IMG/VR virus record: IMGVR_UViG_3300030106_001334
Coordinates: 1-28,564 of that record
DNA from: a virus
DNA length: 28,564 bases
Direction: 5' to 3' (one strand)
Shown here piece by piece: positions 1 to 28,564 of the stretch (positions are counted from its first letter, which is position 1; the number at the start of each line of letters is the position of its first letter). Made by a program: the position numbers and the translations under genes. Under the pieces are notes generated by a model that worked only from the letters and a program-made list of their open reading frames with translations, did not search any database and was not told where the DNA came from.

Positions 1-1371
1 CGTGTTCGGATTGTAGAGTTTGTTTCTTCTTCTGAAGTCATAGGCGTGGTTGAAGTACCTTTTTTAAACACAACTGCGATTGCAGATTCAGCTCACCATA
101 TAGAAACAGGTTATGAAGATGCGTTTTCTACATCCAGAGGGTTTCCAAGATCAGCTACGTTTCACGAAGGTCGTTTGTTTTTTGGTGGTTCTAAATCATT
201 ACCCAACACTTTGTTTGGCAGTAAGGTCAATGACTTCTTTAACTTCAAACAATCTCAAGCCTTGGATGACGATGCTCTTAAAGCGAACCTAAGTAGTGAC
301 CGTGTGAATGCAATTACAAATGTCTTTGCTGCTCGTGACTTACAAATCTTTACAACAGGCGGTGAGTTCTTTGTTCAGCAAACAGAGATTACACCGATTA
401 CACCTACCAATCTTACAGTTAAATCAGCCACAAAGAACGGTTCTAAAGAAGGTATACGACCTGTTCAAACATCTGATGCAACTTTGTTCATTGATCGTAA
501 TGGTGGTGGCTTGAGAGAGTTTCTCTATAACGATGCACAGTTAAATTATAACGCCAATAATGTGTCCTTCCTTTCGTCGCATTTAATCAAGACCCCATTA
601 AAGATGTCCATGCGTCAATCCACCGATACAGACGAAGGGGATCTTTTATTGATTGCAAATGGTACTGATGGATCTATGGCTTGTTTTTCTATACTTAGAC
701 CATTGAATGTTGTTGCTGCCAGTGAGTTCGTTACGGATGGTAGTTTCATTGATGTCTCTGTTGATGTTACAGACATTTATACCGTGGTCACACGAACCAT
801 AAATTCAGCAACAAAACACTACGTAGAACTCTTTGATGCTCAAAGAACTACTGATTGCAATTTACAGTTTTTCTCAGGTTCATCCTCTCCAGATGGATCA
901 CTTCCCGGCAGTACTTCTGTCTCTGGCCTTTCTCACTTAGAGGCTAAAACGGTTAAAATCCTTAGAGATGGTTTCGTGTTGTTGGATAAAACCGTGTCGT
1001 CAGGTTCCGTCACAACGGACGTTACTCCATCCGAATACGTAGAGGTCGGACTTGATTACACGGTTGAAGTGAAAACATTACCTTCTGAACCCAACCTGTC
1101 CACAGGTCCAGTTCAATCTAGAAAACGTAGAATTATGGAAGTGACCCCTATTTTAAAAACAACACAAAACGTATCCGTCAATGGCTTTGATGTTCACTTT
1201 CGAACCTTGTCAGATACGCTTGGTTCAACGATTACTGCTTTTACAGGCCGAAAAAGGATTGGCCCTCTTTTAGGTTTTTCAGAAACAGCACAGATTACCT
1301 TTTCTCAATCTCAACCACTATTCATGACGGTTTTATCCGTAGAATATAAACTAAGTACGGCAGCGAACTAA
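1..1371 (+). CDS. Tail tubular protein B-like (T7 gp12-like), 5' partial
   Basis: The frame is open from base 1, so this is the C-terminal 456 residues of a longer protein; the GTG at 46 is not a convincing start because the frame continues through it without a stop. Near the start it has the pattern GFPRSATFHEGRLFFGG, typical of podovirus tubular tail protein B and related tail-stabilising proteins, in which a beta-propeller-like head leads into a nozzle. The rest is beta-rich, with no membrane segments. T7 gp12 is about 790 residues, so roughly 40% is probably missing. It is followed with a one-base overlap (TAATG) by the internal virion genes, as in podovirus late operons. The family call is from sequence resemblance and gene order and is fairly secure; the exact role within the tail is inferred. 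Confidence 0.8.
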   Translation, partial: RVRIVEFVSSSEVIGVVEVPFLNTTAIADSAHHIETGYEDAFSTSRGFPRSATFHEGRLFFGGSKSLPNTLFGSKVNDFFNFKQSQALDDDALKANLSSDRVNAITNVFAARDLQIFTTGGEFFVQQTEITPITPTNLTVKSATKNGSKEGIRPVQTSDATLFIDRNGGGLREFLYNDAQLNYNANNVSFLSSHLIKTPLKMSMRQSTDTDEGDLLLIANGTDGSMACFSILRPLNVVAASEFVTDGSFIDVSVDVTDIYTVVTRTINSATKHYVELFDAQRTTDCNLQFFSGSSSPDGSLPGSTSVSGLSHLEAKTVKILRDGFVLLDKTVSSGSVTTDVTPSEYVEVGLDYTVEVKTLPSEPNLSTGPVQSRKRRIMEVTPILKTTQNVSVNGFDVHFRTLSDTLGSTITAFTGRKRIGPLLGFSETAQITFSQSQPLFMTVLSVEYKLSTAAN

Positions 1372-1826
1372 TGGCAACAATTGGAACAATATTTACAGGT
1401 GCTGCACTAGCTACAAATATGATGGCTGCTCAACAGCAAAGAAGAGCTGGTGCATTAACGCAACAACGATACAATGTTCAGGCAGAGAATGAACGTCTGA
1501 AGTATCGCTTTGAAGCCAATAGAAGTAGACAACAAACTGCACAAATACTTAGAAGAGCCAATGAAACACTTGCTTCAGCCAATGCTGGTTCGTATCGTAG
1601 AGGAGTTGATCCCTCTACATTTAACCTTGCGATCAACACGAGAATTCTTTCTCCGGCAATTACTGATTTAATTCAATCAGATGTCAACACACAACTTGCT
1701 GAACTTTCAGGCGAAGCACAATATGCTGATTTAATTAAGGCAGGAGAAATAGCCAAAGAAGGAGGAATTGCTGCTGGAACTATGACAATGGCAAGTGGGT
1801 TTCTTAATGCAGCGAGGATTGGCTAA
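1371..1826 (+). CDS. Internal virion protein (T7 gp14-like)
   Basis: This 151-residue protein starts on an ATG that shares its A with the stop of the tail gene and itself ends in a TAATG overlap with the next gene. The N-terminus (IGTIFTGAALATNMMAAQQQ) is a small hydrophobic Ala/Gly-rich segment, followed by a Gln/Arg-rich helical region with the motif NAGSYRRGVDPSTFN, and it ends with another Gly/Ala-rich stretch. This is the usual layout of gp14-type proteins, which leave the virion and help form the DNA ejection channel in the outer membrane. Position directly after tubular protein B and before two large helical proteins matches the gp14-gp15-gp16 order. Assignment rests on architecture and context rather than on a catalytic motif. 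Confidence 0.72.
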   Translation: MATIGTIFTGAALATNMMAAQQQRRAGALTQQRYNVQAENERLKYRFEANRSRQQTAQILRRANETLASANAGSYRRGVDPSTFNLAINTRILSPAITDLIQSDVNTQLAELSGEAQYADLIKAGEIAKEGGIAAGTMTMASGFLNAARIG

Positions 1827-3727
1827 TGGTAACTCCTTATAAGCGTACGGGGTTGATGACCGCTAGTTTTCAAGGGGCAAGAGGTGCAGCCTTAACTGAA
1901 GGTATTCGATCAGCTAATGCTTTGACTAGTCAGCTTAGTCAAATGTCTAATTTCTTTTTTAACCAAGCAGCACAACAAAGACGTATTGAAGGTCAAGAGT
2001 TTGGAGCTGCCAATGCACCAACCTTTGAAGAACTATTAGAAGCACAAAAGCAAGGAAAAAATCTTCTTGACTTTGCACCCACAGTATTTGGTCGTTCAGC
2101 AAAAGAAGCAGCATTAGCTACAGTAGAAAATGAAGTTACAGTAGATGCACAGAAAAGATTTGATGAACTTGCTTTCGAAGCCAATAAAAAAATGGTTAGT
2201 CCTACTGTTTTAAGGGATGATTTAGATGCAACTATTTTAGGATACAGTGAGGTTTTACAAGCAACATCCCCTGCCCTTGTAAGAAATTTGTCTGCAAAAT
2301 TATCTTTAAATGCTAACAATATATTTGATAGCTATAGAAAATCTTACGCAAGAGCATCAGCACAAAAATCAACTCTTGTAAATGTAGCTGCTCTCAATGT
2401 TGCAGAAAGAAATGTAATAGACGCATGGCAAAACCTCTTGGATGAACCTGATTTAACTGAAGATAAAGTTAAGAAAGAAGAAGTAGTTTTAAAATTAATT
2501 TATCAAAATGAACTTATGAAAAATGGTTCAAAGACAACAAAGTCTGACATGAATAGAATTGATAAAGCTTTTAGGGATATTGCAAAAGCAAAAGTACAAA
2601 ACTTTTTAGTTAATAACAGGGGAAATTTAAGTTTTAATATTGAGGCTATTCGTAAAAAATTTGGTGTTAAAGGCATTGATCCACAAGATGTAACAACACC
2701 AACAATAAATGGAATAATTAATTTTTTAACCGATGCAGAAAAAAATGCAATAATTACAACATCACTTGCAAACTATAGCGCAGAAAATACCCTTATTCAA
2801 CAACAAGATAACGCTTATGAAAATCGTCGAAAAGCTGCAAATGAAAGACTTTTAGTTTCAACCATTAATCTTTTATCAGGAATGCCAGTTGAGTTAGAGA
2901 ACGGCACAAAAATAATTCCTTATGATAATGAAGGTGTTTTAACAGAAGAAGCAAGTCTTTTGCTAAATACTATAGCAAATAGGGTTCTAAATAGTGGAGC
3001 AGAAAATGCAGAACAAATTTATAATGATATAACTACATCTATTAATGATGCAGATGGAAAAGTATTTAGATCACAACCAGGGTTAAAAGCAAGATTAGCA
3101 CAAAAAATAAGCAGTGGAAGTTTTACTTATCAAGACCTAGCAACTAATGCTCCTAATTTAAGTGCAAAAGATTTAGCAGAATTAAAAATACAATTAGATG
3201 GCGTTAAGGATGTAGATTTAGAAATAGCTCTAAATAATGGTGCAGAAGCTTTAAATAATTATGTAAGAGAAACTGAAGCTTTAGCTTTTTTTCATCCAAG
3301 GTATGAAGATCAAAGACTATACTTCAACTACGAAAATTATATGATTAAACAATTACTTAAAGCAAGACGAGGTGATGAACCTTTTGATGCGGAGTTAGCT
3401 AAAGATAAATGGTTTACAGAATTTAAAGGTGATCTTAAAAAACAATATAAAATAGAGTACACATCTAAATTTAATTCAATAACTAATCAAATTCTTACTG
3501 GCTCTGACAGTGCAAAAGTACCCAAAAAACAACTAGGTCAAAACTTATCTAATCTATTGGAAAATATAGTTAAAAACACTGAACGACAACAATCAGACTA
3601 TCAAGCGATTTTAAATGAACTAAGAAAGCAAAGGCAAAATAATTTTAACAACAATTCAGTTTTTCAAAAGCAAGGACCACAGGTAATATTTTTATTAGAG
3701 AAATTAATAGAGAATATGAATGAGTGA
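1826..3727 (+). CDS. Internal virion protein (T7 gp15-like position)
   Basis: This 633-residue protein lies where T7 encodes the ejection-channel protein gp15. It is strongly helical and rich in Lys, Glu, Asn and Ala, with long amphipathic and possibly coiled-coil stretches and no signal peptide or clear membrane helix. The start overlaps the previous stop by one base (TAATG), and its last eight bases overlap the next gene. From about base 2100 the coding sequence becomes markedly A-rich compared with the tail and fibre genes. There is no recognisable enzymatic motif. The role in DNA ejection is inferred from size, composition and order among internal virion genes; I would not distinguish it from an unrelated helical structural protein on sequence alone. 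Confidence 0.6.
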   Translation: MVTPYKRTGLMTASFQGARGAALTEGIRSANALTSQLSQMSNFFFNQAAQQRRIEGQEFGAANAPTFEELLEAQKQGKNLLDFAPTVFGRSAKEAALATVENEVTVDAQKRFDELAFEANKKMVSPTVLRDDLDATILGYSEVLQATSPALVRNLSAKLSLNANNIFDSYRKSYARASAQKSTLVNVAALNVAERNVIDAWQNLLDEPDLTEDKVKKEEVVLKLIYQNELMKNGSKTTKSDMNRIDKAFRDIAKAKVQNFLVNNRGNLSFNIEAIRKKFGVKGIDPQDVTTPTINGIINFLTDAEKNAIITTSLANYSAENTLIQQQDNAYENRRKAANERLLVSTINLLSGMPVELENGTKIIPYDNEGVLTEEASLLLNTIANRVLNSGAENAEQIYNDITTSINDADGKVFRSQPGLKARLAQKISSGSFTYQDLATNAPNLSAKDLAELKIQLDGVKDVDLEIALNNGAEALNNYVRETEALAFFHPRYEDQRLYFNYENYMIKQLLKARRGDEPFDAELAKDKWFTEFKGDLKKQYKIEYTSKFNSITNQILTGSDSAKVPKKQLGQNLSNLLENIVKNTERQQSDYQAILNELRKQRQNNFNNNSVFQKQGPQVIFLLEKLIENMNE

Positions 3728-4742
3728 ATTTTACGATGCTATTTCCAAATCAAGATCAAGAAGGCAAAGTGGTCTTGCATTTAATCAAACCTTTACACCA
3801 GAAGGTTCATTCTTTTCGTTAACAAAAGAAGATGCAGCTAGTATAGGTGCAGTACGGTCAGAAGGTTATAAACCAATTCCTACTGAACAAGGTGGTGGTA
3901 CGGATCGTGAGTTTATGACAGAAGTAAATTTATCTGATCCAACTACAGAACTTGGTAAGGTATGGATAGAAAATAGCAAAAAACTTTATGAGTTGTCTAA
4001 AGGTGAGAGCCAACAAGAACAAGCAGCAAAGTTTAATACTGATCCGGTACCTGATATGTTATTCAATCCAGCCAAAGGTAGAGATTTAAGACCTAAATCT
4101 GTTAAGACATTTCAGGAGAATAAGGTCAATAAAGAACCTCAAACAGATCAAGAGTTTGCTCAATGGGGTATTAACCATATTGGTTATATTAACTACAACC
4201 TTTCATATCTTGGTGTTAAAGCAACAGAAACAGTTTTAAGTAATGACCCAGAAACATCTTTGGCATTGTATCAAATGATGAATATGTACGATGAACTACC
4301 AAACTTTACTAGAGAAGGCACAATAAGAGCTGTAAAAGGTTTAGCTACTGATCCACTTACATACATTGGATTAGCTACGTTAGGAACGGCTGCACTTGGT
4401 AAAAAGATAGTTGGAGGTATGACAAAGGTAAAACTTAAAAAATTATTAGCTAACAACATCAAAGACAAATACGGTATGGACATTTTACTTGCTATTGAAG
4501 GTGGCTCATACATGGGTGCTGACGATATTGCAAGACAAACAATAGCTGTTAGTGCAGAAGAACAAGAAGGTATTGATGCTGGACAAACAGGAGAAAGTAT
4601 TGCCACAGGTGCTGTTCTTGGTCCTGTAGCTGGTCGAGCATTGAACGTAGCTGGTAAAGGAGTATCTGCTGCAACCTCAAAAGCAAAAGAAATAATTAAG
4701 AATAGAACTGAAAAATCAAAGGAAACTCCTGATGGTTCGTAA
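3720..4742 (+). CDS. Putative internal virion protein with glycine-rich hydrophobic C-terminus
   Basis: This 340-residue protein begins on an ATG eight bases inside the previous gene and overlaps the next gene by 11 bases. The first 120 residues are polar and probably extended; residues about 205-245 and 280-315 are Gly/Ala-rich hydrophobic stretches (for example TYIGLATLGTAALGKK and GAVLGPVAGRALNVAGKG) of the kind found in phage internal proteins that insert into membranes. No lysozyme or transglycosylase motif is visible. Together with the following 1065-residue protein it gives about 1400 residues, close to the 1318-residue T7 gp16, so the two may be the halves of a split gp16 equivalent. 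That is inference; a membrane-active ejection protein of its own is the alternative. Confidence 0.55.
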   Translation: MSEFYDAISKSRSRRQSGLAFNQTFTPEGSFFSLTKEDAASIGAVRSEGYKPIPTEQGGGTDREFMTEVNLSDPTTELGKVWIENSKKLYELSKGESQQEQAAKFNTDPVPDMLFNPAKGRDLRPKSVKTFQENKVNKEPQTDQEFAQWGINHIGYINYNLSYLGVKATETVLSNDPETSLALYQMMNMYDELPNFTREGTIRAVKGLATDPLTYIGLATLGTAALGKKIVGGMTKVKLKKLLANNIKDKYGMDILLAIEGGSYMGADDIARQTIAVSAEEQEGIDAGQTGESIATGAVLGPVAGRALNVAGKGVSAATSKAKEIIKNRTEKSKETPDGS

Positions 4743-7700
4743 ACTTATTCAAGAAGGACTTAGAAAAGGTACTGATGCATTTGCCGATACACTTGGAAAT
4801 GTTGGGAAAGAAGCCAAAGCTAAAATATATGGTCCTGATGCTCCAGAAGAAGATATAATTGTTTCTAAAAAAACAGGTACTATTACCGTTAAAGAACTTG
4901 GTAATTCTGAAATTGATGCTATAGACAAAGCAATCAAAGGAGTTGGTTTTAAGGGTAATGTTAATTATGGTTTAGATTTTAAAAAACTTGGAACGCTACT
5001 TAAAGATAGATTTGACGATGGTACGGTAGATGATCCTTTTTATAGTGATTTTGCAGCACAAGAAGTCTTTGGACTTATGCAACACATAAAAGAAAATAAT
5101 GCTGAACTTTTTAAATATTTTAGAAGAGAAAAAAAATCACTTATTGAACTTGCAGAAAGTGTAAAAGGTACACCTCTTGAAACAACAATAGCTACTTTTG
5201 TAGGCAGAGTACCAGGCAAAGACCCATTGCCACTACCTGAAGATACATTAGCTGGTCTTATAGCAAGTTATAGAATAACAGATGAATTATTAGCCATACA
5301 AAAGGAGCAGTTAAAAACACAGGATCTAGAGAGCAAAAAACTATTATCACAAAGGTTTGCTTTATTAGGTCAAATACAGGTTAGTTTATCTGCTTCTGTT
5401 TCTGGAAATGTATCTGAATATGCTAGAGGTATGTCTGTTGTCAGAGGTTTTGCAACTATGTCTGATTTTAACATAAATACTTATACTGAAAATTTAAATC
5501 GTATAATTGATGACTTACCAGTTAATGCTTTTGAATGGGATCAAATGTCACCAGCAGAGCATAATCTTATGGCTCTTCAATATTCATCGTTACACCCTGC
5601 TGGTAAAAAGTTTTTTACTAAAAATCTATATAATTGGATACCAAAAGCAGGTGCAAAATTATATGATACAATTATGGAAATATATGTCAATTCTGTACTT
5701 GTAGCACCACCAACACACATTGCCAATATAACAAGTGGAGCTGCGTTCCAAGCTATGTTAATTGCTGAAAAAGGTATGGCAGCAAGAATTGGACAGGTTC
5801 GACAGGGTATAGGTAGAGCTGTTGGAATGAATATGAATAACGCTGATAGAGTGCTTGTCGGTGAAGCTATGGCAGAAATACATGGTGTTCAAATGTCGTT
5901 GATGAAAGCATTTGGAGTTTTAGGAAGATCTTTTATCACAGGAGAAAGGTCAGATTTTCAATCTAAAATTGATTTAAGAGATTTACAAGCTATTGGTAAT
6001 GAAGAAAGTATCCCTGCAATATTAAAAAATCTAGGTCGAAAAGATTTATTTTTAAATGTTATTGATATTGTAGGAATTATGGCAAGAATGCCAGGTCGTT
6101 TTTTAGCATCTGAAGATGAGTTTTTTAAGGTGCTGTCTAGAGAAAGAGTTAAATACAGGGAAGCTTTTAGAAGAGCATCATTAGTACAACAAGAAATACT
6201 TAAAGCGAACTCAAGTGGCATATACTTAGGCAATAGAGAACAAGTACAAGAATTAGCTAACAATAAATTTTCTGAGGTATATGAGGATATTTTATTGAAC
6301 ACTAGTCAAAACAAACATGAAGATGTTTATCAAATGATGAAAGACGAAGCATTAGAAAGTACATTTCAAAATCCATTAGAGGGAATACAGGCTTCATTTG
6401 CTAAAATAGCTAATATACCAGCACTGAAACCATTTTTCTTTTTGTTTGTTAAAACACCTGTCAACTTATTTAATCAATCTGCTAACAGGGCATTTCCGTT
6501 TTCTCCTGTTTATAAAGCAATAACCAAAGGACCAGGTGCTGTTTCTGGTAAAGAATACGATGAAGCCTTGGCAAAGCTTGCAACAGGTTGGGGTATTTTT
6601 GTTACAATGCAAAGTATTATGCATTCTGGTATTGCTGACAACATAGTAAGGTTTGTTTCTGGTGCTGGATATGAAGAAGATTATAAATTAAAAGGAACAC
6701 TTGGTCCTAATTTTAAAGGTAAACTACGTCAAGCAGATACAGGTAAACAACCATACGCTATAGAAATGAAAAACGCAGACGGCAATTGGGAAAGCATTTC
6801 ATTACAAAGACTTGATCCTATATCTGGTACTATAGCTATGATGATAGATACCGCCTTAATGCTACAAAATATGCCAGACGATGAAGGTATGTTATCTGCT
6901 GTTACAGATGCTTCATTAGCCACTATATTTGCACTTGCAGAATTTTCATCTTCACAAACCTATTTACAAGGTATGTCTGATATTATGCGTGAATTTCAAA
7001 ATCCTACTGGTGAACAAGGAAAAGCCTTTGAAAGATTGGGAAGGTTTTTTGGTGGTAAGCTTGTTGATATAGGAACAAATGTAACTGGTTCTGCTATGGG
7101 TCGTATGTCCTTTGGTCTTGGTAATGCAGCAAATGAATATTTAGGTTATCCAGTTATAGGAGCTACATCTTTTACAGGTATGATGGAAAGAATGAAAGAC
7201 CCAAGAGGTAGCAATACTGAGTTAACAGAAATGCAAATGGGTAATTACAATAATTATAATGATATGCCATCGTTTATGGTTGGTGCGTTTAAAGCTTTAA
7301 ATCGTGCAAAAGCAAGAGACCCTGTATTCTCTGCATCTGTAGAACCAAGTTTAGATTATTGGGGTAATAATTTAATGCAAGGTGAAGGTAGAGAATTTAC
7401 TATAGATACACCCTTTGGAAAAGAAGTTGTTGTTAGACCAAGAATGGTAGTAGGTTTAGGTAAAAAACAAATTATAAAACCAAGTATAATTGAAGATGAA
7501 CTCCACAGAATAACAATGGCTGGCGGTCCTGTCCTTGAACCTCGTCATAGAAAATACATAGAGATAGGTGGAGAATATATAAACCTGACAGCAGAAGAAC
7601 AAACCGCATACAACAGGACTTTTAATTCTATAGATGAAAATGGAAGATTACCTGGTATGGTTGGATATAATCCAGAACTTACTGTCCAGAAAAAAATGGA

Positions 7701-7929
7701 AAGAATAATTGGTACAGAAGCTTATCAAGATAATGACAGTATTGAAGATCAATATAATGAATTAACAGCACCAATATCAGATCATAAAAGTCTTACAAAA
7801 CAAGTACTTACTAACAGAAAATTTTATGGAATAAATATTAACGAAATTGGGTCAGAAAGGTTGTTTAAGATATTTGATACGAAAGAAGAAGACAAAGCAT
7901 TAGAAATGTTGAAAAAAAGCGTACGATAG
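4732..7929 (+). CDS. Large internal virion protein (T7 gp16-like C-terminal region)
   Basis: This 1065-residue protein is the largest in the window and lies immediately before the tail fibre gene, the place of gp16 in T7-like virion operons. Its ATG overlaps the end of the previous gene and has a good AAAGGA ribosome site eight bases upstream, so it is translated independently. It is largely helical, with a segment at about 325-350 (PPTHIANITSGAAFQAML) and one near 560-585 (IPALKPFFFLFVKTPVNLF) that could contact membrane. The combination PPTHIANITSG followed by an FFFLFVKTP-type segment is common in large internal proteins of podoviruses. No catalytic transglycosylase signature is seen. The ejection role is inferred from family-like features and position. 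Confidence 0.65.
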   Translation: MVRKLIQEGLRKGTDAFADTLGNVGKEAKAKIYGPDAPEEDIIVSKKTGTITVKELGNSEIDAIDKAIKGVGFKGNVNYGLDFKKLGTLLKDRFDDGTVDDPFYSDFAAQEVFGLMQHIKENNAELFKYFRREKKSLIELAESVKGTPLETTIATFVGRVPGKDPLPLPEDTLAGLIASYRITDELLAIQKEQLKTQDLESKKLLSQRFALLGQIQVSLSASVSGNVSEYARGMSVVRGFATMSDFNINTYTENLNRIIDDLPVNAFEWDQMSPAEHNLMALQYSSLHPAGKKFFTKNLYNWIPKAGAKLYDTIMEIYVNSVLVAPPTHIANITSGAAFQAMLIAEKGMAARIGQVRQGIGRAVGMNMNNADRVLVGEAMAEIHGVQMSLMKAFGVLGRSFITGERSDFQSKIDLRDLQAIGNEESIPAILKNLGRKDLFLNVIDIVGIMARMPGRFLASEDEFFKVLSRERVKYREAFRRASLVQQEILKANSSGIYLGNREQVQELANNKFSEVYEDILLNTSQNKHEDVYQMMKDEALESTFQNPLEGIQASFAKIANIPALKPFFFLFVKTPVNLFNQSANRAFPFSPVYKAITKGPGAVSGKEYDEALAKLATGWGIFVTMQSIMHSGIADNIVRFVSGAGYEEDYKLKGTLGPNFKGKLRQADTGKQPYAIEMKNADGNWESISLQRLDPISGTIAMMIDTALMLQNMPDDEGMLSAVTDASLATIFALAEFSSSQTYLQGMSDIMREFQNPTGEQGKAFERLGRFFGGKLVDIGTNVTGSAMGRMSFGLGNAANEYLGYPVIGATSFTGMMERMKDPRGSNTELTEMQMGNYNNYNDMPSFMVGAFKALNRAKARDPVFSASVEPSLDYWGNNLMQGEGREFTIDTPFGKEVVVRPRMVVGLGKKQIIKPSIIEDELHRITMAGGPVLEPRHRKYIEIGGEYINLTAEEQTAYNRTFNSIDENGRLPGMVGYNPELTVQKKMERIIGTEAYQDNDSIEDQYNELTAPISDHKSLTKQVLTNRKFYGININEIGSERLFKIFDTKEEDKALEMLKKSVR

Positions 7930-7963
7930 TGTATGTTCACAAACTAGAAGTGGGGATTAATTT

Positions 7964-10900
7964 ATGACCGATATAGTAGATGTAGCTCGACGGGTACAGT
8001 ATACAGGCAATGGCTCTGCCGGACCGTTCAGTTTTAGCTTCCAGGTCAATGCGACAACGGAGATAAAAGTTTTTGTTGGAACAACTCAAAAAACAATCAC
8101 AACGCATTACACTGTTAGCCTTACATCTTCAGGTGCAGGTTCAGTATCGTTTACATCTGGAAACTTTCCAACAAGTTCAGAAACGATTACGATTGTTTCA
8201 AGTGTTTCCCTAGCAAGATCCTCAGTCTACACTACAGGTGGCCCCTTGACAGCAAGTGCGCTTGAAGCAGACTTTGACACGAACATAATGATCCTTCAGC
8301 AATCTTCCCAAAAGGTTGATCGAGCGTTGGCTGCTCCAGAGTTCGATGCCACAACCATTGACATGACCCTGCCTGAAAAAGACAGCCGAAAGGGTAAGAT
8401 CCTTGGCTTTAATGCAACGTCAGGTAATCCTGAGGTCGTAGGAGAAAATGCAACAGTTACAACGATATTTAATGCTATTGGTGACAACACCTTAACACTT
8501 ACTGGGACTATTACTTACGGTTCTTTATCAGACGGTACAATAACAATTACGGCTTTTGTTGACGAAGATGATATGTCCAGCAATAGTGCTACTCTTGTTC
8601 CCACCCAACAATCAGTCAAAGCTTATGTGGATAGTCAAGTAACTGCACAGGACTTAGATGCTACTACCGATAGTGGGACAATAGCCATTGATCTTGATAG
8701 TGAAACATTAACTATTGCTGGTGGTGAGGGTATCGATACTTCTGCTACTGGTAATACAATTACAATCGCTGGTGAAGAGGCTTCGACAAGTAACAAGGGT
8801 GTAGCTTCTTTTAGCAGTACCTTTTTTAGTGTGTCTAGTGGTGCAGTTAGTTTAGTTGCAGCTCAAACAGGAATTACATCTTTACTGGCTACTGACATTA
8901 AGATTGGTGAAGATGACCAAACAAAGATAGACTTTGAAACCGCAGATGAAATACATTTCTACGCAGCTAATGCTCATCAAATTTTACTTTCTGATGGTGT
9001 ATTTCGGCCACAAACGGATAGTGACGTTGACTTAGGACACACAACTACACGTTGGAAAAATGCTTACATTGATACGATTACAACCACTGGTAATGTCAGT
9101 ATTGGTGGAGACTTAGACGTTACTGGATCATTTGATATGTCAGATGCCAACATTACAAACATAGGATCTATTGCTCTTGATACGATTACAAATGATGGCA
9201 GTGATATAACGCTGGATAGCTCTGGCACAATTATTCTAGATGCTGATGGTTCTGGTCAGGTTGAATTTAAAGATAATGGTGTTTCATATGGCTCTGTAAA
9301 TAGCAGTGGTGGCACAGGAATGAACTTGGTTGTTAGCCAAGCAGATGAAAACTTCGAGATATATGGAACAGATGGTTCAACTATTATAAAAGCTTTAGAA
9401 ATATCTATGGCTAACGATGGTGCTGCACTCTTTAAATCAAGTGTTACAGCTACTTCTTTCGTTGGTGCGCTGACAGGAAATGTCACGGGAAACGTGTCAG
9501 GAAATGCTGAAACTGTTACTATCACTGCAAATAATTCTGCTAATGAAACTGTATATCCTGTATTTGTAGATGGTGCTACTGGCACTCAAGGTCTAGAAAG
9601 CGATACTGGTCTTTCATATAATCCAAGTACAGGTCTTTTAAGTACAGACAGTTTAATTACTGGAGCGAGTACGTTTACTGGAAATGTTTCTCACAATGAC
9701 AATGTGAAAGCTATTTTTGGCACAGGTGGTGATCTAGAAATATATCATGATGGAGCAGGTTCTTACATCGATGACACTGGCACTGGTCGATTATATTTGA
9801 GGGGTTCTGATAGAGTGCAAATACAAAAATATAATAGCGACAGTGGTTTAATAGAAGATGGGATTACATTTTTAGAAGATGGGGCAGTTAAAATTTACCA
9901 CGATAACGCTAAGAAACTAGAAACAACATCTAGTGGTGTTACTGTTACAGGCGGTCTGACAGCAGCCACAGGTGCTTTTACCGACTCAGTTGACATTAAT
10001 ATTGCTGATGGAGATGCTGACAACGCCTATGCCCTGACCATTCGAAACAATGAAACGACCGACAGTCGTAGCTATGGTGTACAAATTAAAGCAGGGTCAA
10101 CATCAACTGATAAAGTTTTAGATTTAAAACAACACGATGGAACTAGTTTACATCAATTTAATGGAGATGGCACAATTTCTTTTGGGAATAATGTATTGGT
10201 GGGTAGCACTTCTACTTTAAGTTCTGCAAAACTTCTTGTGAAGGGTACAAAGTCAGGCACAGGTGGAAATGCAGGTCAATTAGTTGTTCTGGATGATACT
10301 GCGTATAGCACCACGGATAATGGTGGGGCCATCCAATTTGCAGGTAATTTTTATGATGGTGGTCAAGTTGTGTTTGCTACTGTCCAAGGGGTCAAATCAA
10401 ATAATACTGACGCAAACAATGCAGGTGATTTAATCTTTACGACCAAAGCTAACGGTGGGGATCAAACTACAAAAATGAGGATTAACGATGCTGGCGCAGT
10501 TTTAATAGGAAGAGATTCAGTAGGTAACACAGGAAATGGACACTCAATAAGAGGTGGAGATAGTGCTATCTTTAGTAGAGATGCAACTGGAGAATCAGTG
10601 CAAATTGGTCGTAATGCCAATGATGGACAACTAATCCAATTTAGAGATAATGGCACAGAGGTTGGAGATATTAGAGTAGATGGTACAACAGTTAGTTTAA
10701 CTGGTTTTGCAGGTAATCACGAAAGTTCTGGTATTTCAGAAAGCACAGAAGTAGGCACTGTTGTAAGTACAATTGATGAGTTAGATACTAGAAAGCTAGC
10801 TGATGGCTCTGTTGTTGACCATAAAAATCATGCTAAAATAAAAGTATCTGACAGTGTTGGTGATAAAAGAGTTTATGGAGTCTTAAATAAATTTGTTGAA

Positions 10901-11122
10901 CACAGCAGCGGAGTAACAAAAGCTCTTGTAACAAGTGTTGGTATTAGTTCTATCAAAGTAACAGGTGCTTGTGAGGGTGGTGACTTATTAGAAAGTAATG
11001 GAGATGGTACAGCTAAAGTACAATCCGATGACATCATAAGAAGTAAAACAATCGGTAAAGTAACGATTGGCAACAGCACGACAAGTGTAAAGCTTGTATC
11101 ATGCGTATTATATTGTGGATAA
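7964..11122 (+). CDS. Tail fibre with T7 gp17-like anchor
   Basis: The 1052-residue product begins with a T7-type fibre anchor (residues about 1-150: RRVQYTGNGSAGPFSFSF, later QQSSQKVDRAL and LPEKDSRKGKILGF), which attaches fibres to the tail tube. The rest is a long beta-rich shaft of Gly/Thr/Ser/Asp repeats, including DLGHTTTRWKNAYI, GGDLEIYHDGAGSYIDD and GNVTGNVSGNAETVT, all familiar from marine phage fibres. The C-terminal 130 residues (TGACEGGDLLESNGDG and following) look like a separate tip or trimerisation domain. It has its own gap of 34 bases upstream with a GTGGGG-type ribosome site. Base use is less A-rich than in the internal virion genes, consistent with modular exchange of the receptor-binding gene. 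Receptor is unknown. Confidence 0.88.
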   Translation: MTDIVDVARRVQYTGNGSAGPFSFSFQVNATTEIKVFVGTTQKTITTHYTVSLTSSGAGSVSFTSGNFPTSSETITIVSSVSLARSSVYTTGGPLTASALEADFDTNIMILQQSSQKVDRALAAPEFDATTIDMTLPEKDSRKGKILGFNATSGNPEVVGENATVTTIFNAIGDNTLTLTGTITYGSLSDGTITITAFVDEDDMSSNSATLVPTQQSVKAYVDSQVTAQDLDATTDSGTIAIDLDSETLTIAGGEGIDTSATGNTITIAGEEASTSNKGVASFSSTFFSVSSGAVSLVAAQTGITSLLATDIKIGEDDQTKIDFETADEIHFYAANAHQILLSDGVFRPQTDSDVDLGHTTTRWKNAYIDTITTTGNVSIGGDLDVTGSFDMSDANITNIGSIALDTITNDGSDITLDSSGTIILDADGSGQVEFKDNGVSYGSVNSSGGTGMNLVVSQADENFEIYGTDGSTIIKALEISMANDGAALFKSSVTATSFVGALTGNVTGNVSGNAETVTITANNSANETVYPVFVDGATGTQGLESDTGLSYNPSTGLLSTDSLITGASTFTGNVSHNDNVKAIFGTGGDLEIYHDGAGSYIDDTGTGRLYLRGSDRVQIQKYNSDSGLIEDGITFLEDGAVKIYHDNAKKLETTSSGVTVTGGLTAATGAFTDSVDINIADGDADNAYALTIRNNETTDSRSYGVQIKAGSTSTDKVLDLKQHDGTSLHQFNGDGTISFGNNVLVGSTSTLSSAKLLVKGTKSGTGGNAGQLVVLDDTAYSTTDNGGAIQFAGNFYDGGQVVFATVQGVKSNNTDANNAGDLIFTTKANGGDQTTKMRINDAGAVLIGRDSVGNTGNGHSIRGGDSAIFSRDATGESVQIGRNANDGQLIQFRDNGTEVGDIRVDGTTVSLTGFAGNHESSGISESTEVGTVVSTIDELDTRKLADGSVVDHKNHAKIKVSDSVGDKRVYGVLNKFVEHSSGVTKALVTSVGISSIKVTGACEGGDLLESNGDGTAKVQSDDIIRSKTIGKVTIGNSTTSVKLVSCVLYCG

Positions 11123-11133
11123 AGGAGAATAAA

Positions 11134-11445
11134 ATGGCAGCGACGTGGAAAATTGTAGATACTGAATATAATTTGACATCAGATCATGGAAAAAATTTAA
11201 TCACCACTCTCCACTGGGAATGCACAGATGTCGATGGAGATCATGGTGGGAGAGTTTTTGGATCGATAGGTATACCTGAACCATCAGGTACGTTCATTGA
11301 ATATGAAAAGGTTACGGAGGCAAACTGCATAGCATGGTGTAAATCTGTTATTGGAGATGAACAAGTAAAGGCTTATGAAGATAGTGTAGCTGCACAAATA
11401 GCACTAAGTAAGGCACCCACACAGGGATCAGGAAAACCGTTTTAA
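11134..11445 (+). CDS. Conserved small phage protein after tail fibre
   Basis: This 103-residue protein is taken to start at the ATG at 11134, preceded by a strong AAAGGAG at 11121-11127; an in-frame ATG at 11101 lies inside the fibre gene and lacks a ribosome site. The sequence (MAATWKIVDTEYNLTSDHG, then LHWECTDVDGDHGGRVFGSIG) matches the pattern of a small beta-rich family often found beside fibre genes in marine phages; I recall it as DUF7936, but that number is from memory. It has no signal peptide or membrane segment. The function is not known; the position suggests a fibre accessory or virion protein. Confidence 0.8.
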   Translation: MAATWKIVDTEYNLTSDHGKNLITTLHWECTDVDGDHGGRVFGSIGIPEPSGTFIEYEKVTEANCIAWCKSVIGDEQVKAYEDSVAAQIALSKAPTQGSGKPF

Positions 11446-11460
11446 AAAAGGAGAACTAAT

Positions 11461-11514
11461 ATGCCAATGGGAAAAGGCTACGGCACAAAGAAAAAAGGTG
11501 GTAAAAAGAAGTGA
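11461..11514 (+). CDS. 17-residue Lys/Gly-rich peptide
   Basis: The short frame MPMGKGYGTKKKGGKKK starts at an ATG preceded by a strong AAAAAAGGAG and a spacing of about seven bases, and its TGA overlaps the GTG start of the next gene (GTGA). Nine of its seventeen residues are Lys or Gly, giving a very high charge. Comparable tiny basic peptides starting MPM are seen in marine phages in this place, although I cannot search for homologues here. The ribosome site, the overlap and the lack of any other reason for this gap make it likely to be translated. The function is unknown; binding to nucleic acid or to acidic membrane surfaces is possible. Confidence 0.6.
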   Translation: MPMGKGYGTKKKGGKKK

Positions 11515-11672
11515 ACCTTCGAGACGTTTTTAAGGATTTAGAAGTTCATAAGGCTGTCAGTGAAGAACGCTGGACAGAAATTCTTAGTCGTGTAAAACGT
11601 CTAGAGATGGTACTTGTGGGGGCATCTGGAACAACGATCGTTTTGCTTATAAGTCTGGTTGTCAAAACGTAA
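11511..11672 (+). CDS. XhlA-like small membrane protein (lysis-associated)
   Basis: This 53-residue frame starts at a GTG overlapping the stop of the preceding peptide and ends in TAATG overlapping the next gene. Residues 1-33 form a charged amphipathic helix (EERWTEILSRVKRLEM) and residues about 34-51 (VLVGASGTTIVLLISLVV) one membrane helix, then KT. That layout, a short helix leading to one C-terminal membrane helix, is that of XhlA-type haemolysin/holin-accessory proteins. It lies in the lysis block upstream of a 3TM holin and endolysin. The call is by architecture only; a generic small membrane protein is the alternative. Confidence 0.6.
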   Translation: MNLRDVFKDLEVHKAVSEERWTEILSRVKRLEMVLVGASGTTIVLLISLVVKT

Positions 11673-12163
11673 TGTTTGCTGAAGTTCTTACAGGGCTATC
11701 GCTTGTCAAGGCAAGTGTGTCCTACATTAAAGACACCATTAGCACCGCCAAAGATATGACTGAGATTGTTGATGCTGTCGATCAACTGCTTGATGGCGAA
11801 CAACAAATTAATAAAGATAGATCTAAAAAAGATGGTATAAGTTTCAAGGATCAGCTTGGTATTAAAGGAGTGGCTCACGAAGTCATTGATGCAAAGCTTG
11901 CTGCGGAAATGCGATATGAAATGTCCGTGTTGATAGACCAAAGGTTTGGGCATGGAACTTTTCAAGAGATTGTAAATCTTAGAGCAAAGCGCATACAGGA
12001 AGCAAAAGAAGAAGCAAAAAAAATAGCTAAAATTAAGAAACAAAAGAAAGACGAGTTGCTTGAAATAATTGCTGTAGTTCTTGCGATTTTGATTGTTGGT
12101 GGATTACTTTTGACCGTTTTTGCGACCTGGCTCAAAGCAGAACCAGAGGTGTCTAAAATCTAG
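11672..12163 (+). CDS. C-terminally anchored membrane protein in lysis block
   Basis: The 163-residue product has an N-terminal helical part (residues 1-45), a Lys-rich centre, a basic coiled-coil-like stretch around residues 105-130 (AKRIQEAKEEAKKIAKIKKQ) and one strong membrane helix near residues 131-153 (ELLEIIAVVLAILIVGG). Start overlaps the upstream stop by one base. There is no signal peptide or lipobox. The single C-terminal anchor with a long cytoplasmic helix and its place between small membrane proteins suggest a role in lysis or in the envelope, but spanin is unlikely because the membrane helix is at the C-terminus. Function unknown. Confidence 0.7.
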   Translation: MFAEVLTGLSLVKASVSYIKDTISTAKDMTEIVDAVDQLLDGEQQINKDRSKKDGISFKDQLGIKGVAHEVIDAKLAAEMRYEMSVLIDQRFGHGTFQEIVNLRAKRIQEAKEEAKKIAKIKKQKKDELLEIIAVVLAILIVGGLLLTVFATWLKAEPEVSKI

Positions 12164-12179
12164 ACGTAACTTTCATAAT

Positions 12180-12269
12180 ATGTTACGGTTGACTTTGATA
12201 ATTTTACTCGTGGTTGTTTGCTTTTACGAGGCAATGCACACGGAACCTTGGTGGTTGCACATAAAATGA
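12180..12269 (+). CDS. 29-residue single-span membrane peptide
   Basis: The frame MLRLTLIILLVVVCFYEAM, followed by HTEPWWLHIK, starts at ATG 12180 and its TGA overlaps the ATG of the EF-hand protein (ATGA). It is a basic start, a 14-residue hydrophobic run and a Trp-rich tail, a layout typical of tiny membrane-active phage peptides. The upstream ribosome site is weak, so expression is less certain than for neighbours. The tight overlap with the next start is the main evidence. It could help the adjacent membrane proteins in lysis, or be a translational leader. Confidence 0.5.
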   Translation: MLRLTLIILLVVVCFYEAMHTEPWWLHIK

Positions 12270-12610
12270 AAAAGACATTAGAAAAAGATAGTGCATGGTC
12301 AAAAGCGGATACTAATGGAGATAATGTAGTTTCGGATGCCGAACTAGATGCAGCTTTGGCAAGAGAAGAAAAACGTATCCGTATGGATAACAACGATAAG
12401 AAAGAAGATCAGATAAGATTACTGATTTGGTTTCAATCTATTTGCACGGTAGCGTTTGTGATTGTCCTGGTTATTCCAGAAGTCATTCCTGAAAGCAGAC
12501 TTAACCACTTGGCAGGGATTTCCAGCACATTTATCATTAGTAACTTAGGTATTATTGGTAGCTATATCGGTGCTTCTGCTTGGACGAAAGCTAAAGAAAA
12601 TGGCAAGTGA
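12266..12610 (+). CDS. EF-hand protein with two membrane helices (putative holin)
   Basis: I use the ATG at 12266, which overlaps the preceding TGA, not the upstream in-frame start at 12218, giving 114 residues. Residues 15-26 (DTNGDNVVSDAE) form a canonical 12-residue EF-hand loop: Asp, Asn, Asp, Ser and Glu at positions 1, 3, 5, 9 and 12. A charged helix (about 27-50) follows, then two membrane helices at about 52-70 and 82-106 separated by a Pro/Glu turn. Two-helix topology and position before the 3TM holin and endolysin suggest a holin or holin regulator. Calcium binding is inferred from the loop; a gated pore is speculation. The last 11 bases overlap the next gene. Confidence 0.72.
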   Translation: MKKTLEKDSAWSKADTNGDNVVSDAELDAALAREEKRIRMDNNDKKEDQIRLLIWFQSICTVAFVIVLVIPEVIPESRLNHLAGISSTFIISNLGIIGSYIGASAWTKAKENGK

Positions 12611-12863
12611 TCCAAGATTAAAAAAAGTTGGCGTATCCGGATACAATAAACCAAAGCGTACCCCTAATCATCCTACAAAATCCCATGTGGTTGTTGCTAA
12701 GAAAGGCAATCAAATCAAGACCATACGATATGGTCAGCAAGGAGTTACAGGTGACAAAGGCGATACGGCACGATCTCGTAGTTTTAAAAAGCGTCATGCA
12801 AAAAACATAAAGAAAGGTCTTATGTCGGCTGCTTATTGGGCGAACAGGACAAAATGGAGTTAA
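12600..12863 (+). CDS. Small basic conserved phage protein
   Basis: This 87-residue protein begins MASDPRLKKVGVSGYNKPKR at 12600, overlapping the previous gene by 11 bases. It has about a quarter Lys/Arg and the patterns PNHPTKSHVVVAKKG, TIRYGQQG and RSFKKRHAKNI, recognisable as a family common in marine phage genomes. There is no membrane segment. The C-terminal part (LMSAAYWANRTKW) is conserved in the same family as I remember it. Function is unknown; a small DNA- or virion-associated protein is plausible. It is the first of a run of small basic proteins that continues to the endolysin. Confidence 0.75.
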   Translation: MASDPRLKKVGVSGYNKPKRTPNHPTKSHVVVAKKGNQIKTIRYGQQGVTGDKGDTARSRSFKKRHAKNIKKGLMSAAYWANRTKWS

Positions 12864-12867
12864 CGAT

Positions 12868-13257
12868 ATGAGTTTATTGAGTAGTTTAATTCAGCCTGTT
12901 TCTAAGTTGTTGGACAAAGCCATACCCGATACGGACCTCAAAAGAAAGCTTAGTCATGAGATAGCTACAATGGCAGAGAAACAAGCTCATGAATTAGCTA
13001 TGGCTCAAGTCAATGTAAATAAAGAAGAAGCAAAGGGCAACTGGTTTCAATCGTCTTGGCGACCCTTGATTGGTTGGATTTGTGGTATTTCATTAGCCAT
13101 AAATTACATGGTTTCTCCAATCTGTGCAGGTTTTGGAATAGTAATTCCACAGGCAGATATGACGGTAATGATGCCCCTACTTCTGGGAATGCTTGGATTG
13201 GCTGGAATGAGATCAGTAGATAAATACAACAAGACAGATACGAAAGGAAGTAAGTGA
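12868..13257 (+). CDS. Holin, 3TM GTA type
   Basis: The 129-residue protein has an N-terminal helical region (residues 1-56) and then SSWRPLIGWICGISLAINY, the signature start of the first membrane helix in the 'holin of 3TMs, for gene-transfer release' family (GTA_holin_3TM, PF11351 as I recall it). A second hydrophobic block at about 94-115 (TVMMPLLLGMLGLAGMR) ends with the typical MRSVDKY. Such holins form membrane lesions that release the endolysin, or cells' contents in gene-transfer agents. It lies four bases after the previous stop and overlaps the next start by one base (TGATG). The family is known mainly from proteobacteria and their phages. Confidence 0.85.
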   Translation: MSLLSSLIQPVSKLLDKAIPDTDLKRKLSHEIATMAEKQAHELAMAQVNVNKEEAKGNWFQSSWRPLIGWICGISLAINYMVSPICAGFGIVIPQADMTVMMPLLLGMLGLAGMRSVDKYNKTDTKGSK

Positions 13258-13409
13258 TGGCTGAACTTACCAAAAGACAAAAGACAGCTCTTTCAAAACA
13301 CGCCAAACATCATACTGCAAAGCACATGACCTCTATGAAAAAAGACATGAGAGCAGGTAAAACTTTTACACAGGCACATAAAAACGCAACCAAGAAAGTA
13401 GGGAAATAA
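13257..13409 (+). CDS. 50-residue basic protein
   Basis: The ATG overlaps the holin stop (TGATG) and the TAA overlaps the next ATG (TAATG). The protein is His/Lys-rich (AELTKRQKTALSKHAKHHT and later MRAGKTFTQAHKNATKKVGK). It resembles many short marine phage proteins starting MAxLTxRQKxAL. No membrane segment is present. The perfect one-base overlaps at both ends are strong evidence for translation. Function is unknown; histone-like DNA binding would fit the composition but is not shown. Confidence 0.65.
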   Translation: MAELTKRQKTALSKHAKHHTAKHMTSMKKDMRAGKTFTQAHKNATKKVGK

Positions 13410-13537
13410 TGCCATTTAAAAAGTATTCACCAAAACAAAAGAAACTCGCAAGGGTAGCAGCACCTAGAAATAAAATTACAGGGGCAGATTTTAAAAAGTT
13501 AAGGAATAAAAATGGTACAAAAAAGAAAGTTTCCTAA
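13409..13537 (+). CDS. 42-residue basic protein, APRNKITGADFKKLR family
   Basis: The protein starts at ATG 13409 overlapping the previous TAA and overlaps the next gene by 26 bases. It reads MPFKKYSPKQKKLARVAAP followed by RNKITGADFKKLRNKNG, a pattern I recognise from many marine phage small proteins in which MPFK-PKQ-KLA-VA-PRNKITG-DF is conserved. It is highly basic with no membrane segment. Function is unknown. Being conserved across phages despite its size suggests a virion or DNA-associated role. Confidence 0.72.
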   Translation: MPFKKYSPKQKKLARVAAPRNKITGADFKKLRNKNGTKKKVS

Positions 13538-13700
13538 AGTTGCCAAGACAAAAGGTGGCGTACCAAAGAAGTATGTATCTGGTGCAAAGAACCCAAAAGC
13601 TAGGGAAAGAGAAATCAAAAGAACAGCAGCCCTGTATAAGAAAGGTAAGCTTACCCCAGCTATGATGGATCGAATAAGTAAACAAAGGAGTAAAGGCTGA
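13512..13700 (+). CDS. 62-residue basic protein (GG-PKKY-GAKNP family)
   Basis: The protein (MVQKRKFPKVAKTKGGVPKK, then KNPKAREREIKRTAALYKKG) starts 26 bases inside the preceding gene and ends in a TGATG overlap with the next gene. The motif GGVPKKYVSGAKNP plus KLTPAMMDRISKQRSK is a recognisable small conserved phage family; I recall DUF5872 for it but could not confirm. It is about one third Lys/Arg. Function unknown. It is helical toward the C-terminus. Confidence 0.7.
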   Translation: MVQKRKFPKVAKTKGGVPKKYVSGAKNPKAREREIKRTAALYKKGKLTPAMMDRISKQRSKG

Positions 13701-13912
13701 TGGCAAGATCATATTCTAGTATTCCCGGTGCAAGTCGTTTTTCTAAATCAACTTTGGACAAAGTTTATAAACGAGGATTGGGTGCATACTATTCAAGTGG
13801 ATCAAGACCCAAAACATCAGCACACGCTTGGGCGATGGGTAGAGTAAAGTCGTTCGTCACAGGCAAAGGTGGAGCAAGAAAAGCAGATAAAGACTTAATG
13901 AGGAAATCATAA
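13700..13912 (+). CDS. 70-residue basic phage protein (DUF5824-like)
   Basis: The product contains VYKRGLGAYYSSGSRP and HAWAMGRVKSFVTGKG, then ARKADKDL, the conserved core of a small phage family that I recall as DUF5824 (number from memory). The pattern VY-RGL-A(Y/W)--(S/G)-RP-----WAM-RV-SF is well preserved. Start overlaps the previous stop (TGATG) and its stop overlaps the endolysin start (TAATG). It is basic and lacks membrane segments. The family is often adjacent to structural or lysis genes, but its function is not known. Confidence 0.75.
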   Translation: MARSYSSIPGASRFSKSTLDKVYKRGLGAYYSSGSRPKTSAHAWAMGRVKSFVTGKGGARKADKDLMRKS

Positions 13913-14427
13913 TGGCTAAAAATAATTTTGAAAAAAGTTTAGAGCTTGTATTACAGGCAGAGGGTGGGTTCGTAAATCATCCCAAAGACCCAGGGGGTAT
14001 GACCAACTTAGGAGTTACCAAAGCTGTGTATGATAAATGGATTGGACGTACATCTACTGAAGAAGAAATGAGAGCATTAAAGCCAGAGGATGTAGCACCG
14101 ATCTACAAAAAAAACTATTGGGATAAAATATACGGAGATAAATTAGAAAGCGGATTAGACTTTGCTCTTTTTGATTGGGCGGTAAATTCTGGTCCAGGTC
14201 GTGCAGCTAAAGCTATACAAAGAATTGTAGGAGCAACACAAGACGGTGCAATAGGACCAAAGACTATGCAGAAAATAGCGAACAACGATACTAAGTATAT
14301 GATTGAAAAACTGCATGACCAGCGACAAGCATTTTACCAAGGTCTATCAACCTTTGAGCATTTTGGTCGTGGCTGGACACGCAGAAATAAACATACAAAA
14401 GATGAAGCCTTAAATATGGTAGGCTAA
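13912..14427 (+). CDS. Endolysin, GH108 muramidase
   Basis: The 171-residue protein carries the GH108 signature: catalytic Glu17 in AEGGFVNHPKDPGGMTNLG at the N-terminus, then the family motifs YWDKIYGDKL and DFALFDWAVNSGPGRAAKAIQ; the C-terminal half (GAIGPKTMQKI, then KLHDQRQAFY) is the peptidoglycan-binding-3-type part. GH108 enzymes cleave the N-acetylmuramic acid to N-acetylglucosamine bond in peptidoglycan. There is no N-terminal signal or SAR helix, so it should depend on a holin, and the GTA-type holin lies about 650 bases upstream. Its TAA shares three bases with the TAG of the convergent LexA-like gene. Length and motifs are normal for the family. Confidence 0.93.
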   Translation: MAKNNFEKSLELVLQAEGGFVNHPKDPGGMTNLGVTKAVYDKWIGRTSTEEEMRALKPEDVAPIYKKNYWDKIYGDKLESGLDFALFDWAVNSGPGRAAKAIQRIVGATQDGAIGPKTMQKIANNDTKYMIEKLHDQRQAFYQGLSTFEHFGRGWTRRNKHTKDEALNMVG

Positions 14428-14657
14428 ATTAAATCTCTTATTATCTTGATTGCTCTTGGGTGAGCCTTCTTCGTCTCAATAAATCCTCGTTGAACAAGTT
14501 GATCTATGAGTGAAGCCATTGAAGCCCTGCTTTTGTGACCTGTGTGTTGCATAATTTCCTCATAGGATGGCATATATTTATGTTTACGATAGTATTTTTT
14601 CATAAACTTCAAGACTTGAACTTGACGAGGTGTAAGTGGGAAATCTTCCATAATCAT
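14424..14657 (-). CDS. LexA-type DNA-binding-domain-only regulator
   Basis: The 77-residue protein is the winged-helix domain of LexA and nothing else: PLTPRQVQVLKFMKKYYRK, then MPSYEEIMQHTG, recognition helix region KSRASMASLIDQLVQRGF and a wing ending HPRAIKII. By eye it fits alphaproteobacterial LexA (SKSGIHRLITALEERGF) better than the E. coli form. LexA normally has a C-terminal autoprotease/dimerisation domain of about 120 residues; here the gene stops after the wing, so it cannot be cleaved through RecA. Its ATG overlaps the RecT gene's stop (ATGA), so it is the last gene of the leftward operon. It probably binds LexA-like operators such as the site at 18233-18247; that link is inference. 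Confidence 0.82.
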   Translation of the reverse strand: MIMEDFPLTPRQVQVLKFMKKYYRKHKYMPSYEEIMQHTGHKSRASMASLIDQLVQRGFIETKKAHPRAIKIIRDLI

Positions 14658-15217
14658 TTTGGTTGCTCCTCAGACTTAGTTTCTGGCTCGCTGACGACCT
14701 TCATTTCTGGGTAGTCTTCTGCTTCTTCTCTGGTAATCACACCTGCCATAGCGTCAGGAAATCCATCTCTCAAAGCAAAACCTCTGGCTCTCATTTGTAA
14801 CATCCTATCAGGATATGATTTCCACGGTCCTCGTGTAGTTAGGTCAGCTTTCTTTGCATCTCTCCAAGAAAATGTTTTAGTGATCTCTTCTATCTCACCA
14901 CCCTGAAGTCTTTTGACAGTGCAAGTAGCCGTCCGGTCATCACCTTCACCATCGATCGTTTCTTTGATCCCTTTACAATCGGGATGTCGCCTGACCAATC
15001 CGATCAAAGCATCACCCCAAAGCGTAGGTCTACCGTTGATGACAGCAATGTTTTGAAGTGCTTGAAAGGGATTTAGACCCATTGACATACCTGCTTGGAT
15101 TGCAACAAGACAATCAAGTGGTTTGCCACTGTAGGTTTTAGGCACTAGGTTCGAGCTTGAAAACTGTTTGGCAAGCCTCTCGAGTTGAGCGTAGTCCTTC
15201 GGAACTAAATTAGTCAT
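14654..15217 (-). CDS. recT: RecT-family single-strand annealing protein
   Basis: The 187-residue protein has the conserved core of phage RecT-like recombinases: KPLDCLVAIQAGMSMGLNP, FQALQNIAVINGRPTLWGDA, TFSWRDAKKADL, GPWKSYPDRMLQMRARG and ALRDGFPDAMAG. RecT proteins bind single-stranded ends made by a partner exonuclease and anneal them to complementary DNA. It starts directly after the stop of the YqaJ-type exonuclease gene, the classical pair, and overlaps the LexA-like gene by four bases. The C-terminus is an acidic Glu-rich tail (SEPETKSEEQPK). It is shorter than E. coli RecT (269 residues) because the variable N- and C-terminal extensions are reduced. Confidence 0.85.
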   Translation of the reverse strand: MTNLVPKDYAQLERLAKQFSSSNLVPKTYSGKPLDCLVAIQAGMSMGLNPFQALQNIAVINGRPTLWGDALIGLVRRHPDCKGIKETIDGEGDDRTATCTVKRLQGGEIEEITKTFSWRDAKKADLTTRGPWKSYPDRMLQMRARGFALRDGFPDAMAGVITREEAEDYPEMKVVSEPETKSEEQPK

Positions 15218-16141
15218 CTAAATCTCCCTGATTGAAAATCTTTTGTGAGAACGTGCAGGTTTGGCCGGCATCATTTGCTCTGGTTTGGCTGAAACATTGA
15301 CTGTCTTGTGTTCAATCAAATAGTTTTTAAAAGTTGCCCGTTCTGAATTAAGCTTTTGCATCACCCCCTGGATTTGAGCATCAATAGTTTCCAGGCTATC
15401 CTTCCACTTGGTCGCTTCTGCTTTGGCAGTCATTCGGCTGTCCAACATCACCTCCATCTGTCGTGCAAACGCATGGTCATCCAAGTTGATTACTGGAGGT
15501 TGCTCATTGTCCTCCTCGTAGGGAATATCTTTGTCAACCTTGTACCAAAACTCTCGAACTTTACTCATAATTATGGCAATCATCTTTTCTGATCTTTTGT
15601 ACGGATATAGCTTTACATTTAAATCATTACCCATTTTTGAGATGATCCCAAACCTAGCACCTGTAACCGCCATTTGGGTTTGCAATTGCCATTCATATCT
15701 CATGATGGGGGGAACCGTAGACTTACTTTGAGCATCAGTTTTAAATTCATTAATAATCAAGGATCTCATAGGAAAGTCATTTCCCATTGGATTTGGAATA
15801 ATTAAGTCCTTATCGACTTTAAATTTACTGTCACAAGAACAACCAAGACGTTCCTCAACAATGCGATCGGCTCCATTGACGTCAATTATTTCTAGATTAG
15901 TCCCTTCCCTCATTGCCTCCCGAATTAAATTGTAGCTTTGAAGTTTCACAAAAGGCTCAAGCCAAAGACCTCTTTTCATTGCTTTTGTAGGCTCTTGTGG
16001 AGAGGGAACCACCCCTTGCTTGATTGCCACCCATTGTTTTCTAAGCTCTTCTTTGGTTTGACCTGAAAAACTATTTTCACCTTCAACAATCGTTGCGACT
16101 GTAGTTGCTCCAACTTCCTTTCCATCAACTGTGTGTTTCAT
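15218..16141 (-). CDS. YqaJ-type viral recombinase exonuclease
   Basis: I choose the ATG at 16141, which overlaps the upstream stop (TGATG), giving 307 residues. The nuclease core is visible: RGLWLEPFV with Glu62, CSCDSKF with Asp104, and INEFKTD with Glu132 and Lys134, the D-(E/x)xK pattern of lambda-exonuclease/YqaJ enzymes; YEWQLQTQMAVTGARFGI follows, typical of YqaJ. Such enzymes degrade the 5' strand of linear duplex DNA. Residues about 215-285 add a helical coiled-coil-like extension. Its partner is the RecT protein encoded right after it. Metal-dependent activity is known for the family and inferred here. Confidence 0.82.
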   Translation of the reverse strand: MKHTVDGKEVGATTVATIVEGENSFSGQTKEELRKQWVAIKQGVVPSPQEPTKAMKRGLWLEPFVKLQSYNLIREAMREGTNLEIIDVNGADRIVEERLGCSCDSKFKVDKDLIIPNPMGNDFPMRSLIINEFKTDAQSKSTVPPIMRYEWQLQTQMAVTGARFGIISKMGNDLNVKLYPYKRSEKMIAIIMSKVREFWYKVDKDIPYEEDNEQPPVINLDDHAFARQMEVMLDSRMTAKAEATKWKDSLETIDAQIQGVMQKLNSERATFKNYLIEHKTVNVSAKPEQMMPAKPARSHKRFSIREI

Positions 16142-16371
16142 CAGAACCCCCATACTTCAGGCCAAGAACATGTCTGAGACATGGCACAACCAACAGCTAA
16201 AAAAATGTAAATTGAAACAAACAAACAAACTGCTCCGAAAATTTCAGTCAAAGTCTCTTTAAGTTTGTTAAGTTTGTTGAGTGTAGCAAGTCTGTTAGGG
16301 TCAAGAAAATCTGACACGTTATATATTATGCGAATAATTTCACTGTAGTAGGTTATAAGTATTTGTTTCAT
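16141..16371 (-). CDS. Small membrane protein of recombination operon
   Basis: The 76-residue product has a helical N-terminal half (about residues 1-45) and one membrane helix at about 46-64 (FGAVCLFVSIYIFLAVGC), followed by a short Trp-rich tail containing CSWPEVWGF. A strong GAGGAG lies just upstream on the minus strand, and the stop overlaps the exonuclease start. I do not recognise a family. Its place before the exonuclease/RecT pair suggests it is co-expressed with them; a superinfection-exclusion or host-interaction role is possible but unsupported. Confidence 0.6.
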   Translation of the reverse strand: MKQILITYYSEIIRIIYNVSDFLDPNRLATLNKLNKLKETLTEIFGAVCLFVSIYIFLAVGCAMSQTCSWPEVWGF

Positions 16372-16478
16372 TTCAGCAATCTCCTCTGCTCAATTTTGTC
16401 CACAATCTAAAAGGGTAGTTCCATTTTGTCTATTGACCAGGATGCAACCCTCTTAATCTGAACACCTGTTTTTTTTGC

Positions 16479-16901
16479 CTATTTGGCATTCATAAAGCTC
16501 CCGTCAGGAAACCCCATTTTTGTTGGCGACGCTCTTCTCTTTAGTTCTGATCCAGCATGAGTGACAATGAGCTGCGCAAAAATCACGGTGCGATACATAT
16601 CAGTTTTAGCATACCCTGTTTTTGTAAGTCCCGAGCGACCACGGATCAGGTTGTCAAGTTCATTAGCTGTTTTTCTTAAAACTTGGATGGCATCTTTTAC
16701 GTGTTGATGATTACACAATGGAACAGTAATGCGACTTGCTACTTTTTTACGGTGAAACAACATATATTGCTCATCAGATAGATTTTCTTGTGCAAACTGT
16801 TCCCGTTGCTTTGCATTGAGATTGGGCAATATAAGCTTTTCTCTCAAAGCGTGACCGCCTAAATCCTTTGTGTCATGTCTGTTCATTTGGCTTTCCATCA
16901 A
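16479..16901 (-). CDS. Unknown 140-residue helical protein
   Basis: The protein is charged, mostly helical and without membrane segment or signal (MNRHDTKDLGGHALREKLIL, later NQHVKDAIQVLRKTAN-like HVKDAIQVLRKTANELDNLI, RGRSGLTKTGYAKTDMYRTV). The start is not settled: ATGs at 16901, 16898 and 16886 are all possible and no strong ribosome site is visible. It lies between two operon genes in the same direction, and just upstream is the tandem palindrome at 16952-16989. I recognise no family. Residues RGRSGLTKTGYAKTD are the most distinctive segment. Confidence 0.6.
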   Translation of the reverse strand: MMESQMNRHDTKDLGGHALREKLILPNLNAKQREQFAQENLSDEQYMLFHRKKVASRITVPLCNHQHVKDAIQVLRKTANELDNLIRGRSGLTKTGYAKTDMYRTVIFAQLIVTHAGSELKRRASPTKMGFPDGSFMNAK

Positions 16902-16951
16902 TGTTCATTTTAGTTTCGGTTTTTGTTTGTGCAAGTTTTTTGTATAGACTT

Positions 16952-16989
16952 GAGTTTATGATATGAACTCGAGTTTATTTCGTGAACTC
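16952..16989. repeat. Tandem 19-base palindromic repeat
   Basis: GAGTTTATGATATGAACTC (16952-16970) is followed directly by GAGTTTATTTCGTGAACTC (16971-16989). Both read GAGTTTAT-N4-TGAACTC; each is a near palindrome of GAGTT-N9-AACTC, and their junction AACTCGAGTT is perfectly palindromic. A related half appears in 17016-17033. It lies at the end of the 159-residue gene, upstream of the 140-residue gene on the minus strand; candidate operator or recombinase site. Confidence 0.6.
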
Positions 16990-17435
16990 ACGTACTTGGT
17001 ATGGTAATAAATGCTGGACTTAATCATAAGTTCACTTACCTGATAGCATTTTATCTTCTCTGAAACATGGCTTGGATGACTAGTAAACCACCCTTCTTCC
17101 ACGCAATGTTTAAAGACAAGTGATACAAAAGCTTTTTTGAGATGGGGAAATCTTTCTAGGATTTGTTTTTGTGTTGACCATCTTTTCATAAAAGTCCTCA
17201 ACGTCACAAATGCACCGATCAATCTTTTATCAAGATGGCTTCTGAAATAAAACGTAGCTCTACGCATCTTGGGATCATTGGGTATGGGATAGTTTTGATA
17301 GTTAAAAAAGGCAAGTTCAAGTGATAGATTATGGATAATACTTTCTATAAGCTCAGGTGGCGCAAGGATATGATTTCTGTCATCTTTTTCAATAGCAGTG
17401 CCTGACTTCTGATTGTTTCTAAAATTAAAGTTCAT
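16956..17435 (-). CDS. Unknown 159-residue protein downstream of serine recombinase
   Basis: I use ATG 17435, which overlaps the recombinase stop (TAATG) and has GGAGAAAA just upstream; an earlier in-frame start would lie inside the recombinase. The product has a basic, helix-rich middle (RRATFYFRSHLDKRLIGAF, TLRTFMKRWSTQKQILERF) and a segment resembling a winged-helix region (HLKKAFVSLVFKHCVEEGWF). It may be a DNA-binding accessory protein, for example a partner of the recombinase, but no family is recognised. Its last codons coincide with the first bases of the tandem palindrome at 16952-16989. Confidence 0.65.
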   Translation of the reverse strand: MNFNFRNNQKSGTAIEKDDRNHILAPPELIESIIHNLSLELAFFNYQNYPIPNDPKMRRATFYFRSHLDKRLIGAFVTLRTFMKRWSTQKQILERFPHLKKAFVSLVFKHCVEEGWFTSHPSHVSEKIKCYQVSELMIKSSIYYHTKYVSSRNKLEFIS

Positions 17436-18205
17436 TATTTTTCTCCATAAATTCGTTTGACTAAGTTTGAAACATTCGACGGACCCCACTTGCCACCACG
17501 CCTGGTTTTGTACATGTCGGTGTGATTGTTGAGATAGGATGCCATTTCACGTAAACTGTAGCCTTGTTTGACAAGATCGACGATGACAGGTCGCATCCTT
17601 TCAGCAAAAGCATCTGCTTCCTCCTGAATAGCTTCATGCCCCTTCTCTCTTGCGTCTTCCATGTTTGAGTGAATGCCTAGCTGGGTGATTTTCTTCCCTG
17701 ACTTGGTGGTGTAGTGACCTTTGTCCTCAATGACTTCATTGATGCGTCCCAACGCTGATTTTGTGTTTAAAGATATTTTTTCTCGCATGTCCTGGGCCAT
17801 GGCGACTTTGATGGCAAGAACAAGCTTGTTTTGCTTTGGGTCGGCAGACAACATAGGATCGTCACAGACAATCAAGTTTACCTTCCCAGTCTCAACATGT
17901 TGCTCAAAGAATTGAAGCCCATGCCAAGCAGTCCTGAACAGTCTGGAGATCGAGCTGACAATGACTGTCGCTTTCTTTTTCTTGGCTGCGTCCATTGCTT
18001 CCTTCAAAACAGGTCTTTTGTCAGGATGAACTTTACCACTGATGTTTTCTTCAAACCATTCAACCGTATGATCGCCACCGTTGAGGAAGTCACGAATGTC
18101 CTTTTTGTCTCTCTCTGTTTCCTGTTTATTGGTCGATACACGGACATAAGCTATGTAGTTTCCTTTGTGTGGCTGACCGGATGTGCTTTGGTTAGCTGGT
18201 GACAT
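17435..18205 (-). CDS. Serine recombinase (resolvase/invertase family)
   Basis: The 256-residue protein has the catalytic domain of serine recombinases: YIAYVRVSTNKQ with nucleophile Ser24, and SSISRLFR with Arg88 and Arg91 in the place of the catalytic Arg pair, then a long helix with QDMREKISLNTKSAL. The C-terminal 80 residues include IVDLVKQGYSLREMASYLN and a basic end (KTRRGGKWGPSNVSNLVKRIY), a helix-turn-helix for DNA binding. It is longer than small resolvases (about 185 residues) but much shorter than phage large serine integrases (about 500), lacking their zinc ribbon and coiled coil. It has an AAAGGAG ribosome site. It opens the leftward operon; integration or genome resolution are both possible. 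Confidence 0.9.
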   Translation of the reverse strand: MSPANQSTSGQPHKGNYIAYVRVSTNKQETERDKKDIRDFLNGGDHTVEWFEENISGKVHPDKRPVLKEAMDAAKKKKATVIVSSISRLFRTAWHGLQFFEQHVETGKVNLIVCDDPMLSADPKQNKLVLAIKVAMAQDMREKISLNTKSALGRINEVIEDKGHYTTKSGKKITQLGIHSNMEDAREKGHEAIQEEADAFAERMRPVIVDLVKQGYSLREMASYLNNHTDMYKTRRGGKWGPSNVSNLVKRIYGEK

Positions 18206-18232
18206 TAAATGTTCTCCTTTGTATCTATAACA

Positions 18233-18247
18233 GTTCGTTTAATGTTC
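18233..18247. promoter_or_regulatory. Alphaproteobacterial-type LexA (SOS) box
   Basis: The sequence GTTCGTTTAATGTTC is an exact GTTC-N7-GTTC, the direct-repeat LexA operator known from alphaproteobacteria. It lies between the recombinase start and the predicted leftward minus-10, where a bound repressor would block leftward transcription. The exact pattern is seen; its use as a LexA site is inferred. Confidence 0.65.
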
Positions 18248-18255
18248 GTCTTTAC

Positions 18256-18278
18256 TGTACATATACCAGGATGGTACA
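18256..18278. promoter_or_regulatory. Imperfect inverted repeat, candidate operator
   Basis: TGTACAT at 18256-18262 and ATGGTACA at 18271-18278 form an inverted repeat with one extra base in the right arm. GTAC centres are 17 bp apart, and the repeat overlaps both predicted promoters. It is a candidate binding site for the RHH protein encoded 46 bases downstream. Confidence 0.45.
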
Positions 18279-18323
18279 TTGTGCAAGACCTAGATGTTAC
18301 TTTTTTTTGAACGAAGGTGAATT

Positions 18324-18473
18324 ATGAAGCAGGTACACATTAGAATAAACGACGAAGTCTATGAAAAACTTAAAGAATTAGCCGAGAAGGATCGTAGATC
18401 AATGGCTAGTTTGGCTGAGTATATTTTATCAAAAGGCTTGCACGATTTTAAAAAAGAGCTTGAAAAAGCATGA
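18324..18473 (+). CDS. Ribbon-helix-helix regulator (Arc/CopG type)
   Basis: The 49-residue protein starts at ATG 18324 behind GAAGGTGA. It has the whole RHH fold: a beta strand QVHIRIND, helix A EVYEKLKELAEKDRR, and helix B MASLAEYILSKGLHDF. RHH proteins dimerise and insert the paired strands into the major groove. As the first gene of the rightward operon, beside the divergent control region, it is well placed to autoregulate and to balance the two operons, as Arc does in P22. Its stop overlaps the next start (ATGA). Confidence 0.78.
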   Translation: MKQVHIRINDEVYEKLKELAEKDRRSMASLAEYILSKGLHDFKKELEKA

Positions 18474-18694
18474 CCCCGGAGTTCAGTCAACCAACACTTG
18501 CATTTTTGCTATTGGAGTTCCCTACCCTTGTTGATTGTCAGGTTGTCGTAAAGCATCTGGTTGGTTTCATCCATCACAATTTGTTCGTGAATTGTCACAA
18601 TCACGATGACAGCTATGCATTTTGGTTTGAACACTGGATGCAACACAATCATTTTCGAGAAGTTCCACCTTCAAGACCGAAGGTGCTTGAATGA
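18470..18694 (+). CDS. Unknown 74-residue protein, His/Phe-rich
   Basis: The protein shares a four-base ATGA overlap with the RHH gene upstream and with the nuclease gene downstream, which argues strongly for translation. It contains HHNLFVNCHNHDDSYAFWF and ends HFREVPPSRPKVLE. The many His, Cys and Asp residues in the middle could bind metal, but the spacing does not match a known motif. No family is recognised. Confidence 0.6.
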   Translation: MTPEFSQPTLAFLLLEFPTLVDCQVVVKHLVGFIHHNLFVNCHNHDDSYAFWFEHWMQHNHFREVPPSRPKVLE

Positions 18695-19029
18695 GGTTTA
18701 ACAAGTTCAATGCCCACAAAACCGAGGTCGATGGCATTTTATTTGACAGTAAGAAAGAAGCCAAAAGATATAGTGAATTAAAGTATTTGGAGAAAGCAGG
18801 TCAGATACACAACCTGGAGCTTCAACCCAAGTTTGAATGTATAGTGAAGGAGAAGAAGATATGTACCTACAGAGCAGATTTCAGATATTTCGACAAGCAC
18901 CAGAAGGGAGTGTTGGGTCAGGAAGGAACCATGGTAGTCGAGGACGTAAAGGGCTTCAAAACACCAACCTACAGGTTGAAAAAGAAGCTGGTCGAGGCAT
19001 TGTTCCAGGTGAAGATAACCGAATTATGA
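18691..19029 (+). CDS. DUF1064 nuclease-like protein
   Basis: The 112-residue product matches the DUF1064 pattern (PF06356): NKFNAHKTEVDGILFDSKKE at the N-terminus, then ELKYLEKAGQIHNLELQPKF, YRADFRYFD, VVEDVKGFKTPTYRLKKKL. Family members have a PD-(D/E)xK/Vsr-like nuclease fold; here FDSKKEA (Glu24 region), ADF and EDVKG carry the likely active-site acids and Lys. Phage members usually sit among replication genes and may resolve or nick branched DNA, but the reaction is not firmly established. GAAGGTG precedes the start. It overlaps the next gene by four bases. Confidence 0.85.
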   Translation: MRFNKFNAHKTEVDGILFDSKKEAKRYSELKYLEKAGQIHNLELQPKFECIVKEKKICTYRADFRYFDKHQKGVLGQEGTMVVEDVKGFKTPTYRLKKKLVEALFQVKITEL

Positions 19030-19322
19030 TTACAACAATTGATTTAGCCTTGGTTTTTCAAGAAATAACAAAAATTTCATTTACGGTTATGTATGAGGAT
19101 TGTCGAAAGGACAACGAGTTCATTCACCTGCGTTTCATGTGGACAGGCGTTTGTCGTTTCTTCAAGCGATCCTATCCTCAAATCGCTAAAACAATTAGAA
19201 AGGATCATTCGACTTGCGTGTTTTATTACAAGCGTCATCTAATGATGATGGACAAATACGACTGGTACTCAGAAAGCTACCTTCTTTTGTTGGATGACAC
19301 ACTGGATCGTTTTGGGGTTTAA
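19026..19322 (+). CDS. Stand-alone DnaA domain IV-like protein
   Basis: I start at ATG 19026 (ATGA overlap with the nuclease stop), giving 98 residues. Residues about 9-68 align with the C-terminal DNA-binding domain of bacterial DnaA: LHLRFMWTG-like HLRFMWTGVCRFFKRSY, then PQIAKTIRKDHSTCVFYYKRH. DHST at 60-63 matches the DnaA signature DHTT, and Arg36 fits the base-contacting Arg of DnaA. The AAA+ and N-terminal domains are absent, so it could bind DnaA boxes but not assemble an ATP-dependent filament. The next gene carries two perfect DnaA boxes, the likely targets. Whether it recruits or displaces host DnaA is not known. Confidence 0.75.
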   Translation: MITTIDLALVFQEITKISFTVMYEDCRKDNEFIHLRFMWTGVCRFFKRSYPQIAKTIRKDHSTCVFYYKRHLMMMDKYDWYSESYLLLLDDTLDRFGV

Positions 19323-20300
19323 ATGTTGGATATGCCACCAGATAAAACGTCCAAGCAAGTCTTAAGGGAAATAAACAAGGCTCGACAAGACATCCTTCGG
19401 CCACCCAAAGAACACAACACCTGTGAAACCGGCAAGGAACAGGATCAAGCATTCTCCGCATTCTTCAAAGCACCGAGCAGAGCCTTACAGGATAAACGAC
19501 TAGCGACAAGACCAAGGACTTTTATTATTCTCTGTGCCTTGTGTCAGTTTATTGGACCAACAGGATACTGTTATCCCAAGCAAGCACGGATCGCACGACA
19601 GCTAGGCATGAGCCAGCAAGGTGTCAGTAAACACATAAGATTGCTGGTTGATTATGGGTATGTCGATAAGGTTCGAAATGAATATAAGTTTCGTAAAAAC
19701 GGACATACATCAGCCACCTGGCGCATACTTTTTGATCCATCAATTGACCAAGAACAGGGGTACAAAAATACCCTCGAACACGATGAACGCTTTCAAGAGC
19801 AAGAAGCCGAGGAAACCATGAAAAAAGTAAATGAAAACAATAAGAAGAGTAAGTTATCCACAGAGTTATCCACAGGTAGGCAAAAACAGGCAAAAAAGAA
19901 GGAAAAAGAGGGTACAAAAACAACCCAATTAGGTTGTATGACCCCACAACCCAATGAGGTTGTACAAAAACTGACCAATAGAACTAATATATTTAATATT
20001 ATAGGAAAAGATATTTGTAAGCTTTATGCTCATTTGTTGGACGACATCGTTGGAGGTCGAGGTGAGTGGCGGTGGGACGAGAGGCAAGAGCAAATAGCTC
20101 AAGGGTTCTTAGACAAGGGAATGACAGTCGATAGCTTCAAGGCATCAGCAAAGAGAACTCTGTACAGTTGCAAGAAGGAGAGCAGACGACCACCCTACTC
20201 GCTTGCATTCTTTGAACAGGCCATGCCACAAACAAAGAAACCCACCTTGTCAGCTAGTGATGTCATCAAAAGAGTAACCAACAAGAGTAAAATAAAATGA
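19323..20300 (+). CDS. Replication initiator with N-terminal winged helix and internal origin
   Basis: The 325-residue protein has an N-terminal winged helix at about 63-137 (TFIILCALCQFIGPTGYCYP, ARIARQLGMSQQGVSKHIRL, DYGYVDKVRNEY), a polar Lys/Glu/Thr-rich linker (about 150-215) and a helical C-terminal domain (about 228-310, KLYAHLLDDIVGG, SAKRTLYSCKKES). This is the layout of lambda O-like and plasmid-type initiators, where the N-terminus binds iterons and the C-terminus recruits the helicase. The linker is encoded by the DnaA boxes and iterons listed separately. No phage helicase gene is in the window, so host DnaB is the probable partner. It starts directly after the DnaA-like gene's stop; the next gene overlaps it by four bases. 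Confidence 0.75.
   Translation: MLDMPPDKTSKQVLREINKARQDILRPPKEHNTCETGKEQDQAFSAFFKAPSRALQDKRLATRPRTFIILCALCQFIGPTGYCYPKQARIARQLGMSQQGVSKHIRLLVDYGYVDKVRNEYKFRKNGHTSATWRILFDPSIDQEQGYKNTLEHDERFQEQEAEETMKKVNENNKKSKLSTELSTGRQKQAKKKEKEGTKTTQLGCMTPQPNEVVQKLTNRTNIFNIIGKDICKLYAHLLDDIVGGRGEWRWDERQEQIAQGFLDKGMTVDSFKASAKRTLYSCKKESRRPPYSLAFFEQAMPQTKKPTLSASDVIKRVTNKSKIK
19854..19862 (+). promoter_or_regulatory. DnaA box 1 (TTATCCACA)
   Basis: A perfect match to the bacterial DnaA box consensus TTATNCACA. It encodes Leu-Ser-Thr of the initiator linker. The second box follows with a 12-base repeat length, so both face nearly the same side of the helix. Confidence 0.75.
19866..19874 (+). promoter_or_regulatory. 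DnaA box 2 (TTATCCACA)
   Basis: A second perfect consensus DnaA box in the same orientation, 12 bases after the first. It encodes a second Leu-Ser-Thr, so the duplication is visible in the protein as LSTELSTG. Confidence 0.75.
19878..19897 (+). repeat. Tandem 10-base repeat AGGCAAAAA(C/A)
   Basis: AGGCAAAAAC at 19878-19887 is followed at once by AGGCAAAAAA at 19888-19897. The ten-base period places the A-tracts on one face of the helix, which would bend the DNA. It lies between the DnaA boxes and the palindromic iterons. Confidence 0.6.
19921..19964. repeat. Two palindromic iterons
   Basis: CAACCCAATTAGGTTGTA (19921-19938) and CAACCCAATGAGGTTGTA (19947-19964) differ by one base and are 26 bases apart. 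Each is a palindrome of the form CAACC-N6-GGTTG. They are probably the binding sites for the winged-helix domain of the initiator. Confidence 0.7.
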
Positions 20301-20578
20301 CTGTTCATAACTTAGAGGTTCGTTTACATTGTGTACATCTGCTAAATTACGTACAAAAAATAATGCAATCTTTTTACACGATGTCCACGACCCCACCAAG
20401 AAAAAACGACCTTACGCCCCCCCCCGTTGCTAAGTATAGTAGGGGTATCCCACAAAACTTTTTCCAAGATTTCGTCTGTTGCCTTTGCGGTAAGGACGCT
20501 ACTTTATCTCATGGTCAGACTGATAGTTTGTACTGCACAGAACATCATCCTGATTGGCAGAAAATCAAAGAAAGTTAG
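20297..20578 (+). CDS. Small zinc-finger-like protein with C9 tract
   Basis: The 93-residue frame starts with an ATGA overlap with the initiator; a later ATG at 20381 is an alternative start without a clear ribosome site. Residues 61-84 contain CLCGKD-type CxxC (Cys61, Cys64) and, 16 residues on, CTEH (Cys80, His83), a C2-CH zinc-binding arrangement. The run of nine C at 20417-20425 encodes Thr-Pro-Pro-Pro; a one-base slip here would remove the zinc motif. The function is unknown; a small regulator or a replication accessory is plausible from its position. Confidence 0.6.
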   Translation: MTVHNLEVRLHCVHLLNYVQKIMQSFYTMSTTPPRKNDLTPPPVAKYSRGIPQNFFQDFVCCLCGKDATLSHGQTDSLYCTEHHPDWQKIKES

Positions 20579-20584
20579 AAACGC

Positions 20585-20600
20585 TGTAAACGATGTAAAC
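20585..20600 (+). repeat. GTAAACG direct repeat
   Basis: GTAAACG occurs at 20585-20591 and 20594-20600, nine bases apart, in the short gap after the zinc-finger gene, followed by TATCAAA twice (about 20606-20619). It may be a regulator site for the following genes. No promoter can be assigned with confidence. Confidence 0.3.
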
Positions 20601-20673
20601 GCAACTATCAAACGTATCAAATAAAGGTATTTTTTAACAAATGTCGCATAAAAAACAACAAAAAGGAGCTAAA

Positions 20674-20757
20674 ATGCAAGAAATCGTAGATACGGACAAA
20701 GAACGCAAGGAATTTGAAGGACTGAAAAAAATGATGGAGAAAATGAATGGAAGATAA
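20674..20757 (+). CDS. 27-residue charged peptide
   Basis: The frame MQEIVDTDKERKEFEGLKKM, ending MEKMNGR, has an excellent AAAAGGAG ribosome site with proper spacing to ATG 20674. An in-frame ATG at 20641 exists but lacks a ribosome site. It overlaps the next gene by 11 bases. It is predicted to be a single amphipathic helix. No function can be given; it could also serve for translational coupling. Confidence 0.5.
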   Translation: MQEIVDTDKERKEFEGLKKMMEKMNGR

Positions 20758-21289
20758 AGATTTTGAATATTATGAACAATATGATGCTGATTGTAATCCT
20801 ATACATTTAATCTGGAATTGTCGAATTACTGACAGAGAAAGACTAAAACATCCTTTTGTTGGAATGTGCGGATGGAAGTTTAAGGATACAGATGATCTTA
20901 CAAAAAAGGTACATCCACATCAGCATTTCATCATTCATGCAGTTGCTAATGATATGGTTATTATTCGTTTGTTTAGCTGGTTGGATGGTACTCCTACACA
21001 CATGGAAGCATATCCACTAGAGGACATAAAGAAATGGCATCTTTTTACTAATAACAAGGACATGAACGAAAGTTATTACCATGACTTTCCTACAGGATCT
21101 ATGACTGGTCTAGACAAAAATAAGAAAAAACAAACTAAAAAATTTGAACATTTAGACCTTAATAATTTAGAAGTTATAGACCCTAAAACTGAGCTTCCAG
21201 TTGTTAGAAAAAAAACTCGTAATGAAAAAAAAACTGAAAAAACTAACTACACTTTGGCAGAAATATCCAAGATGTTTGAAAAAAAATAG
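20747..21289 (+). CDS. Unknown 180-residue acidic/basic protein
   Basis: The protein begins MEDKDFEYYEQYDADCNPIH and contains HPHQHFIIHAVANDMVIIRL and LDGTPTHMEAYPLEDIKKWH, followed by a Lys-rich, probably disordered segment (residues about 115-165) and a short C-terminal helix (YTLAEISKMFEKK). Its centre looks like a small beta-rich domain. No membrane segment or family is recognised. It lies among replication genes before SSB, and the next gene begins directly after its stop. Confidence 0.62.
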   Translation: MEDKDFEYYEQYDADCNPIHLIWNCRITDRERLKHPFVGMCGWKFKDTDDLTKKVHPHQHFIIHAVANDMVIIRLFSWLDGTPTHMEAYPLEDIKKWHLFTNNKDMNESYYHDFPTGSMTGLDKNKKKQTKKFEHLDLNNLEVIDPKTELPVVRKKTRNEKKTEKTNYTLAEISKMFEKK

Positions 21290-21514
21290 ATGCAAAACTT
21301 TAAACAAATAATTTTTAGCAAAGAAGAATATGAGATGCTCTGTGAAATAATTGCAGTAAATTACAAGCATCCTCAGTACATTGATGGCAGCATTGTTTGC
21401 AATGGAGATCAATTAGAAACATGGAAGAATATAAACAAGAAAATTAGGGGTGAAGAATTTGCACCCCCCCTGGTAAAGATAGCAACAATAAATGGAGAAA
21501 AAGTAAATGGCTAG
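21290..21514 (+). CDS. Unknown 74-residue protein before SSB
   Basis: The ATG follows the previous TAG directly, and the last eight bases overlap the ssb start. The sequence (IIFSKEEYEMLCEIIAVNYK, then NGDQLETWKNINKKIRGEEF) suggests two helices around a short loop. It contains a run of seven C (21464-21470) within the codons for APP. No family is recognised. Confidence 0.6.
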   Translation: MQNFKQIIFSKEEYEMLCEIIAVNYKHPQYIDGSIVCNGDQLETWKNINKKIRGEEFAPPLVKIATINGEKVNG

Positions 21515-21920
21515 TTTAAACAAAGTAACCTTGATCGGTAATGTAGGACGAGATGTAGAGATTAAGGTTTTTGACAATGGGGGTAAGATTGCCAAGTTTC
21601 CATTAGCGACGACGGAAAGTTACAAGAACAAATCGGGAGAGAAAGTAGAGAACACCACTTGGCATAACATTGTTATTCGTTCTGAGGGATTGTGTAGAAT
21701 TGCTGAGATGTATGTTGGGAAAGGTTCTCAGATTTGTGTTGAAGGAAAGATTTCTGTGAGAGAATATTCAACTAAAGATGGCAACAAGGCAAAGCAGACG
21801 GAAATTGTTGTTGATAGCTTTGGGGGTCAACTTATTCTTCTTTCTAGGAAAGATCCTAAACCTCAACAGTCTTTACAGAACTTAGGAAATTTTGATCAAC
21901 AAATAACTACGGGGGTTTAA
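21507..21920 (+). CDS. ssb: Single-stranded DNA-binding protein
   Basis: The 137-residue protein has an SSB OB fold: LNKVTLIGNVGRDVEIK at the N-terminus, then KFPLATTESYKNKSGEK, TTWHNIVIRSEGLCRIAE, YVGKGSQICVEGKISVREY. It should coat single-stranded DNA during replication and RecT-mediated annealing. Bacterial SSBs end with an acidic tip (DDDIPF in E. coli) that recruits partners; this one ends FDQQITTGV and lacks it. It overlaps the upstream gene by eight bases and the terminase small subunit gene by one (TAATG). Confidence 0.93.
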   Translation: MASLNKVTLIGNVGRDVEIKVFDNGGKIAKFPLATTESYKNKSGEKVENTTWHNIVIRSEGLCRIAEMYVGKGSQICVEGKISVREYSTKDGNKAKQTEIVVDSFGGQLILLSRKDPKPQQSLQNLGNFDQQITTGV

Positions 21921-22318
21921 TGAAACGGGTTGGAGGTATAAAGGGCATTCGTCAGATTACCCGAAGGATTAAGGGTTCTAATGTTATTATGAATAACCGG
22001 GATCGGTTAGCTCAAGAACTTGTTGCTTTGGGAACTTCTGACATTACGGACATTATGACTTGGGATGATGAGGGAAATGTGGAGATAAAAGCCTCTAAGG
22101 ACATAAAGCCTGAAGCATTGAGGTCTATTCGTAAGATAAGGGTATTGCCTGGTCAGGGCATTGAGGTTGAGTTGATTGACAAGGTTAGGGTGTTGCAGAC
22201 ACTTGCGAAAAGCGCAGGGTTATTGGAAAGCGAGAAACATGCGGATAGGCCAGCCGTGGTAGAGGTTCAGATGTTAGGCCCCGGTGATAATACTTTTAAG
22301 GAAAAGAAAAATGACTAA
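21920..22318 (+). CDS. Probable terminase small subunit
   Basis: The 132-residue product has a basic N-terminus (KGIRQITRRIKG) that probably binds DNA, and residues about 55-100 (IKPEALRSIRKIRVLPGQG, VELIDKVRVLQTLAKSAGLL) match the end of Terminase_2-type small subunits, where a beta hairpin leads to 'DK-x-L--LAK--GL'. The small subunit recognises the packaging site and stimulates the large subunit. An internal ATG at 21989 is a possible shorter start. The next gene but one is the large subunit. It is shorter than average for the family because the N-terminal helix-turn-helix part is reduced. Confidence 0.75.
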   Translation: MKRVGGIKGIRQITRRIKGSNVIMNNRDRLAQELVALGTSDITDIMTWDDEGNVEIKASKDIKPEALRSIRKIRVLPGQGIEVELIDKVRVLQTLAKSAGLLESEKHADRPAVVEVQMLGPGDNTFKEKKND

Positions 22319-22475
22319 GAAATCAATTGTGGATCAATTTAGACTAAAACCGATTGCCCTAGAAAACAGAGCTAAAACTATGGGAAAAAGAAAGTATAGT
22401 TTAAATAAAATCAAGAAAGATTGTTTACGTTTTGAAAGATCGGTAGGTGTAAGAAATGACCCCCTTAAAACTTGA
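22311..22475 (+). CDS. 54-residue basic protein between terminase genes
   Basis: I start at ATG 22311, eight bases inside the small subunit gene, behind AAGGAAAAG. The product (MTKKSIVDQFRLKPIALENR, then KRKYSLNKIKKDCLRFERSV) is basic and helical. It overlaps the large subunit gene by 20 bases. It may assist terminase or be a small DNA-binding protein; no family is recognised. Confidence 0.6.
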   Translation: MTKKSIVDQFRLKPIALENRAKTMGKRKYSLNKIKKDCLRFERSVGVRNDPLKT

Positions 22476-23967
22476 TTTTAGATCCTCTCCCGTTATCTGG
22501 AAGTTTCTTAATAATAATTCTTTTGTTCGGGCTTTAATGGGTCCAGTAGGATCGGGAAAGTCTTATGCCTGTTGCGCTGAATTGTTTAAACGAGCGGTAA
22601 GTCAAAAACCTTCTAAAAGAGATGGAATACGCTATTCACGGTTTGCGGTTGTAAGAAACTCTTATCCCATGCTGAAAACAACAACCTTGAAGACCTGGCT
22701 AGAATTATTTCCTGAAGATACCTGGGGGCCAGTTCGCTATGCACCACCAATTACTCATCATTTAAAATTACCTTCTAGAGAAGGAGCTGCCGGAGTAAAC
22801 ATGGAAGTAATATTTTTAGCTTTGGATCAGCCCAAAGACGTACGAAAGTTATTATCCTTGGAACTTACTGGTGCTTGGGTCAATGAAGCCAGAGAGCTTC
22901 CCAAGGCAGTAATTGATGGACTTACGCACCGTGTTGGCCGTTATCCTTCCAAAGCCGATGGTGGACCAACTTGGCGAGGAATAATCTTGGATACAAACCC
23001 TATGGACAGCGATCATTGGTATTTTAATCTAGCTGAAAAAGAAACCCCCAAAGGAGAATTTGCTTGGAAATTCTTTAGACAAAATGGTGGGGTTATGGAA
23101 ATAGAAAGTAAGAACGTACCGGCTGATAGTCCAGAAGCAAAAGGATTTATTTTTTCGGCTGGTAAATGGTGGGAAACAAATAGCAAGGCAGAGAATTTAG
23201 GCAATCTTCCTTCTGGATATTATGAGCAGCTTTTAGGGGGTAAGAAATTAGATTGGATTAGATGTTATGCTGAGGGTAAGTATGCATTTGTTCAGGAAGG
23301 TAAACCTGTCTGGTCGGAATATGATGATGATACGATGGTTGACGACCTTGTTGTTGAAGAACATATTCCAATACAAATTGGTTTGGACTTTGGATTAACC
23401 CCTGCTGCTGTTTTTGCTCAGAAAATGCCTAATGGACGGTGGCACATATTGCATGAACTTGTGACTTTTGACATGGGTCTAGAACGCTTTTGTCATATTT
23501 TAAAATCAGAAATAAATAATAGATTTCCAAACATTAGCGTACAAATCTGGGGCGATCCTGCTGGTATGCAACGGGATCAAATCTTTGAAACAACGGCCTT
23601 TGACCATTTAAAAACCCATAATTTATTGGCTAGACCTACGGCTACAAACGATTTCAAGGTACGAAGAGAAGCTTTAGCTGCTCCAATGGGAAGATTAATT
23701 GAGGGGAAGCCTGGGTTATTGGTTGATCGTAATTGTGTTCGTCTTAGAAAAGCTCTTTCTGGTGGCTATCATTTCAAAAGAATAGCGATTGGAGCCGGTC
23801 AAGAACGGTTTAAAGATACGCCAAACAAGAATGAGCATTCACATATTGGCGACGCTGGGGGATATTGTTTGTTGGGAGGAGGAGAACATCGAAGAATAAC
23901 CAGAGGAACGTCGCCACAATTTAGACAACCTGTCCAAGCCAATATTGATTTTGATGTTTTTGCCTAG
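22456..23967 (+). CDS. Terminase large subunit
   Basis: The 503-residue protein has an N-terminal packaging ATPase with Walker A GPVGSGKS at residues 29-36 and a Walker B-like strand LTGAWVNEARELP with the catalytic Glu; and a C-terminal RNase H-like nuclease with Asp311 (GLDFGLTPA), Asp367 (WGDPAG) and Asp466 (HIGDAGGY). It pumps phage DNA into the procapsid and cuts concatemers. A headful or other packaging type cannot be read from this alone. Start overlaps the small basic gene and has AGGTGTAAG upstream. Length is normal. Confidence 0.93.
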   Translation: MTPLKLDFRSSPVIWKFLNNNSFVRALMGPVGSGKSYACCAELFKRAVSQKPSKRDGIRYSRFAVVRNSYPMLKTTTLKTWLELFPEDTWGPVRYAPPITHHLKLPSREGAAGVNMEVIFLALDQPKDVRKLLSLELTGAWVNEARELPKAVIDGLTHRVGRYPSKADGGPTWRGIILDTNPMDSDHWYFNLAEKETPKGEFAWKFFRQNGGVMEIESKNVPADSPEAKGFIFSAGKWWETNSKAENLGNLPSGYYEQLLGGKKLDWIRCYAEGKYAFVQEGKPVWSEYDDDTMVDDLVVEEHIPIQIGLDFGLTPAAVFAQKMPNGRWHILHELVTFDMGLERFCHILKSEINNRFPNISVQIWGDPAGMQRDQIFETTAFDHLKTHNLLARPTATNDFKVRREALAAPMGRLIEGKPGLLVDRNCVRLRKALSGGYHFKRIAIGAGQERFKDTPNKNEHSHIGDAGGYCLLGGGEHRRITRGTSPQFRQPVQANIDFDVFA

Positions 23968-24436
23968 AGATTTAGAGAAAGCTATGAAAATGGACGGCAT
24001 ATTTAGCCGGTTAGTCCCTTTTGATCCCTTTCATCTTACCTTAATGGAATATAGACCCCTCGATGAAGCTGTCCTTTCGGCCAATTTAGACTTCATGGTA
24101 ACGGATGGTTTGTCCTTTTCAGCCTTTCATAGAAACAACTGCATCCTTTGTTTTGGCATACAACCCATTTGGAAAGGCAACGCTGAGATTTGGATGCTTG
24201 TGAATAAAAATATTGGACAGGATCGGTTTGTTTTTCATAAGGCAGCCAAGCGATTATTCCCCTTTATTGGCAAATGTTTACAACTCGTTCGCTTACAATG
24301 CCATGTCTGTTCAGAGAATGTTCAGGCTACCAAATGGATTGAGAAAATGGTATTTAATCAGGAAGGTTTATTAAAGCATTACGGGCCAGAGGGACGGGAT
24401 TACTTCATGTATGCAAGATACTTCAAGGGGGAATAG
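23945..24436 (+). CDS. gp13-like GNAT-fold phage protein
   Basis: The 163-residue product has CILCFGIQPIWKGNAEIWM followed by QDRFVFHKAAKRLFPFIGK and CSENVQATKWIEKMVFN, the pattern of T7 gp13-like (DUF2833) proteins with an acetyltransferase fold, in which an initial 'CFGI-P---G-(A/E)-(I/V)W(M/L)' strand leads to a helix and the final 'A-KW(I/L)-K--F'. In T7, gp13 acts in virion assembly; an acetyl-transfer reaction is not shown. The start is uncertain (23945, 23954 or 23984). It lies between terminase and portal as often in podoviruses. Confidence 0.72.
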   Translation: MILMFLPRDLEKAMKMDGIFSRLVPFDPFHLTLMEYRPLDEAVLSANLDFMVTDGLSFSAFHRNNCILCFGIQPIWKGNAEIWMLVNKNIGQDRFVFHKAAKRLFPFIGKCLQLVRLQCHVCSENVQATKWIEKMVFNQEGLLKHYGPEGRDYFMYARYFKGE

Positions 24437-24438
24437 GC

Positions 24439-25263
24439 ATGGGTGGAAATGCAGCATCAGAGATAACCAAAGATATTACGGTTGGTCCAAAGCAAGGACC
24501 ATCTAAACCTAAAACAAGTTTTAAGAATGTTGTTGGAGCAGAAAGTTTTGATTATGGAAAAGCTCTAGGGACTAACATGTCTTTGATAGCAAGTGTTCCG
24601 AAAGAAAACAAACCCAATCGAGGTGACAACTTAGAAGATAATTATACTAATAGAACTAGGGCGAACTACGGTACAAAAGGAATTACAAGCCATAAGCAAA
24701 TCGATGCGTTGGCTGCTCAAGGAATAAAATTTGTCAATGATGGGTTTGGGACGATTGGATATATCAATGATGAGGGTAACTTTGTTCCTGTTTCTTACAG
24801 TGCCAGTAGACGGGTAAACGTAATTGGAGCTGGTGCTACGGACGAAGATTTACAAAAGATTATCGATCAAATGTCTGGAAATAACGGTCAAACTACTACG
24901 GAGACTGGAAATGCTTTGTCTATGGCAGAAAGTACGTCTGCTGATACCTTACAATCCTCTCAAACTGGCGTAAAAATTTCGGATGCTGCTAAACAACAGG
25001 CAAGTGCTTTAGGGCTAGAGCTTGTGAACACCGATACAATTCAAGGCAGTTCAGCAGCCGATACTCTCCAGAAAAAACAACAGGCATTACTTGAAGCAGA
25101 AAGACGACAACAAATCAGAAGATTGATTGCCAGAAACCGACGAGCAAGGTTTGGGGGTTCCAGGTTATTAATGTCAGCAGCAAGGGAGAACCCAAGTGTA
25201 GGAATTGCTCAAACCCAAAGTTCACTAAGTCCAAGAACAAACCCAAGGGATACTTATGGCTAA
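24439..25263 (+). CDS. Unknown 274-residue protein before portal
   Basis: The protein begins at ATG 24439 with GGGGGA upstream. It has a low-complexity, probably flexible middle (Thr/Ser/Gln-rich, residues about 145-215) and a basic C-terminus (RRQQIRRLIARNRRARFGGS, then LLMSAARENPSVG). Proteins with an Arg-rich helix followed by a Gly-Ser 'RLLMSA' end are common beside podovirus portal genes and may be virion or head-completion proteins; the function is not established. It overlaps the portal gene by eight bases. Confidence 0.6.
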   Translation: MGGNAASEITKDITVGPKQGPSKPKTSFKNVVGAESFDYGKALGTNMSLIASVPKENKPNRGDNLEDNYTNRTRANYGTKGITSHKQIDALAAQGIKFVNDGFGTIGYINDEGNFVPVSYSASRRVNVIGAGATDEDLQKIIDQMSGNNGQTTTETGNALSMAESTSADTLQSSQTGVKISDAAKQQASALGLELVNTDTIQGSSAADTLQKKQQALLEAERRQQIRRLIARNRRARFGGSRLLMSAARENPSVGIAQTQSSLSPRTNPRDTYG

Positions 25264-26833
25264 ACTTTCACCAACAGAAGTAAAAAAAAGATACGATAAA
25301 ACCAATACGCATAAACGCCAGTGGAGAGCAGTCTACGAAGATGCGTATCGATACGCTTTACCCATGAGAAACTTGTATGACGGTTATTACGAAAGCGCAC
25401 CTGGTCAAGATAAAATGTCGAGGGTTTTTGACAGTACTGCAATCCAATCTACTCAAAGATTTGCCAATCGGTTACAATCAGGCGTGTTTCCACCCCAAAG
25501 AAACTGGTGTCGATTGACCCCTGGTGAAGATATACCCAAAGAACAGCATACAGAAGTACAAACGATTTTGGATAACTATTCCGAAAGGATGTTTTCTATC
25601 TTACGTCAGAGTGCTTTCGATCAGGCTATGGGCGAGTTTTTACTTGAACTAGCGGTGGGTACGGCTGTGATGTTGATACAACCTGGGGATGATGTTACGC
25701 CTATTCGATTTACTTCTGTGCCTACATTTTTGGTTTCTTTTGAGGAAGGACCGTTTGGAACCGTTGATAAGGTCTACAGAAGAATAAGACGGCCGTTCAG
25801 AGTATTAGAATTGGAGTATCCAGACGTAAAAATTCCTGAAGAACTTAAGCAAAAATTTTCAGGGGATGACAGTGAAAACATTGATTTGATTGAAGCAACC
25901 TATTTTAACAAAGAGGACGGTAATTATTATTACCAAATTGTTGATGAGATGGGGCAGTATGAACTAGTTTTTAGGGAGCTATCTTCGTTTCCTTGGGTTA
26001 TTGCACGATACATGAAAGCCTCCAATGAAATTTATGGCCGTGGACCCGTATTAACGGCATTGCCGGATATTAAATCCTTAAATCGATCTATTGAACTTAC
26101 CCTGAAAAACGCCAGCCTGTCGATTGGAGGGGTATTCACGGCAGCAGATGATGGGGTTCTAAACCCTTCTACAGTACAAATTCTCCCAGGTGCTATCATT
26201 CCTGTTGCTCGTAATGGGGGTCCACAAGGAGAGAGTTTACGCCCTTTACCTCGTTCTGGTGACCCCCAACTTTCACAGATTGTAGCTAATGATTTAAGGC
26301 AATCAATTAAAAGAATTATGCTTGATGAAAGCTTAACGCCTGACAATATGTCGGCTCGTTCTGCAACAGAAATAAGTGCAAAACTTTCTGAACTTTCACA
26401 AAATTTAGGCTCGGCATTTGGCAGATTAATTAATGAAACCATGTACCCTGTTGTTCGAAGAACATTAGAGATTATGGACGAGCGTGGAATGATCCGTCTT
26501 CCGTTAAAAATAAATGGTGTTCAAGTAAAAATTGTACCCTCGGCTCCACTTGCCCAAGCTCAAAACATGGAACGGGTGTCTGAAGTTTTACAGTTTGCAC
26601 AAATCGTGCAGCAAACACCAATAGGTCAGTTTGTTTTAAAACAAGATGCTTTTCTTGATTACCTAGCTAAATCGATGGCAGTGCCTAGTGAAATAATAAC
26701 AACACCTATGGAGAGAATGGAGTTGCAAAAACAAGCAATGGCTATGGCTCAAGCACAGGCACAGGGACAGGGACAGGGACAACCAATGGAGCAGCAACCA
26801 AATGAAGCAACAGCAGAAGAAACCGTCAATTAA
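25256..26833 (+). CDS. Portal (head-tail connector) protein
   Basis: The 525-residue protein fits podovirus portals (Head-tail_con family, T7 gp8-like): the N-terminal RQWRAVYEDAYRYALPMRNL, then DSTAIQSTQRFANRLQSGVFPP with the family motif PPQRNWCRL, the central PWVIARYMKASNEIYGRGPV, and RSATEISAKLSELSQNLG. Twelve copies form the ring through which DNA is packaged and ejected. The C-terminus ends in a Gln/Ala/Gly tail (AQAQAQGQGQGQP) encoded by a short tandem repeat. Ribosome site AAGGGA lies upstream. It overlaps the next gene by 32 bases. Confidence 0.93.
   Translation: MAKLSPTEVKKRYDKTNTHKRQWRAVYEDAYRYALPMRNLYDGYYESAPGQDKMSRVFDSTAIQSTQRFANRLQSGVFPPQRNWCRLTPGEDIPKEQHTEVQTILDNYSERMFSILRQSAFDQAMGEFLLELAVGTAVMLIQPGDDVTPIRFTSVPTFLVSFEEGPFGTVDKVYRRIRRPFRVLELEYPDVKIPEELKQKFSGDDSENIDLIEATYFNKEDGNYYYQIVDEMGQYELVFRELSSFPWVIARYMKASNEIYGRGPVLTALPDIKSLNRSIELTLKNASLSIGGVFTAADDGVLNPSTVQILPGAIIPVARNGGPQGESLRPLPRSGDPQLSQIVANDLRQSIKRIMLDESLTPDNMSARSATEISAKLSELSQNLGSAFGRLINETMYPVVRRTLEIMDERGMIRLPLKINGVQVKIVPSAPLAQAQNMERVSEVLQFAQIVQQTPIGQFVLKQDAFLDYLAKSMAVPSEIITTPMERMELQKQAMAMAQAQAQGQGQGQPMEQQPNEATAEETVN
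26762..26779 (+). repeat. CAGGGA tandem repeat in portal gene
   Basis: Three direct copies of CAGGGA, preceded by variant CAGGCA copies, encode the Gln-Gly/Ala-rich tail of the portal protein. Repeats of a six-base unit change length without a frame shift, so the tail may vary among relatives. Confidence 0.6.
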
Positions 26834-27086
26834 CCAACCAGGATGGGAAGGACTTGACGCTGTTTTTAGTGATGAAGTGCAACAATCGACACAACAGGAC
26901 AAAGAGTTTTTAGATGCGTTTTCGACTAAATCCGGGCAGAAAGTTCTTCATGATTTGGAAAAAAGATTTTTACAGCAACCTTCGTGGGTTCCTGGGAGTA
27001 ATGAACATTATGGCTACTACCGTGAGGGGCAAAATTCCGTAGTGAACTATATGAAAAATAAAATGAGGAGAGCATTAAATGGCTGA
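26802..27086 (+). CDS. Bbp19-like virion-region protein
   Basis: The 94-residue product (LDAVFSDEVQQSTQQDKEFL, then FSTKSGQKVLHDLEKRFLQQ, EHYGYYREGQNSVVNYMKN) has the pattern of the Bbp19-like family: 'F-T--G--VL-DL', a middle Pro-Gly loop and 'EGQ-SVV-YI'. The family lies between portal and scaffold in many podoviruses, as here. Its precise role in head assembly is not known. It overlaps both neighbours, by 32 and 8 bases. Confidence 0.8.
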   Translation: MKQQQKKPSINQPGWEGLDAVFSDEVQQSTQQDKEFLDAFSTKSGQKVLHDLEKRFLQQPSWVPGSNEHYGYYREGQNSVVNYMKNKMRRALNG

Positions 27087-27870
27087 AGAAGAAAAGTTAG
27101 AAGAAGAGAAAGTGGAGGAAACAGCAACAGAAGAAAAACCACAGGGGTTGATGGCTGAAGCAAAAAAAGAAGAAGAAAAAATAGAAGATGAAGAAATAAA
27201 TCACGACGTTAAGGAAGCAGAATTAAAAAAACCTGATTATCTCCCTGAAGAATACTGGGATGAGGAGAACGGAACTAAACTTGAGGCGTTGATGGACGCA
27301 TTTACAAAACAGGAAAAAAGCTATCAGGAACTTCGCAAAAAGATGTCTCGGGGAGATCATAAGCCTCCTGAAAAGTATACATGGGAAAACCTTGGAGAAG
27401 TTGATCCAGATGATGCTTTACTTGGAACCTATACGGAATGGGCCAAGGAGAATGGCATTACTCAAGATGCTTTTGATAAATTGGGTCAGGCATTTACAGA
27501 ATATCAGAATAATTTCGTTAAAGATGCTGAGATGGACCTTGAAAAAGAACGTCAACTATTGGGAAAGAATGCAAATGAAATCATTAATAGCAATGTGGAA
27601 TGGGGTCGTGGGTTGGTTGCCAAGGGTGTTTTCACGGAAGCAGACTACGACCAACTCGAAATCCTTGGGGGATCAGCCAAAGGCCAAAGGGTTATCCAGA
27701 AAATCAGGGGCATCACAGGGGAAAAGGAAATCCCCATTGCGTCAATCGAGGGCGAAGCACCAGACCAAGAAGAACTTATGATGATGGTTCAGGATGCCAG
27801 ATACCAAAATGATCCGACCTACCGTAAGAAAGTAGAGAAGATGTATCAGGAAGCCTATTCCAATTTATAA
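27079..27870 (+). CDS. Capsid scaffolding protein
   Basis: The 263-residue protein starts with a highly acidic Glu-rich part (residues 1-55), then YLPEEYWDEENGTKLEALMD and PEKYTWENLGEVDPDDALLG, a Gln/Asp-rich helical centre and a C-terminus ending DPTYRKKVEKMYQEAYSNL. That is typical of podovirus scaffolds: acidic helical coiled coil and a C-terminal basic helix that binds the coat protein. It directly precedes the coat gene. No protease motif is seen. Ribosome site GAGGAGAG lies upstream. Confidence 0.82.
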   Translation: MAEEEKLEEEKVEETATEEKPQGLMAEAKKEEEKIEDEEINHDVKEAELKKPDYLPEEYWDEENGTKLEALMDAFTKQEKSYQELRKKMSRGDHKPPEKYTWENLGEVDPDDALLGTYTEWAKENGITQDAFDKLGQAFTEYQNNFVKDAEMDLEKERQLLGKNANEIINSNVEWGRGLVAKGVFTEADYDQLEILGGSAKGQRVIQKIRGITGEKEIPIASIEGEAPDQEELMMMVQDARYQNDPTYRKKVEKMYQEAYSNL

Positions 27871-27891
27871 ACGTAGGGTCTTGATTTTGAA

Positions 27892-27911
27892 CACCGTTTA
27901 TGATAACGGTG
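27892..27911. other. Hairpin between scaffold and coat genes
   Basis: CACCGTT (27892-27898) and AACGGTG (27905-27911) form a seven-base perfect stem with a six-base loop TATGAT. No T-run follows, so it is not a usual terminator. It may be an RNA processing or stability element in the 142-base untranslated leader of the coat gene. Confidence 0.45.
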
Positions 27912-28012
27912 AATTATGGACAAGCCATTGTTCGCCCCATCTGTGATTGGACAGTATCCAAAGCCCCTTTTACGGACAAGCGATTTCACCTTAATTTTTT
28001 TGGAGATATACA

Positions 28013-28564
28013 ATGGCAACTACGCTTTCACCAGCTTTCGTAAAGCTGTTCGAAGCTGAAGTCCATCAAGCCTATCAAGGAGCTGCTGTATTAAGAAATA
28101 TCTGTCGAACAAGAACAGGTGTTGTAGGAAATACAGCTCAGTTTCCAAAATTAGGTTCTGGCGTTGCAACGGAAAGAACACCTAGCACGGACGTAGTTCC
28201 AGTTGGGGGCGTATTCTCAGCCGTAACAGCGACTATGAAAGACTTTAGTGCATCAGAATATTCTGATATTTTTAATCAACAAAAAGTCAACTTTGACGAA
28301 AGATCAGAACTTGCTCAGTTAGTGGGTTCAGCTATCGGACGTAGAGAAGATCAAGTTATCTTGGACGCTTTGACAGCAGCTACTCCTGCTGCAACTGTAG
28401 CTAATACGGTTGTAACTTCAGGTTCAGCTTCTGCATCAGACCTCAATATTGGTAAGATATTAGCAGCCAAGAAAACTTTAGATACGAACTCTGTGCCACC
28501 TGATAACAGGCATTTGATTATTCATGCGAATAACCTAGCTGGTTTATTAGGTGATGAAAGAGCC
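28013..28564 (+). CDS. Major capsid protein, 3' partial
   Basis: The frame is open from ATG 28013, preceded by GGAGATATACA, to the right edge, giving the first 184 residues. The sequence (FVKLFEAEVHQAYQGAAVLRN, then TRTGVVGNTAQFPKLGSGVA) has the pattern of podovirus coat proteins, in which 'F---EVH-AYQ----LR--VR---G(V/I)-G--A-F-K-G-G-A' opens the HK97-fold subunit. Later KDFSASEYSDIFNQQKVNFD and RREDQVILDAL fit the same family. A long untranslated leader with a hairpin precedes it. Position after scaffold supports it. The rest lies outside the window. Confidence 0.88.
   Translation, partial: MATTLSPAFVKLFEAEVHQAYQGAAVLRNICRTRTGVVGNTAQFPKLGSGVATERTPSTDVVPVGGVFSAVTATMKDFSASEYSDIFNQQKVNFDERSELAQLVGSAIGRREDQVILDALTAATPAATVANTVVTSGSASASDLNIGKILAAKKTLDTNSVPPDNRHLIIHANNLAGLLGDERA

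Follow-up and report, generated by a model that had tools for sequence, protein, structure and literature searches.

A conserved marine podovirus cassette joining a stand-alone DnaA domain IV protein to a lambda-O-like initiator with a predicted internal origin

How a small phage may copy its genome with the replication machinery of its host, and what a single DNA-binding domain of the bacterial initiator DnaA would contribute, is the question raised by a locus in the IMG/VR virus record IMGVR_UViG_3300030106_001334. The window, the whole stretch of 28,564 nucleotides that was analysed, carries the structural genes of a podovirus, with a phrog_332 head-tail adaptor, a terminase and an internal virion protein identified in a Pfam and PHROG scan. 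A DUF7936 protein (Pfam E 4e-22) also lies in the structural region, at 11101-11445. In a near-identical contig of 31,275 bases a major-capsid-like ORF comes first and tail-tube-like ORFs are present, the names resting on position and on likeness to Methylophilales phage MEP301; the two ends of this contig have sequence in common. By terminase, the nearest annotated phage record is that of MEP301 (65% identity), followed by Pelagibacter phage EXVC031P (44%). MEP301 shares the recombinase, YqaJ, SSB and a remote initiator with the window phage but differs in the absence of a Bac_DnaA_C match. A bacterial genome collection scanned with TerL contained no close relative, and hence gave no indication that sequenced hosts carry such a phage as a lysogen.

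The locus consists of two divergent operons, and every gene that the earlier note had named in them was recovered at its position in Pfam and PHROG searches:

14424..14657, minus strand: LexA-type winged helix, 77 aa (Pfam LexA_DNA_bind 2.5e-13)
14654..15217, minus strand: RecT single-strand annealing protein (Pfam 6e-9; PHROG 561 2e-51)
15218..16153, minus strand: YqaJ/RecE-like exonuclease (PHROG 434 1.8e-19; Pfam YqaJ 2.7e-4, just under the cut-off)
17435..18205, minus strand: small serine recombinase of the resolvase/invertase type (Pfam Resolvase 1.5e-21; PHROG 125)
18206..18323, no strand assigned: divergent promoter region, holding GTTCN7GTTC at 18233-18247
18324..18473, plus strand: RHH (Arc/CopG-like) regulator, 49 aa (Pfam RHH_5 1.7e-7)
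18691..19029, plus strand: DUF1064 nuclease family (4.4e-22; PHROG 190, annotated as Holliday junction resolvase, 2e-34)
19026..19322, plus strand: predicted stand-alone DnaA domain IV, 98 aa (family profile, fold and contact residues; Bac_DnaA_C 0.0022 alone)
19323..20300, plus strand: lambda-O-like initiator (HTH_36 1e-11; PHROGs for phage replication initiators and O-like proteins)
21507..21920, plus strand: SSB (Pfam SSB 1.7e-27)

The stop of DUF1064 and the start of the DnaA-IV gene overlap (ATGA). The scan of window ORFs against Pfam and PHROGs, which did not take in several small ORFs, recognised no polymerase, primase or helicase, and none was seen among the ORFs of 5 kb of the near-identical contig; within that range the claim that no phage helicase or polymerase is present was borne out. 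A lambda-P-like helicase loader was likewise not found among the ORFs scanned.

The arrangement is a feature of the lineage. DUF1064, DnaA IV and initiator follow in this order on one strand in 23 distinct loci in which the DnaA-IV gene and both flanks are visible; in all of these DUF1064 overlaps or directly precedes the DnaA-IV gene, and the initiator lies within about 2.5 kb after it. On the opposite strand the order recombinase, exonuclease, RecT and LexA-like HTH is fixed in all loci of sufficient extent; some of these loci gave no match to the RecT or the LexA profile. In most relatives whose locus reaches the LexA-like gene, this gene adjoins RecT. The RHH regulator is detected in part of the relatives only. 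Random gene order in relatives, which would have spoken against a module, was not observed; order is kept across the marine podovirus lineage. Of the four genes whose co-occurrence had been proposed as a check, DUF1064, DnaA IV and the initiator do stay together, but SSB is not a fixed member, its profile appearing downstream in few relatives.

Some members of the lineage are without the DnaA-IV gene (L029, L056, L064, L070, L074 and others), and several of these still have a DnaA box. Other small proteins stand between DUF1064 and the initiator in place of DnaA IV in L056, L064 and L074; among them are a putative HTH protein ('SYCIKDAAKILDVPEPNLRRYA'), encoded immediately behind DUF1064, and a DNA-methyltransferase-like ORF in L074.

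The product of 19026-19322 falls under the Pfam cut-off when searched singly (Bac_DnaA_C, PF08299, E 0.0022), and a single-sequence search of phage records with it found nothing; the family profile was required. All 24 of 24 family members match PF08299 (best 1e-17), and the family profile finds E. coli DnaA domain IV (1j1v) in the PDB at E 2.1e-22. The AlphaFold model of the window protein has a pLDDT of 92.5 and matches DnaA DNA-binding domains at Z 11-15 over 91-94 residues, best 3pvp (Z 14.9, 94 residues aligned) and 1j1v (Z 13.4, 92 residues), the first non-DnaA entry scoring 5.7. At the positions known from 1J1V to contact the DnaA box (E. coli R399, R407, P423, D433, H434, T435 and T436) the window protein has R, R, P, D, H, S and T, with Ser replacing T435. 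Both the AAA+ domain and domain I of full-length DnaA are absent, the 98 aa corresponding to domain IV only. Family profile, predicted fold and predicted DNA-contact residues agree, and unmistakably point to a DnaA domain IV, as the earlier note had proposed. The gene is under purifying selection (dN 0.29 and dS 2.1 between the window and L004; dN/dS 0.1-0.25 in other pairs).

The initiator gene contains the elements of a putative origin:

19854-19862 and 19866-19874, plus strand: two exact DnaA boxes TTATCCACA (exact match)
19920-19938 and 19946-19964, no strand assigned: two 19-bp palindromic iterons ACAACCCAAT(T/G)AGGTTGTA at 26-bp spacing (pattern search)
19960..20039, no strand assigned: AT-rich putative unwinding element (GC 0.20-0.22, about 80% AT)

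The iteron spacing of 26 bp is common to L003, L004, L005, L006 and L010, and the order of box, iteron and AT-rich DNA recurs in relatives whose initiators are just 22-40% identical. Exact boxes number 19 across the initiator genes of 28 initiator clusters, where 0.72 are expected (about 27-fold excess); the expectation comes from 1000 synonymous shuffles in which neither protein nor codon usage changes, with a maximum of 4. Outside initiator genes there are 2 exact boxes in 301 kb of the records examined, or 0.007/kb against 0.66/kb inside. The box has + orientation and codes for L-S-T in the window and L003, and has - orientation and codes for V-D-N in L005 and L006. As the same 9-mer is found in opposite orientation and in different codons across relatives, selection acts on the DNA and not on the peptide. 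Between the window and L003, residues that are unchanged have identical codons at 32/32 positions in the origin and 161/233 elsewhere (p 2.6e-5).

The initiator protein is predicted to consist of a winged-helix domain, a disordered linker and a C-terminal helical domain. Confidence in its model is lowest at residues 181-210 and 212-219, which separate the winged helix from the C-terminal helices, and this low-confidence linker overlaps the origin-coding region. The C-terminal domain itself has a low-confidence model, with generic MarR-type matches only and no confident fold match. An N-terminal winged helix with iterons and an AT-rich element inside the gene corresponds to a lambda-O-like protein, and DnaA boxes beside iterons and AT-rich DNA to an iteron-type origin. 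Judged from sequence, the internal origin predicted where the initiator gene encodes the linker is real, and this part of the first reading, an O-like initiator with its origin inside 19323-20300, is upheld by the two boxes, two iterons and AT-rich stretch.

The lambda O gene carries ori-lambda in its linker-coding part, the same arrangement as in the window initiator. The two systems share a winged-helix initiator, palindromic iterons of about 19 bp and an AT-rich stretch. In the lambda origin, 19-bp inverted-repeat iterons bind O dimers and a 40-bp AT-rich region adjoins them (PMC5043065). The window phage differs from lambda in its exact DnaA boxes, two clear iterons and added DnaA-IV gene. 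Iteron plasmids such as P1, F, pSC101, R6K and RK2 also combine DnaA boxes, iterons and an AT-rich element; these plasmids use host DnaA, and the phage iterons differ in being palindromic.

Small Bac_DnaA_C proteins are also found in the pelagiphages HTVC010P, Greip EXVC021P and HTVC203P and in the Rhizobium phages RHph_TM3_3_3 and RHph_N28_2. These proteins are longer, about 150-190 aa with an N-terminal extension, against 98 aa in the window. The Rhizobium phages have DUF1064, a DUF1376 protein and the DnaA-like protein close together but in another order, with the DnaA-like gene after the DUF1376 gene. No exact box occurs in the Rhizobium stretches examined and one occurs in HTVC010P (L196), a lone TTATCCACA at 667, shortly before the first annotated gene (725-913), which itself precedes the terminase. 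It is possible that position 667 marks the origin region of pelagiphages carrying a DnaA-C protein. DnaA has been listed among the phage proteins present in all HTVC010P-related genomes (PMC6811365), and DnaA-like proteins have been noted on a Rickettsia plasmid (PMC1800911). The stand-alone domain IV had been called unusual, but many phages already have such DnaA-C proteins annotated. The parts are singly known; what is new, within the reach of the searches, is their fixed combination with an initiator-internal origin bearing canonical DnaA boxes. No study of the function of stand-alone DnaA-C domains was found in the open-licence papers searched.

The compact divergent layout, an O-like initiator with its internal origin, a stand-alone DnaA IV, the lack of a recognised polymerase or helicase and the keeping together of the genes suggest a module built to use host replication machinery. 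The window can be read, tentatively and from its sequence, as the host-dependent replication module of a small marine podovirus. Most likely it has an iteron-plasmid-like origin together with a phage-supplied DnaA-box binder that would assist the phage origin, compete with host DnaA, or both. Initiator dimers would occupy the iterons and melt the AT-rich stretch, and the complex would be shaped in part by occupied DnaA boxes, as it is in iteron plasmids. Through its C-terminal domain the initiator may recruit the host helicase, and DNA synthesis would be carried out by the host replisome. The domain-IV protein would sit on DnaA boxes without ATPase activity, on those of the phage origin first, and phage initiation may thereby become independent of how much active host DnaA is available. 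At a later stage, the recombination operon (recombinase, exonuclease, RecT) would act with DUF1064 in processing recombination-dependent replication.

A review describes DnaA sites as necessary at the origins of iteron plasmids and the AAA+ domain of DnaA as dispensable (PMC5043065), and pSC101 RepA is reviewed as contacting DnaA domains I and IV (PMC4980987). As the AAA+ domain is dispensable at such origins and RepA touches domains I and IV, a naked domain IV could replace DnaA there. By its nature it would also compete at the host oriC, probably as a side effect of the phage origin role, or possibly as the main point.

The box and the gene do not travel together. Among initiator clusters a box is present in 5 with the DnaA-IV gene and 3 without it, and absent from 6 with and 6 without (Fisher p 0.67). 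This two-by-two table rejects the idea that the phage DnaA-IV protein is the sole reason for the boxes. As the presence of a box is not tied to that of the gene, host DnaA probably also reads the box, and presumably is its reader in phages that have no DnaA-IV gene. As the gene also occurs in genomes without an exact box, its target need not be the phage origin.

In the strongest rival, the domain-IV protein is a dominant-negative competitor, which would cover the boxes of oriC without the DNA-opening AAA+ domain and so turn host initiation off, leaving the host helicase and polymerase to serve the phage. Its naked DNA-binding domain with canonical contact residues, the retention of the gene by phages without an exact box in their own origin, and the similar small DnaA-C proteins of many unrelated phages are in keeping with such a role; against it, boxes at the phage's own origin would be covered too, and about a third of box-bearing clusters have no gene. 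Competition with the host as the main role is given a lesser chance, roughly one in three, than action at the phage origin, itself a little short of even, and the data do not separate the two. That the protein targets host initiation, as first proposed, is thus possible.

DnaA itself is a known transcription factor. The origin boxes might then serve host DnaA only, with the domain-IV protein regulating transcription in the early operon or in the host, and L029, L056 and L070 have boxes without the gene. This is rather unlikely, as the gene keeps its place beside DUF1064 and the initiator and as exact boxes outside initiators are about as frequent as chance predicts (2 in 301 kb), which leaves no promoter target of canonical specificity visible in the phage. 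Slightly more doubtful still is a split DnaA, in which domain IV and the O-like initiator together would replace host DnaA at the iteron origin and displace it from oriC. If it were true, one small protein would license phage initiation and silence that of the host.

The module had also been said to target SOS. The LexA-like protein has the DNA-binding domain (2.5e-13) but not the self-cleaving S24 domain of a LexA repressor, its 77 aa being winged helix only. The 18233-18247 site, GTTCGTTTAATGTTC, is an exact alphaproteobacterial LexA-box word and only a candidate site. GTTCN7GTTC is seen twice in the window against 0.74 expected, one copy lying in the divergent promoter that separates the recombinase and RHH genes. 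In the comparable region it is found at 3/26 loci, in two of which it lies far from the recombinase end of the DNA scanned, and as a conserved SOS operator it was rejected. In L062 and L082 the motif lies somewhere between the recombinase and DUF1064. An SOS-linked lysis-lysogeny switch, in which the LexA-like and RHH proteins control the divergent promoters upon host damage, is consistent with the LexA winged helix kept beside RecT and the site at 18233, but is highly improbable given the missing peptidase domain, a motif in 3/26 relatives only, a bacterial genome collection with no close TerL relative and a recombinase of the small resolvase/invertase type. The claim on SOS is not sustained, and the link is kept as a lead.

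Small DnaA-C proteins have been annotated in phages of abundant marine bacteria, and here one of them is tied to a defined, box-bearing origin. The fixed cassette allows a clear in vitro or plasmid test of whether such phages employ the protein to drive their own origin or to shut down that of the host, and so of how host replication may be captured.

Follow-up and report, generated by a model that had tools for sequence, protein, structure and literature searches.

A phased direct repeat in the divergent switch of a marine phage family as the probable operator of a phage-encoded LexA DNA-binding domain

A direct repeat of GAAC half-sites, phased at 11 bp and lying just past the inferred -10 of a leftward promoter, is very probably a real control site for a recombination operon throughout a family of marine tailed phages. 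We propose that this repeat, R2, is the operator of a LexA-type DNA-binding domain encoded by the phage itself (mini-LexA), which would feed back on its own recombination operon within a two-repressor switch whose other member, an RHH protein, probably acts at a second repeat, R1. On the comparisons of sequences presented below, we consider this the probable reading. The window, i.e. the whole stretch of DNA analysed, is an IMG/VR virus record of 28,564 nucleotides (IMGVR_UViG_3300030106_001334) that carries genes for head, tail, lysis, replication and recombination. A gap of 118 bases (18206-18323), its extent correctly given in a preliminary description of this DNA, separates the leftward serine-recombinase operon from the rightward gene for a 49-aa RHH protein. 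The features of the switch and its operon are as follows.

14424-14657, minus strand: mini-LexA, closing gene of the leftward operon; its 77 aa comprise a LexA DNA-binding domain and no peptidase domain (PF01726, E 2.5e-13; fold)
14654-15217, minus strand: RecT-like single-strand annealing protein (family profile matches)
15218-16153, minus strand: RecE/YqaJ-like exonuclease (PHROG 434, E 1.8e-19; Pfam YqaJ just under cut-off)
16141-16371, minus strand: small operon protein, matching no family
16479-16901, minus strand: operon protein, matching no PHROG
16956-17489, minus strand: operon protein, 66% identical in the twin contig (comparison with the twin)
17435-18205, minus strand: serine recombinase of resolvase/invertase type, first leftward gene (Pfam Resolvase 1.5e-21, PHROG 125/95)
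18233-18247, minus strand: R2, direct repeat GAAC-N7-GAAC (ACGAAC-N5-ACGAAC) with an 11-bp period, proposed mini-LexA operator
18258-18263, minus strand: inferred -10 of the leftward promoter, TATGTA (relatives' weight model, score 22.8; consensus only)
18258-18280, minus strand: R1 position, spacer to -10, proposed RHH operator (relatives' 11-bp repeat)
18281-18286, minus strand: inferred -35, TTGCAC, with a 17-base spacer (relatives' weight model)
18287-18300, minus strand: conserved element GTAACATCTAGGTC preceding the -35, ~GTTACGTCTAGGTC across the family (relatives' promoter model)
18324-18473, plus strand: 49-aa RHH/Arc-like repressor, first rightward gene (RHH_5 1.7e-7, Arc-like PHROGs)
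18691-19029, plus strand: Holliday-junction-resolvase-type nuclease, the anchor for the switch in relatives (PHROG 190, 2e-34)

The leftward operon thus runs from the serine recombinase through three further proteins to the RecE-like, RecT-like and LexA-type domain proteins. Its member at 16956-17489 appears to be a mosaic or fast-changing gene, judged by its 66% identity to the twin; window positions 17000-17500 hold 123 differing columns against that contig and the neighbouring bins 0-19. Elsewhere in the window, two large proteins encoded between the genes for the tail and those for internal virion proteins (1826-3727 and 3720-4742) matched no PHROG family at E 0.001.

The exact motif in the window and in relatives

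The element reported in the preliminary description is present: GTTCGTTTAATGTTC, at 18233-18247 on the plus strand, matches GTTC-N7-GTTC at 8 of 8 positions. The whole-window scan proposed there returned one further exact copy only, at 24309-24323 within the CDS 23945-24436. Two copies compare with 0.74 expected and two or more occurred in 15 of 100 shuffles; the bare count in the window alone is not significant, and one-mismatch copies are at chance level (21 versus 22.1 expected). With one base changed (GTTCAGAAAATGTTC), the copy in the CDS is found at five loci on four contigs of relatives (L039, L040, L041 and L042, which equals L101), where it probably recurs through encoding conserved residues, i.e. 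through protein-coding constraint.

The significance of the motif at 18233-18247 comes not from the window count but from the switch regions of relatives: in 7 of 50 distinct regions an exact copy falls within 44 bases past the -10, where its frequency elsewhere in the same loci (14 in 502,212 bases) would predict 0.0012 per 44-base stretch. In the twin contig (3300030060_002742) all 118 bases of the gap are unchanged, which by itself is uninformative, since identity in the flanks is approximately 96-98% (about 97%).

The leftward promoter

A generic sigma-70 scan of 18100-18400 found no promoter, and the leftward promoter of the window was placed through relatives alone. The weight model was seeded with 13 promoters picked by eye and refined on 193 loci with 300 bases or more preceding the nuclease gene, which is present in 196 of 319 sequences; 73 loci (41 distinct) exceeded a score of 12 in the final round, giving the family promoter form ~GTTACGTCTAGGTC-TTGTAC-N17-TATCTA. 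The match in the window is placed at 18300 on the minus strand. The motif starts 10 bases past the -10 so assigned, over the probable transcription start, and it ends 27 bases short of the leftward start codon (first base 18205). Just upstream of the leftward -35, the ~GTTACGTCTAGGTC element is strongly conserved in the window and relatives, with an A-tract beyond.

In relatives, the promoter spacer carries R1, an 11-bp direct repeat of the form GATATC-N5-GCTATC that is weak in the window (GTACCATCCTGGTAT). Its lag-11 signal (z 7.6) is biased, as most of the 13 seed promoters carry R1 (R2 lies outside the model), and an extended -10 may make up part of R1; on these grounds, and because it is weak in the window, we do not take R1 to be a clean RHH operator. 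Of the four groups lacking an adjacent RHH gene, three show little or no R1 (1 in L124, 0 in L153, 3 in L109, and 6 in the L159 group), compared with a mean of 4.76 where such a gene adjoins (n=42), four groups being too few for a test.

An 11-bp repeat fixed across the family

Past the leftward -10 of relatives, in 46 distinct regions (24 sequence groups), direct repeats are strongly enriched at a lag of 11 (z 7.2; none of 300 dinucleotide shuffles as high). This lag stands alone, the others from 4 to 19 giving z values of -2.5 to 1.1. Control regions, the 48 bases upstream of five other genes, showed no lag-11 excess (z -1.8 to -0.3); lag 12 was raised in two of them (z 2.8 and 4.3). The consensus GAAC-N7-GAAC is matched at 7-8 of 8 positions in 16 of 26 groups versus 0.48 expected, and 500 mononucleotide shuffles yielded at most four such groups; in both tests the groups were cut at 75% identity and are not fully independent. 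Scores were 8/8 in 4 groups, 7/8 in 12, 6/8 in 6, 5/8 in 2 and 4/8 in 2, most of the 10 groups at 6/8 or below still being phased at 11 bp. The count covers 50 rows: L211 and rows whose promoter score did not exceed 13 were dropped, L134, L444 and L434 were entered by hand, and in L179 and L263 the GAAC match scoring best lies out of the repeat register.

The letters of the repeat vary considerably. Next to ACGAAC-N5-ACGAAC in the window we find TTGAAC three times in L183, GTGAG-N6-GTGAG in L142, GGGAA-N6-GGGAA in L043, ACAAAC-N5-ACAAAC in L351 and GGT/AGT/GGT in L181. Three phased copies occur in L183, L185, L188 and L320. In L102/L105, where the LexA domain is present, GAAT is spaced at 9 bp, not 11. 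Position, phase and consensus fixed across the family make it very probable that the site controls the leftward recombination operon, as first suggested from the window. That it is a product of chance, or a purely coding or structural repeat read by no regulator, would accord with two exact copies not being rare for the window; given this constancy among relatives and the flat control regions, we regard it as very improbable.

A LexA DNA-binding domain in the same operon

The last gene of the leftward operon encodes the N-terminal winged-helix domain of LexA (PF01726, 50 bits against a cut-off of 23.7). The protein has 77 residues and ends after the wing, with no match to the S24 peptidase/dimerisation domain. 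PF01726 was matched in all 11 family members scanned and the S24 peptidase in none; among the longest open frames for the domain in relatives the median is 82 aa and the range 69-136. A gene for this domain lies no more than 2.5 kb past RecT in 18 of 18 distinct loci that carry the family recombinase together with a family terminase, portal or nuclease gene and whose sequence extends 2 kb past RecT. When every distinct RecT locus with this 2-kb extension is counted, a set in which many belong to other phages, the figure is 74 of 132. The fold predicted from 11 sequences (pLDDT 86.6, pTM 0.75) finds LexA in all its best PDB matches (VIA Z 12.2-13.1; next fold 9.8), the top VIA match having a Z of 13.1 over 70 residues at 1.4 A. 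LexA also came first in Foldseek (E 4e-5). Identity to two alpha-type LexA domains is 31% over 67 residues. As it is without the peptidase domain, the predicted protein could not answer RecA by self-cleavage. A lone LexA DNA-binding domain is also without the usual dimer interface.

This last point weighs against mini-LexA as the reader of R2, as do the following and the 9-bp spacing in L102/L105. Among phages with a GAAC-type R2, the recognition helices differ by letter (SRASMASLIDQL in the window, SNNTVFHLLKAL in L183, SPASVQRIITEI in L134). Diverged LexA-type domains are found in L083, L057, L076 and L111, and L083 shows no R2 repeat.

Which protein reads R2

One indication of the reader comes from a natural exchange, seen on comparing L188 with L181. 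Between them the recognition helix STNSVFNLINKL is replaced by AISTIQFHIKGM and the R2 copies GAAC/GAAA/GAAC by GGT/AGT/GGT, both sets at 11 bp, while the GATATC repeat in the spacer and the RHH strand VP[LF]Y[LC]RL are kept. Identities are 72% for the RHH protein, 29% for the LexA domain and 40% for R2. Within the group where RHH and R1 are near-constant, five members have LexA domains 45-71% identical and R2 sites of the GAAC type; L181, in contrast, has a domain 27-34% identical to theirs, a different R2 (33-43% alike) and an RHH protein 72-77% identical. This is the one clear joint replacement of domain and R2 found, and the RHH protein drifted there too (72%). The RHH contact letters of L181, which we assign by analogy to Arc, are unchanged where R2 has changed.

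Alternatively, R2, and perhaps R1 as well, could be read by the RHH/Arc-like protein of the opposite transcript, bound as tandem dimers at a spacing of one turn, with the LexA-like domain acting elsewhere. Its gene adjoins the site, and RHH tetramers bind half-sites approximately 11 bp apart. Across 18 phages, R2 distance correlates with domain distance (r 0.61) and with RHH distance (r 0.57); in partial Mantel tests R2 stays correlated with the domain after controlling for RHH (r 0.39, p 0.0008) and with RHH after controlling for the domain (r 0.31, p 0.007). This set comprises 18 of 30 domain-R2 pairs, near-duplicates, L083 and pairs without RHH being omitted, and its statistics do not separate mini-LexA from RHH as the reader. 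An RHH reader is, however, at odds with L181, where R2 changed and the RHH strand and R1 were kept, and with the persistence of R2 in phages where a search beside the switch found no RHH gene (L159, L165, L124 and L119, with L153 judged by its first ORF). The repeat is kept in this way in L124, L153 and L159/L165/L169; R2 is perfect in L153, whose contig ends ahead of the expected position of the domain gene. We therefore consider an RHH reader quite unlikely. Mini-LexA is favoured, though not proven, because of the joint replacement in L188 and L181, the conserved domain and the retention of R2 without an adjacent RHH gene.

Host LexA and the host of the family

The preliminary description had named host DNA damage or the phage LexA-like protein as governing the operon; the phage protein is the better candidate, and host LexA as the reader is not supported. 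If the LexA of an alphaproteobacterial host acted on GTTC-N7-GTTC, DNA damage would derepress the phage recombination operon. GTTC-N7-GTTC is described as the alphaproteobacterial LexA motif (PMC3323433), so that the R2 consensus is exactly what host-LexA control would also predict: the window retains this box at 8/8, and among family phages 16 of 26 groups retain 7-8 of 8 positions. Two MAGs holding relatives' contigs have full-length alpha-type LexA, with a GTTC/GAAC-N7 box upstream of lexA, which serves as a positive control for the motif; cross-binding to R2 is therefore plausible in such a host. A further relative, L324 (terminase 67%), lies in a 186-kb Hyphomicrobiales contig. Against this reading, 10 of the 26 groups retain 6 positions or fewer and mostly still keep the 11-bp phase, so the letters of R2 drift while its phase is kept; some phages carry three phased copies (L183, L185, L188, L320); R2 of L181 changes along with the phage's own LexA domain; and a phage LexA domain is present in every testable member. 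With the mixed host evidence below, we judge control by host LexA unlikely. Host LexA may bind R2 as well if the host is an alphaproteobacterium, but this is not needed to explain the site.

The motif had also been offered as a clue to the host, for which it is not safe, because the nearest isolate infects OM43 and relatives fall into many bins. This isolate, MEP301 (terminase 65%, portal 58%), is followed by Pelagibacter phage Hodr (44% and 36%); a nucleotide search of phages with the window gave short matches only. MEP301 infects OM43 (PMC8024684), which is placed in Gammaproteobacteria (PMC9004378), and the LexA motif described for beta/gamma-proteobacteria is CTGT-N8-ACAG (PMC3323433). No such box was found in the window, the twin loci L003/L004, MEP301 or Hodr, and MEP301 has no exact GTTC-N7-GTTC. 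Viral-contig scans with the recombinase, RecT, portal, terminase and resolvase-type nuclease gave at least several hundred loci. A genome scan located 17 loci of relatives in bins of Gammaproteobacteria, Flavobacteriaceae, Opitutae and Alphaproteobacteria; these bins, mixed and mostly of short contigs, were set aside as host evidence. L324, within the Hyphomicrobiales MAG contig, holds at its positions 1600-4000 an RHH-like frame and GCTATC-N5-GATATC beside leftward genes, and could represent a prophage integrated there. These results caution against inferring the host of a phage contig from an 'SOS box'.

Proposed mechanism and relation to known systems

The comparisons show the repeat with its phase and family-wide position, the conserved gene with its LexA fold, and one case in which both were replaced; from these we infer the binding of mini-LexA to R2, the repressive sign of this binding and the positions of the promoter and transcription start. 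As mini-LexA accumulates, it would bind side by side to GAAC half-sites one helical turn apart past the leftward -10. Repression is suggested by the position of R2 over what should be the first transcribed bases of the operon, where a bound protein could block initiation or clearance, and negative feedback by the mini-LexA gene being last in the same operon: the transcript for serine recombinase, RecE, RecT and mini-LexA would be shut off, so that recombinase, exonuclease and annealing protein would be made in an early, self-limiting burst. The RHH protein of the opposite transcript probably represses via the separate 11-bp repeat R1 in the promoter spacer.

A mini-LexA regulator is a known kind of protein. 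Gp6 of the Bacillus thuringiensis phage GIL01 is a truncated LexA homologue that binds a phage promoter, and it acts as an activator at a palindrome, GaCACAC GTGTGaC, over the -35 and centred at -43.5 (PMC6182141). Both proteins are phage-encoded and essentially the LexA DNA-binding domain alone, promoter binding being a prediction here. R2, by contrast, is a direct repeat past the -10, not a palindrome over the -35, and points to repression, in marine tailed phages; the working mode is therefore probably different. New here are an operator built of direct repeats past the -10, the way it drifts and varies in copy number, and its occurrence in a marine RecET operon. An operator of the R2 type was not described in the titles and abstract openings searched, which is no proof of its absence in print.

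With alphaproteobacterial LexA, the proposed system shares the half-site, the N7 spacing and the DNA-binding fold, and differs in that mini-LexA is without the peptidase/dimerisation domain and that the letters and copy number of R2 vary between phages. With Arc/Mnt-type systems it shares a 49-aa RHH gene opening the opposite transcript at the switch, and the QxHxR strand of the window protein resembles QxNxR of Arc; R2 does not follow RHH in L188/L181, however, and R1 is the likelier target. MEP301 likewise has a resolvase-YqaJ run on one strand and a short RHH-like gene on the other, but it has an ERF-family annealing protein in place of RecT, no mini-LexA by domain model and no exact box.

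A lone motif thereby becomes a proposed two-repressor switch that can be tested, in a marine phage family that is abundant and hardly cultured. Natural pairs of tiny LexA domain and operator, one exchange among them, could show how such domains choose half-site and spacing. More speculatively, as the operator consensus equals the alphaproteobacterial SOS box, these widespread phages might encode an uncleavable LexA mimic that, in an alphaproteobacterial host, also occupies the host's SOS promoters, keeping the response to DNA damage off throughout infection, and at the same time sets the timing of the phage recombination genes; we regard this as a doubtful extension of the proposal.

Two further variants of the switch were observed. 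In a related group (L050, L053, L057 and L090), R1 and R2 are absent; inverted repeats of the AGGCAATTATGCCT type follow the -10, the RHH protein is a different one, and some members have a diverged LexA-type domain. In the switch of L345, the RHH frame appears broken near its start relative to L342.

Follow-up and report, generated by a model that had tools for sequence, protein, structure and literature searches.

A phage-encoded stand-alone DnaA domain IV linked to a replication initiator gene that carries a candidate iteron-type origin

The origin of phage lambda lies within the gene of its initiator, O, as the candidate origin described here lies within rep. Its palindromic iterons stand beside an AT-rich stretch (PMC5043065), an arrangement shared by our locus, whose Rep has O-like PHROG matches; lambda O differs in that no phage-encoded DnaA domain is used. 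RK2 oriV is composed of DnaA boxes, iterons and a DNA-unwinding element (DUE) (PMC4980987). Our locus presents these three elements in equal order and an initiator with a winged-helix domain, but departs from RK2-type iteron origins in that the origin would lie inside the initiator gene, the iterons are palindromic and the replicon encodes a DnaA domain of its own. Recruitment of DnaA domain IV (DnaA_C) by a mobile element is also seen in the REP-associated tyrosine transposases with a Bac_DnaA_C tail, although there the domain is fused to a HuH endonuclease (PMC6006769) and in the phage it is a separate protein. Other phages have short stand-alone DnaA_C proteins that already bear an annotation, among them PHROG 27829 (‘DnaA-like replication initiation protein’), Flavobacterium phage tooticki6-1 gp026, Cellulophaga phage phi46:1 gp40 and Olleya phage Harreka_1 gp24. 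These resemble the protein described here, but no annotated rep adjoins them in the three records examined. The literature searched, which left subscription papers mostly outside it, contained no function for the annotated phage proteins and no experiments on a DnaA domain IV encoded by a phage. What is new is the conserved linkage of DnaA_C to a rep gene carrying a candidate origin of boxes, iterons and AT-rich DNA.

The window, meaning the whole stretch of DNA that was analysed, is a virus record 28,564 bases long. Its structural and packaging genes are podovirus-like and include those for a terminase large subunit, a small terminase subunit (PF03592), a T7-type capsid assembly protein (PF05396) and a GH108 lysin. 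The terminase shares 65% identity with that of Methylophilales phage MEP301, a cultured marine relative that lacks genes for DNA and RNA polymerase and relies on host replication (PMC8024684), and we describe the contig as a marine-type phage. Two scans of genome contigs found no relative. The leftward arm contains YqaJ and RecT recombination genes and a serine recombinase. The rightward cassette begins at 18324 with a ribbon-helix-helix (Arc/CopG-like) protein of 49 aa (18324..18473, + strand; Pfam RHH_5, 1.7e-7; PHROG Arc-like repressors), followed on the same strand by a 74-aa protein without a Pfam or PHROG match (18470..18694), a DUF1064 protein assigned to the PHROG ‘Holliday junction resolvase’ (18691..19029; PF06356, 4.4e-22; phrog_190, 2e-34), the 98-aa DnaA_C protein (19026..19322) and Rep (19323..20300), with SSB further on. 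Rep is a winged-helix (HTH_36) initiator of 325 aa that is lambda-O-like and matches the PHROG ‘replication initiation protein’ (PF13730, 9.7e-12; phrog_270, 2e-10). No lambda P-like loader was identified in the contig. The ATG of the DnaA_C gene at 19026 overlaps the stop codon of the DUF1064 gene (ATGA), and the ATG of rep abuts the TAA of DnaA_C (TAAATG); these junctions indicate that the three genes are probably translated together.

A preliminary description of this DNA had read the 98-aa ORF, with DHST at residues 60-63, as domain IV of DnaA without the ATPase domain. The ORF is real and was placed exactly, the motif is present at those residues, and the assignment to a stand-alone domain IV is confirmed by the homologue profile, the syntenic relatives and the predicted fold. 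Taken singly, the sequence matched Pfam PF08299 (Bac_DnaA_C) with E 0.0022 and 18.4 bits, below the cut-off of 31.5, a match that is suggestive only. Syntenic homologues in the related contigs L006 and L007 scored about 36-37 bits on PF08299 and lie above the cut-off, as does that of L259, and the DnaA_C proteins of a third clade (L091-type) scored 26-28 bits. A profile of 15 homologues matched domain IV of E. coli DnaA (1j1v) at 7.6e-9 and that of M. tuberculosis (3pvp) at 7.5e-8 in PDB. Comparison of a predicted structure with domain IV, a check that the preliminary description had named, was carried out with AlphaFold on the 15-homologue alignment, giving a five-helix model of middling confidence (pLDDT 74, pTM 0.65) in which residues 17-27, beside the R399-type loop, fall below pLDDT 50. 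The five best PDB matches to this model were all DnaA (Z 11.4, 10.3, 9.3, 9.2 and 9.0), and the next was DeoR at 6.1; Foldseek with the same model was weaker (E 0.14, probability 1.00). An AlphaFold model of the single sequence was poor (pLDDT 47) and was discarded.

The protein shares with DnaA domain IV (PF08299; 1j1v, 3pvp) the fold, a helix-turn-helix (HTH) with the DHST/DHTT signature, a basic loop and a proline before the HTH. It differs in its length of 98 aa without domains I-III, in a structural sequence identity of 13-20% and in the low score of the lone sequence. Searches with that sequence returned chance matches only from PDB (phmmer), no match in 50,697 phage records (tblastn) and no PHROG match up to E 5, PHROG 27829 included; the relatives L091 and L119 matched this PHROG at 0.02 and 0.00078, respectively. 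Neither the contig nor any of five relatives contained the DnaA AAA+ domain (PF00308), which was detected in 14 of 14 control genomes; this result bears out the claimed lack of an ATPase domain. Genome searches with PF08299 miss the 98-aa protein itself, and absences of diverged relatives by such a search are weak.

One residue assignment of the preliminary description did not hold. Arg36, proposed there as base-contacting, aligns in the profile alignment with E. coli R407 and not with R399, the residue inserted into the minor groove (PMC5742627). Bases are contacted in DnaA by positions 399, 423, 432-435 and 438-439 (PMC5043019). At these positions the phage protein has P51 (423), K59 (432), D60/H61 (433, 434) and S62 (435), the last of which is T in E. 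coli DnaA. A basic residue, R27 or K28, lies at the 399 loop, its exact correspondence to R399 being uncertain, and positions 438-439 are not conserved. Most of the base-reading set is thus kept, and binding to TTATCCACA is predicted only. In most members of the L091 clade these recognition positions have drifted, with P423 replaced by N or K, T435 by A and T436 by S; the DnaA_C of L259 has an intact set (P, KDHTT), and its rep has two boxes. Perfect boxes occurred in 3/4 distinct loci whose proteins have P423 and T436 and in 1/6 of those with N/K and S, a difference that is not significant (Fisher P 0.19) among loci that are related to each other.

The rep gene contains two perfect DnaA boxes, as had been claimed of the neighbouring gene. 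Both read TTATCCACA and form a tandem pair on the + strand with a 12-bp period (19854..19862 and 19866..19874). They are followed, also on the + strand, by two 18-bp palindromic iterons of the form ACAACC-N6-GGTTGT, 26 bp apart, which are the presumed Rep dimer sites: ACAACCCAATTAGGTTGT at 19920..19937, which is kept in relatives, and ACAACCCAATGAGGTTGT at 19946..19963. Relative to 19323 the two iterons lie in different reading frames, which argues that they are preserved as DNA and not as peptide. A stretch with 87% A+T in 30 bp (19980..20009, +) is a candidate DNA-unwinding element. The whole occupies the linker of rep, between the winged-helix part and the C-terminal part, and is recognisable as an iteron-type origin layout. 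GC skew tracked gene direction and did not locate the origin position.

By synonymous recoding, two perfect boxes within this rep are unusual (P 0.0015), and the tandem arrangement more so (1.5e-4). Perfect boxes were found in 6 of 12 distinct genes of the rep subfamily against 0.59 expected under the same procedure (P 5e-6). The palindromes are conserved in L004 and L005 and recur as variants in L006, L007, L011 and L247, and the third clade has an iteron set of its own (GTCAAC..GTTGAC, period of about 33 bp). Where the distance was measured (the contig, L006, L007 and L260), the box lies 11-57 bp upstream of an iteron, and the order of box then iterons is the same in L004, L247, L256 and L259. 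In the rep of L259, two minus-strand boxes are followed by four iterons and finally by an AT-rich end; the rep of L256 has one extra box, which lies close to its beginning and outside the origin. The boxes of L006, L256, L259 and L260 lie on the strand opposite to that of the contig and encode a different peptide, so that what is shared is the DNA.

An enrichment of DnaA boxes over the whole contig was rejected, with 5 seen against 5.05 expected (TTWTNCACA). A third perfect TTATCCACA lies at 11114-11122 (-), at the extreme end of a long gene (7964-11122). The TTATTCACA box at 24199-24207 (-) falls in the gene after terminase and is also found, in an apparently homologous place, in L004 (4037) and L005 (4610), the latter having it despite the loss of the boxes in rep.

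A search for the neighbours of homologues in other phages tied DnaA_C to rep. DnaA_C lies upstream of rep in 15/15 contigs of the rep subfamily with readable upstream DNA, in some with one gene between, and six further contigs begin too near rep for the upstream side to be scored. The usual gene order is DUF1064, DnaA_C, rep. The reps of L006 and L007 are 37% identical to that of the contig. In an unrelated contig of 78.6 kb (L119), the genes for RusA, a rep and DnaA_C are consecutive. Among pairs of relatives' DnaA_C genes with measurable dS, dN/dS was 0.07-0.21, indicating purifying selection; the pair of the contig and L005 (65% identity) gives no ratio, dS not being estimable. More distant reps with a DUF1064 neighbour (L010-L013) have no DnaA_C, some having other small genes there; in MEP301 the rep is short and of HTH type, and DnaA_C is absent. 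On these comparative grounds the DnaA_C gene is a replication-linked accessory, since related cassettes (L010-L013, MEP301) manage without it and perfect boxes are missing from several reps that have DnaA_C. Some members of the third clade (L095, L116, L253 and L254) have a PAPS-reductase-like gene (FSGGRTSAYMLF) between DnaA_C and rep.

The further claim that the protein and the boxes are a functional pair stands in part: a domain IV does adjoin a box-bearing rep with an origin layout, but obligatory pairing fails. That DnaA_C and boxes always occur together was rejected from both sides, by DnaA_C without boxes and by boxes without DnaA_C. A rep without a perfect box accompanies DnaA_C in L005, L022, L113, L115-L118 and L250, and most of the third clade has no perfect box in rep; in L005, DnaA_C was retained and the box segment lost. 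Conversely, the rep of L156 has tandem boxes and iterons, and no DnaA_C was found within the 11.5 kb examined, which suggests that the boxes can serve host DnaA. Tandem box pairs from 120 viral stretches were also inspected, and the flanking sequence examined held a DnaA_C ORF in none of them (0/120).

We propose, with a confidence that comes close to an even chance, that DnaA_C works with Rep at the rep-embedded origin as an origin-binding accessory that supplies box binding without a motor. In the manner of lambda O, dimers of Rep would occupy the iterons and melt the AT-rich stretch, and DnaA_C would bind the DnaA-type boxes beside the iterons and bend or stabilise the complex. The phage origin would then need less host DnaA, or none. 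As an inherent side effect, DnaA_C would compete with host DnaA for these boxes and may keep it off them. In iteron plasmids DnaA binding is required and the AAA+ domain is dispensable (PMC5043065), so that a DnaA without its motor could suffice there. DnaA_C is unlikely to recruit DnaB directly, as it has neither domain I nor domain III, which serve DnaB contact and DNA opening; without them DnaA_C alone cannot perform either step in the way that DnaA does. Recruiting the host machinery, blocking host initiation and marking the origin, the three roles offered in the preliminary description, cannot be separated by sequence. A broader version, possible but doubtful in our judgement, is that the phage lineage's own motor-less DnaA replaces the box binding that plasmid and phage origins otherwise borrow from the host, in which case the recognition helix and the rep boxes would change together and the origin would be independent of the host DnaA cycle.

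The protein could instead act against the host, occupying boxes at host oriC or DnaA-regulated promoters, blocking initiation and freeing DnaB and polymerase; the boxes in rep would then serve host DnaA or titration/autoregulation. A binding domain without domains I and III has the shape of a dominant negative, such an inhibitor would also work in phages without rep boxes (L091-type clade), and phages are known to attack initiation, an example being the action of lambda P on DnaA that is cited in PMC4776307. We nevertheless consider this unlikely, as the gene is fixed beside rep in the replication cassette and not among takeover genes, likewise in the unrelated L119, and as the drift of recognition residues in most of the L091 clade would be odd if a conserved host box were the target. 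The same drift speaks for a further reading, in which the boxes are there for host DnaA co-initiating with Rep, as in RK2 or P1, and DnaA_C has moved to another target, its linkage being only inherited. Reps of the L156 type, with tandem boxes and iterons and no DnaA_C found in the sequence examined, and the tandem boxes common in viral contigs without DnaA_C agree with such a history. The contig's own protein, however, retains most of the base-contact set, and L259 couples an intact set (P, KDHTT) with two boxes; we give this explanation a low probability.

Regulation of transcription in the early operon is an improbable role to a similar degree. DnaA_C would bind box-like sites and tune rep expression, with the boxes inside rep as a roadblock. 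DnaA is a transcription factor as well as an initiator, small HTH proteins are mostly regulators, and DnaA_C seems translationally coupled to rep. Against this, no DnaA box (<=1 mismatch) lies near the start of the cassette (18206-18323), a promoter scan gave nothing above chance, and the perfect boxes stand in mid-rep beside the iterons and not at a promoter.

If DnaA_C is an origin-binding accessory, a replicon that pairs its initiator with the DNA-binding domain of DnaA alone would offer a natural experiment on the contribution of DnaA to iteron replicons. DnaA_C would also allow a phage to replicate independently of the host cell cycle. The site within rep is a concrete candidate origin for the phage group of MEP301.

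Several further observations concern the surroundings of rep and the leftward genes. A run of nine C at 20417-20425 lies inside the small ORF after rep (20297-20578) and is possibly slippery or sequencing-sensitive. Directly 3' of a related rep in L150, a small ORF (6835-7026) contains the peptide MDNLVDNTVDNPVDNPVDNP, suggestive of a row of DnaA boxes. No CTGT-N8-ACAG site was found within the 28,564-nt window. A protein of 77 aa encoded at 14424-14657 (-) consists of the LexA DNA-binding domain alone (PF01726, 50 bits), without the peptidase domain. Most of the relatives with DnaA_C that were examined have it, as do some related phages that lack DnaA_C. With it, this phage group has two DNA-binding domains that come from host master regulators and stand alone.

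Follow-up and report, generated by a model that had tools for sequence, protein, structure and literature searches.

Here, we describe a probable origin of theta-type replication that lies within the coding sequence of a phage's own initiator, at positions 19854-20026 of a 28,564-base IMG/VR record (the whole of which is called the window below). Judging from sequence comparison, we put the probability of this reading at roughly 85%. The module combines DnaA boxes, palindromic dyads that are read in different frames of the gene, and an AT-rich tract, and it recurs with variations across a family of initiators in which the DNA-reading helix and the dyads change together. A first-pass annotation had proposed an origin at this place. 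The origin-like module survives the comparative test, and we infer from it the activity as an origin.

The record carries podovirus-type genes, namely those for a head-tail connector, a T7-type capsid assembly protein, terminase, RecT, a YqaJ-type nuclease and SSB. The 325-residue initiator matches HTH_36 in Pfam (E 1e-11) and several replication initiation or O-like families among the PHROGs (E 2e-10 to 3.5e-8). Its domain layout was taken from an AlphaFold model (Table 1), in which the recognition helix spans residues 98-111, a segment that is variable among family members. The small ORF upstream of the initiator (18837-19322) matches the DnaA DNA-binding domain (PF08299) only below threshold (E 0.006), probably by chance. 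Just 3′ of the gene are an inverted repeat, AGGTTCGTTTACATTGTGTACA / TGTAAACGATGTAAACGCAACT, and a tandem AAACGATGT (20316-20337, 20579-20606). Elsewhere, L112-L118 are stand-alone frames of about 111 residues that resemble the C-terminal domain of the initiator only, as if the gene had been split.

Table 1. Coordinates of the initiator gene, its domains and the origin-like elements within it.
Feature	Position	Strand	Remarks
Initiator gene, 325 aa	19323..20300	+	HTH_36 winged helix, disordered linker, helical C-terminal domain
Winged-helix DNA-binding domain, residues 52-135	19476..19727	+	model secondary structure; winged-helix fold matches
Recognition helix start SQQGVSKH, residues 97-104	19611..19634	+	class covaries with dyads
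DnaA box 1, TTATCCACA	19854..19862	+	exact match; exact boxes enriched in family
DnaA box 2, TTATCCACA	19866..19874	+	exact match
Disordered-linker coding stretch, residues 185-220	19875..19982	+	pLDDT <50; contains dyads
Dyad (iteron) 1, ACAACCCAATTAGGTTGT	19920..19937	.	read TTQLGC; kept in L003, L004, L005
Dyad (iteron) 2, ACAACCCAATGAGGTTGT	19946..19963	.	other frame, read QPNEVV
C-terminal helical domain, residues 217-300	19971..20222	+	presumed replisome contact
AT-rich tract	~19977-20026	.	putative unwinding element; directly 3′ of dyads

The boxes, dyads, decamer and AT-rich run that had been claimed for this gene were all found in place, inside ORF 19323-20300. The two DnaA boxes are 12 bp apart, start to start, and form a perfect 12-bp tandem, AGTTATCCACAG. 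The DnaA signal lies in this tandem pair and not in single boxes, since boxes with at most one mismatch are near chance in the window (13 found versus 9.2 expected) and a further exact TTATCCACA occurs at 11114-11122 on the minus strand. A tandem AGGCAAAAAC follows at 19878-19896. The dyads are 18-bp elements of the form ACAAC-N8-GTTGT, spaced 26 bp start to start, within ACAACCCAATTAGGTTGTA at 19920-19938 and ACAACCCAATGAGGTTGTA at 19946-19964. With up to three mismatches allowed, the window should contain this pattern 0.02 times by chance, and it is found at 19920 and 19946 only. When codons were shuffled synonymously with the protein held fixed (20,000 shuffles), two ACAAC-N5-8-GTTGT dyads arose in 1.6% of cases and two DnaA boxes in 0.015%. 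The 60 nt past the last dyad are 78% AT, versus 57% for the gene, and the AT-richest 50-nt segment of the gene begins 13 nt past that dyad. GC skew, which had been suggested as a check, follows gene strand in the window and nine relatives; it carries no information on the origin site and speaks neither for nor against 19854-20026.

Five close relatives were fetched for a first comparison. The closest two, L003 (99%) and L004 (81%), retain both boxes and dyads. In L005 (70%), the DnaA boxes and the AGGCAAAAA decamer are gone while both dyads are retained at the same 26-bp spacing, and in L006 and L007 (37%) the dyads have altered cores at unchanged spacing and are accompanied by one reversed DnaA box. 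The first-pass annotation had named related phages with the same protein but lacking the repeats as evidence that would count against an origin; what was found is that even L005-L007 carry dyads, and that dyad type tracks helix type (n=74; see below). Where dyad codons encode the same residue as in L004 and L005, silent changes number 0 of 12, as compared with 29-32% elsewhere. The comparison upholds the idea that the linker is written by this DNA. The tandem AGGCAAAAA decamer was rejected as an origin element: it was found only in the window and its 99% relative and does not belong to the conserved structure. One of the 18 contigs scanned for dyads (see below), which shares 99% identity across the initiator, carries a direct terminal repeat of 99 bases and therefore looks complete at 31,275 bases; it contains two dyads only.

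The family was surveyed from two sides. A DNA-only scan of all viral contigs, seeking ACAAC-N8-GTTGT twice at a distance of 2-32 bases, returned 63 stretches, about half of them inside initiator homologues detectable by blastp. The dyad spacers in these homologues range from 7 to 31, and in several a DnaA box sits between one dyad and the next. A second class of ACAAC-N8-GTTGT pairs (L013, L017, L027, L035, L037, L039, L052, L053, L063, L065, L070) has a constant 11-nt spacer, with the first dyad often followed by ATTT; it occurs mostly on large contigs, outside initiator homologues. The protein-only surveys used profiles free of DNA information to fetch further initiator loci. Clustering at 90% identity gave a first set of 52 clusters, of which 43 have ACAAC dyads in the gene and 3 have ATAAC dyads, the others being 5 with different helix motifs and 1 C-terminal fragment. 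A scan for the ATAAC pattern by itself gave 74 matches, most of which are expected by chance. Distant kin aside, the family has been seen only in uncultured viral contigs and one contig from a metagenome-assembled genome (MAG).

Across the family, genes carry 1-4 dyads (2 in the window) at spacings of 23-94 (26 in the window), the arms covary in a base-paired manner, and in 18 contigs the 18-bp ACAAC-N8-GTTGT dyads lie inside the initiator gene only. Among genes with a QQ helix, 53/54 have two or more dyads, versus 1.2% of synonymous shuffles, and in 40/54 the dyads fall in two or more reading frames. An AT-rich tract follows the dyads in 64/64 genes; the 60 nt past the last dyad average 71% AT, compared with 50% for the gene. 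Exact DnaA boxes occur in 34/77 genes against 0.6 expected, with one or two per box-bearing gene, and in genes with a scored dyad all 39 boxes lie, in either orientation, within 100 nt of a dyad. The proposal needs correcting as to the DnaA boxes, which are strongly enriched but accessory, missing from about half of the family as well as from L005.

The reading part of the protein and its site change together in relatives, which points to the initiator binding its own gene. In non-redundant relatives with the helix motif xQQx, ACAAC/GTTGT dyads are present in 57/57, versus 0/18 for other helices. By helix class, QQ goes with ACAAC (57/57), QP with ATAAC (3/3), RQ-TK with GCAAC (4/4), RQ-TN with GGACAC (9/9) and KQ with TCAAC (1/1), without one off-diagonal case in the 74 scorable non-redundant initiators (a 75th gene, L206, was not scorable, and L119, from the genome scan, was left out). 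The ACAAC class is a true prediction because it was taken from the window ahead of the survey; the other classes were drawn up afterwards from the data themselves, some with n=1-4, and GGACAC is a permissive pattern. When repeated dyads are sought without bias, ACAAC ranks top in 56/57 QQ genes and ATAAC in 3/3 QP genes, and GGACA/GACAC or GCAAC comes out in the other classes wherever exact dyads repeat; 5/9 RQ-TN genes and 2/4 RQ-TK genes are without repeated exact dyads. On a phylogeny built with the helix and linker columns left out, helix and dyad traits undergo 9 changes each. The best tree offers 6 contrast pairs in all; independent contrasts on strongly supported branches are few, and both of them (2 of 2) are concordant. 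The sister initiators L221 and L236, 77.5% identical, differ in the helix and in both dyads, and their DnaA boxes have opposite orientation. Common rules of recognition would also pair Gln with A and Arg with G, as is seen at the first dyad base. These comparisons support the suggestion that the winged helix is the reader of the iterons.

Two cases depart from this pattern or bear on it from a distance. A scan of genome contigs found one contig only, the Flavobacteriaceae MAG contig L119, and it is the sole exception found, a QP helix paired with ACAAC dyads. The front part of L119 is nearer the QP type and the rest is 95.5% identical to the QQ type, so that it is likely a recombinant or an assembly chimera. 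The nearest cultured relative found is Methylophilales phage MEP301, with a portal 58% identical, whose gp55 is a short winged-helix protein with PHROG replication-initiation matches. The MEP301 genome has no dyads and no exact DnaA boxes, which counts against the origin reading, though its helix also differs (TAPSVS instead of SQQ).

How might such an origin fire? We suggest that an initiator dimer would grip each 18-bp dyad through the recognition helices of its N-terminal winged-helix domains, with residues 98-99 (QQ in the window phage) among those making contact. Several dimers may then strain and finally open the adjoining AT-rich tract, and host DnaA on the two TTATCCACA boxes could assist the opening. 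Recruitment of host DnaB helicase would fall to the C-terminal helical domain, acting alone or together with DnaA. We propose the host enzyme because genes for a helicase, polymerase A or a loader of the DnaC/IstB type were not found in nine relatives: the three families searched (DnaB, DNA polymerase A, IstB/DnaC) gave no match there, while controls did, so these phages probably use the host replisome. Helicase loading is the weakest step of the mechanism. There is no loader match among the downstream ORFs of the window that would correspond to a P-type loader adjoining the initiator, and Foldseek returned no significant match for the C-terminal domain. We considered the C-terminal domain as a lambda-P-like loader and set the idea aside; 9oa1_Z was the top fold match (Z 4.8), a weak lead to lambda P, but it was tied, and comparing profiles gave no support, whether the partner was lambda P by itself or eight aligned P-like sequences. 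As a separate observation, the O-annotated protein of Pseudomonas phage vB_PaeP_FBPa19 (L380) contains a lambda-P-like segment and is apparently an O-P fusion.

Initiators often repress their own genes, and it is conceivable that the dyads serve autoregulation only, as a roadblock or repressor site, with replication beginning elsewhere. The covariation of helix and dyad would fit this equally, since it shows a reader and not a function. We nonetheless consider it unlikely: the dyads lie mid-gene in the linker and not at a promoter; the AT-rich tract follows them in every one of the 64 genes, and DnaA boxes cluster with them; and the layout matches the proven lambda origin (PMC3349717, PMC7466680). 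The DnaA boxes might instead titrate host DnaA, slowing host replication, with no tie to a phage origin. That boxes are gained and lost among close relatives (two in L004, none in L005) and point either way would suit such a role, but an initiator gene has only one or two exact boxes, few for titration, and every box in the scored genes is at most 100 nt from a dyad, which makes this explanation very improbable.

Two further explanations concern the RNA and the protein. Covariation of the dyad arms as base pairs is what one would expect of mRNA hairpins controlling translation or stability, yet RNA pairing does not predict that the arm sequence should track the residues of the recognition helix, nor does it predict DnaA boxes and an AT tract; we regard hairpins as a most improbable account. 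Similarly, because the repeats fall in coding sequence, selection might act on the linker peptides (TTxxGC, QPxEVV) with the DNA repeat as a by-product. This is scarcely credible when copies within one gene lie in different frames and encode different peptides, when the dyad codons show no silent changes, and when peptides and dyads differ together between L221 and L236. An origin within the initiator gene remains our preferred reading. A bolder version, which we hold tentatively and at somewhat less than even odds, is that of a self-reading replicon in a widespread family of uncultured phages, in which helix and iterons switch together among at least 5 types under a partial residue-base code (Gln-A, Arg-G at the first dyad base), so that the origins of co-infecting phages could be blind to one another.

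Comparison of initiator-origin specificities is usually hard, as reader and site are known as a matched pair in few cases. In this family, both are present in each gene and there are dozens of natural variants, with pairs such as L221/L236, so that initiator-origin co-evolution becomes directly testable. The family also shows the extent to which a DNA function can write a protein's disordered linker, and it offers a simple route to spotting origins in uncultured phages. We found no description of this initiator family in the open-access literature searched.

The lambda origin already has this design, with 18-bp iterons and an AT tract placed within the gene for its initiator, and similar arrangements are known in SPP1 and several plasmids. 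In lambda and likewise in Stx phages, four 18-bp iterons in the middle of gene O precede an AT-rich tract (PMC3349717, PMC7466680); by the measure used here, the 40 nt past the last lambda iteron are 78% AT, versus 52% for the gene. The window family shares the iterons inside the initiator gene, as imperfect palindromes of about 18 bp in several copies, and the AT-rich tract directly downstream. It differs in iteron sequence, which is unrelated, in having 1-4 dyads at variable spacing, in carrying exact DnaA boxes in about half of its members (lambda O has none), and in that a P-like loader gene was not found beside the window initiator. The O-like PHROG families match the window initiator through the winged helix only, the family profile gave a negative result against lambda O, and Phage_rep_O is absent from the Pfam matches listed for the initiator. 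The principle may perhaps extend to a distant family: in Bradyrhizobium phage ppBdUSDA122-1 (L372, 1189-2340), the linker of another HTH replication-type gene contains two TGCCC-N6-GGGCA dyads at a distance of 20 bp.

Among plasmids, P1, F and RK2-type iteron origins resemble the window in placing DnaA boxes beside iterons and an AT-rich tract, but their iterons are direct repeats spaced regularly at about two helical turns, whereas the window family has dyads at spacings of 23-94. Plasmid relatives of the initiator were sought and came down to distant HTH matches; RepC (PF03428) matches at E 0.0059, below the gathering score. Matches to the winged-helix fold include 4pt7 ('Structure of initiator') and 5kbj ('Structure of Rep-DNA complex'), but the fit to RepA_N-type plasmid initiators, at Z of about 7, is no better than that to unrelated winged helices. 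In repABC plasmids, oriV lies within the repC coding sequence and its AT-rich tract is essential; repC is without iterons and DnaA boxes (PMC3155836), whereas the window initiator gene has both. The origins of pAD1, pSK41 and pSX267 lie inside rep and have recognisable iterons (PMC3155836). In SPP1, oriL likewise lies inside gene 38, which encodes the origin-binding protein, and it too has repeats and an AT-rich unwinding element, but unlike the window, SPP1 has direct repeats, a second origin, and a loader and helicase of its own (PMC6316719). Against these systems, three things are new: the family itself, the DnaA boxes that some of its members add, and the natural series in which single genes contain matched specificities of helix and iteron.
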